DNA of 64,000 bases from Prunella strophiata (taxonomy: Eukaryota; Chordata; Aves; Passeriformes; Prunellidae). The stretch lies in contig JAZBQD010000014.1 in the NCBI GenBank assembly GCA_036583965.1, forward strand, positions 69,239,835 through 69,303,834, given 5' to 3'. Shown here in pieces: positions 1 through 64,000 of the stretch; position 1 is the first letter of the stretch; every line of letters begins with the position of its first letter. A program made the translations under genes and the position numbers. The notes beneath the pieces were generated by a model. That model searched no databases. It saw only the letters and a program-made list of their open reading frames with translations, and was not told the origin of the DNA.

Positions 1-1051
1 CTCAGCCAGGAGAAGGAAGCAATTTTACAAGTTAGGCAACTGATAAAAGGATTTTTCTGTTTGCCACGGGTTCTGCATCAGTCCAGGTGAACAGGCAGAG
101 CTTTCCCTGTTGGGAATCTGCATCAGTCCTGTGCTCTGAAAGTCTCTGCAGCCAAATCTCCACAGTGTAACCAAGCCACTTCTCCAGGTGGGCAATGCAC
201 ACCAGACCTAAACCTCCCTGCCAGTGCTCTCCCTGGAAATTCTCTTTTTTAGCCCTGACCACCTTTCCTAGCAGGAGTGGAACGTGGCAGTTCAGGTCAG
301 AAAGTTTTGCAGAGTGGAGGGGAAAGAGCTGCAACCTTTCATAAAGCTCACAGTCCTGATCCTGAACCCAAACAGCCTGACCTGGAGCTGCAGCAGCAAT
401 TTCATCAGGAGCAAGGTGTTATAAAATAGCTCAAAGCAGAAAATGGGAATACAAAGAGAGAAATACACCCAGGCAGATCATAAAGCATCAAGGCAAAATG
501 AGGGTCATATAAAACCTTGAGTCACACAGGAACAAACTTGAACGCTGGTGCTCATTGCCTAAATGAGAAAAACATACAAGAAAGCAAGAAATAAAAGAAT
601 GGTTCCAGTAATTGAAATTTCAGGAGAGCACAAAGAAGCAGGCTGTGATTTACCATAGGTAAACATCCTCTGTGATACAAATCACCCCTGTGGCAAACAT
701 CTTGTAAACTTTATGGGCAGAAGCTCAGCAGTGAGAATATACGGCCGTGGGAGAGGGAGAAATCTCAACATTTGTTTTTCTCCCAACCCTAAGCACAGTT
801 TATAGGATGGATGGGGTGGAGATGGCCTCTGGATTGCACTTCCCTGGAGTGCTGAGCAGCAGAGGGCAGGTGAGTGACAGTTCTGGGTGTCAGTGGGTGA
901 GTGGGATGCTCAGGAGGGGAGGATTTTCTGTCCCCTTGTAGTACCTGGCACAGCTTTTGTCAGCCTTGGTGCTGATTTTTGTGGCTGTTGGGTGTGTGCC
1001 AGGTAAGAGCTAGAGGAGAAAGGAAAACTGAGTCCCTTTCCATGGAACAGA
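1..1051. other. Unique non-coding sequence
   Basis: I see no exon, RNA gene or recognisable repeat here. The composition is ordinary AT-leaning avian non-coding DNA with few CpGs. Open frames of up to 100 codons exist on both strands but have no family resemblance and no splice-site context. Confidence 0.5.
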
Positions 1052-1150
1052 ACCATGGAATGTTTTGGTTTGGAAGGGATCTTAAAGATCAGCTCGTTCT
1101 GAGCCCTCTGCCATGGGCAGGGACATTCTGATGTCCCAGCCTTGAACATT
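1052..1150 (-). mobile_element. CR1 LINE 3'-end fragment
   Basis: Read on the minus strand this is the terminal part of a CR1 retrotransposon. It has the 'ggaagggatcttaaagatc' block (reverse of the CR1 AAGGTCCCTTCC motif) followed by 'ctgccatgggcagggac'. CR1 is the dominant avian LINE and is usually 5'-truncated; only about 100 bp remain here, with several substitutions, so it is a dead old copy. Confidence 0.85.
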
Positions 1151-3202
1151 TAATGCTTAACTCACTTTTCTAGTGAGCCTGAACTGGTGGCCTCAGAAAA
1201 GAAACTTCAAGGGAAGGTGCTCCAGGCAAACTTGACCCTGAGCTTTGCAGCTCTCTGCACACAGAATGCAATGAATCCTCCTCTTTTGCAAGGCCACCTC
1301 CACACAGGGCGTGGAGAAATTCAGTTTTTTTCCCAGAAACTGCCAGTCACTCCTCTTTTGCTGTGGCAAAGGGGTGCACCTGGAAAAACCCAGCTAGACA
1401 AGGAATTTCACCACAGGCTTTCAGCATTCAGGTGTTTTGGTCCCATCCATTTCTAAAGACATTTTCTTGATATGATTTTTACAAATTTAGAAAAGTGAAT
1501 TTTCAGGAGAGCTAGAATGGTGAGGTGAACTTCTCTGAGTGAACTTTCTTCCTGTGCCATAAAAGATGTTGTACAGAAGGTGCTGTGTGCTTGTGAGAGC
1601 TGGGTCTGGGATGGGAGCCCTCAGGGATGTTCAGGTGCCAGGTGTGCAAGGCCAAGGGCATTGGTGAGAATTCCTAGAGATGGGAGCTGAAAGGACCAGG
1701 AGGGTTGTGTGTGGCTGGGGAAAAGCTTTCCTTGCAGTTTCTGCTGGGATGAAGGCTGCCTGGAGAACAGGGTGCTGACCAGAGCCAAGAGTTTGAAAAA
1801 TCAAAGGAAAAGATCAAAATTGAGAGTTTGCAGTAGACAAATCTGGAAGTGAATCTTGCTGTTCCCTTTTCACAGGTGGTGAATGAAGAGGTGAAACACT
1901 TTTTGTTCTTCCTCCCAGTCCTCATCCTCTTGGTTTGTTTTCCTTCAGGTTGCTGCTGCTTTTGTGAAATACCCACCAGTCCTGAAAGGAAAGATGACAT
2001 TTTTTCAAAAAGGCTTTCTGGGGAATGAGCTACAAGCTTGAGACAGCAGTCCTGGCTCTGGGGAGGCCCCACTGCCACTCCTGCTTCCTCTCTCCCACAG
2101 GTGTTTGAGACCTGTCTTTGGCCTGGACAAGGTTCAGACAGTTTTCAAGGGCCAGGAGTGCCACAAGTTTTAATCATTTTTTGGGCTTGGTCCCAGGACT
2201 CACATAATTTCCCAGAGAATTCCCACTCTTGTTCACCATCTTGTTTTCCTATTTGTTTTCTTCAAGAGGTGCACAACACCAAGCTTAGGAATGGCTCAAA
2301 TTCTGCTCAATGAATTTTCAGCAGCTGTGCACCTGAATTTTCAGCAGCTGTGCACCTCTCTCACATTTCCTCACAGCAGAGAAAAGCTTTTGCCTCTTCC
2401 TTCTCCTCTGTCCAGCAAGGTCGTGCAGAGACACTGCAGATTTCCCCCTCTGCAGATTTCCCACATCACCAGCTCTTTATCCTCTGCTCTGAGAGGACAG
2501 ATGATTTGATCAGGAAAGCTATTTTCCTGCAATGTAGATTATAATGGAAATCTGGAGAACAGCCCTGACTCTGAGTCTCTGCAGCTTTATCCTTTTAAAA
2601 GCACAAGCCAATTAACCTCAGCCTGCAGGGAAAGAGCCCCTCTCTTAGAGGCTGGGGCTTGGAAAATGAGACATAGGGGATTTAAATTCACAAGGCTCTG
2701 AAACTCCAGCCCAAGCACAGAGCACTGCACAAACCTCCCCAGTGATGCCACACACGTGGACATGGGGCTCTACATGCTCCATGGACACACTGGGGTCTCT
2801 GAAGCTCCCCAAGATGTTGCTCCACTTCCCTCAGGCTGCTGTGGGACTTGAAGGGTCAGGGTTAAGGACTGGAATTCCTGGGGACAGGGATATAATTCAT
2901 ATGGAGGTGGTTTGTGAAGGATGGTGTCAAGAGCTCTCTCACCTGGAGGTGTTCATGGAGGATAAAAAACAGCCCAAGGCTCAGGCTCAATAAAGAAATC
3001 ACAGGAATGGTGTTCTCACCATGGGAAATGAAAGGCACAAAGACTAATTAGCCCCTAAGGGTTACACCACGAGGAAAGGACTCAGCTCATCTTGAAGCAG
3101 AAAAGATGCTGGCTCCTGGAAACATCTGTTTTCCCCCCATTTCAGGAGCTGGGATTGGCACCTGAATGCTGGGTGAGCCAAACCTGAGTGCCACTGATGC
3201 TT
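1151..3202. other. Unique non-coding sequence
   Basis: No gene is supported. Two tiny local duplications are visible: a 23-bp block repeated head to tail at 2311-2356, and a 13-bp 'ctgcagatttccc' pair near 2440-2465. Otherwise I see no repeat family. Confidence 0.5.
2311..2356. repeat. Two-copy 23-bp tandem duplication
   Basis: The 23-bp block beginning 'tgaattttcagcag' and ending 'gtgcacc' occurs twice in perfect head-to-tail order. The copies are identical, so this is a recent or conserved slippage or duplication event. Confidence 0.9.
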
Positions 3203-3725
3203 CACAGGATCACTGGCTGGGAAAACTCTCTAAGATCTCTGACTCCAGCCACTGAACAGCACTGCCAAGGCCACCACTAAACCAGGTCCCCAGGGGCCAC
3301 ATCCAGGTTTTAGGAACCCTTCCAGGGCTGGTGCTTTCACCACACTAAACCATGTCCCCAGGGGTCACATCCACATTTTTGGAACCCTTTCAGGGCTGGT
3401 GGTTTCACCACCACTAAACCAGGTCCCCAGGGGCCACATCCAGGTTTTCAGAACCCTTCCAGGGCTGGTGCTTTCACCACCACTAAACCAGGTCCCCAGG
3501 GGTCACATCCACAGGTTTTCAGAACCCTTCCAGGGTTGGTGGTTTCACCACTTCCCTGGGCAGCCTGTTCCAATGCCTGACCACCCTTTCAGTGAAGAAT
3601 TTTCCCTAAAATCCAGTCTCAACCTCACCTGGTGCAACTTGAGGCTGTTTCCTCTGATCCTTTTGCAGGTTACCTGGGAGAAGAGACTGAACCCACCTGT
3701 CTACAGCCTCCTGTCAAGTCCTTTT
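3203..3725 (-). mobile_element. CR1 LINE fragment with internal tandem expansion
   Basis: On the minus strand this is a CR1 3' region. From the 3' side it shows the 'cacaggatcact' start, 'agcactgccaaggccacc', 'actaaaccaggtcccc', 'cctgggcagcctgttccaa', 'tgcctgaccaccctttcag' and 'cacctggtgcaacttgagg', in the order expected of the avian CR1 consensus. The segment normally present once ('ctaaacc...ttcacc') is present four times at 3272-3550, lengthening the element by about 205 bp. No intact reverse transcriptase frame remains. Confidence 0.85.
3272..3550. repeat. Four-copy ~69-bp tandem repeat inside CR1
   Basis: Units start near 3272, 3340, 3409 and 3477. Each runs 'ccaccactaaaccaggtccc', then 'ccacatcca', then 'gaacccttccagggctggtg'. 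The copies differ by scattered substitutions (for example 'caggtccc' against 'catgtccc'), so the expansion has had time to diverge. The period is close to 69 bp. Confidence 0.9.
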
Positions 3726-4317
3726 TTTCATGAAAGAAAATGAATGACAGAGACAGGGAATTTTCCACCTCTCTGCTGGTCTTCCACATCCAAATGTTCT
3801 CTGCTTATCCCACAAAGCTCCTCTGCCATCTGATGTGCTACCCTGGCACCAACTGTTTCCTGGGGAAAGGCAGGCACACACAAAACACCCTCTCACCAGA
3901 CACCTCTCCCCAAATCATGCTAAATACCTGCCTTTGTGCTCCTTCCATGACAACAGCTCCTGTTTGAGACGTTCACATCTCCAGACATTTGACAAGCAGC
4001 TGAGTAAATGTCAACACCCTTCCAGAGGAAGTGTGGGATTTCAGGGAATTTAGCACTGACTGGGAAATTGCAGTCGGGTCTGGGGTGAGACTTTTCTGGT
4101 TCCTGCAGCTGAACCCATGCCAGCATTTGAGGCCAGGCAGCAGGCAATGCTGTACCCATGGGGGTGAGGGATGGACAGAGAAATGTCCCTGCTCCCTTTA
4201 AGTCACAGCCTGTGAGGGTTTTTTACAATGGGGGAAACAATTTGGGGTTAGAGCACTATTCTTGAACACTGGGGAAATACAGGAAATACTCCCTGAATAG
4301 CCTTGGATGTGCTTCTA
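3726..4317. other. Unique non-coding sequence
   Basis: No gene or repeat recognised between the two CR1 fragments. Confidence 0.45.
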
Positions 4318-4402
4318 GTGGGTGGCACCCCTGCCCACTGTGGAACCAGGTGATGTTTAAGGTCCTTTCTGACCCAAGCCATTCTATAATTCTATGATCT
4401 AG
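4318..4402 (+). mobile_element. CR1 LINE 3' terminus
   Basis: Plus-strand CR1 end: 'cccctgcccactgtggaacc', then 'gatgtttaaggtcctttctg', then the terminal 'attctataattctatgat'. CR1 ends in short octamer repeats of the ATTCTATG type rather than poly(A), and that is what is seen. Only about 85 bp are recognisable. Confidence 0.85.
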
Positions 4403-5542
4403 TGGCTGTTGGTCTTTGATCCTCAGCCAAAAAATTCCTTGCCAAGGTTTCCTGGGCCTGTTCTCCTCAGGAACACATTGTCCTGGCACTAAGATAAGTC
4501 CCCCAAAGAGAGCACCAAGGAATTGCTTCAGCACAGCCTCAGTGGAAACAAATCCTCCCTGCTGATTGCAGCATTTCCCAAAACCCAGTATTTCCCATTG
4601 GCTCCAATTACTTTGCCAGGCCTTTTCCTGTGAGTTCCCACAGCTTCCAGGCCCACAGTGCTGTGCTCACTTCCCTGTGTGGGATATATGGGCTGGGGTT
4701 TGTTTTCCCAAAGCTTTTTTTGGAAATAAGCACTGCAGGCATCTTCCTCCTTCTTCATCCCTTTGTAGGGAGGAAAAAAAAATATATATTATGGAACAAT
4801 CCAACTTGCCTGGGAATAGATCCATGGAAAGGATGAGATGAACAGCTCCTGGACAATGCCTATTTCTCTCCTTCAACAGCTCCTGCAGGGAAACCACTCT
4901 GGGAAATGTCACCTGTGGAATTGCTTCAGGAAAGATGTCCATGATCACAGGGTGTTGGACAAGGTTCACTGAGTCACAGAGCTCTGTTTCTGCTTATCAG
5001 AGAGATTTAGGATGAGGTGGACTTGAATGATGATTTCTCCATGCAAATTTCAGGGGTTGTGATCAGGGAGAACAGACTAGGAGAATCCCTTCCCTCTTGG
5101 CCTGTTGCATTCTCCATTGAGAGCCATTATTAATTTTAATTCAGAGCACAGCAGGCTGGTGGAACCCACTGCTGCAGGACATTAGAGTTTGCTGTGCCTT
5201 TAAATGGTGGCTGCACTGAAGGTTTGTGTTTTTAAGCAATAACTCCAAGCCAGTGGGTTGAGAGCTTGCAGAAGCTCATTTAGGCAAGATTAACATTGGA
5301 AAACATTTTCTGACAACACAGATAGGAGCAGAATGTCCATGGGGGATGTGGGATGTCCCTCCCTGCAAAAAAAACACAATAAAGAGGTGACAGCACAGTT
5401 TTGGATGCCCCTCAACCTGCCAGGAGCAGGGGGGAGGCTTAAGTGGTTCCTCAGGACTCTTCTCTGTTATAATTTCTGGTGGAGTGAAAGTCAGTTTTTA
5501 ACATCTTTAATTAAAGAAAAAAAAGACATTGGATGGCATTGT
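4403..5542. other. Unique non-coding sequence
   Basis: No gene supported. A short A-rich/TA stretch lies at 4776-4791 ('aaaaaaaaatatatatt'). Confidence 0.45.
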
Positions 5543-5615
5543 TGAATAGCACAGGTTGAAAGGGACCTCTAGAGGTGTCTGGTTCAACCTCCAGCTCAAA
5601 GCTGGGCCACACCTC
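5543..5615 (-). mobile_element. CR1 LINE 3'-end scrap
   Basis: Minus-strand CR1 remnant: 'cacaggttgaaagggacctc', then 'ggttcaacctccagctcaaa'. This resembles an older CR1 subfamily than the ones around 33-40 kb. Short and degraded. Confidence 0.6.
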
Positions 5616-6935
5616 TTCCACATGAGTGGCAAAAGATTTCTCATGTAGAGTTTGCATCACCTGTGTGAGCCCCAGTGCTGGTGCTTGGCCAAATTGTGCA
5701 GATTTTGTCCTTATTTCCAGCTGAAACTGGAAATTTCAGCCAGGGGCTGCCAGCTCTGGCCATTTCACTCTCTGGGCACAGCCCAGCCCTGCCTTTTCTG
5801 TCACCTGCTGGAGCTGGTGCCTCCAAAGAAAACAGCTCCCCTTGCAAGCTGCCAGCCTTGCCCAGGCCCAGCACACCCAGGATCCTGGTGTTCCCTTCAC
5901 AAGTCACACCCCCAGCTCACTGATGATTATTTCTCCTGCCATCCCAGGGACAAAGGGGGTCCCAAAATGCAGATCCTCCAGTGCCATGTTTACAGCAGCC
6001 TCCATCCCTCCCTGCCTCCAGTTGCTAAGCGATATCTCTGCTCTCCAAAGTCACTGACACAGACCCTTGGCTGCTGCATTTCACCATTCAATTTGCAATT
6101 TAAATTCCCTGACAGGCAGAGGCAACCAAGCTGTTCACTTAAGATTGCAAGAAGTTATATTGAAATCCAGGAAATCGCCAGTGCCTCGAGCTCTTCATAA
6201 ATTTCACTTTGATAATAATAAAGACAGGGGTTGGAAGAGGGGAGGAGAGAGATAGGTGCTCGTGTGTGGGACAAAGGATGGAGCAGAGACACTGGGGTGC
6301 AATCACAGGGGTGGAGTTTCCCCTTTTTTTGTGTTGGTTGTTCCATGTTCTGACCTCTAAGACCTCGTGCTTCTGCTTGGGCTGGTTAAATACCTTTCAG
6401 TGAAGTTAAAACACTCACTTTTATCTATTTTTCAGTACTTCTTTTCTTTATTAGCATTTCCTAGAGATGGAGATAAGTTCCCTTTGCACACCTTTTCCTT
6501 TCCTAAAACACCCACAGAGGGATTGTGGCATGAAGGACAACAGAGAAGTGTCCCTCATCCCAGGCAGGAGGGTCAGGTCCTGGATATCCACTGCCTGTGG
6601 CCCTCCTGGCTGTCCCCAGCTGCTCCCAGGGATGTCCAGACCTGAATTTTGGCCACCCACAGAGGATGTTGTGTTTTGGTTTTGGTCACCTGTGTCCTCC
6701 CTGCACATGTGGGATTTGTGCTGTGTGAGGAGGAGAGTGGCATTGCTAAATCAGACAGAGGCAGGCAGGAATTATTTGGGATGGGCAGCTCTGGAGAGCC
6801 ATGGGGAAAGGATCAGGAGCTTCAGTGCTGGGGGAATGGAAGCTGCCCTGGGCAGGAGTGGGGTCCTGACACTGGGAGAACTCCAGTCCTGACACTCCAG
6901 GGACCCTCTGGAGCCAGCTCTCTCCTTTGACTCTC
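5616..6935. other. Unique non-coding sequence
   Basis: No exon supported. One frame of about 180 codons at 5652-6200 on the plus strand is rich in Cys, Ser and Pro and has no recognisable domain; I treat it as chance. Confidence 0.45.
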
Positions 6936-7131
6936 TAAAATAAATACATGTCAAAATAAATAAAATAAAATAAAATAAAATAAAATAAAATAAAATAAAA
7001 TAAAATAAAATAAAATAAAATAAAATAAAATAATAAAATAAAATAAAATAAAATAAAATAAAATAAAATAAAATAAAATAAAATAAAATAAAATAAAATA
7101 AAATAAAATAAAATAAAATAAATAAAATAAA
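6936..7131. repeat. (TAAAA)n microsatellite
   Basis: About 190 bp of AAAAT pentamer, nearly pure from 6951, with single-base interruptions near 7033 and 7122. Read on the minus strand it creates a spurious frame of repeated FILFY residues. The tract directly abuts unique DNA on both sides. Confidence 0.97.
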
Positions 7132-8612
7132 TGTCTCTAAACAGACATTTCCCTGCGCTGAAACCCTCGGTGGGCTCGGAGCCGTGGGGTTTTCAGGCCA
7201 GCAGAGGGAACCCTCCACCGCAGCCATCCCAAATCTCACAGCTGCAGGGGATGGGGAGCAGCAGGGCTGGGGGCACTGGGGGCTTGCAGCTCCCAGAAAA
7301 GGGGCTGATCCTTCTCTTTCTGTCCGGGATGAAAGTGCCAGATTGAAGGAATCCCACTTTTTAAACGGGAGCAGCTCCACAGAGCCCTTAAAATCCTTTG
7401 TGGATATGGACTCCTCTTGGGTGAGGCAGGGCAGGGATCAACCCCTGCCTCATCCACAGGACAATGCCACCCCCTGCCCAGCTGTGGGGCAGGGACCTTC
7501 CCTAAAAGCCATCAGCAGCAGAAACCAGGCAGCCAAATCCCCTTCCTCAGTGTGAGCCTCTGGGTGAGGGGGTTTGGTGCAGGGATTCTCCCTGCAGGGA
7601 CAGGAATGTGACACAGGTGACATCTGGCATGACCACAGCAGAGGCTTTGCAAGAGGCTGGTGTGGCCACCACCTTTTCCTCCTTCTCTCTGTGCTCCTCC
7701 TGTGTCCTTTGTGTGACAAATGACAGAGTTTGGCCAGCCAGGAGGTCTCAGAATTTTCTCACTCAGATTTGTCCCCTTGGCAGAGGCCACCAAGTGCCCA
7801 CAGGGGAAGGAGACAGCTCTGAAAGAGCTTGGTGGAGCTTTTTTCCCCATTCCTAGCTGCAATGCTTTTCACCTCCAGCTTCTCAAAGTGCTCCAATCTG
7901 GGAATTTTCCCCACAGTCTCTGCTTAAATTCCCAGAGGATCTGCTCCCTGTGACAAAAAGGGACAGCCCTGGAGCTGCTGCTTTATACCCATGGACACTG
8001 TACCAGAGAGAATGTTTGTAATGCATTTTGGGAGACAACTTTCCTTTTATTTTTGCCTAGGACTGGGTGATATCAAGCTACAGACTGATTCTGAGGAGCA
8101 GCCAACAGCTCAGTCTCTTGAATCCTTGGTTTTAAGAGCTCCTTAAGTGGGCATCTCTGGATTTTTCCATCCTGAACACCCTGTGTCAACAAGTCTCTCC
8201 AGCACCCTCAGGGCTATGTTAAATACAAGGCAAGGTTAAACTGAGAACAGCAAGATGGTCAACAACCTTCCCCTCCAAGGGTGAAGTTTCCATTCTTAAC
8301 TGCAATGTTTGACTAGTAAAAGCTCCAAAAGGTAGAAAAAAAAAGGTGCTTGGTCAAAGGATATTAATTTCTGCTTTGTCTTCTTGCACTTTCTTGGGAT
8401 TAAAGCTGTTTTGCTTTCAAAAGCATGTCCAGAATGGAGGTTTGGTGTTGCAGGTAGCACAGTGGAATGCTGGACCAAGCTCTTCTCCCTCCTTCCCACA
8501 ACTCAGGGAATGTGGCTTGGTGGATTCCCACCTGCTCCTGCAGCACCCACATTTTTTCACTGTTCTGCCTTTATCTTTTGTGCTGCTCCTTCTTCACAGA
8601 CCAGAAATGCTG
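7132..8612. other. Unique non-coding sequence
   Basis: The segment just 3' of the pentamer array (7150-7330) is somewhat richer in CpG than its surroundings ('cctgcgctgaaaccctcgg', 'ctcggagccgtgg', 'ccaccgcagcc'), but no promoter or exon can be defended. Confidence 0.4.
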
Positions 8613-9248
8613 GATAACTGTCAGAACCCAGCACATCCCTCTGGCTGCCCTGGGTGGCTCCAGCCCCTGGCAGGGGGCTCAGAGACCTTGGCACAGAGCC
8701 CAAGACCCCTGTGCCTTTGATCTTGAGCCATGGAGAAAATTACCAACCTTATATGAAGAGTTGCAAGCCACACAAATTAAGTAGAATTATAATAAGTTTC
8801 TCACAGGGTGAAAATATAGAATTTTAGGGTTTTTTAGATAAAGGTTCGGGGGTCAAGATGGAGGAATTTGGGTGTGTTCTGTCCTTCTTTCTCCTTCTTC
8901 ACAGCCTCCATCTTCTGGGTGATGGTGGCACTTTTGGATTGGTTTAGAGTAGAGTTGGACTGTGTAACATGGGTGATAGGTATTGGAAAGTAACTGTAAA
9001 TAATGTACATGTGGTTTTTAGTATAAAAAGACAACACCACCCCAGAGGTGGGCAGTGTGCCTGGGACTGACCTGCTGAACAGACCTGGGCTGGTCAGGGA
9101 GAAAATTTGTTAGATAAGGAAAAATAAACAACCTTGAAAACTGCACAAGAAGACTCCTGACTCCTTCTTTGGTTCTTGGGCCAGAACACAGAGACTCTCA
9201 AACAGATTGGGGTCACCTTGAGCTCCTGAGAGAGCTCTGACAGATAAC
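8613..9248 (+). mobile_element. Solo LTR, family 1 copy A, with 6-bp target duplication
   Basis: The LTR itself is 8619-9242 (624 bp). It begins TGTCAG and ends CTGACA, a perfect terminal inverted repeat. The 6-bp sequence GATAAC flanks it at 8613-8618 and 9243-9248, an exact target-site duplication, which fits ERVK-like integration. Inside are a TATA-like 'agtataaaaagac' near 9020 and an AATAAA near 9122-9128, in the right order for U3-R-U5. No internal viral genes lie on either side, so it is a solo LTR left by LTR-LTR recombination. It shares about 600 bp with copies at 14692, 21226, 35479 and 41676. Confidence 0.93.
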
Positions 9249-11673
9249 TCCAGTCCCTGGATATGTTCAAGCTCTTCACAGGAAGGCAGCTCTGACCCCC
9301 TGTCCCTCCAGAGCCCTGCAGTCCTGAGCAGTGTGAAAGAAAAAAAAGCTTCTTTAGGAGCTCTTGAGCTCCCAGCACATCTTCCCCCTGTCCTGTGTGA
9401 CCCCATGGTGCCACCAGCCAGGTGATGCCCTGGGCACTGGGATGGCTCTAAAGAAGGGCAAGGAAAGGGAATGGTTTTCATTCTTCCCTTTCCAGTGGGG
9501 TTCAGTGGGAAGGGTGACAGCAGTGCCTGGTGGTTTCCAGCCAGGTCCAACCACCTGGGACCTTTCAGCCCTTTGTGCTTCAAGTCTGGGGTTACTTTTG
9601 CTCCTTTCCCATCCTTTTTGGGATTTGTCACTCCTGAGGTCACTGCCAAGTGCAGGAGACACAGAACAGAGCTGCCCAGCCCAGCCAGAGGTTGGGTTGT
9701 CTCCCAAAGCCAGGAACATCACCAGTTTCACATGGAGATTCCTCAGGAATATTCTGGGCAGATTTTGAGAGTTAATGGGATTTGGGTGGAATTCTGGGTC
9801 CTCAGTGCTGAGCACTGATGGAGGCTGGTGGCCAGGTCTGGTCACAGACAAGAGAAGTGACAAGTGCCCACCTAAGTCTTGGAAGGACAGGGACTGCTGG
9901 GGGACACAACCCACCCTCTGCCCCACATCTCCTCCCCATTATTCTCTCTCTCTGCTCTTGTTGTACATTTCTGGATAAATTTTGAGCCTGGATTAATTTA
10001 TTTTTCTCAAGTGCCTGAAGCAAACAGGATGCCACATCCCTTCAGCTTAGCCATGAGCAATCCCATTCAGATGCTCCCTCTTCCAAGCCATCAAAAATGC
10101 TATTTCAGATGCCCAGATCCCCAAGAGCTTGTTGCTCTCTTTTCAGATAGAGAAAACCTTGCCAAAATCAGATTTTTTTCCCAGTGTGTCTGGTATAGAC
10201 CAGCTGCTACGCTCCCCTCTCCTTAACCCCACCTCACCTGTGTGCAGGATGCAGCAGGCTGGATTTGAGGCAGCACCTGGGGAAGGGCTGGCCTGGCATC
10301 CTCCCCTGCCTTTGGGATCATCACACCACCCTTGTTGGGCTCATTGCTCTGTTGCTGCACAAACAAACAGGCCCCTGAGCTGCAGCGAATCGATTCTCCG
10401 TGCTGTAACTGAATTACAAGCCTGAAATGCTCCCTCTCTCTCCCCCTTTCATCTTCTCCCTTCTGTTCCTGACTCACAGAGAGGAGGAGTTTTCCTCCCA
10501 GAGAATGCAGGGATGGACAGAAGAGCTGGGCTGTGACCCATCACTGTCCTGAGGGACAGCTCCACTGTTGTCCTCTGGAAAGGAAATTCAACACGTGTTG
10601 ATGGGGAAAGGTCAGAAAAAGAGGCAGTGCAAGGACATGGATGTGGAAGGAGATCCTTCAGACTTCAGGAGGAAGTCACCAAACCCTTTTCTCAGTCCCT
10701 GAGAGCTGTTGCAACATCCCCAAGCTTCCATGCAGAAATATCTAAGAGGAAAAGGTGATTTAGGGGACGAGACTCAAGTTTTTCTACCTTGGAGATGGAG
10801 ATAAGGACCTGTTCTCCCAGAGGTTTCCTTTCTGCCTTGTGAATCTCAGAACCACGAGCACTGACCACGTGGAGTGACCAAAATGAACTTTACCCCTGGG
10901 ACAAAGGATGTGGGATGTGGGATCTGCACTTCTCTGGCACCACACACTGGCCATGATAACAGGATGCTCCTCTTCCTGATGATCTGTGCCCATGTCCAAG
11001 TTTTGGCAAGTTGATTAATTCCTGGAAATTGTCAGTGCTAGGTTGGCCTTGCTGATGATCCAAGGGGAAGATGTTTTTCCCTCTTGGTATTTGGAAAGGC
11101 ACCAGTCTCCAATTCAGGGAGTGAGAGAAATAAAGAAAATCTGATTGTCCTCCTGTGGAAAAATGTCTGGACTTCAGGGCAGGTTTGTCTTGTGCCTGGG
11201 GTCCCTGGGGGAGCACAGGAAACTGACAATCTGACTTTCAAAATCTGGTTTATGGCTCCCAGAGAGAAGGCAGGAAAACTCCTGAGTGCCCAGAGTGGGG
11301 GCAGAGGAGCTGTGACTGCAGCCTGGGCTCAGGGCTGCTCTGTGCCTCTTGTCTGCTCTGAGGCTGTCATCAAATCCCCTCTGTAATCAGCACAGAGAAA
11401 TCAGAGCTGCTTCAGGGTGATTCAAGTCCACTTATCTCAGACACCTCTCTCAGGAGGCCTGAAATTTCCCTATCTCCCTCCACAGTGTGGAGATGGGGGC
11501 CAGGCCAAGGCCTTGGGAAAGAAGCTGAACTTGCAGGCAGGAAGAGATACCAGGAATGCATCCAAGGAGCTCCACTCCAGGCTCCTGCAGGCTCCAGAGC
11601 AGGCTCAGGGCTTTTGGGACCCACTGATGTCCCAGCACACACTCAGGGGCAAGCCCAGCCTTTCAAGAGCAGG
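9249..11673. other. Unique non-coding sequence
   Basis: No exon, RNA gene or clear repeat recognised. Several open frames of 100-190 codons on the minus strand (9110-9926) partly read through the adjoining LTR and have no domain signature. Confidence 0.45.
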
Positions 11674-11981
11674 GACAATTGTTGCAAAGTCTATTGGAAC
11701 ATAAATTGTGCTAAATTAAGGAAGAAGAGGCTGAGAAACCAAATACCAAAACAGCAAGAACTGTGTAACTGAGGACTGTGAAACACCTGGACAGTAACCA
11801 ATCATATATTCAAGAAATGCAGGCAGAAAATGAGGCAACAAGACAAATGCACCAGTCAGGAAGTGTGTACTTAGCAGTTTGTAGAATCCATAAATATGTG
11901 TGTAATGTAAACAATAAATGGTTTCTGCTTGATCATATTGGTCAGTTGGTCAGGAGCCCTGGATTTCCTGCAATAGACAAT
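11674..11981 (+). mobile_element. Solo LTR, family 2, with 6-bp target duplication
   Basis: The LTR spans 11680-11975 (296 bp). It begins TGTTGC and ends GCAATA, which is the inverted repeat of the start apart from one C-to-T change in the terminal CA. GACAAT flanks it exactly at 11674-11679 and 11976-11981. A TATA-like 'ccataaatatgtg' near 11888 and an AATAAA at 11913-11918 sit in promoter and polyadenylation order. It is a solo LTR with no adjacent viral coding sequence. The short length and 6-bp duplication fit avian ERVK-type LTRs. Confidence 0.9.
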
Positions 11982-12059
11982 CCCCACTTTGCTGCCACTG
12001 TTCACCTCTGCCTGCTTCCAGAAGGTTCCACACACCCAGGGACCCTCAGCATCCACCAC

Positions 12060-12745
12060 ACCAGCCTGATGTGGAAGCACAGAGCTTCCTCTTCCTTCTT
12101 TTCACCTGATTTTTCTGACTTCTTCCCTTCTCACACATCCACTTGTATCCAGAGCCAGAAACCCCTATTTTTCCTTGCTATTTTTCCTTCCCCACACATA
12201 ACTTCCAATTCCCCTCTGGAAGCACAGAGCCTCCTTTTCCTTCTTTCCACTTGATTTTTCAGGCTTCTCCCCTTCTCACACATCCACTTGTATTCACAGC
12301 CAGGAACCTCTATTTTTCCTTCCTATTTTTCCTATTTAACCTCTTTCCTATTTAATCCCTATTTTTCCTTCCTATTTTTCCTATTTAACCTCTTTCCTTT
12401 TTAACCCCTATTTTTCCTTCCCCACACACAACTTCCACTTCCCCTGTGGAAGCACAGAGTTCCCTCTTCATCTTTTCCACCTGATTTTTCCAACCTCTCC
12501 CCTTCTCACACATCCACTTGTATCCACAGCCAGGAACCCCTATTTTTCCTTCCTATTTAACCTATTTAACCCCTATTTTTCCTTCCTATTTTTCCTTCCC
12601 CACACAAAACTTCCAATTCCTCTGTGGAAGCACAGAGCTCCCTCTTCATCCTTTCCACTTGATTTTTCCAGCGTTTTCCCTTCTCACACATCCACAGCCA
12701 GAAATCCCTGTTTTTTCTCTCCCCACATACAACTTCCAAGCCCCC
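12060..12745. repeat. Four-copy long-unit tandem repeat
   Basis: Each copy starts 'tggaagcacagag' (about 12071, 12220, 12448 and 12626) and continues through a pyrimidine-rich block, 'cttctcacacatccac', 'agccaggaacc', a 'ctatttttccttc' stretch and 'ccccacac.caacttcca'. Spacings are about 149, 228 and 178 bp. The variation comes mainly from internal re-expansion of a CCTATTT(TT) motif in copies 2 and 3. One strand is strongly pyrimidine-rich. No similarity to CR1 or the LTRs here was seen. Confidence 0.85.
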
Positions 12746-12762
12746 AGCCCTGCTCCTCAGTG

Positions 12763-14685
12763 AGGTTTTATCTTCAATGGGTAAGACAAGGCAGTCCAAA
12801 GGAAATGAGGAGCAGCCTTGCCCTGCTCTCCACGCCCAAGGGGATGCCAGCGCTCCGAACTCCACCGGTGATAAATGAGATCCACCCAAAATAAATAAAT
12901 AAAACCCAGAGGGGAGCAAAACCCCCAGGTTATTCCTGTGTTACTCAGTCATCTCAAGGAGATTCAGCTATCTGCTGGCAGCTGGCTGAATCATCAGCTA
13001 CCTAATGCTGCCTGGAATGAATACAGATGCTTCGGAATTGCCTCGCGCGAGCTCCACAATAAAGGCAGCGAAAGCAGCTTTGCCATCTCCAGAATGGTGG
13101 CTGACAAATTCAATCAACAAAGCCAGGCTCTGAAAGCACTCCTGGCAAAATATGAAAAGGGAATTACAGGCACTGCAAGCCCCAGTGCCCGTTGTCTTCG
13201 TGGCTTTGCTGGGGAAAGGGCTGGCAGTGCCCCGTCTGCTCTGAGCGTTTAACACCTCCTAATTCATCACAGCCACTTGCTCTTTGGGTGATTTATTTCA
13301 TTTGTTTCATTGCTCCCATTATTCCCAGAGCCTCCCCAGCACGGGAGTGTGCCTGTGTAGGGGCAACAGCCCTCTCCATCATATCTAATGGCAAGAGTCT
13401 GTCAGCAGGGGCCTGGAGGGATGGGAACAATGGGAAAGGCACGTTGGGATGGATGGATCACCAGGAGCATTCATCTTGGCTGTGTGCAGGAGTCAACGAG
13501 CCTGGCTTGCAGGAGTGACATTTAGGGATGGGATTTCTAAGGGGATCCCACAGAACCCCACATCCATGGCCCAGTTTGCCCCAGCAGAGACTGGGTGTGT
13601 TCAAGGACAGCTTTGCCCCGAGGGCTGGGCAGTGCCACTGCAGCCCCTGGCATGTAGGTGTTTCCAGACCATCTATTTTCTCTGCTCTGTGCCCAGGGAA
13701 ACCAGACCTGGCTGGTGCCCAGCCTGCAGTGGCTGAAATTTAATTGATGGATGGCTCTAGACTGAACCACAAATTAATGACCACAACACCTACTCATTTT
13801 ATATCTTTCTCCTCAAGCTTATGCTTATCAGGTTTCCAGCCCAGGGGTGTCCATGTGCAATGGAGATCAGTGACCTGCAAGGAAAACATTCATGATTAAC
13901 TTCTCCCCTTCCTCTTTCCCCAGTATCTGCTCTCTGTGCACCCTTTCTTTCACACATCTCTGTTTATCCCAGCCCCACATGTCACCAGGATCTGTTTTCT
14001 TTCAGCTCCTCAGGGTGGTGGGGACAACCTCTGCTGAGGGACCAGGTCTCCTGTCTCCAGCCTTGCTTTGCCTCCCCCTGGGTGCAGACCCTCTCTGAGC
14101 AGGGCTGTGAGGTGGAGGGAAGCCTCCAGCTCCATGAGCTGCTGCTAAACTGCTTGGGCTGGTGGCAGCCACCAGAGATGTCCTGGCTGGCCAGGGATTT
14201 GTTTGAAGCTGGGACTGAGGTGTGTTTAGAGAACAAGCAGGACCTGGGCTCTGGAGCAGCAGGGTGGGAAGGAGCCCAGGACATTGGCACAGAGCAGGAG
14301 AGTTTTGGGTGCTTGTCCTCAGCTGCAGGAGGAGGAGGAGGGCAGTTGAGAGGGGAAGGTCTGGCAACAGGAGGGAGGGAGAGATTCCTCCTCTGCAAGG
14401 CTGGGAAAGAGGCCTCAAGCATCAGGTTGCCTGGCAATGGCTTTGAGGGTGCATAAATGGCTCTGAGCTGCTCACATCAGGAGCTGGCTCCCAATAAAAG
14501 CCCTTTAAAGGTGGGGAGGAGAGGCAAGGGGCAGATGCAGCAGCCAGCAGCATGATGCTGCCTCTCTCTCTGTGCACTCAGGATGCTGCAGCATGCTCCA
14601 GGCTCAGCCAAACACTTGGACCTGCTCTGGGGTGAGAGGGAGTCAGTAAAAGCCAGGATGAGGGGAATTAGAGAGGAGGGAGGTG
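12763..14685. other. Unique non-coding sequence with a possible conserved block
   Basis: No defended exon. Around 12950-13260 the texture changes: balanced composition, several CpGs including 'ctcgcgcgagctcc' near 13043, and an open plus-strand frame of 104 codons (12938-13252) lacking any known domain. This could be a conserved non-coding element or chance. The rest (13260-14685) is ordinary non-coding DNA. Confidence 0.4.
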
Positions 14686-15339
14686 TGGCAGTGTCAGGGT
14701 TTCATGAGGTTGAGATGACCCCAATATCTGTTAGAGAGTCTCTTTTTCTCCCAGCCCAAGAACCAAAGAAGGAGTCAGGACTCTTTCTCTGCAGTTTCCA
14801 AGGTTGTTTATTTTTCCTTATCTATTACATTCTTTTCCTGACCTGCTGAGGTCCATTCAGCAGGTCAGTCAAAGGCACATCCCTAGGGTATTTTTATCTT
14901 TGTTATATGTTATGTTATACTAGGTTATACTAAAAACTACATGGACATTATTTACAGTTACTTTCCAATACCCATCACCTGTGTTACACAGTCCAGCTCT
15001 ACTCTAAACCAATCCAAAAGTGCCACCATCAACCAGAAGATGGAGGCTGTGAAGAAGGAGAAGGAAGGACAGGACATGCTCAAGTTCTTCCATTTTGCCT
15101 CTTGAACCCCCATTCTAAAAAATCCCAAAATTCTACTTTTCCACCCTGTGACAAACTAACTGTCACTCTACTTAAACTTTCATGGCTTGTAAATCCTCAT
15201 ATAAGGTTGGTAATTTTTTCCATGGCTCAAAATCAAAGGCACAGGGGTCTTGGGCTCTGTGCCAAGGTCTCTGAGCCCCTGCCAGGGGCTGGAGCCACCC
15301 AGGGCAGCCAGAGGGATGTGCTGGGTTCTGGCATGGTAG
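14686..15339 (-). mobile_element. Solo LTR, family 1 copy D
   Basis: Minus-strand relative of the LTR at 8619. On the plus strand it opens with TGTCAG at 14692 and closes with TGGCA at 15333 (the start of the LTR on the minus strand, with TGTCAG mutated to TGCCAG). Flanks TGGCAG (14686-14691) and TGGTAG (15334-15339) form a 5-of-6 target duplication. The polyadenylation and TATA regions align with copy A; 'gttatgttatactagg' near 14905 is a small local expansion not seen in the other copies. Confidence 0.9.
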
Positions 15340-16159
15340 GGAAGGAAAGCACTCCTGATGCCCAGGCTGCACTGGCCAGCACCACATATGGCACCTGGAT
15401 TTGGAGAGCTGGTGGGATGAGGCAGCAGATTGGCTGGGATGGCTCTGGGGAAACTGGGATCAGGAAATCACCAGGATTATTAAGTGGTTGGAATTACTAA
15501 AATGCTGGGATTGCAGCTGGGTGGTCCAGTTTGATCTTGCAATTCTCTTTGGACCCAAGAAAAAAAGAAAACCACTGTCCCCCTCTTCCTGCCCAAAGCC
15601 CTTCCTTGACAGTACTGGAGCCAACATTTTTCTCAGGTGTGCAGAACACACAAAGCTGGACTGATCTGCCCCATAAATCCTCCCCTTCCCAGCAGGGATC
15701 AACCTCCAAAGATTCTGTTGTCCCCAGCTGGCAGATCCACCTTTCCCTTCCCAGCTCAGTTGTACCATATGATCGTCAATTTAGAGCTAATTGCCAGCTA
15801 ATGGATCCAGTTTTGCTCACTCCACTTTCAATCTCCTTGTGCTGCTGGCTGAACACTCCTGTGCATCCCACTCTTCCAGAGCCTCTGCTCTCACCCCATG
15901 CTGCTGCCTGGGATGCAGGAAGGGAAAACATTTGTCCTTTTAAAGGTGCAATGTGAAGGAACAACTGCTGGTTCTCATGCAGGAAGGAGAGAGCAGGATC
16001 CAGGATTTTCCAAACCCTTTTATCTCTAGATACAGGAGAGATTGAAGCACCTTGAATTATTAGGACAGAATGTTAGAGACCAGCTTGGCACTTGGTTTGA
16101 ATTCCTGGCTCTGTCACTCTCTTTTGTCACTGAATCAGTGTAGATTTGGTGCTTGCAAC
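15340..16159. other. Unique non-coding sequence
   Basis: No gene or repeat recognised. Confidence 0.45.
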
Positions 16160-16243
16160 AATGGTTTAGTGGTGGACTTGGCAGTGCTGGGTTAATGGTT
16201 GGACTTGACAATCTGAGAGGCCTTTTCCAACCTTAATGATTTA
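16160..16243 (+). mobile_element. CR1 LINE 3' terminus
   Basis: Plus-strand CR1: 'atggtttagtggtggacttg', 'gcagtgctgggttaatgg', 'ttggacttgacaatc', 'ggccttttccaacctt'. These are the consensus 3' blocks in order. It is followed by an A-rich run to 16266, not the usual CR1 octamers. Confidence 0.9.
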
Positions 16244-16266
16244 AAAAAAGAAAAAAAAAAAAAAAG

Positions 16267-16995
16267 GAGGAAAGTCTGTCCCTTGCTTTCCTAGCTGCAA
16301 AAAGCCCTCCCAGCAACCTGCCCCTGTGTAGGGTTGTGTGGCTTGTTAAACACCCCTCAGACACTCTGGATTTGGAGACATCCCCTGAGCTGCATGATCA
16401 CACCAGAATAATGACTGGAACAAGGCAAAAACCAACTGAATGAAACACTCCTTCACTGAGGTTTGCCAGAACAGACAAAGCACTACCAACATTCCCAACG
16501 TATTTCAGCATCCTGTGGAATCTGGGGAAAGTATTTTTTTGGTGTGGGGCAGGCAGGGAAGGAATGAATCTTTGTGTCCATCACAAAATGCCTGAATTTG
16601 AGTTGGTTCATTGTTTTAGGCCCTTGCCTCCCCATGGCTTTAAATGAGAGAATGCAGCCTGAGCTGTGCCAGAAGGAGCAGCAGGATGCTGGGAAGCTGA
16701 GGGGGCAAATCAGGGCTTTCAGAGGGCACTGATAGGGGTGCAGGGCAGAGCTGGTTTGTGTTCCCATGGAAAAGGTTCACTCTGCAGGGTACAGCTGCCT
16801 TGGGATGGGCTTGGGAAGACTCTGGTGACTTCAGCAAGGACAGCTCAGCTGGGAGGGGAGGGGATGGGGCTGTGCTTCTGCCCCTGGATGCTCCCTGAGC
16901 CCTCCTGATTCCTTCCAGAGGCACAAAGTAAGGAATGAATCCTCTGCAGGCTGTGGGAGCTCATTTCCAGTTTCACCCTCACAGAGAGGTTCAGC
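16267..16995. other. Unique non-coding sequence
   Basis: No gene or repeat recognised. Confidence 0.45.
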
Positions 16996-16996
16996 T

Positions 16997-17469
16997 GTGG
17001 GTGATGCCTTGTTCAGGCTGAGCTAGGACAGAGGCTGGGCAGAGCTAAAGAATAAAGCTAGGGATTTATTCAAAGGATCTCCTCCATGGATGCACCTTGG
17101 GCAGCACCAGAGCCCAGCCAGGGCTGCACCCAAGATGAACCAAAATGGCCCCAAAATGCACGAGCGCTCCCGGGGTCTCTGCCTTGGATCAGCTCTGCTC
17201 CATTTGCACCTTGCAGTTCATTGTCCCATTCCAGCTTTAGCCCCTGCACTCCCACCCTGCTTGTTTTTCTCTCCTCAGCCCACTGCTGGTTGTGCTCCTG
17301 GGCTGAGATTTGGATCATTTGTCCTTGGTGCCCAGCTGGAGCAGGAATTGTTTTGTCTCCCTGCTCTGTGCACAGAGCTCACCATCCCCTGATGTGAACC
17401 CCAGACCCACACACTAAAGCAGCACAGAATGTGAAAAATGTAAAATCTAAAACCTGAGGCATCATTGGG
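16997..17469 (-). mobile_element. Solo LTR, family 3 copy 1
   Basis: The LTR is 17002-17464 (463 bp). On the plus strand it starts TGATGCC and ends GGCATCA, a perfect 7-bp inverted terminus. The flanking pentamers GTGGG and TTGGG agree at four of five positions. A minus-strand AATAAA lies at 17065-17070. It matches a plus-strand relative at 23345-23807 closely over about 400 bp, including the CpG-bearing 'cgagcgctcccggggtctc' near 17160. No internal viral sequence is attached. Confidence 0.85.
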
Positions 17470-18526
17470 AAAAATGAAACAACACCCACAGCACCCAAGT
17501 GCAAGGAGAAAGAAGGGCAGGATGAGACCTTCACCTGTGCTGATGCAGAAGGATGTGGCCTCCAAAGAGCTCTCACCTCTGTCATGAAGCCCTTGGTGTG
17601 AGATCCAAAAATCCCAGCCTGAGTTTGGCCCCACTGAAGGGTGGGGGATTAAAGCCCCTCAGTGTGACAGTCCCTGGTGCAGGTGTTTGTACATGCAGGG
17701 ATGAGACTGGGCTGCAAATGAAGAGCAGACACTTGGAGTGACAAAAAAAGTGCTGGAAGGGAAGAAGTAAGAGTGTGATACAAGAAAATCCTCCCTGAGC
17801 TGCCTTTCACACCTGCCCAGCTTCAGGCCAGTACATTTGCAGCCCATGAGGGCTGTTGTCACCTTTGCCACTCCCTTGCAGGTGTCCTGGGTAACCTGAG
17901 AGTCTGCAGTGACACTAAAAATCAATGTTGTAGATGATGGATTGGAGCCCAGAACATCCTGCCTGGATGTTCTACAGCATGGCACATCAAAGACCCTTCA
18001 TCTCCTGGATCCATGTCAGTGCTCCCATAGAGAAATGACTGGGCAAATTTATGGGCAGAAAATCCCAGCCAGGGCTGTTAAATATAAAAATTCTAAACAT
18101 TCACTGGGTGCAAAATCACACTTACATGGGTTTTTTTTTTTAGATAATCTCTTGACACCTACTTCTGGCCACTGCTGGCAGCAGGACACTGATGCTGGAA
18201 TGATCTGCTGGATCTGCTCTGGCTGTTCTTACCCTTTAACTCCTGTCAGCTCTGTAACTGATCCCTTATTTATGTGAGCAGTGGCTCCTCTGGCAGAGCA
18301 CAGGATCTGCAGCTTCCCTGTATTCCCATGGGATTCTGTGAGGGGTGGGATTGGTCTCAGTCTCCAGCAGCACAAGGAGAGCTTTGGGCTGGAGCTGTAT
18401 TGGTGAGGTTGGCATGGAGCAGGGTGCTGGATAGGCAGGGGTAACAAGAATGGAAGAGAATCCAGAGCAAAAACCATGGTGGTGATGCCACTGAAACTGC
18501 AGGACAAACAAAACCCTCTCCAGCTG
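17470..18526. other. Unique non-coding sequence
   Basis: No gene or repeat recognised. Confidence 0.4.
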
Positions 18527-18735
18527 CATTTTTTTCAGTGTTCCAGAATTAAGGCATTACTTTATTCTGGTCAGGATGTGCAATAGAAATAATTTCATGC
18601 ACATGTTGCCCAGATGGTTCTTTATTAGATTTTTCACATGCTTACCCATACAAAATCCAAACCAATTCCTTGGTCCCAAATGACACAATTCTTAGTAGTT
18701 AAAAAGTTTTAGAAGTTGTATAATTTCCAGCAGTG
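18527..18735 (-). mobile_element. LTR fragment, family 4
   Basis: On the minus strand it shares with 19195-19440 the blocks 'ttgtg.cattgggacc', 'gtgaaaaatcta', 'gcatcctg.ccagaa' and 'taatgccttaattct', in the same order. It keeps an intact AATAAA upstream of 'gtaatgcc', which the other copy has lost. Only the 3' half is recognisable; boundaries are approximate. Confidence 0.6.
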
Positions 18736-19038
18736 ACGCTCAGCATTATCCAGGGAGGGATGGAGGAAAACAACCCTAATTTCCATGTTGGTGATGTGCA
18801 AGACAAGGAATCTTACAAGAGGAAGGTAATTTAAATCTCCTTCCATCTCCAAAGATCATGAATCCACAACCCAAAGGAATAACCAGGGCAAGGTGGGAAT
18901 TCCCTGAGCTACTGCTGGAAATTACACAATTCCTACAATTTTAAACTGACTTTAGTCAGGGGTTTTTGTTCATCTTTGCCCAGGAGGGAGGGAGTTGAAG
19001 TTTCTTTTCAAAGGACTGTTCCACCACTTGAGGCCTGA
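18736..19038. other. Sequence between inverted LTR fragments
   Basis: About 300 bp with no recognised content. It may hold the diverged 5' part of the LTR fragment at 18527-18735. Confidence 0.35.
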
Positions 19039-19462
19039 TGAGATTAACATTTCAACAGACTGGGAGTAACATACAAGATAATGACCATTAATGAACATCA
19101 ACTCCAAATATCACCCCTGGCATGGTCCAAGACTCCTGGCCTGGGAAAGGAGAGATAAAAGAATGAGAACCTCATTAATACCATAGGTAAAGGGATCAAT
19201 AACCAGTAGGAAACCAAATACTAAAAATTGTGCAACTTGGGACCAATGAACATTGAACCAATTAATTTCTCTGGATTTTGACTGTGTAAAGTTTGTGAAA
19301 AATCTAGTGAAGATCATCTGTGATGGAATGATTTTCTCTTCACAACCCAGGCAATGTGTGGATGACATGAGCATCCTGGCCAGAACAGAATAATGCCTTA
19401 ATTCTCTAACACTAAAAAGGTTGTTGGAGAGATTTTGTTTTTCCTGCAGTTTTGGTAAAACA
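19039..19462 (+). mobile_element. Probable LTR, family 4
   Basis: Plus-strand element with 'tgggagtaacataca', 'gcctgggaaaggagagata', a TATA-like 'gactgtgtaaagtttg' near 19282, a mutated polyadenylation signal 'cagaataatgcc' near 19388, and an end near 'tttggtaaaaca'. It is inverted relative to the fragment at 18527-18735. No clear target duplication was found, so the ends are estimates. Confidence 0.6.
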
Positions 19463-21124
19463 TTCCTCTTATCCCTGAACACCTCACAACATGCCATCAC
19501 CTCTCCCTTCATCCCTTCCAGGGCAAGTCAAACACCTTGGAAAACCACTCTGGAAGGCCCTGAGCACTGGGCTGGGGCTCCTCCTCACTGGGAGCAGTGA
19601 TGGGCAGCGAGGCACAAACGATGAGCTGACTCTTTGATGAGCTGATTTTCACTGATTTCCACAGCGCCCGTGGCCCTGAGGGGGTGTTAATCCACACCTG
19701 GGAATGTCAGATCCACTCAGCAGAGCCCTAATGGATTGTTTGATTTTCAGCAGAGTGGGAAATTCATGGCTGGGTGAGTCAGGAAAGGAACTATTCCCTC
19801 GTGCCAGCTGGGACAGGCAGGATTTGGTGGTGACAGAGGGACACGTTCAGACACTTGATATTTGGGATGCTCTGCCTCATCTCTCCAGGGAGCCAAAGTC
19901 TGGCAGCCACTGGCAGCAGGATGTCTGAAATGCCTTCTCCTTGCTCCTTGGATGTCCTTGTAGCTGCAGAGAAATAAGTTCTACCCCCTCCTGAACAGGC
20001 AATTCCTTCTGTCTCAGCCTCCCTGAGAATCTTTCTCCACAACTCAAAATTGAATCACATTCCATGCACAGATATTTATACACTCTCACAGAGGTGTACA
20101 AACAGAGAGTAGTAAATACCCTTAAAAAAAAACCCCAACAAAACAAGCAGTTTGCAAATGAGTCTAAATTCACACTGAATTTGATGAGTAATTTAGAATG
20201 AGGAGATGAAGGGGGAATTCCAGGAAAATAATAATAAAAAAACCCCCAGTCTTGTGCTTGGACAATTTCAAGAAGACTATTTCAGGTGTTTCAAAGTAGG
20301 ATTTTAATTCAAAGAACTGACCCAATTTTTGAAGAGGACAAAGAGCAAAACTGAAAACATGAATATGGAGGAAAATTATTTTTCCCTGTTGACTGAAATG
20401 TTTTGCTTTTAAAACACACATGCAAACAAAACTGCTTGGTTTCAGGTCAGCAAGTCACAAAAGTGACTTCTTCAGATTTTGTAGGTTTATTTCCCTTTTA
20501 AATAATTATTCTGGGTCAAAAGCAACCAACTCGACCTTCTCACTTGTGGGTTTTTTTCAGCTTTGATGTAAAGTGAACCTATTTCTGACCATTTCCAAAG
20601 TTAACAGAAGAGGTACTTTTCCCTGTTTGTCTTAAATCTTTCTCATTTCCAGTCCTGGGGGCACCCCACATTCCACACTGGTGGTAGGGAATCCCTCCCA
20701 ACCCTTCTGGGATGAGTCTGGGATCACTCTGCTGACACCACACCTCCAGGGATGGGATATTTCAATATGAGCATGGTCTGGCTGTCCCATATGATTGAGG
20801 TGATGGCCCCAGGAGTGTCACTGGATCCTGGGAAAGCTGTTCTGTTACCATCTGGATTTTGGAGGAAAAACAGAGGACAACTAATAGGCCAGTCTGGAAG
20901 TTGGGCACCAAGTGGATCTTGATTTGGGAGAATTTAAGCTGAATTTAGGTTCATTTTGGTTGAGGTTGTAGCTGGGTCTCACTGACAAACAAACCCCATT
21001 ATTTTTCATGTCTCCTCCTGACCTACTCAGGAAATTCCCCCTGAGCCCAGGGATGTGACCCCTGCATGCACTGGCACAAATGAAAAGTCACATCCTCCAG
21101 AAAAAGATCAGGAGCTGGGCTTTG
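19463..21124. other. Unique non-coding sequence
   Basis: No gene or repeat recognised over about 1.66 kb. Confidence 0.45.
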
Positions 21125-21177
21125 CTCATCCTTGGGGGTCCCTTCCAGCTCAGGATATTCTGGGATTCTGTGATAGA
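21125..21177 (+). mobile_element. CR1 LINE 3' terminus
   Basis: Plus-strand end: 'catccttgggggtccctt', 'ccagctcaggatattctg', 'ggattctgtgat'. This is the terminal motif of a CR1 subfamily different from the one at 29306. It lies directly before an ATC microsatellite. Confidence 0.8.
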
Positions 21178-21188
21178 TCACTTCCTCT

Positions 21189-21225
21189 TATCATCATCAT
21201 CATCACCATCATCTTCATCATCATC
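21189..21225. repeat. (ATC)n microsatellite, left part
   Basis: About 12 ATC units with CACC and CTTC interruptions. The array resumes at 21839-21868 on the far side of an inserted LTR. Confidence 0.9.
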
Positions 21226-21838
21226 TCTCAGGTTTCTGTGGTTATGATGGTTTCTGAGGTATTAGAAGGTTTTTTTTTCTCCTAGCCTTGTGACTGAAGA
21301 AGTTGAGATTTGTAATTTCAGCTTTTCAAGGTTGTTTATTTTTTCTTATCTATCACATTCTTTCTCTGACCTGCTGAGATCTGTCCAGCAGGTTGGGTTG
21401 AGGCACATTCCCAGCCTTTAGGGTGATGTTAACTTTTTATACTAAGAACTACGTGTACTTTATTTACAATAATTTTCCAATACTTATCACCTATGTTAGA
21501 CAGTCTGTCTCTACTCTAAACTAATCAAAAAGTGTTACTATCATAGTAGAAGATGGAGGATAAGAAGAAGAAGGATAGGATACACTTAGATTCTTCTATT
21601 TTGCTTCTTGAACCCCCATTCTAAAACTCAAAAATTCTACTTCTTTACCCTGTGATAAATTAACTATCAATTTACTCAAACTTTTGTGGCTTGTAAATCT
21701 TCACACAAACTTGGTAATTTTTTCCATGGACTAAAGTTGAAGGCACAGGTGTTTTTGACTCTGTGTTAAGGTCTTTGAGCTCTTTGCCAGGGTCTCAAAT
21801 CATCCAGGGCAGCCAGAGGAATGTCCTGGGTCCTGACA
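21226..21838 (-). mobile_element. Solo LTR, family 1 copy E, inserted in an ATC array
   Basis: Diverged minus-strand copy of the family 1 LTR. On the plus strand it starts TCTCAG and ends CCTGACA. Its flanks are ATCATC (21220-21225) and ATGATC (21839-21844), a 5-of-6 match, and both flanks belong to the same ATC microsatellite. It carries many more substitutions than copies A, B and C, so it is the oldest of the five. Confidence 0.85.
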
Positions 21839-21868
21839 ATGATCATCATCATCATCATCATCATCATC
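21839..21868. repeat. (ATC)n microsatellite, right part
   Basis: About nine ATC units resuming after the LTR; see 21189-21225. Confidence 0.9.
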
Positions 21869-23344
21869 CTAGCATCTTGGTCTTGAGCTTTTGAGCCTCT
21901 CAACTTGTAGCTGTGAGTTTGAAGAAGCAGAGAGGAATTTCTCTTGGATATTGAGAGCCAGCATGAAACACTCCCCCTCCATCTGCAGCAAACCCAGATC
22001 CCCTCCCCAGCCTCTCTGCTGATGTAAACTGCCCATTCTTAGCAAAGATGTCATTTACTGGTGCTTGAAGGATTAAAAGCTTACAGAGCTGCTTGAATAG
22101 GGGGAATTTGAAAGCAGAACTTTTTTGTTAATGAGAATGTTTTTTGCAATTATGATGCTTTTGGTTATGTGACATTTTAAATCACAGTAGCATTGTTTAA
22201 AGGACTTAGGGAGCAGTCAGCAAAGCAAGTTCAGCAGAGCAGGAATATCTGTCAAATTCCTTGCTTGGAGAAATGTCCACCACAAATCCTTTCTGACTCC
22301 GTGGTGTTTCAAACTCCTGGTAAGGAAAATGATGTCAGGGAGTTCACTCCAAACATTATCCTTTTCCACACCTCATTTGTCTCCCTGGTGACTTTTCCCT
22401 AGCAAATGTTGGGTGTGCACCCTCTTTTACCAGAATCCCCTGATTTACAGCAGATCCTCCAGCTCAGACACCCCATGCAAAGCAAGAGACCCAAATCTGA
22501 AGGTAAAAAGTGAAAAAAAAAAAAAAAAAAAGCCTTGTGAAACTCTCCCCTTCTCTATTCTGGTGTCTCATCACAGAGAAAAAAAAATAAGGCATTGTTT
22601 TCCCTTTTTCTTGTGTGGTGTCAGTGGTGCTTCTCTGAATTAAGGTACTTTAGGGCTGCTGAGAATTTGTCTCTTGCCTATTGAACTGAATTCTTCTGAC
22701 TTCTCATTTCTGAGCTCCTCTTATTATTTGCTGAAAACTTCTGGCGAGCTGGAACTGGCTTCGACAGCATCTGTCAACAGTTCTTGTTTAATTACAGAGA
22801 AAGGGGAGAGGGGAGGTCCTGGGAGATTCCAGGGGACACAGGCTCACCAAAATCTGCATGACAGGAAAAAATAAAGAGAAACAGGACTTAGTGAGCTTGG
22901 CACGAAGTTAGGCAGCAGTTATCCTGGCAGAGAGGTTGCTGAAGAGCTGTGAAACTGCCAGCATGCATTGCTGGGGTCCAGGGGGATAGGAAACATCTCC
23001 TTGCAGCCTGGGATTGAAGAGAAAGGAGTTTTTACAGAGCTGATCCTTAGAGAGCTGAGATTTCTCATACATTGTGCTGGATAAAGTCACTGCCATTATC
23101 TTCAGGTGGGACAAAGTCACTGCTGTTTTCCCTCCTGAATGTGAGACCTCATCAAGAAGAAACCTGAGTGTCCTTCATTGAATCCAGGATCTAGGATATT
23201 GGGGAATGGTATCTCCAAGCAGGTGTCACACTCCTACCTTCTCACCCTGCCACTAACCAGGATCTCTCCTGCTGATTTTTAAGCTGTTCCTTCCCCTCAG
23301 CAGGACACACACTCTGGGCCTGTCACCTCCTCCAGCCTTGCTCC
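21869..23344. other. Unique non-coding sequence
   Basis: A poly(A) run lies at 22512-22531. No gene or repeat recognised. Confidence 0.45.
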
Positions 23345-23807
23345 ATCCCCAGATATTTCAGCTTTCATATTTTTCACATTCTGTGCTGCTTTTGTGTGTA
23401 GCTCTGAGCTTCATATGAAGTGTTAGCAAGTTCTCTTCACAGAACAGGGAGACAAAACAATTCCTTCTCCAGCTTGAGACCAAGGACAACTATTATAAGC
23501 TCCAGGCCCAAAAAGCATAAACTATGGTGAATTGAAGAGAGAAAAACAAGCAGGGTGGGAGTGCAGGGGCTAAAGCTGGAATGGGACAATGAACTGCAAG
23601 GTGCAAATGGAGCAGAGCTGATCCAAGGCAGAGACCCCGGGAGCGCTCGTGCATTTTGGGGCCATTTTGGTTCATCTTGGGTGCAGCCCTGGCTGGGCTC
23701 TGCTGCTGCCCAAGGTGCATCCATGGAGGAGATCCTTTCAATAAATTCCTGCTTTATTCTTTAACTCTGCCCAGCCTCTGTTCTAGCTCAGCCTTCTCCA
23801 GGCATCA
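23345..23807 (+). mobile_element. LTR, family 3 copy 2
   Basis: Plus-strand relative of 17002-17464. It ends CCAGGCATCA at 23807 and carries AATAAA at 23740-23745. The 5' end is eroded: the expected TGATGCC start is not visible and homology begins near 'tcagctttcatatttttcac'. A local change at 23400-23440 ('cttcatatgaagtg') is not shared with copy 1. No internal viral sequence is attached. Confidence 0.8.
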
Positions 23808-24406
23808 CCAGCACACCCTGGGGTGTCTCCTGGGGTGCTCACCATGACCCAGAGCTCCCCAGAGCCCTGGAGGTGCCCTGGGAGCTCCTCCCTGGGCACA
23901 GCTCAGTTGTTCCCACACCCTTTCCATCCCTGCTGGCTTCCCTGATCTCTGAGCATCTCCCTTGGAAAACCCATTTGGTTTTCCCACATCCCTGCAGGAG
24001 GAAAATTCACCATTGCTGTGGTGAAACTGGAGGACAAGACCCTTCCTAGGGAAATCCTGGCAGCTCAGAGAGCCTCAGCCCCCAGACCCAGAGCAGAGAA
24101 TTCCCACAGCACACCAGAGCACCTCCTCCTTCATTTCCTTCAGGCCCTCCAGGAACACACAGCCAGGCACAAAAGTGATTTTTCTCTGTGGTGTGGTCTG
24201 TCCCCAGACCCCTCTGCTGTCCCCTGACCACATGGAGCATTCCCAGCACAGAAATTGCAGGAAATGAGGCATCTCTGGAAAATGTGGGAGCTTGGGATGC
24301 CTCATCTCTCCAGCCCAGGAGCTCTCCTGGGCTCACACCTCCCTCTGTGCTTGCACAGCACCTTTCACAGGCTCTGTGTTTGGCACAGTGCTCCCATACA
24401 GCTAAA
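23808..24406. other. Unique non-coding sequence
   Basis: No gene or repeat recognised. Confidence 0.45.
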
Positions 24407-24595
<189 letters not shown>

Positions 24596-26312
24596 GGGGC
24601 TGAGCACATCACCCCACCAGAGCACTGACTGCAGAGCCAGCCACGCAGCCAAGAATGAAGATTAAAAGTGGGGAAGAAATCTGGCAGAGAATTACCTAAT
24701 TTAATACATTTGAAACTCAATAATTATTTCTTTAAAAATAGAATTTGCTGAAGCAACTTCTAGCTTTTAATTCTTTTCTTTTCTTTTTTTTTCCCTTTAA
24801 TCACTGCATAATAAAGTAATTAGTAATTTGTGTCACTTCTGCATTTTTTTTTCCCTTAGTATAATCACAAGGGGTGACACATTTTCACAGCACACTTCAA
24901 AAAAAAAAGTATAATGGAGAGAGGCAAAAATCAGAGCTGGTGTTTGAACCCTATCAAAAGTCAGTAATGCACATTGTGTCTGCTCAAAATGATGATTACA
25001 TCACTGAAGACAACTCATTAATTAGAGAAACCCAGGGTGGAAGGGCAGGGCAAAGACCCTGGGACAGATTCTGGGCTTAAGTGACCCCAAGGATTCCAAG
25101 CAGGAGGACAAGAGGCAGGAACTGATGCACAGAAAATTCCACCTGAATATGAGGCTCAGAAGGACCCTGGGAATGGCTGAGAGGGATTTTGTAGGAATTG
25201 AGGAAGATCCTCTGTCCCTGGAAGTGTTCCTGCAGTGTCTGGAGCAAGGTGGAGACATCTGGATTTACCCTTTGTCCCAAAAAATGGATGTGAGAGAGAC
25301 TCCTGAGCACTTGGGAGCCAAAATTTTGCTGGGACCCCTCTGTCTGAGCCTGACTTGAGCAAGGCTGGACCAGCACTGGGACAGAAAATAAAATATTGAA
25401 TTAATTTGGCCCCATCACACACACCTTTAGCTGTGGTCTCCACAGGTTTTGGACTGCTTTTTTTCTAGTTTGGACCTCCCTGAGCCCTCTTAGCCCTGCC
25501 AAGGAGGTAAAACCACACACTTGGGCTGAGAACCTCTGCTAAAAGGAAGGACCCCTCCTCCCAACCCATTATTCCCAGTTTTTCCCCACAATGGTCAGTG
25601 TCCTCCCCTCCCTCTCACGATTTCATTAGACAGGGCAATGATCCCAATAAGCAGACAAACCCTGAGGGACAGGTTTTGCTCCTCAGCAACCCAAATTTTC
25701 CAAAAATACCGAGTCAGGAGATCACTGAGGAGCAGCACTGCATACATATTAATGCTGCCTTTAATCCCCCTCCATGAATTTTAGGAGCTAAGTGGGAACT
25801 TGGATGTCCTCAGGCTGAAGGGTTGCTCACTTCTGTCCCTGCCTGCTGACACTCTGTGCTCCAGTTTCTCCCTGCTGCCAGGTGTCTTCAGGTCAGCTTC
25901 TTGTCCCTTCCCTGGCCTGATTTCCTCCCTAACATCACACAGGAGCCATCACATTTCCCTCTGATCAGAATCTCACCAGTCAGAGACATCATTACAAACA
26001 CAATTTAAGCTCCATTCACTTTTTTTTTTTTTAAGGGAAAAAAAAGAAAGTAAGTTCATTTTGAAGCCTCTTTTCCCCAACTTTCTGCAGTTCTGGTGTC
26101 TCCAGAGGCTGGTTCTGAAGTCCTTGGGTTCAATAAAATGTCTTTCTTCAGTATTTGTGCCATATCTAGTTCAGATCATTGCAAATTAGTTAAAACCAAA
26201 CAAACAAACAAAGCCCAGCTCTTTGGATTGTTGGTGAAGCTGCTGCCAGAAGTGGCTGCACATACCCACAGCCAAACCTCAAATCATGCCTGGGAATTGC
26301 ACCAGGGCATGC
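24596..26312. other. Unique AT-rich non-coding sequence
   Basis: 24660-24920 is AT-rich with homopolymer T and A runs. The remainder is ordinary. No gene supported. Confidence 0.45.
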
Positions 26313-26548
26313 AAACTAAAACTAAAACTAAAACTAAAACTAAAACTAAAACTAAAACTAAAACTAAAACTAAAACTAAAACTAAAACTAAAACTAAAAC
26401 TAAAACTAAAACTAAAACTAAAACTAAAACTAAAACTAAAACTAAAACTAAAACTAAACTAACTAAAACTAAAACTAAAACTAAAACTAAAACAACTAAA
26501 ACTAAAACTAAAACTACACTAAAACTAAAACAGGTAAAACTAAAACTA
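26313..26548. repeat. (AACTAA)n hexamer microsatellite
   Basis: About 236 bp of a 6-bp unit (AAAACT), nearly perfect for the first 145 bp. After about 26457 it shows phase slips and small losses ('aactaactaaaac', 'aaaacaactaaa', 'actacactaaa'). In frame it encodes an artefactual Thr-Lys repeat. One strand has almost no G. Confidence 0.97.
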
Positions 26549-28019
26549 TTTCAGGAGCTTTCTAACATCAAAACACTGCAAGGACTTCTGTTCCCATCCC
26601 CAGGAACATTCCTGCACTGGTGGTTTCCATGTGAAAGGGAAGGTAACACATCACAGTCAGGCTGTGTTTGGTGGACAGAGATTCAAGTCTGGATCTATTC
26701 CCAGTTTTCCTGGCTGGAATTAATAGAGTTTATTTCCTGTCAGAGCTCAGCATGTGCAGCTCTAGTTCATGGCCAAGGAAGAGATGGGTACTCCTGGATT
26801 CTGATTAATCTGGCCTGTCCTGGGAGCAGCTCTCCCTCACAGAGGTGATTTTTCAGGAACATACAGGGTGCACAGTGCAGAAGTAGCTGCAGGCAACCAG
26901 CCTTTAATGAAATGTGTGAATCTTCCTTTTCCTTGGTTTCCCTGGACAAGTCACTATGTCTCTGTTTCCCAGCAGAGAAGTGAAGCATTTTTTTCTTTTT
27001 CCACCTCCTCAGAACAGAGAAGGATGTGGCACAGAGGCAGGCTGGATGTCTGACCCTCTGATCCTGCAAACCAAATACGAAATCAAATTTATTTTCGTTC
27101 CCAGTGGTTTTCATGCACAGACACAGGGATCTGGCCATGCTCCAAAGCAGGAAAACTGATGACCTCCATCTCTCCAGGCACTCTGCACCCTGCAGGTGCC
27201 ATGGGTGGAGCTGGTGGGTGGCTGCATTCCCCAAAAATACCTTGATCTCCCTTTCCCTGGTGGCTTCAGGAGAGCTGTGAGCTCTCCCTGTCCCCACCAC
27301 CCTCCTGACCACGCTGGGGACACACAGCTCAGGCACAGGTGACAACCACATGTCCTTGACCCTGCCTGTTGTGGAAAGCAGAAGAATTTCCTGACCATCC
27401 CTTCTGCCAGAGCTGAGCACTTCAGGGGCTGCTTTTTGGCTTGAGGTGGGTGCTGCCTTTCTGATTCAAATCCCTGAATAATCCAACACAGGAATGCTTG
27501 TTCTGAGTGTTGAGGATTATTTCAGCCTCGTGGAAAAAGGTGTCAAAGGGGGATGGAGGAGGCTTGGGGGTGCAGTGGTACATTGAAACAAGAAACTACA
27601 GAAAGATGATTTAATCACATTTTTTTTCCCCCATCAGAATTTCTGGATGCAACTGGCTTTGTCCCAAGCCATAAGCTGCCATCACCAGAAAGCTCCTGTT
27701 CCTCAGAAGAGCTTGGGTGGATCTGCACAGAGGCAGGTGAATCAGTGGGCTGCAATTTCAAGTTTCTTCTGAGGACAAACACCATTAGCTCCAGCTGGAA
27801 GGAAATCCCACAGCCAAACCCTTTTTGTGTTGTCCCTACAGTGTTTACTGAGGACATTTGTTTCTGTGAGAGCTATCTCAGAGTCCTTTGACTTGCAATG
27901 CCCTGGATTTCTTTGTCATCGAGTTAAATCAACATTCCAACAACTCTTCTGTCCCCTGGAAGGAGCTGTGAGAGGCAAAGGCACAAATCATCCATCCCCA
28001 CCCCTGGGTAATACCTCCC
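26549..28019. other. Unique non-coding sequence
   Basis: No gene supported. A 217-codon minus-strand frame (26767-27420) has no recognisable domain or splice context. Confidence 0.4.
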
Positions 28020-28133
28020 CTGGGCTGGAGGTGTCAAGAATGAGCTGGATGTGGTTTATCTGGTGTTGTTTGGCCAGAAGTTGGACTTGATGACATTGGA
28101 GGTCTTTTCCAGCCTTAATGGTTCCATGATTCT
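28020..28133 (+). mobile_element. CR1 LINE 3' terminus
   Basis: Plus-strand CR1 blocks in order: 'gctggaggtgtcaagaatg', 'gagctggatgtgg', 'ttggacttgatgac', 'ggtcttttccagccttaatg', 'gttccatgattct'. Diverged and 5'-truncated. Confidence 0.85.
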
Positions 28134-29305
28134 GGAGAAATCCAGGCCAGCTCTGAAATCCAGATGTGTGCAGCCCAAAGGCCAAGGCTGCCCAGGGAGG
28201 GATCAGGGCTGTCTGTGCCACACCCAAAGGGAGCAGCAGAAATCCTGATGGAGCTCCTGCTCCAGCCCCAGGTGGGAACTGGGAGCCAACAGCAAGGAGG
28301 ACTGAAGGGGAGATGCAGGCAGACAGCTGGAGTGAAAGCATCCAACATCTGGGATCCCTTCCCTAAAACCTTTGTGTGAATTCCAGTCCTCAAAGGCAGA
28401 CCAGACATGGATAATTCAGTCTGGGAAGCTGCCAGGGGAGTGGGGGGTATTTTGTGCTGCTAACGAAGGGATCTGATGAATGTTTCCATGCTGTGTGAAC
28501 TTCGTGGCAGAAATCTGAACCATTTCAAACAGAATATTTACTTTCTTCCTACAAGCTCCAGCGCCAACAGTTGCCATGGGAACTCAGCCCACTCACCAGC
28601 CTGCCACGTGAACAGGTTTGTTTTGTTAGGAGTAGTAATACTCACATTATTTTTGGTGTGAGGGGCCTGATCATTGCCACCACTTATGTGCCAATAACTC
28701 TTTACTGTAATATCTTTGATGGGATTGTGCCCAGTGCTGTCCTGGTAAAGAACTGCTGGCAAAGGTGCCAGAGTGGCTCAGAGGAACCTTCCCTTCATTA
28801 GGAGATGATCTATTTGCCTGTTGCTGCTGGGTCCTGAGTCCCTGTGCTGGGAGTGAGCCATGAATCTCAGATTGTCATCAGAGCAAAGCAGATAAGGGAA
28901 AAACCAGAGTGGTGGGGAGGTGAGAGTGGGAGCGAGCACTGGAACAGCCACAGAGCTAATGGGGAGAGTCAGGGAGTGAGGAGGAGAAGATTAATGCTGC
29001 AGGGAAGGAGCCTGCCCTCCAGTGCAGTTTGTCAGGCCCTTTGTAGGTCTGGCCATGCAATTTGCAGATCTGCTTGCTGGCTGTAATGAATGGAGCATGC
29101 AACACATCACATCTGCAGGAGGGATCCCTTGGCAAGTGACAGCTACAGAGCCCCCTGGTCAGCAGGGGAGGGCTGGAATAAAAAGGGAAGTTAAGGCAGA
29201 GGGTGATAAACAGGGTCTGAGCAGCAGGGGAAGGTTTGTGCCATGGTGGACTGGGTGGTTCCTGCAGAGACAGAGAGAGAGCAGGGGGTGATGGGCAAGA
29301 GCAGG
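28134..29305. other. Unique non-coding sequence
   Basis: No gene or repeat recognised. Confidence 0.4.
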
Positions 29306-29580
29306 GAGGGACAGGACAAGGGGGAATGGCCTTAGACTGACAGAGAATAGGGTCAGATTGGATTTTAAGAATAAATTCTTCCCTGTGAGGTTACCCAGAG
29401 GAGCTGTGGCTGCCCCTGGATCCCTGGAAGTGTGCAAGGCCAGGCTGGATGGAGCAACCTGGGATAGTGGGAGACATCCCTGCCCGTGGCAGGGAGGTGG
29501 AACTAAATGATCTTTAAGGTCCTTTCCAACCCAACAATTCCATGATTCTATGATTCCATGATTCCATGATTCCATGATCT
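29306..29580 (+). mobile_element. CR1 LINE 3' end, well preserved
   Basis: About 275 bp of plus-strand CR1: 'gggacaggacaagggggaat', 'ttcttccctgtgagg', 'cccagaggagctgtggctgc', 'ccctggatccctggaagtg', 'gatctttaaggtcctttcc', then five terminal ATTCCATG/ATTCTATG octamers. The intact octamer tail marks the true 3' end. It is among the best-preserved CR1 ends in the window. Confidence 0.95.
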
Positions 29581-32500
29581 CAGCATTCTCCATCTCTCTG
29601 ACTATGCTGATTTACTGTCAGGGAGGTCACTTCTGTGCATAAATACATGGATGGAGTTGACACTTAGAGGAAAATTAGAGAAAGAGCAGCACTCAGGATG
29701 AATTCAGCTGACACTGAAGTGCAAACTATTCCACTTTGGCAAGTTGTCTCTCTTCCAAATTATCCAGAGATCTTGAACAAGACAGCAGGGAGAAAGGTTC
29801 ATGCATAAGAATTCTGAAATTTATGAGTCTTCTGCATTTTTCAGGCATCAGGATCTGATGTGCCAGACTGGTAATCCATCCCAAGCCTCCCAGGTGGAAC
29901 ACCTTCCATTTTGGAACACTTTCCATTTTCATAAGGGAAAACTGTGAGGATCACATCTGTGTGTGGATGTGAGTGAGTGCTATCAGCATAAATAGGATGA
30001 GATGGAGGGAGAGCAGCAGTCAGTTGGCACAGGTGCCTTCCCCATCTTAGAAAGTGGGAGAATCACAATTTTACTCCAAAGACCCAAAGCTTTGGTAAGA
30101 GTGCGGCAGAGAAAAGCTGTCCTCAGTCCTTGCCAGTGATTCCTGAGCTGGGGCACAACAGCAGCATGTGCTGGGACATGGGATGTGTTTTCAGGCTTCA
30201 TCAAACCAGTGATGAGCCTCTTACCCTGCAACAAGTGCTCCTGTTGTTTGCAAACCCTTCCTGGTACCATCAGCAGCACCGCCGTGAAAACAAGCACCAC
30301 TCACAGAATGTGTCTTCCTGCTTTGCCAAAGCTTTCCCAAGGAGAAACCCAGAACCTCCTAAAAACCCAAAATCTCTTAAAAAGTTTGGGCATTGAGTCC
30401 TGCAAAGGCCACTGGCAGATCCCAAATGTGCTCTGCTTTTGTAGGGAGATAGCCTGTGGTAGTGAACTATTGATTCCAAAATTCTGTACCATCAGGTTTA
30501 TGGGGTACACGGGCTGGTGATTTGCCTCCTTTGGATACTTCCCTGCATTTGTCAGCCATCACAGCATCCTGTTTGCTATTCCTGTGCTTGGTAGAGTTCC
30601 CAGTGCTGTCAGCTTTCCCAGCTGGGATGGAAGCAGTGCTGTGCACATTCTGCCATCCAGAACGACGTGGGATGCTCCAGAGCAGCCTCCCTTCCAGAAA
30701 AACCAGCTGGACCTCTGCACTCCCCAGGGGAACCAGCTGGGAATCCAGGGCTACCAGCTGCACTAAGAGACTGTCAAGGAGTTTTTGCCAGTAGATGTTT
30801 ACAAGGGGAGCAGAGGAGGTCAAAGATTTGACCATCAGCAGCTCAAATCCTGTTCTGGACCATTAATCCTGCAATGAGCTCATTCAGTTACTCCTTGTAT
30901 TAAACTCAGAGCTTCTCAGGGCTTTGCCATAGTTACTGATCAATAGCAGCACTAACAAACATCTCTTCTGTCTGACTGTGGAATAGACTGGTTTTGTTTT
31001 CCTTTTTTTAACCCACAAACCAGATTATTACTATTTTTTTCTGTAACAAGAGAGCTTTTATGCATAATTATACCCACCATTCAATTTGTGTCAAGCAATA
31101 TTCCCGGGTATAAATCTCCCTGTACTTGTTCCTGCAAAATAAAAAAAGAAACCTCAGCAGGGTCAGTGTGGTGGGGAGCTGTAAAATTCAAAATGCTTTG
31201 GTTTCCTGGAGGAGCCACTTGCCAAGTTTGATGCTGTTGTATTGCTGCTCTCTTTCTAACAGTCTGTCTTTGATGCATATTATTCCTTTAAAAGGAGTTT
31301 ATCCCTAGGGGAATGCAGGGAACTGCATCACAGACCTTTTGCAGTGCATTATTGAGCAGGAGGGTTTTTAAGCAGATTCCCAAAGCCAAAGGTTGTGTGA
31401 CCAGCCTGAGTGGAAGGATGGAGCTCATCTCAGCAGCTTCAGGAATCTACATGTGGACATCACCACGTGAGCTCCTCATCCAACCCTCTCCTCCCAAGGG
31501 GAAAAGCTGCTCCAAAGGAATCAATAATCTGAGTTATTACAGTCAAGATAATGCCTGAAGAACCTGATTTTGGTTAAAATTGGGTTATTTTTTTTTTGGA
31601 AAAAAGAACCTTCTTTTTTTCCAAAAAGTAATCCAGACTGGATCATGAGGAAAGGTCTGCTCTGCATCACAGAGCAGCAGGTGGAGTAGCTATTCCAAGA
31701 GCTGAGGGGATCATTAATAAGTATCTCACTCACTAATAACTATCTCACTAATAACTATCTCACTTGATCACAGTTTCATTCAGTTTGACCTTGATCATCC
31801 CTGCTGCAAATCACAACATGTCATTAGGTGCTGGCTGCATTCACCCTGGATAAACTTGAGCGTGGTGTGATCATGTTCTTGGATAGAAGTTATTTGGAAA
31901 TGCTTTTAGGAGGCAATTTTTAATTAAAAAAAAAATATATATTGTTTAAGAATGACTGCTGCCTGCATGGCTCTCCCAAATTTTCCTGTAGCCAAGTGAT
32001 GTGGATAATTATTGGCACATATCAACACATGGAATGATGAACAGCCTGGAAGTGTTACCCATGGACAAGGCCCTGAAGAAGCTGCAACTCTTAAATGGGC
32101 TCAAAGACAAATAATTATCATTCAGCAAGTCTGACTTCCTCAGGGCAAGGGTGGAGGAGGTTATAGAAACTTACTCAATTAATCAATTGGTCCACGTTAT
32201 AATTAAACCCAAAGCAGAAAAACAATTATCTGGGTAAGTGCTGGTTAGAGGACATTTCTTTTAATGACTTTGCTCCATTCCATTTTTAGTTGTGATGCAT
32301 TTGATGAGATGAGGTGGGTATGAGGCTTCTCTGTGTAATTCTAAGCTAAAGAGAGCTGGATTATCTCTCCTTAAAGGTGAGAATTCCTGAGATGGGCTCT
32401 GCTCTCACATCCACACACTCTCCATCCTCCAAGCCCTGCATGCACCATTAAAACAAAGTGCTCTGAGTGTGGAACAGTGGAGCATTAAAAAGCCATTAAT

Positions 32501-33280
32501 CATGGCTTTGTACTCCTTGCTGCTGGATGTTAATTTTAATTTACAGTCACTTATTCAGTTCCCCTTCAGCAGAGTGGCTGGCTCTGCTCCTAAAGGCCAG
32601 GACAATGAGGGAAGGGGAGAAAGTCACCTCAGGCAGGGACAGGAGGGGTGTGGAGCAGATCCCTGGGGATCCCATTCTTCTGGTCCCTCCTTTCTCTGTG
32701 TTTACATTGGGAATTTGATTGTCCAGATGGAGGAGCTTTCAAACCCTACTGGAGGAGAGGATGACATTTCCCAGCTGCTCCTAAATAAAAAGAAAAAAAA
32801 AAAAACTCAAGGAAGGAAGAGGAAAATTACTGATTAATCATGTCTGGCCCACGGGGTAACAATTATCATGTTAATTGGGGAAGAGTCAACAGTGAGGAAA
32901 TCAGGACAAGATCACCTGGTCTGCTGCCAGCCAGTTTCCACTTCCTAGGAGATAACTCCTGCCAGTTTTGGGGACACAGGCCACCTGTGCAGGGTCAGGT
33001 CTGGAGCCACCCCATCAGAGCTGCAGGTAAGGGAATGGAGAGCTCTGGTGGGTTGTGATTTTTGCTGGGGTCCTTCGTTGTCCTTCCTGGGATGCTGGAA
33101 AGCTGGAAGTGACAATGTTCCAGGTGGGAACATCTCAGTGCAGTGCTGGGCAGGAGCTGAGGGGGTGGATCAGCCCGAGGTGATGGATGTGTCCCTGAGG
33201 TGAGGAGTCAGCAGATGTGTCAGCCTGGTTGCTCCCAGCATTGGCCATCACACATTAACTCACAGGGAAAGGGTTTGTTA
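29581..33280. other. Long unique non-coding stretch
   Basis: About 3.7 kb with no recognised gene. 31600-32540 is AT-rich and full of TAAT/ATTA homeodomain-type cores (for example 'ttaattaaaa' at 31921, 'ataattattggcac' near 32005, 'caattaatcaattgg' near 32176), which makes it a candidate regulatory or conserved block. A small duplication of 'actaataactatctc' lies at 31732-31762. 32787-32804 is A-rich. Confidence 0.4.
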
Positions 33281-33333
33281 TCACAGAATCAAGGAGTGGT
33301 TTGGGTGGGAAGGGACCTTAAAGGGACCTGGCA
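33281..33333 (-). mobile_element. CR1 3' tip abutting the inverted duplication
   Basis: 'tcacagaatcaaggagtgg' followed by 'tttgggtgggaagggacctt' is a minus-strand CR1 3' tip. It stops abruptly at 33334, where the left arm of the inverted duplication begins. The right arm lacks this CR1, so the junction is asymmetric. Confidence 0.75.
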
Positions 33334-33668
33334 CTGTCCAGCTGATTAAAGGCGTTTCTCTGACATTCCCCATGAGCTCATTTTCTATGCCTCATTAGCA
33401 TTCGGATAATTTGCATACCCAGGGTGCACCGCGCGCCAGCAGCACTGCCCCCATCAAAATTCCCATTTTTGCCGTGCAAACACCCGGGTGGGGACACGGG
33501 ACTAGTGTGACCCTGCCAGGGGACCGGGCTGGGGACAGCACGGGTCACACCGGGAGGTGGCAGAGCTCACCGTGTCCTGCACAGGGACAGCTGTGGGGCC
33601 GGGCTCTGGGGAGGGAGCAGAGGGCAAGCTCCGGTTTCTCTTCAGAGCGAACAAATCTTTCGCCTTTT
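33334..33668 (+). repeat. Left arm, CpG-rich outer segment of inverted duplication
   Basis: 335 bp that reappear reverse-complemented at 39871-40205 with only about four substitutions, roughly 99% identity by eye. It is unlike the surrounding DNA: about 16 CpGs, including 'caccgcgcgccagc' at 33427, and an octamer ATTTGCAT at 33409-33416. I recognise no protein or known repeat in it. It could be the promoter or LTR-like part of an unrecognised element, or simply a duplicated CpG-rich regulatory piece. Confidence 0.9.
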
Positions 33669-34445
33669 ACTAAAGATTTCCGTGGAGAGGAACAGTCACG
33701 AGTGAATAGGAATTTTTTGTGGCTCTGCTTTAGCAGAGCTGCCCTTTCATTGGTCAAAAAATAGAATACTTCTGGGTGAGTGTTGTGGGGAAGGGGGTTA
33801 AGCTGTATTGAGTTGTAGCCCAACCTTTTCTAGCTTTGAGGATTGAGTTATTGGGGTTTAACAATGGGATCCTCCACCCTGAACCCACTGCAGAGGAGGC
33901 TGCAGAGCCTGGAGCCCCTCTGCTCTGCACCTGGGGGTGCTCACCTGCATTGGCCATCACACATTAACTCATGGGGAAAGGATTTGTTATCGTTAAATCA
34001 TGCAATGGTTTGGGTGGGAAGGGACCTTAAAGATCATCCAGTTCCAACCCCCTACTAAAGATTTCCGTGGAGAAGAACAGTCACGAGTGAACAGGAATTT
34101 TTTGTGGCTCTGCTATAGCAGAGCTGCTCTTTTGCTGGTCAAAAAATAGAGTGATTTTTGGTGAGTGTTGCAGGGAAGGGAGATGGTTTGGGTTGGGTGG
34201 GAATCCAACCTATTCTAGCATTGGGGAATGAGTTATTGGGTTTAGCAATGGGATCCTCCACCCTGGACCCATTGCAGTGATTCCAGAGGAGGCTGCAGAG
34301 CCTGGAGCCCCTCTGCTCTGCACCTGGGGGTGCTCACCTGCATTGGCCATCACACATTAACTCATGGGGAAAGGATTTGTTATCATAAAATCATGCAATG
34401 GTTTGGCTGGGAAGGGACCTTAAAGATCATCCAGTTCCAACCCCC
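33669..34445 (+). repeat. Left array, about two copies of the 392-bp unit
   Basis: Units begin 'actaaagatttccgtggag' at about 33669 and 34054 and carry the landmark 'gggggtgctcacctgc' ending at 33948 and 34341 (393 bp apart). Each unit runs: a hairpin 'gctctgct..agcagagc'; 'ttgggtgagtg'-like AT/GT sequence; a sense CR1 fragment ('ggaggctgcagagcctggag', 'cccctctgctctgcacctg'); 'attggccatcacacattaac'; and an antisense CR1 3' tip ('gggaagggaccttaaagatc'). The last unit runs without a break into a longer CR1 fragment at 34393-34530. Confidence 0.9.
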
Positions 34446-34530
34446 TGCCATGGGCAGAGACACTTTCCACTACCCCAAGCTGCTCCAAACCCTGTCCAAC
34501 CTGGCCTTGGACATTCCAGGGATCCAGCTG
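34393..34530 (-). mobile_element. CR1 LINE fragment at inner end of left array
   Basis: Minus-strand CR1: 'gggaagggaccttaaagatc', 'ctgccatgggcagagacac', 'aagctgctccaaaccctgtc', 'caacctggccttggacattc'. The tandem array merges into it, so the array unit's CR1 tip was copied from, or recombined with, this type of element. Confidence 0.85.
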
Positions 34531-35478
34531 CTCTGAGCACCCTGTTCATTGTGATGTGATGAAACTATGACATCTTCCTGCTACAACAGGAAGAAGAAAA
34601 CACCACCAGGTTGTATTTCTTTAATAACTAAACCCAGTTTTGTTTATTCCTAGAGTGTCTACAAGTTCTGTTGCCTGTCCCCACAGTCCCTCATTCCCTT
34701 AGGGATGCTCTTTTCAGAGCATTCATTGCTTCTAGAAGTTATAGTTTCTCACAATGGGGTGCAGGGTTAGGGTTTTCCCTAAACAGGTATCCTGCTTTTC
34801 CTTGCACTGCAGGATAAACTCCATGGCTTACAAGCCTGCAGGAAAACATGGAATTTTTCCATAGAAAATGGAGAGCTCCTCTTCACATTGCTGGTGAATG
34901 AGAGCTCTTCTTCACATTTCTGGTCAGGGATCCTCAAACATATGGGACCTCATGTTTTTATAGATATATAAATCTACCCAGCACAAAGGGGAGAGATGGA
35001 TAGCAGCAATATGAGATGTGATTGAGTGTCCTGAGCCTCTTCCACTTCAGCTGGATTGTTTGGTCTCATTTCAAAAGTGTCAGTGACGGGCAGACCAAAA
35101 AGGAACAAGATCTGTGAATATGAGCAAGTTCTGAGGATGCATTTTTTAAGAGGAAAAAAATCTTTCCTGTCATCCACCTCTGGCTTCTGCTGGACTACAT
35201 GTGGGAAGTAGCCAGACATGGGCAAAATATTGAGTCCTGGTAAGGCTGTGCTGGCTGGCAGCTAGGAATGTCATGCCCCTCAACGTGTTGTTTTCCAAGT
35301 CTGATGCCAGGAATGAGTTTTAGTGACCTGGAGTGTGACAAGAATTTGCCTGAGTGAGCATTGTCCCTGTTGGGACAGCACTGGGCTCGTTTAGTGCAGC
35401 ATCTGCACCTGGAGAATCTGTCCTGTCCTGTCAGATTCCTGCCTGCACAGAGCCACTGGATGGGTGCCCAGGACTGGG
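34531..35478. other. Spacer between inverted arms, unique part
   Basis: No gene or repeat recognised. It is AT-leaning and includes 'tttttatagatatataaatc' near 34954. Confidence 0.4.
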
Positions 35479-36096
35479 TGTCAGAACCCAGCACATCCCT
35501 CTGGCTGCCCTGGATGGCTCCAGCCCCTGGCAGGGGGCTCAGAGGACCTTGGCACAGAGCCCAAGACCCCTGTGCCTTTGATCTGGAGCCATGGAAAAAA
35601 TTACCAACCTTATATGAAGAGTTGCAAGCCACACAAATTAAGTAGAATAATAGTAAGTTTATCACAGGGTGAAAAAGTAGAATTTTAGGGTTTTTTAGAT
35701 AAGGGTTCAGGGGCCAAGATGGAGGAATTTGGGTGTGTTCTGTCCTTCTTTCTTCTTCTTCACAGCCTCCATCTTCTGGGTGATGGTGGCACTTTTGGAT
35801 TGGTTTAGAGTAGAGATGGACTGTGTAACACAGGTGATGGGTATTGTAAAATAACTGTAAATAATGTACAGGTAGTTTTTAGTATAAAAAGATAACACTG
35901 CCCCAGAGGTGGGCAGTGTGCCTTGGACTGACCTGCTGAACAGACCTGGGCTGGGCAGGGGGAAAATCTGTTAGATAAGGAAAAATAAACAACCTTGAAA
36001 ACTGCACAAGAAGCTCCTGACTCCTTTCGGTCTCTTGGGCCAGAACACAGAGACTTTCTAACACATATTGGGGTCATCTTGAGGTACAGAGAGACA
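35479..36096 (+). mobile_element. Solo LTR, family 1 copy B
   Basis: Plus-strand LTR starting TGTCAG at 35479 and matching copy A (8619) nearly base for base over 590 bp, with the TATA-like 'agtataaaaagat' near 35881 and AATAAA near 35984. Its 3' tip is shortened ('acagagagaca' where copy A has 'agagagctctgaca') and no target duplication is visible, so the 3' end may have been altered after insertion. It lies in the spacer of the inverted duplication. Confidence 0.85.
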
Positions 36097-38092
36097 CCTT
36101 CCCTGGGCTCTCTGGGAGGTGAGGCTCAGCTCTCCCTTGGCTCTGAGCCTCCCTGCTCGAGAAGAAAGAGCTGAAGCAAGTCTCCATCTCCTGCACCTCC
36201 TCCTGTGAGCACAGCTTCAGAGGCAGCAGATGGGTCCAGCATGGCAGCAGCACAATCAGAAATAGCTCTGGCACAGCTCCCCCCGTGGTTTCACACTGCC
36301 TCTTCCCTGGCCATGTGGCCAAGCTGCAGGAACTGCTGGAAAAAGTCAACTCCGAGCTTGCAGAGCCAGGATCTCATTAGGCACAGCAGGGAGGAGCAGG
36401 AAAACAAACACCTGGCACCACCAGGTCCCTTCAGCAAGGAGGATTGTGGTGCAAAAGGCAGAGATTTTGGTCTGAGAGGCAAACCCAGCATTTGCAGAGC
36501 ATCCTGCCACCTGCCATGGGCTGGGACTGCCAGGAGGTCTCATTGCAGCCATCAGCTGTGGGGATGACAGGATTTGTGCTGCCAGCTTGGGCTCTGGGCT
36601 GGTCTCAGGGCCTCTGAGGCAGGCCAGGGTGCTGCAAGTGTGCATGAGCAATAAGAGGGGTCTCCTATTAGCACTGACCTTTGAGGATGTGAGAGTGAAA
36701 AGAGCAGAAAAGAAATATTTAAAAAAAATATCAAGTCCAAGCCAGCAGAATGTCTCTGGTTTATTCATTGCTGCCTGATTTCTTATTTACTATTATTTAT
36801 TTACTTGAAGGCGGGGTGACCTTCAAAGCTGCTGCTTGTCACTGGCAGCCTCCTGGCTGCAGGTTGCATGTTAATTCTGGCTGGGCACTGACACTGAGCA
36901 TCCCAGGCAGCCTGTGGGGGAATCTCTGCCCCTTAATTTTAGTGCTGGTTAAAAGCAGGAGTCTGCTTTGGGTAGCCAGGCTGGGTTTGGAAGCCTAAAT
37001 CATAAAAAGCTGTAGGGAAAATGTGAGCCTGGTGATGCAAATTCCCCTCATTTTTTGTTCCACCTCATCCCACTCACATTGAGGGATGAGTGGCTCTGAC
37101 TCTGTGCCATAGAGGGACTGTTTGCAGGCCCCACAGCAGATGTGGGAATGTTCTCTCCCTCCAAACTCTGCCTTTGCAGAGAACAATCATCCACCTCCCA
37201 CAGATCCAATGCAACACAGTTTATTTTCATTTTTTAGCAGCCTGTAAACCCAAGCATCCTTTCCTCCAGCCTTTCCCACTCACCAGGGATGTCCACACAA
37301 GGTGATTTTAAAGCCTCCAGAACAGCAAGGTCACCACAACCACAGCCACAGATGCATCCAAATTGTGTCTGTGGAGAATGACCAAGAGATGGTGACAAGA
37401 GGAGATCCAGGGCAGGAGCCAAAGGAGAAAGATGGGATGTCTGTGGTGTTTGCAGCACTGCCAAGATGCCAGCAATGATTTGTTGGCAGCCAAACATTTC
37501 AAGCCTGGACCTTGCAAGCCAGGCATCTCATTCAGGGTCTGTAGTGTGCCCTGGGCACTTCCCACTCATGACAATTCCCTTTATTATTGCAAATAAATTC
37601 AGTGCTCTGCTCAGTGTCCCAATTAATGCAGCAGGACCTGACTCTGGGCTGTTGTGCACACACATAAAAAACATTTCCCTGTGCTCTCAGACAGGTGCCA
37701 CACTTCACCCAGACATGGAGGGGTTTTCTGGGAGGGAAGTTTGTCACCCTGGGTCTCACTTGTGCAAAAAGAAAATTTTGCTCCTTCCAAAAGCAGGGGA
37801 AATGAAGGCAGGAAATGGAGGCATGCAAAAAATAAAGGCAGGAAACTCATTTCTTGAAGGAGAGGGGTGTGAATGGTCTAAAGTCTTCCTTTTCTAAACT
37901 TAAAAACTAATTATGGTGAAAATGGTCCCAAAGATTGGGAACATTGAATTCAAGATAAAGGTGCCACTTTGGTAAAAACACGACCTTAACTTGGCAAATC
38001 TTACCCATAATCTTGGATGTACATCCCTTTAGGAGGAGCTATTCCTTTCCCTTGGCACCAGGGGCTGCTTCAGAGGAAAGAACAGAGCCAGA
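36097..38092. other. Spacer between inverted arms, unique part
   Basis: No defended gene. 36276-36380 contains a short frame with a helix-like Lys-Leu-Gln-Glu-Leu-Leu-Glu-Lys stretch ending in a stop, but there is no splice or homology support. 36650-36830 is AT-rich and could be regulatory. Confidence 0.4.
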
Positions 38093-38470
38093 GAATGGTT
38101 TGGGTTGGAAGGGACCTTAAAGATCATCCAGTGCCACCTCTGCCATGGGCAGGGACACCTCCCACTGTCCCAGGCTGCTCCAAGCCCCATCCAACCTGGC
38201 CTTGGGCATTCCAGGGATGCAGGGGCATCCCCACCCTCATAGGGAAGAATTTCTACCCAATATTCCCCCTAAATCTCCTGGTTTTAGTTTAAAAACATTT
38301 CTCTTCATACTATCAGTATCTGCTGGGGTAGAAAGTCACACACCTCCTGTTACATCAGCCCCTCCTGGCAGGAGCTCTGAGCTCTCCCTGGAGATTTCCC
38401 TTCTGCAGGTGAGCACCCCCAGGTGCAGAGCAGAGGGGCTCCAGGCTCTGCAGCCTCCTCTGGAACCACT
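38093..38470 (-). mobile_element. CR1 LINE fragment at inner end of right array
   Basis: Minus-strand CR1, about 380 bp: 'atggtttgggttggaaggga', 'tctgccatgggcagggacac', 'gctgctccaagccccatcc', 'catagggaagaatttc', and the more 5' part 'cttctgcaggtgagcacccc', 'cagaggggctccaggctctg'. The last part (38405 onward) is also the start of the 392-bp tandem unit, so the array is rooted in this CR1. Confidence 0.85.
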
Positions 38471-39870
38471 GCAAAGGGTCCAGGGTGGAGGATCCCATTG
38501 CTAAACCCAGTAACTCATTCCCCAAAGCTAGAAAAGGCTGGATTCCCACCCAACCCAAACTTAATCCCCTTTCCTGCAATTCTCTCCAAGATCCACTCTA
38601 TTTTTGACCAACAAAGAGCAGCTCTGCTAAAGCAGAGCCACAAAAAATTCCTGTTCACTTGTGACTGTTCTTCTCCACGGAAATCTTTAGTAGGGGGTTG
38701 GAACTGGATGATCTTTAAGGTCCCTTCCCACCCAAACCATTCCATGATTTAATGATAACAAATCCTTTCCCCATGAGTTAATGTGTGATGGCCAATGCAG
38801 GTGAGCACCCCCAGGTGCAGAGCAGAGGGGCTCCAGGCTCTGCAGCCTCCTCTGGAACCACTGCAAAGGGTCCAGGGTGGAGGATCCCATTGCTAAACCC
38901 AGTAACTCATTCCCCAAAGCTAGAAAAGGTTGGGCTACAACTCAATACAGCTTAACCCCCTTCCCCACAACACTCACCCAAAAGTATTCTATTTTTGACC
39001 AAGAAAAGAGGAGCTCTGCTAAAGCAGAGCCACAAAAAATTCCAATTCACTCGTGACTGTTCCTCTCCACGGAAATCTTTAGTAGGGGGTTGGAACTGGA
39101 TGATCTTTAAGGTCCCTTCCCACCCAAACCATTCCATGATTTAATGATAACAAATCCTTTCCCCATGAGTTAATGTGTGATGGCCAATGCAGGTGAGCAC
39201 CCCCAGGTGCAGAGCAGAGGGGCTCCAGGCTCTGCAGCCTCCTCTGGAACCACTGCAGTGGGTTGACGATGGAGGATCCCATTGCTAAACCCCAATAAAT
39301 CAATCCTCAAAGCTAGAAAAGGTTGGGCTACAACTCAATACAGCTTAACCCCCTTCCCCACAACACTCACCCAAAAGTATTCTATTTTTGACCAATGAAA
39401 GGGCAGCTCTGCTAAAGCAGAGCCACAAAAAATTCTTGTTCACTTGTGACTGTTCCTCTCCACGGAAATCTTTAGTAGGGGGTTGGAACTGGATGATCTT
39501 TAAGGTCCCTTCCCACCCAAACCATTCCATGATTTAACGATAACAAATCCTTTCCCCATGAGTTAATGTGTGATGGCCAATGCAGGTGAGCACCCCCAGG
39601 TGCAGAGCAGAGGGGCTCCAGGCTCTGCAGCCTCCTCTGGAACCACTGCAATGGGTTGAGGGTGGAGGATCCCATTGTTAAACCCCAATAACTCAATCCT
39701 CAAAGCTAGAAAAGGTTGGGCTACAACTCAATACAGCTTAACCCCCTTCCCCACCACACTCACCCAAAACTGCTCTATTTTTTGACCAATGAAAGGGCAG
39801 CTCTGCTAAAGCAGAGCCACAAAAAATTCCTATTCACTCGTGACTGTTCCTCTCCACGGAAATCTTTAGT
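38405..39870 (-). repeat. Right array, about 3.75 copies of the 392-bp unit
   Basis: Units start at 38405, 38797, 39189 and 39582 (landmark 'gcaggtgagcacccccagg'), giving periods of 392, 392 and 393 bp. The last is cut short at 39870, where the CpG-rich arm begins. The array is reverse-complementary to the left array. Units differ by scattered changes (for example 'ttaatgataac' against 'ttaacgataac', and 'aagaaaagaggagc' in unit 2). The outer two units resemble the left array more than the inner two. Confidence 0.92.
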
Positions 39871-40205
39871 AAAAGGCGAAAGATTTGTTCGCTCTGAAGA
39901 GAAACCGGAGCTTGCCCTCCGCTCCCTCCCCAGAGCCCGGCCCCACAGCTGTCCCTGTGCAGGACACGGTGAGCTCTGCCACCTCCCGGTGTGACCCGTG
40001 CTGTCCCCAGCCCGGTCCCCTGGCAGGGTCACACCAGTCCCGTGTTCCCACCCGGGTGTTTGCACGGCAAAAATGGGAATTTTGATGGGGGCAGTGCTGC
40101 TGGCGCGCGGTGCACCCTGGGTATGCAAATTAGCCGAATGCTAATGAGGCATAGAAAATGAGCTCATGGGGAATGTCAGAGAAACGCCTTTAATCAGCTG
40201 GACAG
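39871..40205 (-). repeat. Right arm, CpG-rich outer segment of inverted duplication
   Basis: Reverse complement of 33334-33668, differing at about four positions over 335 bp; about 17 CpGs. It carries the same octamer, ATGCAAAT on this strand, near 40123. Outside it, 40206-40300 continues moderately CpG-rich ('cacggggtgg', 'ggtgtcggggg') before the duplicated block at 40301. Confidence 0.9.
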
Positions 40206-40300
40206 CCTCAGGGACACGGGGTGGCTCAGCTCTTTGCTGTTCCTGGCCAGCACAGAGTCCCAGAGGGGTTTGGGTGGGGAGGTGTCGGGGGTCTCTCAGT
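40206..40300. other. Right flank of the inverted duplication
   Basis: 95 bp with no counterpart beside the left arm. The inverted homology ends sharply at 40205. Confidence 0.5.
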
Positions 40301-40437
40301 GTCACCTGTCCCTCTGTCCCTCTGGGTGACACTCAGGGACCCCAGCCAGCCCTGGCACAGCAGACAGCAGTGGGGCACTCACCAGTGCCCTGGGGATGGA
40401 TGGCACCCAGGCTGTTTGCCCAGCAGCAGGAGAGACT
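40301..40437 (-). repeat. Duplicated block P, copy 1
   Basis: 137 bp ('gtcacctgtccctctgtccc' through 'gagagactcaggc') repeated at 41079-41222 with few differences. Orientation is given by its association with block Q. Identity unknown; possibly part of an LTR element. Confidence 0.75.
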
Positions 40438-40735
40438 CAGGCAACACTGGATGTCCTGGGTTCTGACATCTCCCCCTCCTGTTTGAACCAAAAACCATTT
40501 CTTTTGTGGCTTGGCACTGAAAGATGCACAGCAAAATGAGCAGAAAAAGTCACAAGCCCTACTAATATATAAAATAGGTATTTTCAAAAGTTTGACATCT
40601 TGGTGCATTTCTATAAATGCTGTGATTTGGGGTAACATCTATCATTTCAGGTTTTGTTTGTGTCACTCCCAAGAAACTGAACTTTATACAAAAATTCATT
40701 CTCACTGAAGAGAGAATTTCCAGTTCCTGTGGCAG
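40438..40735 (-). mobile_element. ERV 3' fragment inside block P-Q copy 1: polypurine tract and LTR start
   Basis: About 298 bp present between blocks P and Q in copy 1 but absent from copy 2. On the minus strand it ends with a polypurine tract 'aggagggggaga' directly followed by TGTCAGAACCCAGGACATC, which is the start of the family 1 LTR. In retroviruses a polypurine tract immediately precedes the 3' LTR, so this is a sliver of ERV internal 3' DNA with the first ~20 bp of its LTR. The rest (40500-40735) has no recognisable coding remnant. Confidence 0.65.
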
Positions 40736-41076
40736 TGAAGGAAAGGGGCTGACTCTCAGCAAGGGTTAATCCAAGGTTTTATTCAGGAACTCACAGGAGC
40801 TCCTGCACCTCAGGGGCCTCATGCTCAGAGCCCTGGGAGAGGTGCCAAGGTTACATTGAAAGGGAGGTGGACACCAAAAGCAGATAACATTCACTGAGCA
40901 ATAAAGGATCCCAAGGGATGTGCACTAAAATATGGACATTTGGGATGGCACATGGGGTAACACCTGAGGGGTTGAACCCTGGCCTCTGACTGATCACACC
41001 ACGACTTGGACAGAACTTTTTAGATCTTGGGATGGGATGCTGAGTGATTGACAGAGCCAGGGCAGGGAGTTGGGAA
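40736..41076 (-). repeat. Duplicated block Q, copy 1
   Basis: 341 bp repeated at 41234-41574 with roughly 20 differences. On the minus strand it contains AATAAA near 40778-40785 ('cctgaataaaaccttgg') and another AATAAA/TTTATT pair near 40901, like the R region of an LTR. I cannot name the family. P and Q together could be an LTR plus adjoining sequence. Confidence 0.75.
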
Positions 41077-41078
41077 CT

Positions 41079-41222
41079 GTCACCTGTCCCTCTGTCCCTC
41101 TGAGTGCCACTCAGGGACCCCAGCCAGCCCTGGCACAGCAGACAGCAGTGGGGCACTCACCAGTGCCCTGGGGCAGCCAGGGATGGCAGCCAGGCTGTTT
41201 GCCCAGCAGCAGGAGAGACTGA
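41079..41222 (-). repeat. Duplicated block P, copy 2
   Basis: Second copy of 40301-40437, with a 9-bp local change ('ggggcagccagggatggcag') and no LTR-start insertion after it. Confidence 0.75.
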
Positions 41223-41233
41223 GGTGACAAGGG

Positions 41234-41574
41234 TGAAGGAAAGGGGCTGACTCTCAGCAAGGGTTAATCCAAGGTTTTATTCAGGAGCTCACAGGAGCTC
41301 CTGCACCTCAGGGGCCTCATGCTCAGAGCCCTGGAGAGGTGCCAAGGTTACATTGAAAGGGAGGTGGACACCAAAAGCAGATAACATTCACTGAGCAATA
41401 AAGGATCCCAAGGGATGTACACTAAAATATGGACATTTGGGATGGCACATGGGGTAACACCTGAGGGGTTGAACCCTGGCCTCTGACTGATCACAGGACA
41501 ACTTGGACTGAACTTTCCAGAACTTGGGATGGGATGCTGAGTGATTGCAGAGAGCCAGGGCAGGGAGTTGGGAA
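41234..41574 (-). repeat. Duplicated block Q, copy 2
   Basis: Second copy of 40736-41076. It begins only 11 bp after block P copy 2, so the uninterrupted arrangement here is probably ancestral. Confidence 0.75.
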
Positions 41575-41675
41575 TGGTTTAGATGAGGGGGGATATAATC
41601 TGGGATAAACTATTTGGGGAAAATAAGGGGATACAAAACCAAAACTATTACAAAATCTAGAAACACATTGCAACA

Positions 41676-42287
41676 TCTCAGGAGCTTGAGATGACCCTGA
41701 TCTGTTTGAGAGTCTCTGTGTCCCAGCCTGAGAACCAAGGAAGGAATCAGGAGTCTTCTTGTGCAGTTTGCAAGATTGTTTATTTTTCCTTATCTAACAA
41801 ATTTTCTCCCTGACCAGCCCAGGTCTGTTCAGCAGGTCAGTCCCAGGCACACTGCCCACCTCTGGGGTGGTGTTGTCTTTTTATACTAAAAACTACCTGT
41901 ACATTATTTACAGTTATTTTCCAATACCTATCACCTGTGTTACACAGCCCAACTCTACTCTAAACCAATCCAAAAGTGCCACCATCACCCAGAAGATGGA
42001 GGCTGTGAAGAAGGAGAAAGAAGGACAGAACACACCCAAATTCCTCCATCTTGATCCCCAACCCTCATTCTAAAAAACCCCAAAATTCTACTTTTCCACC
42101 CTATGATAAACTAACTCTTACTCTACTTATTTTTTGTGGCTTGCAACTCCTCATATAAGGTTGGTAATTTTCTCCATGGCTCAGAATCAAAGGCACAGGG
42201 GTCTTGGGCTCTGTGCCAAGGTCTCTGAGCCCCTGCCAGGGGCTGGAGCCATCCAGGGCAGCCAGAGGGATGTGCTGGGTTCTGACA
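41676..42287 (-). mobile_element. LTR, family 1 copy C
   Basis: Minus-strand LTR. On the plus strand it starts TCTCAG near 41676 and ends TTCTGACA at 42287. It is nearly identical to copies A and B through the promoter, polyadenylation and U3 portions. The 6-bp flanks (GCAACA and GGGAGG) do not match, so one end may have been rearranged. It directly abuts a truncated CR1 at 42288. Confidence 0.85.
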
Positions 42288-42425
42288 GGGAGGGAGCTTA
42301 AAGCCCATCCAGTGCCATCCCTGCCATGGCAGGGACACCCTCCTCTGTCACAGGCTGCTCCAAGCCCCATCCAACCTGGCCTTAGGACATTCTAGGGATC
42401 CAGGGACATCTTGAGAGGCTCCTGC
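42288..42425 (-). mobile_element. CR1 LINE fragment abutting LTR
   Basis: Minus-strand CR1: 'gggagcttaaagcccatcc', 'atccctgccatggcaggg', 'cacaggctgctccaagccc', 'catccaacctggcctt'. Its 3' tip is missing at the LTR boundary, consistent with the LTR inserting into it followed by loss on the other side. Confidence 0.85.
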
Positions 42426-44609
42426 TGATGCAGAAAATCAGACTTTTGGGTGTCTCTGGTGACAATCTTTGTGACTGGGCTGCTGGCAGAGGCACATCAG
42501 CTCCATGCCTTGAGTTAGATGATCCCAGGGCATGGACTCTCTGCAAAGGTTTGCTTTAATTAATTAAAAAAAAAAAAAAAATCACTTGGAGCATGGGCAG
42601 GAGGGGGAGAATCTGTGCTGGAAGGCAGCAACTCCAATTCAATGATTTGAGAAAAAGTCTGGGAGCAATGCCTGAAATCCCTGAGAAGGGCTGACTCAGT
42701 CCCTGGGTGCAGAACTGGGACGCGTTGAGCGTGATGAGGAGAGTCACTTCTCATCTGGGCATGGCAGAAGTGGGGACACCCTGCTCTGATGCCTGTGCCT
42801 GCAAGGGAGCATCCAGTGCTTGGAGAGACATCAGAAGAGAGCAGCAAAAGTGACTCAGAAGTCTGGAGGACAAACTCTGAGCAGGGGATGTGTCAAACTT
42901 GCCCTGTTCGGTTCCTGGGGGTGACACTGGAGAGGCACCTCCTTGTGGAGATGGTTGGCTGATTCTGCAGGGGGAATGAAAGAAAACATTGCTCAAGTCA
43001 GGCTGGAGAAAATAAAGACTAAGGTGAATCAGGGAGAAGCTTTAACATGCTGGGAAAAGGTCCTGAGGTCTTCTGTCTCCTCAGAGCAAACTCTGGAAAT
43101 CAGGATGTAGCTCAACACAAAGCACTGGACCCCCAACAAGAGCAGGAAAAACAAATGGCTTGTGATATAAAGATATGTAATATTTTTCAATATTTTATTT
43201 AATAATTTTTAAAATTGCATTCATTATATAATAAATATAAAATCTATAGTGAAGTCTAAGTATATAAATGTCTGAAATCAAGCCAAAATTCAGGCCAGCA
43301 GAAAGGTGGTGCAGCTCAGTCAACCTTCCAGGTCTGGAGCAAGATCCAAACCCTCTGAGCACATTTAAGGCTCCATCACTCTGCAAAATTTAATTTTGCA
43401 GCCCTGCTCTGATCCAGCAGGGGATGACTGGCTGCAGCTATACAAAGGGATTAGGATGGAGCAGCAGCAGATGCAGAAGTGCAGGAGAGTCCTGAGACTG
43501 TGATGTGCTGCTGCTGCTGCTGTTGGGAAGAAGAACAACAGTTGTTTTTTGTTTTTCCAGGAAAATCCACATTGATTCCATGAGTTGCTGATGCCCCAAG
43601 CTGAGTGAAGGCTTGGACAGAGGTCTGCTTTTCTCTGCTGCACCATCTCCTCCATCACCTTTTCCTAGGGATGATCCTGGCAGCCCAAAGAGCTGAGCTT
43701 TATTTTCACCCCCTGCCTTTCCCAAATTTCAGCTTGGGGGGTTCTAACCTGAACCCTTCTATGTTTTTTTTTTTTCCCTAAATCACCATTTCTTTCTCAC
43801 AGATCCATATTCTTCTCCCACTCCCACTGGCCTGTGAAGACCTTGTCCTGCCAGGCTCATCTAAGGCCTCAAGATCTGCTGTCAGAAATTATAAAGATGT
43901 TCCCAATTCCCAGGCTGAGCAGCCAGGATGGGGTTTGCAATCAGTTTTAATCACAAGTAACTGAGTGGATTGCAGGAGATAAGCCCAGTCTGCAGGCAGC
44001 TGTGATGTAATGAAGATGACAGTTCAGAATTGGGTCTGAGGGTTATTTTTGGGGAAGGCAGAGAACCACAAAATTAGACTCAGTGCAGGGGAAAAAGAGA
44101 ATGCTATGGAGAGAGTGAGTGCTGCAGGCTCACACCACTAAGAGTTCCCTCCCTGCCAGGCAAGACAATAATCAAAATTAATTTGTGGAAGAAGGCAGGC
44201 ACTCAAAGAGAAATCAAACAGGTGACCACAGCTGGCGTGAAATTTCACAGGATGGGAAAGGAAGAGGGCTGGAAGGAAACAGCTACCAGCTGTCCCTGCC
44301 TTCCTGAGCCTGCAGGAGCAGAGAGCCCTTTTCTCAAAATACTTGGATGCTGAATGCATGAGAAACAGCCCTTTGGAGGGAGGAGAGCTCTCCTGGGAGC
44401 AAACCTGATGGCTTTAAATGCATGTTCAGGTTAGTCAAGCAGCACGTGGCAAGTGATGGATATCACAGGCTCCTGCCCCTGCCTCTCTTTTCCACAGAGC
44501 AGAGTCCCTGCTGCTGCTTCTCCCCTGCTCTGCTGGATCCACATCCTGGGGCCAGCCCAGACTGCTGTGCTCTGTATCTTAAAACAAAGAATTAATGGCT
44601 TTACACTGA
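42426..44609. other. Unique non-coding sequence
   Basis: Contains an AT-rich patch at 43175-43255 ('aatattttatttaataattt'), a short (CTG)n at 43507-43524 and a poly(T) run near 43766. No gene supported. Confidence 0.45.
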
Positions 44610-44808
44610 AATAAAGTAGTTTTAGATGTGATGTCAGGAAGAAATGCTCTCCTGTTAGGGAGGTGAAGCCCTGGCACAGGTGCCCAGAGCAGCTGTGGCT
44701 GCCCCTGGATCCCTGGCAGTGTCCAAGGCCAGGCTGGACAGGGCTTGGAGCAGCCTGGGACAGTGGGAGGTGGTGGAAGGGGGTGGAATGAGATGAGCTT
44801 TAAGGGAC
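44610..44808 (+). mobile_element. CR1 LINE 3' fragment
   Basis: Plus-strand CR1: 'gatgtcaggaagaaatgctc', 'gcccagagcagctgtggctg', 'cccctggatccctggcagtg', 'ccaaggccaggctggacagg', 'gatgagctttaagggacc'. The octamer tail is missing. Confidence 0.9.
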
Positions 44809-46406
44809 CTGGTTCATGATGTCAGAAGATCTCACACAATAAATCTGATTTATGATCAGTGATCCCATCCTCAGCTAAGGAAGGTCACTCTGGATTTGTC
44901 CCATTTGTACACAAATCAAAGGGGCTTTTTGCCTCTCTCTGTCCTGCCCTTGCTGGGTCACTTCAGGCTGCTGGGACCATCCATCCACAGCTTCCCCTTG
45001 TCACAATGGATCATGGCATGGCCTGCTTCTGCAGCCTGTGTCCTGCTGGTGTGCTCCCTCCTGCCCTGTCACATCAAATCACCTCCTGCCCCTGCCTCCA
45101 GCCATCTCTAATATTCAATGAGTCAGAAAGGAGCTGAGGCCAAGCTGACCTTTATCAATAAGATGATGTCACCTGCTGAAAGAAAGTCCTGATAAAGTTT
45201 AGAGCAGGCAGCCTGATCTCCTTCCTGATCTCTGTGTCCAGAACTGCAAGCCACGACAAAAGGATCTGTTCCTAATGAAAATTCTGTGCTGACCTCAGCC
45301 TGCTGTGTGCTTGGAGACAGGAATCTGTCCAGAGAAGGGCAACCTGCTGCATATTCACTCCCCAGATAAGTTCTTCTCTAAAGCCAGATTGGGTGAAGGT
45401 CAGTCTGAGTGGAGGAGAGGGGAAAGGTGGCCAGCACATTTCACTTAAATCATCTTTTGTTAAAAATGTGCCTGGTGGTGTTTTTGCCCTAAAATCCCTT
45501 GATTCTGTGCTCTTGTTGTTAGAGGGAAAAAAATCTGAGTGAACTGCTGATGTGGATTAGCTGAACTGCAGGAAAGCACAGGTATTTTTATTCAATTACA
45601 GCATCCTTAGCCTGACTCATCCCAATCCCTTTGGGCAGAATTATTTTCCCCACAGAAGATAACTCTGTGTGACTGCCCCACCTGTCCACTGTGCTCACCC
45701 CAGGCTATCCCTTCCAAATTCCTGTGTCCAGCCCAGCTTGGGTGCTGCTCGTGCTGCTCTCCAACCAGGGGCTGTCAGAAGGAAAGACAGTTTTAGGGGA
45801 TGTCATGCAGGACACAGGGGTTGAATCTCCACTGGCTGCATGGCCTCAAATTGTTGACTCCTGCTGCACCTCCTTGTGCCATGTTTCTAAACACAGCACT
45901 GACAACCATCTGTTCTGCCTCCACACCCAGCCCACGGGTTCCCAAGATGATCCTGGCACCAGCCTGGGTGCTGCAGGCTCTCAAGGGTGTGTGTGGCCCC
46001 TCATCACTTCTCCAGGGCTGAGGATATCTTGGCTTGCAAATGGACGAGGTGAATCCCTCATAAAAACCAACCTCTGCCTCAGCTAAGCTTCATGAGAGAT
46101 GGAGAGAGAGAGAACAAGCCAGGGCACTTGTAGGGCTGTAAAACACACCTGCCCACAGTCATTCCATGACCTGGTTGAACTTCATAACCTGAACTCTGGC
46201 ATTTCTGCTCTTTCAGAAGGGCTTTGCTTCTCCAAACTCTCTTGGGCCTCACCAGTGAAAATATCCAGCCCTGCCCATAGCAGATGAGATTCCCACTGTT
46301 TCTGCTGCTGGAGGACAGCAAAATATTTCTGAATCATCTGCCTGCCTAAATTTCCTTAGATTAGCTCACTAATATCCCATAACAGAGTCGGGTTTTTCTC
46401 CCATGG
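44809..46406. other. Unique non-coding sequence
   Basis: No gene or repeat recognised. Confidence 0.4.
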
Positions 46407-46626
46407 AAAGAGAGAAGAGAAGAGAAGAGAAGAGAAGAGAAGAGAAAGAAGAGAAGAGAAGAGAAGAAAGATAATAGAATAGAAGATAAAGAGAATAGAA
46501 GATAGAGAATAGAAGAGAAGAAGAAGCTAAGAGAAAACGTATATATAAGATAAGAGAAAGAGAAGAGAGAGAAGAGAATAGAAGATAAGAGAGAGAAGAG
46601 AAGAGAAGAGAAGAGAAGAGAGACGA
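46407..46626. repeat. (GAGAA)n purine-strand microsatellite
   Basis: About 220 bp almost wholly A/G on the plus strand, built from AAGAG and AGATA variants, with a small T-bearing break near 46540 ('acgtatatataaga'). It gives a spurious Ser/Leu/Phe-rich frame on the minus strand. Long polypurine strands can form triplex (H-DNA). Confidence 0.95.
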
Positions 46627-47049
46627 GATGACAAAGGAGGTGCTGTGCCATGGACAAGCTCATACAGGAATGACAGCAGTGCAGATCTCATTCCCTTTGC
46701 ACTGTGACTCTGCTTCTGGGGCCTTACATGGTCCTGTAGAATTGAATTCTGGCACAAAAAATATTCTTTTGTAGAGTTAAATCCTTTTCCTTTCCTGATC
46801 TGCCCCTAATTTGGAGAGGCAATATCAGCTTCATAACACAACCACAGAGCAGTGAGGTTTGGTTTGTCCTCAGACCTCCAAGAACTTGAGAAAATTTTGA
46901 GGACTTAAAATCTTGCATAACATAATTCAGGAAATGTGAAAAAATAGTGTGGAAAAACTTCTTCAGGAGCCTTGAAGCTGATCCAGAAAAGATTCCAGAG
47001 AGCTGCCCTCCTGAAAAGCCAGGACAAAGTCCCAAGTCCTTCACCATTT
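46627..47049. other. Unique non-coding sequence
   Basis: No gene or repeat recognised. Confidence 0.4.
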
Positions 47050-47200
47050 ATTCATGGAATAGTTGGGGTTGTAAAATACCTCTAAGATAATTGAGTCTAC
47101 CCATTAACCCATTATTACCAAGTCCATCACTAAACCAGGTCCCTAAGCACCACAACTACACATTTTTTGAATTCTTCCTGGCATAGTGATTCCCCCATAA
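47050..47200 (-). mobile_element. Old CR1 LINE fragment
   Basis: Minus-strand CR1: 'ggaatagttggggttgtaaa', 'attgagtctacccattaacc', 'catcactaaaccaggtccct', 'gaattcttcctggcatag'. Clearly more diverged than the other copies. Confidence 0.75.
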
Positions 47201-47659
47201 ATCTTCTGGGGGAATAAATCTTTTGGAGGAGACAGGAAACCAAGCACTGATAACATCACCCACACTCTGGGTCTACCCAACCCAGTACAAGGTGAAACAC
47301 TGGGTAATGCAGATACTTTTATATGCTCTAGAGAACAAAATAGTAATTATTCCTGAAGTATCTTTGTATTTGCTAGGAATCCCATGAATATTTTCCCATT
47401 AAGTTGTTTAACGTTTTTCCATTGAGTAAACTTCCAGCATTTGCAGTATCCCTAGGCAAGGGGGGATTATCTCTTGATTAACTTCACCTTGTGTGAAGCA
47501 AGTCCTTTGTTCTGACCTGCTATCATCTCAAGCACCCTTTTTTGTCTTTTCAAAGGAAAAAAAAAAAAAAACCAAAACAATAGTTGCTCTCTTTCATCCT
47601 CTTCATGCCACTCATAATCTGATAGACTATTATCATACTCTGCTTCTGTCATCTCTTAT
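47201..47659. other. Unique non-coding sequence
   Basis: Poly(A) run near 47557-47572. No gene recognised. Confidence 0.4.
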
Positions 47660-48140
47660 TCAGATGAAATATTCCTGGAGTACTTCATTGTTCTGTACCT
47701 TTGATCACTCTATTGCCCTTCTACACATCTTTTCCAGTTCTGCTGCATCCTTTCTGTGGGGGGAACAGCAGAGCTGCTCAAAACATCCCCGAGGCAGACA
47801 CGCACTGAATTTACACAGGGGTGTAATAATGGCTTCTATTTTGATCTCCATTCCTTTGCTATTAATTCTTAACATTCAATTTGCTTTTTGTCACCGCCAT
47901 TGAGCACGGAGGTGACATATTCATAGAACTGCTCATTATAAACACCAACTCATTCCTGAGTAAGTAATAGCCCATTCAAAGCTCATCACTGTGGGTAAAG
48001 TTAGGATTGCTTTCTTTTTCCCCTGTGCACCTCCCTGCACTTATTCCCCCCGAGTTTCAGCTGCTCTTTAGTCACAGAATCACTCGGCAGTGTGACGTCC
48101 CTCTGCAAGCCTCCCACATCATCCCTCATTGTTTCTGCCT
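47660..48140 (-). mobile_element. Probable ancient CR1/L3-type LINE fragment
   Basis: 'ctgcatcctttctgtgggg', 'ttacacaggggtgtaataat', 'cattcaatttgctttttg', 'ttcatagaactgctcatta', 'tgagtaagtaatagcccat' and 'gttaggattgctttc' follow the order of a segment of old amniote CR1-class LINEs as I remember it. It is heavily diverged. A search against a repeat library would decide it. Confidence 0.5.
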
Positions 48141-48410
48141 CTCACAGCATCAGCAGAGGATTTCTGTCACCTCATTGCATCACTCAGCACCAGCACACCT
48201 GAGTTATGTCCCCCTTGGAGCTCCTGCTCACCTTTCCATGCTGCTGGCCAGGCTCTGCTGTGAGCAGCAGCAATGCAAACCCCTGCAGAGAGAACACTCC
48301 TGTGCTGTTTGCTTCTCCAGGTCCTTGGGCACAGGCAGGTAGCCCTGGCACAAGGGATGGCTCTCCCTTTTTATGTGGGATATGTGTTGCATTCAGAGCT
48401 GGATGGTTTG
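48141..48410. other. Unique non-coding sequence
   Basis: No gene or repeat recognised. Confidence 0.4.
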
Positions 48411-49102
48411 GATAGTGTTTTGGTTTGAAAAGAAAACTGCTAAGGAAGTTAGGAGCCTTCCTTGAAATGGAAAATGTAAACCCCCTCCTTCTGAATTATT
48501 GTAATTTTGAAATTAAGGGGCTCTCAGGAAAAGGTATGGGAATAGGAATAACAGTTCTTTACTAGGAAAATTAAAAATTACAAATGCAATAGTACAAAAA
48601 AGAAAACAAACCACTGCCAGAGTGAGAGCAGGAGCTGACCCCCTGTGTGTCAGGGTGGTGGCACAGTGCCATGCCATGGTGGCTGCAGCCCTCCTGCAGG
48701 GCCAGGGCTGGTTCTGCTGGAGCAGGGATCCTGCACAAGGGGGGAGTTTTCCTCTGCAGCTCCAGGGCTGCTGCTCTCCCTCTGGGAATGCAGCAGAGGA
48801 GAAGAAAGCTGCTCCTCTGGGAATGCAGCAGTGGGCAAAGGCTGCTGGGGTGTTCCAGGGTCAGATTCTATCCAGGTAGGAATGCTTGGCTCCTGCCCTG
48901 GGCAGAGCATCTCCCAGTGGGATGATGGAATTTGATCAGCCATGCAGGGACACTCCCTGGCCATGGACAGCAGAGATCTCCTGGAGGGAGGATTGGCTGT
49001 GGGAGAGATAAAGAAAAAACTGCCCAGTGAACAGCAGAGAACTGCCCCAGCTCTGACAGGTGGTAAATAGAGTACACACCCAGCTAAACCTGAGACAGAC
49101 AG
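48411..49102 (+). mobile_element. Solo LTR, family 5 copy 1
   Basis: The LTR is 48416-49097 (682 bp), beginning TGTTTTGG and ending CCTGAGACA. Flanks GATAG and GACAG are a 4-of-5 target duplication, the length typical of several ERV classes. It shares nearly its whole length with an inverted copy at 58943-59673: 'aaatggaaaatgtaaacccc', 'ggaataggaataacagttct', 'ggttctgctggagcagggat', 'aactgccccagctctgacag'. No viral genes are attached. Confidence 0.9.
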
Positions 49103-51336
49103 GCTGTGGAGCAGAAGCCTCTGTGTGTGGGTTTTTCTCTGGATCCTTTATCTGCTGCATTTCATGAGCGCGTGTGACTCCATGTGTGGCCTCCCTCAGA
49201 ATTTATTCCCCTGGCTTTTTGATCACAGTAATAATCCCACTGTTAAAAAGGAGCCTTCCCCTTTAAATTCCCCAGTGCCAAGAAATGAACTTTGAAACAT
49301 GAAGGTTAGCAAAGACTTTGGGAACAACTTTGAAAGCAGCTAAGCTGTGAGCGATCTCCGCGTCCTTTAATCAGATGCTCGGCTTTGCAGCTCCAGCCAT
49401 CTTCACGGATTAACTCCCATGAACTTCCTGAACTGCTTTTATGGAAAAGCACATCAAACAGATGACTCTGCTAAGGAGGAATTAATCAATTAAGTAGAAG
49501 CAGGGAGGCCTACTCTCTGCTGAGAAACTGCTCCATGGACACCTTCCCCCTGCCCACCTCCTTCCTTCCGCCTTGTGCCAAGACTTGTTTTGTTTATATT
49601 AGGTGGAAATTGAGTTTTAGATGTAGTTTCACTACACACACAGAGCTTCCTTTCCTGCCATATTTTTTTTTGAGATAAATATGTTTTTTTTCTAATGTGT
49701 AGCTGTGAAATTTTAGGGTCCAGCAGCCTTCAGCTGTCAGAATATTCCTGGTGTGCATTTCCCAGTAAGGCAGACTGAAACATCTTGCACTGTCCTGCAT
49801 GGTGAGTGTTTTCTATCTGCGTGTCCAAGAGAAGATATTTGGGATCTGGCATTTCCAGAGCTATGCCAGAAGCTGGCTGAGTGCCCCAGTAAATCAGTTC
49901 TTTGCTTCTGCCTGGTCTTGGGTGAGTTGTGGAGGCTTGGATTCAATGTCCAGGTTTGACCACATAACAGGTATCTGGCCCAAGCTGGTTTTCCAAGGAT
50001 TTTCTAGTCTCAATGGAGAGAGAGAGGGAGGAGTTTCCAAGGAGAAAATTACCCTTTCCTGAAATAGGGTGTCATGGAGTGGTCACTGGAGGTGTGAAGG
50101 AGGAAACCTGGGTGTCTTGGAGCTCTCATGCTCCTTCATATCATCATAAATATCTGTACCTATTCAGGCCACCCATCAGTCTCCTAAAGTTGGATTCAGA
50201 GTGTTCACCTCCTCTTTGTGTGCCAATACAGGGAAACAAGGAATGCAGGCTCAGATGTCCATTTTTCTTCCCCAGATCATGCTTCTTTTGACTTAAAAAG
50301 GGATCATTCATGGCAGAGAGAGTTATGAAATTATGGTTGTGCTGCAGATGGCATTTAAGGGAAGTTCCTCCCATCTGCTCACTCTCGAGAGTGGAAAATT
50401 CCTGATGTTAAAGATTTTTGTAAAGGGCAAAGAATCTGAATTTTTATTTCTGCGAACATGAATTCTGAGCTTCCATTTCAGCCTTCACAGCCACATGGAC
50501 AACAAGCACGGAGATGCTGTGAAAAAAATTGGGTTTGTGGCCTCTGTAAAAGCAGTTCTGCATTTCTCCTGCTGTTTGCAGCGACCTTCTCCCAGGATAA
50601 AATCTATTCCCAGCTTCAGGAGTACTTGGAGCCCAAGTCACAGCTTTTGTTAACAGGAGAGCTGGAGTTTCTCTTGCAGAAGTGAGATGATTTCTACATT
50701 TCCTTTCAGAAACAATCCTTGTGAGCATGGCTAGGATCAACTGTGGTGTAAGGTCATTCTCTCCCCTGTCACATTCACTCCATCAGATCAAGTGAGGAGG
50801 AGGCAAATTAACACTTCTGTCTCTGGTCCTGAAGGGAGCCTGATCCACAGGAGAGGGTGAGTTTTAACTCTAATTCCCACCCTAAACCAATTCCTGGGCT
50901 ATTTATCCTCATTTTCACTGATGTTAGCACTATCATTTTATTAAGTACCTCTTCATCCTCCCTGGTGCTTACCCCAGGTTTATTTAGGAAAGTGCTTTAA
51001 TACGTGGAAAACATCAATTTTTCAGCTTATTTCCAGCTAGGAAGGTGTTTGAAGTGTGGCTGTGCAGGGTTCAGGTGGCAGGGAGACAGAAATGTGTCAA
51101 AAGAACCAGTTAACATCAAAACTCCTTCACACAGAGATCCCCCCTTCTTTCCAGAGGCTACTTCATCAGGTTCTGTGGGATACCTCTTATTTCTGGATAC
51201 CACAAGAACACCAGTGGTCTAATAATTCCTGCACAGCTCCTTTCCTGCTGTCACCCATCTGGCTCCGTGGATAATTCATGTTTTTGGTTATAGTTTGGGA
51301 TAAAACTCCAGTTTTTCACAGAAACATTAAATCATA
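49103..51336. other. Unique non-coding sequence with a possible conserved block
   Basis: 49200-49500 has balanced composition with a few CpGs ('gagcgatctccgcgtcc' near 49350) and homeodomain-like ATTA cores ('aattaatcaattaag'), unlike its neighbours, and may be a conserved non-coding element. The rest is ordinary. No exon supported. Confidence 0.4.
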
Positions 51337-51480
51337 GATTGGTTTGGGTGGGAAGGGACCTTCAAGATCATCCAGTTCCAAACCCCTGCCATGGGCAGGG
51401 ACACCTTCCACAATTCCAGGTTGCTCCAAGCCTGGACACAGCTTCTCAGAGTAACCTGCTTCAGTGCTCAATCACCTTCA
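51337..51480 (-). mobile_element. CR1 LINE fragment adjoining the A/C tract
   Basis: Minus-strand CR1: 'ttggtttgggtgggaaggga', 'ccttcaagatcatccagttc', 'ctgccatgggcagggacacc', 'cagtgctcaatcaccttcac'. The consensus would continue with an A-rich 'agtgaagaa' stretch, and it is exactly there that the A/C tract starts. Confidence 0.85.
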
Positions 51481-51517
51481 CAAAAAAAAAAAAAAAAAAA
51501 CCAAAAAAACCAAAAAA

Positions 51518-51548
<31 letters not shown>

Positions 51549-52005
51549 AAAAAACAAAAAAAAACAAAACAAAAAAAAACAAAAACAAAAAAAAAAACCA
51601 AAACAAAAAACAAAAACAAAAACAAACAAAAAACAAACAAAACAAAAAACAAACAAAAAAAAAAAAACAAAAAAAAAAAAAAAAAACCCAAAAAACAAAA
51701 AAAAACAAACCAAACAAAAAAAAAAAAAACAAAAAAAAACAAAAAAAAACAAAAAAAAAAAAAAAAAACAAAAAAACCAAAAAACAAAACACAAAAAAAA
51801 CCAACCAAACAAACCAAAAAAAAAAAAAAAAAAAAAAACCAAAAAACAAACAAACACAACAAAACAAAACAAAAAAAACCCCAAAAAACCAAAAAAAAAC
51901 AGAAAAAAACCCCAAACAAACCCCAAAAACCAAAAAAACCCCCCAAAACCCCCCAAAAAAAAAAACAAAAAATACCCCAAACAAACCAAAAAACCAAAAT
52001 AAAAA
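51480..52005. repeat. Giant A-rich, A/C-only tract
   Basis: From 51480 to 51901 the plus strand contains only A and C: A runs of 3-20 broken by single or double C. One G occurs at 51902 and the first T at 51973. C density rises toward the 3' end ('aaccccccaaaaccccccaa'-like patches near 51940). It is not a simple fixed-unit array. It generates artefactual Lys/Asn/Gln/Pro frames of up to about 190-320 codons on the plus strand and Phe-rich frames on the minus strand. Confidence 0.95.
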
Positions 52006-55000
52006 AAGGGTTTTTTTATTTTTTTAAATTTTTTATTCCTTTGAACAGGTTTTCTTTATTTATATTTGCATGTCCCTGCCTCTCTTGCACTGGGAAGCAC
52101 TCCACTTGTGGCCTCAGCAGAGGGGAAGGATCATCCCCCTCAACAAGCTGTCAATCCTCTTCCTTATATAAAAAAAAGTCCTTCTGCTCTGAAAAACCCA
52201 AGACCCAAAAAGCAAATCTGTGCTGTCTGCTTGAGAGCTGCAGCACACAGCTGAGCACTTTCAGTGCCCAGCACACTCAGTCCTCAGCTAAGATATTTTT
52301 GTAACAGGGAATTCCAATAAAGTCAGAGGATCTGCAGCATTTTTAAAGTTTATCAAGATCACTTTTGCAGCAGTAAGCAGCGTTGAAATGGATTGGGAAG
52401 AAATAAAAGGGAGAGGAAAAGGCGTTTTTATTTTGGGACTGAAAGTTAAGACCCTACAGATTGTACCATTTCCTGACTTTAATGAGCAGGGTATCTTGAT
52501 CCAATCTTTTTCACTTCATTTTTGTCCCCCAGTCACAGGATTTTTTTTTATTTTAAAGGACACAAACCTGTGAAGATTTTACCCAGCTCTTCTTGAGCCT
52601 TCTGGAAAATGATAGGCCAGTTTTGGAGAGGATTGCAGGGAGTAACTGGCAAAAAGAGTGGGCCTGTGGTTTGTATTTGCATGTTCATTTAGATAAAAAA
52701 AGAGAAAGTGGCTGATCACAGAGAGGCAGCTCTGCAGGTTCAGTGCCCCTTCATTTCCTGACCCTCAAAATGTTGTTAACAGGATACACTCTGTCTGTGG
52801 GGAAAAAAAAAAAAAACAAACCTCTTATTTTTGGCTTAATTACAGTATTAACAGTTGGATCAAAATACTCATTATTAGTCTAGTTATACTAACACTCAGT
52901 GCAAAGCAGCACAGAGAAGCAGCATTAATAATGAAATTAAAAGCATTATGTGAAATTCCTGTCACTGCAGCCTTCACCACCCTGTTTCCACAGGTGCTGG
53001 TGGTGTAAGGGTGCTCTGCTGCCTAAAACTGATCCCAAACACAGGACAACACCCTGTAATTAAATGTCTGTGCTGGACCAGTTGTGGCACTAAAACTGAG
53101 ACCCCAGAAGTGTCTCTCAAAAGCAACATGTGCTCTCCTGGAAAAATCCCTCTCCTCTCTGAGCAGTTCCTCTGCATCATCACCATTCCTTGCACACTCC
53201 ACTGCGTTGGGGGAAGCTCAGCTTTCCCCTCCATGGGGCTGAAGAGAGCAGGTGACAGAGGAAGGAGGGTGAAGGCTTCCAGGAGACAACCAGCTGCATT
53301 TATCGTGGCTGGAATTCCAGATTTGCTGCCCACACAGCCAGCAGATGCCATTTGAGATGTCCCAGCGTGTCCCACCTGGTCTGCACCTCCAGCTGGTCCT
53401 GTGCCATGTCCCCCACCCTCAGGGCATCTCAGGTGGCACTTGGTGATGCAATTAGAAAAGTATTTCACCATTCCTGTGACCTCCAGGCCAGGGGAGCTAC
53501 CTGGCATCCACTGTCTGACATCCAATGTTTTCTAAACATAGGCAGGAAACAGAGGAGATGTCTGGGGCTGTTGTCTCCAAGCTGTTGCAAAGTCAGAAAT
53601 GGAAAAAAAGAGAATATTTCTTGATAACTGCTGGGCTCAGGGACCTGTTTGTCTGGGTTTCATGAGAACATAATTGAAAGCCAGGCTGTTTTCCACTTCA
53701 TTCTGCACTTGGGTTCATCCCCTCAGCCATAACTCCCCACAGCCCCTTTTAATGATGAGCACAAAAGCCTGCTTTTCAAAGAACATCTTTTCCTGTGGTT
53801 TTGGCCCTGCTCCTGCAGAGAGAAGCCTCAGAGCAGCACAAAACAAACACATTGGGTTCTGCCACGTGGGAACAGCCTCCTCCTGATCTCTTCCTCAGTT
53901 TAAGGATTTCTCAAGCCTCTTTTTGCTCTCAGATGCGTCACAGAAGAGCAGTGTGGAGGATCAGAGTTTCTTCCCTGCTCTAGAGCCCAGAGGTTGCCCT
54001 GTGGAGGTCCATAACCAAGGAGATGTCTCCCTGGAATGTGCAGTTGAGGGCTGCTGCCAAAGCACAACCTGCAGGTATTTATCTTTGGAGGTTTTACCTC
54101 CTAATGGTACCCCCCAGCACTCTGATCTGAGCTGGTGGATGCTCTAATGCTCTCCATGCCATCCCTTTCCTGACCCTGGGGGCTGCTACCACTCTTACTT
54201 GGTGTTTTTTAAGCAGTTTTAGTTCTCCAAAGAGTTGCAAGGCTGTTCTCATTTTCAGATGTTGTTTTTTTTTGCCCCTGACAGTCTCACAGCTTCCCTC
54301 CAGGCAGGAAAACAGGAAAGTCCACTTTGTTCCAAGTGTCTGGGATAAACTTTGTGTTATTCCATTGTGTTGAAAATGAAACTACACCAAGAGCACAGCC
54401 TCAGCCCTTCTGTGTCTGCCTCCAGAATGAAATATGGCTTTTCTGAGTCCACAAATCTTCCTGTGCCTTGCAAATAAACTTGAGCAGTGAGCCCTCCTTC
54501 ATGTCTTCAGTCTGATGGCAGGTGCTGGTCTGGTTGCTGCTGAAACATCCACCTGGCCTCTCCACCACAGCCTGTTTAAAGCTGAGGTGAGGAATGCTTC
54601 CTACACTAAGGCTTAGATTTTATCTGGATGAGAGAAATCCTTAATTTTAGCATGTTTTCCAGACCAAAGCCTGGGGAAGGTGTTGGTGGTGGTGTTACTG
54701 GTCAGAGCACTTGCACACTCAGTGAAGAGGTTCAGAATTGGGGAGAAGTGGAGATAAAACCCCACAAAATCTTATTTTCAGGTGGATCCTCTGCCCTGCT
54801 GCTTTCTCTGGTGCAAGATGTTGGGACATTTGGTCTGCAGCAGGCAGGGAAGGGCCCTGGTGGATGTGGGAAGGGCTGGGACACCCTGGTGAGAGCTTTC
54901 CTGAAGGATTCACTTGTCAGGAAGGTGAGCAGCAGCTGGGAGGTCCAGGGGTGCTGCAGGGAAGGGAAAGAGCCTGCAGGGCAAAAAATTAGGAGTAAAT

Positions 55001-55680
55001 TGGTGCTGAGGGATGGGGATTGTGGGACCTCAGCTCCCTCCCTGACCTGACTGCAGCTTGGTGTGGCATCCTTACAGGGACAAAAAGCACCACTTTAACA
55101 TTAATTTTTTGTTTCATCTTGAAGCTTAGTGAAAATTTTTCTGGTTTTCACCTCCAGGGTATTGCTTGTGAGCAGTGTACCTCTGCCTGCCTTATCTGCC
55201 TGCTGATTCAGAGGCCTCTTCCAGACCCACATCACTCTCCTGCCTCTTTATATCCTAAATTTCACCTTAGCAGTGGTGGGGTCTACCAGGCAGACTTGAT
55301 GTGCATGGATTAGGGACTGATGGGCTTTATTCCATGATGAATGAACACCTCTCTACCCTTGACTATCAGGGTAAACGTGACCCAGACACAGCCCTGGAGA
55401 AGGGACTGCTGCATTTGGTTAATTTTTGCTTTCCTCCTTGCTTTGTTGCTTATTCTGACAAGAAAAAAGAAGAGAACAGCAGAGGGGCTGCTCAATTCCT
55501 CATCTGACAGTACCCCTGGAAGGTCAGAGGAACACCAAATTGTGATGAGCCTGGCATCATTTTTAATTCTCCCTCATTACAGCCTCTGTTAAACTACATT
55601 ACAATAATTGCTTTAGTTCTGCTATGGTATTTTCAGGTCTCTTAATGCAGCTGTCAGCTCAGTGTGCTGGGAACTAACAC
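52006..55680. other. Long unique non-coding stretch
   Basis: About 3.7 kb with no recognised gene or repeat beyond a poly(A) at 52802-52815. A 183-codon minus-strand frame (52974-53525) has no domain signature. 52815-52960 is AT-rich with many ATTA cores and could be regulatory. Confidence 0.4.
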
Positions 55681-55761
55681 CAGCAAAAAAAAAAAAAAAA
55701 AACCCAAAAAAAAACAAAAAACCAAAAAAACCCAACAGAATTAAAAAAAAAAAAAAAAAAG
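55681..55761. repeat. A-rich tract with C interruptions
   Basis: About 80 bp of poly(A) broken by CC/CCC, split by 'cccaacagaatt' near 55731. A short counterpart of the A/C tract at 51480. Confidence 0.9.
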
Positions 55762-56274
55762 GAAAGGAGAAGAAACACACAAATGAAAGCCTGGTAGACT
55801 GGCAGAGAGGGGCCAGGACTGGGCCAAATCTGGGATGAGAGCAGGAGATGGTGAAGTCCAGGTTTGCCAGGGGTGCTGCTCAGATCCTGCTGCCCAGGCA
55901 CCTCTGTGAGCTGGAGACAAGGTTGGGATTCTCACATCTCACCCCAGGGTTTGCACAAACCCTGCTCAGAGAAATGGTGAGTTTCAGCACTCTGCAAGGT
56001 CTGGTGTGATGGGAAGGGGATGCTGAAGAGGCATTTTGTATTTTGGATTTGCTTGAGAGGTTTTGAAGCACCCCTCCATGTGAAACACTCATTCTAGCAG
56101 CCCTCTCCTTGGAGCATGAATTTAGCACTAACTCAGCTCTGTGGATTCACTGCAGGGCTGACATTTACTCACAGCACATGGACCATGGAAAGGGAGGGTT
56201 CAGCATCCACACCGAGGTGTTTGCTCAGCTCAGGAGCCCTCCCAGGAGTTGTGCTCTCTGTGACTTCAGCTTTC
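55762..56274. other. Unique non-coding sequence
   Basis: No gene or repeat recognised. Confidence 0.4.
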
Positions 56275-56465
56275 ATAGAATTATAGAATCATGGGAGTTT
56301 AAAGGGACACAGAAGGATCATTGAGTCCAACTCCTGGCTCTGAAAACCCCCCAAAAAATCCCACCCTGTGCCTGAGAGCATTTTTCAAACACTTCTTGAG
56401 CTCTGTCAGGCTTGGGGCTGCGACCACTTCCTGGTGAAGAACCTCTTCCTGATATCCCAAATGCT
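56275..56465 (-). mobile_element. CR1 LINE fragment
   Basis: Minus-strand CR1: 'atagaattatagaatcatgg', 'attgagtccaactcctggct', 'gtgcctgagagcatttttc', 'cttgagctctgtcaggcttg', 'gaagaacctcttcctgatat'. It belongs to the subfamily also seen at 62748. Confidence 0.9.
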
Positions 56466-57418
56466 CCCTGGCACAGCTCCATGCCATGGTCCTTTTTGCA
56501 GCCACTGCTGGGTGATTTGTTGCCACCCTCAGACAAGTGAGCCAGCTGTGCCTGAGCTCTCCAGGCTTGCACAGCCTTGGCCATCCCACAGCCAGCCTTG
56601 CATCCCAAACCCTTGTGTTCCTCCACATCTGCAGCACCATCTGCACCCCAGCCCCACAGCTCAGCAGCTCCTCATGCAAACCCTCCCTCCCACCACAAGA
56701 GAGAACTCTCCACCCCCAGAAATGCTGCCCTAAACTCTTGCCTGCTTCAGAAAACCATAAACACACACTTTAAAGGACAGGCACTCCTTCCCTCCCCACA
56801 TGTGCACTCCAAAAACAGTCCCACCATGGAAACATCCCCTTTCTCAACCCCACACATGCTGTCACACTTTCTCCATTCCCACAGCCATGCCACATTCATT
56901 AATGCCTCCACAGGAATTTTCAGCTGGGTGGAGAATTGTTCGTAATTAGTTAACAAGAAAGAAAAATAAAGTCTCCTAAGCTGTCAGCAATCCTCCAGAA
57001 AACCAGCAACAGATCTGAGCACCATTTGGTCTAATTAGTCTTGATATTTCACACAACATATTTCTCAATTTTTGGTGGAGAAGAGGATAAAAAAATCCCT
57101 CTAAGGAGAACAACAGGAGTATTTTTGTAGAGGGATTCAGTGGCAAAGCCAAAGGGAACTCTTAATCAACAAATGTGCATTTATATTCCTTTGCTGAATC
57201 TTTCACAACAGTTGCTTCATCTTCTGCTTCTATGGGCATGTGCAGGCCTGGGGTGGGGCCAATCTGCAGCTGACATGGATCAAAATAGTTCTTTTGTCAG
57301 TACTTCCTTAATTTCTGTCCTGAGGTGAGGTTGAAAGCCATTGGTACTGCAGGAGGATGGGGTCTGTTGGTGGAGGGATGCTGAGATTTACAGCACAGGA
57401 TCCAAGTGCATCATTCCC
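56466..57418. other. Unique non-coding sequence
   Basis: No gene supported. 56930-57120 is AT-rich with several ATTA cores. Confidence 0.4.
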
Positions 57419-57581
57419 ACCTCAACACCTTCATGGATACCCATGGGAGTATCTGTGGATATTTCCACCTCACACTTTCATGGATATCCATGTGAATATC
57501 CATGGATATTTCCACCTTAACATCTTCATGGATATCACCATGAATATCCATGGATATTTCCACCTCATCTTTATGGATGGA
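57419..57581. repeat. 47-48 bp palindromic minisatellite, left part
   Basis: About three units. Consensus order: 'cacaccttcatggatatcca', 'tgtgaatatccatggatat', 'ttccacct'. Interrupted by an LTR at 57582. See 58006-58522. Confidence 0.92.
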
Positions 57582-58005
57582 TGTAGGAATGTGCCCCTTA
57601 TTGGTAGAAGTAATAAACCTGTCCTTTGTCCCTTAAAAAAGGAAATGCTCCAGAAGTTTCTCTCACCCCCTAACAAAGGGGACACCTTACAGGACAAAGG
57701 GGACTTCACTCTAAATTTAAGGACAGCTAATTGGATAACAGCCAAGAAGTCCCTCCTGAACAATTTACTATAAAAGCAGGCTCAACAAAGGAACTAACGG
57801 CTTTTGTAAGGTGTTTTACTAGGTGCAAGACCTGTTTGACCTAAATTAGCTTTTCTCTTTTGTTATTTTGTCTTTTATTAAACATTTTTTGTTTCTAACA
57901 CGTCTGCGAGAGCCCCCTACTTTTTTATGCCTTCTGCCAGGTAACTGAGCTATCTGGGGGTGTATTATAACTCACTGAGAGCTTAAAAGATTTGGCTCAA
58001 ATACA
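57582..58005 (+). mobile_element. LTR inserted in the minisatellite (family 6)
   Basis: About 424 bp, starting TGTAGG and ending AATACA, so TGTA/TACA are inverted ends. It contains TATAAAAG at 57769-57776 and ATTAAA at 57877-57882 followed by a T-rich and GT-bearing stretch, in U3-R-U5 order. No internal viral genes are attached. Minisatellite units lie on both sides: the left array stops after 'tttatggatgga' and resumes with 'gatgtccacatgaat'. A clean target duplication cannot be told apart from the repeat itself. Confidence 0.75.
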
Positions 58006-58522
58006 GATGTCCACATGAATATCTGTGGATATTTCCACCTCACACCTCCATGGATAGCCACGTGAATATCTGTGGATATTCCCACCTCAACACCTTCATG
58101 GATATCCACATGAATATCCATGGATGTTCCCATCTCACACCTTCATGGATGTCCACATGAATATCCATGGATATTCCCACTTCACACCTTCATGGATATC
58201 CACATGAATATCCATGGATATTCCCACCTCACACCTTCATGGATATCCATGTGAATATCCATGGATATTTCCACCTTAACACCTTCATGGATATCCACAT
58301 GAATATCCATGGATATTTCCACCTCAACACCTTCATGGATATCCATGTGTTTATCTGCGGATATTTCCACCACACCTTCATGGATATCCACGTGAATATC
58401 CATGGATATTCCCACCTCACACCTTCATGGATATCACCATGAATATCCATGGATATTCCCACCTCACACCTCCATGGATATCCACGTGCATATCCATGGA
58501 TATTCCCACCTCAACACCTTCC
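58006..58522. repeat. 47-48 bp palindromic minisatellite, right part
   Basis: About eleven units of 47-48 bp. Each contains two overlapping perfect palindromes, CATGGATATCCATG and ATATCCATGGATAT (with A/G variants). Units of 48 bp keep frame, giving a repeating 16-residue plus-strand peptide and similar minus-strand frames. I regard these as by-products, because start and stop are arbitrary and 47-bp units break the frame. Unit variants include 'gtgtttatctgcgg' near 58344. Confidence 0.93.
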
Positions 58523-58554
58523 CTGCAGTGAGAGTTGGGTTTTTCTGCCCCATC

Positions 58555-58660
58555 CCTACAAGTGTCCCAAGCCAAGTTGAACAGAGCTTGGAGTAAAACC
58601 TGGTCTAGTGGGAGGTGTCCCTGCCCATGGGTTTGGAATCTTTAATGCCCCTTCCACCTC
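58555..58660 (+). mobile_element. CR1 LINE 3' fragment beside the minisatellite
   Basis: Plus-strand CR1: 'agtgtcccaagccaagttga', 'acagagcttggagtaaaacc', 'agtgggaggtgtccctgccc', 'aatctttaatgccccttcc'. It runs into 'acctcacacctt', which also matches the minisatellite unit. Confidence 0.75.
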
Positions 58661-58937
58661 ACACCTTTCTGTAGTTCCCTGATTTTGTGTCTCGGAACAA
58701 AATTACGCAGAACAAGTGAAATCTGCCTCTGCTGAGAGGAGCTTTTCAACCCACATGTGGTGTCTCCAGGGTTCCTCACATTCTTGGGTGGACAAACAGA
58801 TTTTGAGGTGACCATCTCAAGGTGACCATGGTGGTGGTGGTGTCCCCTGGCTTGGAGCAAATTGCAGACTGCACATGAGGTGTGCAGGACAGGAGTGTCC
58901 ATGTCCCCTCTGCAGTCAGGAGGAAGAAGATGGGTGT
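58661..58937. other. Unique non-coding sequence
   Basis: No gene or repeat recognised. Confidence 0.4.
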
Positions 58938-59678
58938 TGTCATGTCTTAGGCTGGAAATGGGGGTGTGTGTTCTATTTGCCATCTGTCAGAGCTGGGGCA
59001 GTTCTCTGCTGTTCACTGGGCAGTTTTCTTTATCTCTCCCACAGCCAATCCTCCCTCCAGGAGATCTCTGCTGTCCATGGCCACTGAGTGTCCCTGCATG
59101 GCTGATCAAATTCCATCATCCCACTGGGAGATGCTCTGCCCAGGGCAGGAGCCAAGCATTCCTGCCTGGATAGAATCTGACCCTGGAACAGCACAGCAGC
59201 CTTTGCCCACTGCTGCATTCCCAGAGGAGCAGCTTTCTTCTCCTCTGCATTCCCAGAGGGAGAGCAGGCCCATCTGCAGCAGCCCTGGAGCTGCAGAGGA
59301 AAACTCCCCCCTTGTGCAGGATCCCTGCTCCAGCAGAACCAGCCCTGGCACTGCAGGAGGGCTGCAGCCACCATGGCATGGGAATGGGACTGTGCCACCA
59401 CCCTGACACACAGGAGGTCAGGGAGAATTCTGATTCTGGCTGTGTTGGTTTGTTTTTTGGTTTTTTTTTTGGTTTTTTTTTTTTTTTTTGTATTATTGCA
59501 TTTGTAATTTTTAATTTTCCTAGTAAAGAACTGTTATTCCTATTCCCATATCTTTGCCTGAGAGCCCCTTACTTTCAAAACTATAACAATTCAGAGGGAG
59601 GGGGTTTACATTTTCCATTTCAGGGAAGGTTTCTGCCTTCCTTAATAGACACCTGTCTGTTTAAACCAAGACATGTCA
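58938..59678 (-). mobile_element. Solo LTR, family 5 copy 2, with exact 5-bp target duplication
   Basis: The LTR is 58943-59673 (731 bp). On the plus strand it starts TGTCTTAGG and ends CCAAGACA. The pentamer TGTCA flanks it exactly at 58938-58942 and 59674-59678. It is the inverted counterpart of 48416-49097, about 50 bp longer owing chiefly to an expanded T/G run at 59448-59490. It is a solo LTR without coding sequence. Confidence 0.93.
59448..59491. repeat. Poly(T) with G interruptions inside LTR
   Basis: T runs separated by GG inside the family 5 LTR. The relative at 48590 has a short A-rich run instead, so this expanded after insertion. Confidence 0.9.
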
Positions 59679-60263
59679 CCACGTGAGGCATCCAAGAGGG
59701 AGGCAGGACTGCTGGTGCCAATCTCAGCAGTGATTAGGGAAGGAGTCTGGACAATCACCCAGGGATACAGCAGAGAATCTGCCTCTGAGCACATCACCCT
59801 CAGTGATCTCTATCAGGAGAGACAGTCGGTGTGGGCACTGAAATTTCCTGTGGTTCATCTCTCATCTGCTTCTCATCGCTTGCACGACAGCTTTCCCTGC
59901 ACTGATGATCTCAGCTCGACCCCAGCTGCCTGCAGGGAGCCAGGACACTCAGCTCAGGTGCACATTTGTAGATTAAAGATGCTCCAGAGGGGAGGGGAGT
60001 TTAGCTGTGCAAACAAAGATGTTCAATGGCATTTGTAGAGAAGGATGGATTTACAAACAAACCCACGCCTGAGCTCATGAAGATCTCAGCATCAGTGTCA
60101 GTGATCAACCCAGGGCTCACAAAATCCTCTGCTTTGGGGTGAGATAAAACACTTTCTGGTGGCTTTAGGATTTTGTTGGATTTGGCAGGGGAATGTACAC
60201 CCAAATCCCATGGAGACCTGTTCCTCACAGACCCCAAAACTCAGGAGTTTTTGTGGTCTGGTT
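59679..60263. other. Unique non-coding sequence
   Basis: No gene or repeat recognised. Confidence 0.4.
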
Positions 60264-60341
60264 GACAAGGTGGTGTTTGGTCATAGGTTGGACTCCATGA
60301 TCTCAAAGGTCTATCCCAACTGATTCTGTGGTTCTGTGATA
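60264..60341 (+). mobile_element. CR1 LINE 3' terminus
   Basis: Plus-strand CR1: 'gacaaggtggtgtttggtca', 'taggttggactccatgatct', 'caaaggtctatcccaac', 'tgattctgtggttctgtgat'. Confidence 0.88.
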
Positions 60342-62666
60342 GGAGGTGCTCAATTTCAGGTGGAAATATTCATCTGAGATGATCCCAGGACTCTCAGAGC
60401 AGAGTGGGAGGTTCGAGCCCAGTGAGCTGCAGGTCTCAGGTTCTACAAACCTTGGCCACAGGAATGTGATAAGTGGCAGGGGAAATTGATTCCCAGAAAT
60501 ATGTGGGGCATCCCATGATTCCTGCTGATAAACATCCTTGGATAAATGAGATTTCTGATGAACTCTCAGCTAACAAACTGCAAAAATTTCACCCCCTCCC
60601 AAAAAAACCCCCTGCAGGAAGTCCAACAGCACTTATTCTAAGGATTTGAAAACATTATACTTTCAAAACATTTTAATTGATTTTTTCAGCAATTTTTTTT
60701 GTTGTTGTTGTTCAGAAAAAAAAAAAAAATGAAGCTCTGCTGTTAATTGATCCCTTGGCAGATCCAGAAAACTTTGGCATTGTTTATGCAGAATTTTGTC
60801 AGCCTTAGGAGAAAATCAGTCCTGGGATGAGCTGCAGCTTTTACTTCTGCAGTGTTAGGACTGAAAGAAACAATAGTCACTAAGTAAAAGATGGGCATCT
60901 TTGGCATAAATACTAAAAATAAAGCTTTTCCACCCTAGAGGGATGGCAGGGCACAAAGGACTTTAAAAACAGAAGTAATGTGAATTTCTTTCTCCAGACA
61001 GAGCAACTGAGGCCCAGAGATGAGAGGCCAGGAGGACATTTCCCTGCATTGAAGAGCAATTGAGGTGTTGTCCCATATCCTGGGACATCTCCCATGTCAA
61101 GGATTTAACATGATGGATTCTGGAATCAGTCTGGCCCCCAGCCTGGGAATATTCATTTTTCAAAGTGTTTTCAAGCCTATTTTTGAGCTTATTTCAATAG
61201 TTAGGAGTAAAGGCGATAACTTACAGGTATTTTCAAGGTGTTTAGTTTTAAAAATCTCTGCTTTAAGCTCTTAAGACTCATTATAACCTTAGGAATCCAG
61301 TCTTCTGGTAGACTAATAACCATTAAATCAAGAAGCAGGGTCACAGAGCACATGGTGGGGGCAAATTTAAAGATTTCCCCATTCAGCCATGAATACAGGA
61401 GAGCAAAAGCTGATTTTATTCCTTTATTTTATATGGTACTGAGGAAGGAGGAGAGGGCTTTTGTGGAAGCAGGAAGAGACATGAAGGGGAAGATATTTAG
61501 CATCTGGGTTGGAACCTGTCTGCAAGTTTAACAGCTGTTTTTACCAAATGGGAGCAAACCTCCCCCAAAACAAACAAGCAGTGGTGAGTACAGTGCTAAA
61601 TCTTCAAGGGAAAAAAAGGAAAAGGAGATTTAAAGTGGCCTGCTGTCTCCATCAGTGATCCTGCAGGGAATTTTGCAGTTGTTGAGAGGTTAATGTGGGT
61701 CCTGACTGTCCACCTGACTTGGCCTGCCTGCTCCTCTGGGCTGGATATGGAAATCTTTTCCATTTGCTGTCTTCAAGTAGGGAACAGCTCGGCCAGGGAG
61801 CAGTAATGGAGCCCAGCAGGGAGCAGCTGTGTTCATCTGTTGCTTTGTGGATGAAAAATGTTGCCTGAAATTCACAGGAGAAACCAAATCCCTGCTCACT
61901 GCAAACCCTTTGTGAGCCCCAATGTTTGGTATCCGTGAGGAAACTTCACACTCCACAGGGGAAGAGCCTGAGGCTGTGACAGGAGAGGTGGAGCAGTAAA
62001 AAATACAGAATTCTGATCCCTGGCTGGAGAGATCACCCAGAAATCCATCCCCATGGAGCTGCTCACTCCCTCCTCCTCCACAAAAGCCAAAGGATGTCCC
62101 TAAACTTCCTCTGGGGTTGATGCTCAGTACCAGAGCTGCAAATGACACCAGGAGGGACAAGGGGTTGGGATTCTCTTTTGGGTAGGTTTTGGCCTTGCTG
62201 CATTTGGTCCTGTATGGTTCAGGGCTATGGAAGGAATGATGGACTAAAGGCAGACAGTGGTGCCTCATTTTGCTCACATTTCTGGAGCAGTCCTCTCCTC
62301 ATGAAACCCAAACTGCTTCCCAGGGCTCTATGCAGCTTCAAAGCAGCTTCTCCCATCATCAGCTCTGCCTGTGAGGCTTTACCAGCACATGCTCCTTCAT
62401 GAGATGGGGTTGGGCAGCCATGGCACCTGGGCTGAACCTCCTTGGAAATCCTCCTTTGCAGCCTGACCAGCAACAGGTGCTTGGGAAGATCCTCAGAGGC
62501 TTTGATCTGTCCACGTGGGATCTTCTGTGCACAGCTCTGGGTGTGAAGGGAGTCTGACCAGACAAAGAAAAGCTCTTCACTCTATTTCATGCCTAGGACT
62601 TCTAGGATTCAGATTCCTTCCTTCCTTCTTTCTTAATATCCCTCTTAATTATTCTTGCTTGCTCAC
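60342..62666. other. Unique non-coding sequence
   Basis: About 2.3 kb. It contains a short (GTT)n next to poly(A) at 60700-60730. GGTTCGAGCCC at 60410-60420 matches a pol III B box, but no tRNA fold surrounds it. A 195-codon minus-strand frame (61690-62277) has no domain. Confidence 0.4.
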
Positions 62667-62742
62667 CCTTCCTCCTTTCCTTTCCTTTCCCTTTCCTTTC
62701 CCTTTCCTTTCCCTTTCCCTTTCCCTTTCCTTTCCCTCTTTA
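62667..62742. repeat. (CCTTT)n pyrimidine tract
   Basis: 76 bp almost entirely C/T, built from CCTTTCC and CCCTTT units. It directly precedes a CR1 3' tip. Confidence 0.95.
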
Positions 62743-62747
62743 TCCCA

Positions 62748-62850
62748 AATCACAGAAAATCCCAAGCTGGAAGGGATCCTATGGGACCACCAAGTCCAAC
62801 TCCTGGCCCTGCACAGGACCATCCCCACCTTGTGCCTGAGAGTATTTTGT
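62748..62850 (-). mobile_element. CR1 LINE fragment
   Basis: Minus-strand CR1: 'aaatcacagaaaatcccaag', 'ctggaagggatcc', 'aagtccaactcctggccctg', 'cacaggaccatcccc', 'ttgtgcctgagagtatttt'. Same subfamily as 56275-56465. Confidence 0.88.
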
Positions 62851-64000
62851 TTTATCTTTTCCAATCACCAATTCCCACTTTTCCCTGTCCCTCCCATGAG
62901 GTGCTCCCTGCCAGAAGCTGTGCAGACACTCAGGACACACCAGCCTTGTTCCCACCCAAGCATTTATCTGCTGCCAGAGCTCTCTGCCTCCAGCATCTTC
63001 CCACATCCCTGAGCAGGCAGGAGCAGGACCCAGTGCTTTATGAGCCCTTGTCACCAGCAGATTGATGAAAGCTGGGAGGACAGAGGGGGTCACAGCCCAT
63101 GAACCAGGACCAGACCCCAGCACCACCCACCCCTCTGGCACAGGGATGATTTCTGCCTCCATCTCCCACCCTGACAGGGTGCAGGACAAATGGTGAGCAC
63201 TGGTGATAAAAGGGACCCTGATCATTAAACACAGGGCTGGATCACATCCCTGGGATTTTCCCTGTAGCACGGGGAAGGCTGGATAAGATTTTGGGCTTTC
63301 CACACCTCCTTGTTTTGTCTAGCACAGCTTGGCTTTGTTTTGCAGCTCCTTTTGACATAATCTTCGAAAATACATCTGAATTGCTTTCCTAGACAAGTAT
63401 CATGCATTTCCTTCCCTTGTGCCATCTGAGATGCTCCAGGCTAGCAGATGTGACACAGACTGAGACTCCCAAACCCTTTGGAAATTGTGCTGGGGCCAGG
63501 TAGGGAATGGGATGTCTGAAATGACACCTATTTGCAGACAACCCACGGGCCTGGCTTCTCCCAGGCTCAGCAGCAGCCAAGTAAATTCTTCCTCGTGCTG
63601 GAAACATTCCCACCATTTGATTTGCACAATATTCCTTCAAATTTCACAGTTCCTGGCAGGAGGGAGGTCTGAAGTCACCCCCAAAAGTCATGACAGGTTT
63701 ATTCACTGAAAGAGTGCCACCACCATGGGTTTACTCAAGATTTTCTGGCAGTAGGCAAATAAAAATGTCAGAGAGCAAGAAGTTATTTTAAATAGCTGAG
63801 GTTCTTAGCGAGATGAAAATTGATATTATTAATATGGGATGAAGTCACTTTTGTCTAGGATCCCAGCTCTAATTTCTGTGGCATTGCCTGCACTTTGTCA
63901 TGGCATTTTTAGACTTAAAATTTACCAAAAAAAAAAAAAAAAAATTAAAATGAATCTGTGTTGTGACTTAGTGGAAAAGTGGAGAGAAAAGGAAGAAAAA
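62851..64000. other. Unique non-coding sequence to window end
   Basis: No gene supported. Poly(A) at 63925-63945. Confidence 0.4.

What the first reader, a model, noticed from the sequence alone, without database searches (positions are those of the whole stretch)
33334..40205. Large inverted duplication with near-identical CpG-rich ends and inward tandem arrays
The 335-bp segment 33334-33668 recurs reverse-complemented at 39871-40205 with only about four substitutions. Inside each arm lies a head-to-tail array of the same 392-bp unit (about two copies left, 3.75 right), in opposite orientations, around a 3.96-kb spacer. The near-identity suggests recent duplication or continuing gene conversion. 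A transcript crossing it would fold into a long double-stranded RNA, and the DNA could form a large hairpin. I know of no named avian element with this architecture.
Basis: partly seen in the sequence, partly recalled or inferred. Interest (0 to 1): 0.82.

Follow-up and report, generated by a model that had tools for sequence, protein, structure and literature searches.

The report
Inverted pair of U5 snRNA genes
The two mirror-image ends are two facing copies of the gene for U5, a core RNA of the splicing machinery, each followed by partial copies of itself: a new example of a known kind of gene cluster rather than an unknown element.

Summary
Each arm is a U5 spliceosomal RNA gene (Rfam RF00020): 33626-33739(+) and 39800-39913(-), 97.2 bits each against a gathering score of 40. 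The RNAs are identical over 114 nt and the genes face each other. The "335-bp CpG-rich segment" is the snRNA promoter plus U5 nt 1-43: octamer at -217, Staf/SPH-like site (15 of 18) at -211, weak PSE-like site (9 of 12) at -59; a 3' box (11 of 12) follows the RNA. The "392-bp unit" is the 3' half of U5, its flank and a CR1-type tail; the four truncated copies share one junction inside U5 loop I. In the bird's own 1.05-Gb assembly, 2 of 11 DNA matches include the promoter, both here. Elsewhere are one possible variant gene and four decayed copies. Over the same 279 columns the two full genes' units differ at 7 sites and the innermost truncated ones at 21 (p 0.01), as gene conversion between the genes would give, though other tests are neutral. 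A known gene family; moderately interesting because this may be most of the bird's U5 supply.

The parts
33336..33625 (+). promoter of left U5 gene
   Evidence: CpG-rich; octamer, Staf-like and PSE-like elements; 4 of 290 differ from the right arm
33409..33416 (+). octamer ATTTGCAT (DSE), -217
33415..33433 (+). Staf/SPH-like site, 15 of 18 consensus positions, -211
   Evidence: consensus from PMC5493778
33567..33584 (+). PSE-like site, 9 of 12 consensus positions, -59
   Evidence: consensus from PMC5493778; decayed copies elsewhere reach 6-8 of 12 by chance
33626..33739 (+). left U5 snRNA gene, full length
   Evidence: RF00020 97.2 bits, model 1-117; 30 of 30 consensus pairs form
33662..33670 (+). 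U5 loop I GCCTTTTAC
33711..33719 (+). Sm site AATTTTTTG
33752..33765 (+). 3' box, 11 of 12 consensus positions
33668..34053 (+). first 392-type unit (L0): U5 3' half of the full gene, 3' flank, CR1-type tail
34053..34446 (+). truncated unit L1; U5 nt 43-114 at 34053-34124, no promoter
34447..38403 (.). spacer between the arms; holds a CR1-type fragment 38093-38238 and an LTR-like repeat from 35479
38404..38692 (-). truncated unit R3; U5 part 38621-38692
38692..39084 (-). truncated unit R2; U5 part 39013-39084; mosaic of the two flank types
39084..39477 (-). truncated unit R1; U5 part 39406-39477
39477..39871 (-). first unit on the right (R0), 3' half of the full right gene and flank
39800..39913 (-). 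right U5 snRNA gene, full length, identical to the left
   Evidence: RF00020 97.2 bits; 0 of 114 differ
39774..39787 (-). 3' box of right U5 gene
39914..40203 (-). promoter of right U5 gene (octamer 40123-40130, Staf-like 40106-40124, PSE-like 39955-39972)
33227..33323 (+). extra copy of the distal part of the unit outside the left promoter (about 87-89%)

Best explanation
This is a small U5 snRNA gene cluster: two full, convergent U5 genes, identical in the RNA, each with its own Pol II snRNA-type promoter and 3' box, and each followed downstream by promoterless 3'-half copies (one left, three right). Each full gene should be read by Pol II from its octamer/Staf enhancer and PSE, cut by Integrator at the 3' box, assembled on the Sm site and used as U5 in splicing. 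A tandem duplication that began inside U5 loop I and ended inside a CR1-type repeat made the 392-bp unit; the block was then duplicated in inverted orientation; unequal exchange lengthened the right array; gene conversion between the facing arms, with selection on U5, keeps the outer genes alike. Shown: genes, elements, junctions, mosaic pattern. Inferred: expression, the order of the duplications, gene conversion.
For: Rfam U5 full-length in both arms, the only 2 matches over gathering in the window. 30 of 30 Rfam pairs are standard, loop I and Sm site present. Octamer 8 of 8, Staf 15 of 18 and 3' box 11 of 12 at fitting distances (consensus; chicken 7SK promoter positions). CpG kept only at promoter and gene. 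Best two of six U5 family matches in the own genome; 2 of 11 DNA matches include the promoter, both here. The four truncated copies share one U5/CR1-type junction. Over the same 279 columns the outer units L0 and R0 differ at 7 sites, the innermost L1 and R3 at 21 (Fisher p 0.010). R2 switches between the two flank types.
Against: No RNA data. PSE matches only 9 of 12 positions, where three decayed U5 copies reach 6-8. The unconstrained fold (-32.9 kcal/mol) is not the Rfam structure (-24.2), and the shuffle z-score is only -1.71. Zero substitutions in U5 is not significant by itself (hypergeometric 0.12), nor is the longest identical run (p 0.70), so conversion and selection cannot be told apart within U5. 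L1 and R3 may not be strict counterparts, which weakens the conversion argument. An open stop-to-stop frame of 121 aa crosses promoter and U5 in both arms and gave the top codon scores before CpG was capped; it has no Pfam match and is read as a CpG effect.
Confidence: 0.92

Rival explanations
1. Recent inverted duplication alone: near-identity reflects youth, not continuing gene conversion.
For: 12 of 718 differences fit a young duplication; the longest identical run is no longer than chance gives (p 0.70).
Against: The innermost copies L1 and R3, which share one flank type, differ at 21 of 279 sites against 7 of 279 for the outer pair (p 0.010); R2 is a mosaic.
Confidence: 0.35
2. Both copies are silent relics and the working U5 genes lie elsewhere or in unassembled sequence.
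For: 838 contigs, completeness for snRNA genes unknown (control searches unanswered). The best match to a human U5 query is a decayed copy on C149 (96% over 68 nt; the window pair 94% over 66 nt), so a somewhat different U5 may have existed.
Against: Both copies keep RNA, octamer, Staf-like site and 3' box and are the best two of six U5 family matches. The human U5 query found 7 places: the pair, C193 and four decayed copies, no further gene.
Confidence: 0.07
3. An uncharacterised mobile or foldback element that merely captured U5.
For: Inverted-repeat form with arrays inside.
Against: Promoter plus U5 matched nowhere else in the 1.05-Gb assembly; outside this locus only the last part of the unit, a CR1-type tail of 48-66 bp, matched among the 46 listed matches (capped list).
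Confidence: 0.02
4. Assembly artefact (one gene assembled twice in inverted order).
For: No reads available.
Against: Arms differ at 12 of 718 sites plus a 9-column gap, arrays have different copy numbers, and the similarity stops at 33334/40205.
Confidence: 0.03

Closest known systems
U5 spliceosomal RNA genes, RF00020 (human RNU5A-1, B-1, D-1, E-1, F-1)
   Same: Full-length U5 with loop I, Sm site, DSE and 3' box; multicopy family. U5 is already annotated in nearly all of 48 bird genomes (PMC4378963, passages)
   Different: Two identical convergent copies with 3'-half arrays; the human family is described as five paralogs that differ in sequence (PMC12165836, passages). Whether facing U5 pairs are known elsewhere was not established
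Concerted evolution of snRNA genes (primate U2, RNU2)
   Same: Members of a family alike within a genome; stated for multicopy snRNA genes in PMC4291461 (passages)
   Different: RNU2 is named a tandem array in the titles cited there; here an inverted pair
CR1-type avian retrotransposon tail
   Same: The end of the unit matches dispersed places genome-wide; the name CR1 is recalled
   Different: Only this small part of the unit is dispersed

Membership tests
U5 snRNA (RF00020) | covariance model score above gathering over the full model | tested here: met
   97.2 against 40 bits, model 1-117, both copies
U5 snRNA (RF00020) | loop I GCCUUUUAC and Sm site before a 3' stem-loop | tested here: met
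U5 snRNA (RF00020) | consensus secondary structure | tested here: met
   30 of 30 pairs standard, though the unconstrained fold prefers another structure for part of the RNA
Pol II snRNA gene | DSE with octamer and Staf/SPH site near -220 | tested here: met
   octamer 8 of 8 at -217, Staf 15 of 18 at -211. With an 18-letter Staf form the window holds 8 places at 16 and one at 18, so Staf alone is weak; the octamer word occurs 6 times in the window
Pol II snRNA gene | PSE near -55 and no TATA box at -25 | tested here: inconclusive
   9 of 12 at -59; decayed copies reach 6-8. No TATA-like word between PSE and RNA start (by eye)
Pol II snRNA gene | 3' box after the RNA | tested here: met
   11 of 12, starting 12 nt after the RNA end; other U5 matches reach 8-9
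U5 snRNA (RF00020) | transcribed and part of the U5 snRNP | not testable with these tools
   no RNA data
dispersed mobile element | copies of the whole arm at unrelated places in the genome | tested here: not met
   promoter part in 2 of 11 matches, both in this locus

The most novel reading that the evidence does not exclude
This bird's U5 comes almost wholly from one pair of facing, identical genes that correct each other by gene conversion, after its lineage lost a U5 type whose decayed copies are still present; the promoterless 3'-half copies serve as further donor templates or as back-up 3' boxes.
Probability: 0.25. Interest if true: 0.45.

Novelty: new member of a known kind. Interest (0 to 1): 0.22.

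Why it matters
It turns an apparently unknown element into an essential splicing gene locus and accounts for each of its features. If the pair really supplies most U5, it is a compact natural case of concerted evolution between inverted copies, and a warning that masking this locus as a repeat would hide an essential gene. It also shows snRNA-derived truncated and decayed copies in a bird, a group that a review (PMC5493778, passages) names as an exception to the rule that metazoans carry snRNA pseudogenes.

Tried and rejected
Named mobile element: rejected, since the arm is not dispersed. Protein-coding content: Pfam on 10 of the 140 listed frames of 100 aa or more gave two weak matches, both under their cut-offs. 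The highest codon scores lay in the arms themselves; with CpG capped they fell away, and the 121-aa frame of each arm has no Pfam match. Neighbours: plexin exons begin about 66 kb to the right; a left-hand candidate exon of 59 aa matched no family. That the plexin is PLXNA4, and that this is not a human U5 neighbourhood, is recalled, not tested. Viral contigs: 0 exact matches to a U5 pattern. Rfam at gathering found no RNA gene in 110 kb of flank. A check of assembly completeness by U4, U2 and U1 could not be done. Literature: 'U5 snRNA' + chicken + gene cluster (2 papers) and 'U5 snRNA' + zebra finch (1 paper) showed no title on bird U5 gene order; those three papers were not opened. Listings were seen for snRNA gene evolution; of these only PMC4291461, PMC5493778 and PMC4378963 were looked into, by passages. 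No paper was read whole.

Full report
Observation. The inverted pair is real: 33334-34446 aligns to 40205-39084 at 94.4%, with 4 mismatches in the 430 columns 33336-33765, and 0 of 200 single-base shuffles gave even a 20-bp exact inverted match. The arrays have 2.0 and 3.7 copies of a 393-bp period in opposite orientation.

Identity. Rfam gives exactly two matches over gathering in the 64-kb window, both U5 spliceosomal RNA, full-length, 97.2 bits: 33626-33739(+) and 39800-39913(-) (again, where three other matches under their gathering scores are taken as chance). The two are identical over 114 nt. All 30 consensus pairs are standard; loop I and the Sm site are present. Against this, the free fold prefers another pairing for part of the RNA and its z-score is only -1.71; the Rfam match does not rest on it.

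Promoter. Against the consensus printed in PMC5493778 (passages): octamer 8 of 8 at -217, Staf 15 of 18 at -211, PSE 9 of 12 at -59, 3' box 11 of 12 starting 12 nt after the RNA. The same scan on the decayed copies L003, L005 and L006 gave at best octamer 6 of 8, Staf 12, PSE 6-8 and 3' box 8-9, so the PSE is the weakest element. The published chicken 7SK promoter has its octamer at -222 to -215, SPH at -210 to -192 and PSE at -67 to -46 (PMC2235858, passages), so the spacing agrees. CpG observed/expected is 0.44-0.66 here and at most 0.25 in the other windows, as in an unmethylated housekeeping promoter (inference).

Arrays. The repeat unit starts at U5 nt 43, in loop I, runs through the Sm site, 3' stem and 3' box, then 3' flank, and ends in a CR1-type tail. 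The four truncated copies (U5 part starting at 34053+, 38692-, 39084-, 39477-) have the same junction...CAACCCCCT|ACTAAAG..., so they have one origin. Among 46 listed genome matches to the flank, 7 lie in this locus; the other 39 cover only the CR1-type tail (40 of 2485 candidates scored, so a capped list). The flank has two types: L0, R0 and mostly R1 carry one; L1 and R3, the innermost copies of each arm, carry the other; R2 switches from the first to the second. This fits a full-plus-truncated pair that was duplicated as an inverted block, with later unequal exchange on the right. All six units keep a 3' box, one A shorter in R1, R2 and R3.

Homogenisation. L0 and R0 with their promoters differ at 12 of 718 aligned sites plus one 9-column gap; by part: promoter 4 of 290, U5 0 of 114, 3' box zone 0 of 26, next 25 sites 5, next 100 sites 2, rest 1 of 163. 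Over the 279 columns that L0, L1, R0 and R3 all fill, L0 and R0 differ at 7, L1 and R3 at 21 (p 0.010). A mid part picked after looking gives 5 of 140 against 19 of 148 (p 0.005). This favours gene conversion between the outer genes, but the longest-run test was negative (p 0.70) and zero changes in U5 has a chance of 0.12.

Genome. The window lies at C49:69239835-69303834 of a 1.053-Gb, 838-contig assembly. The family search lists 6 U5 matches: the pair (97.2), C149 72.1, C193 70.8, C93 60.8 and 50.0 (46 of 81455 first-look candidates scored, so a lower bound). A 425-nt promoter-plus-U5 query gives 11 matches, 6 in this locus and 5 elsewhere that cover only U5 (7 of 7 candidates scored). A human U5 query gives 7, the pair among them, the best being the decayed C149 copy. 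C149 and two on C93 lack good promoter elements; C227 breaks off inside the 3' half (by eye). C193 sits in a CpG island (observed/expected 1.0) with Staf 14 of 18, PSE 7 of 12 and 3' box 9 of 12 but no octamer, a changed loop I and non-standard pairs: a possible third, variant gene or a pseudogene. Hence the pair is the best U5 candidate in the assembly, but completeness for snRNA genes could not be checked because the control searches did not complete.

Verdict. A new member of a known kind: a U5 snRNA gene cluster with an unusual layout. Whether such facing pairs are described elsewhere was not established by the searches named. The double-stranded RNA and hairpin ideas are not excluded but have no support.

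Noticed in passing
window 35479-36079; copies 8619-9233, 14713-15330, 21319-21838, 41689-42287: About 600-bp dispersed repeat, 77-93% alike, beginning TG and with a TTTCTAACA-like end by eye; probably an LTR of an endogenous retrovirus.
   Followed up: no
window 40300-41076 and 41078-41574: Direct duplication: 40300-40441 against 41078-41224 at 93%, 40735-41076 against 41233-41574 at 96%.
   Followed up: no
L004 / L030 (G000:C193:10047440-10047552): U5-like gene in a CpG island (observed/expected 1.0) with Staf 14 of 18, PSE 7 of 12, 3' box 9 of 12, no octamer and a changed loop I: variant U5 gene or pseudogene.
   Followed up: partly
L003, L005, L006, L017: Four decayed U5 copies whose first bases (..ACTCTGG....TGTATAAATC.. 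in most) look more like the human U5 typed than the window's U5 does, by eye; overall identity is higher only for L003.
   Followed up: partly
window about 48650-49147 and 59030-59533; 17027-17392 and 23437-23760: Two further inverted repeat pairs, seen by eye from matching frames in the ORF list.
   Followed up: no
G000:C49:69345773-69363548 (about 66 kb right of the arms): Plexin cytoplasmic-domain exons on the minus strand.
   Followed up: partly
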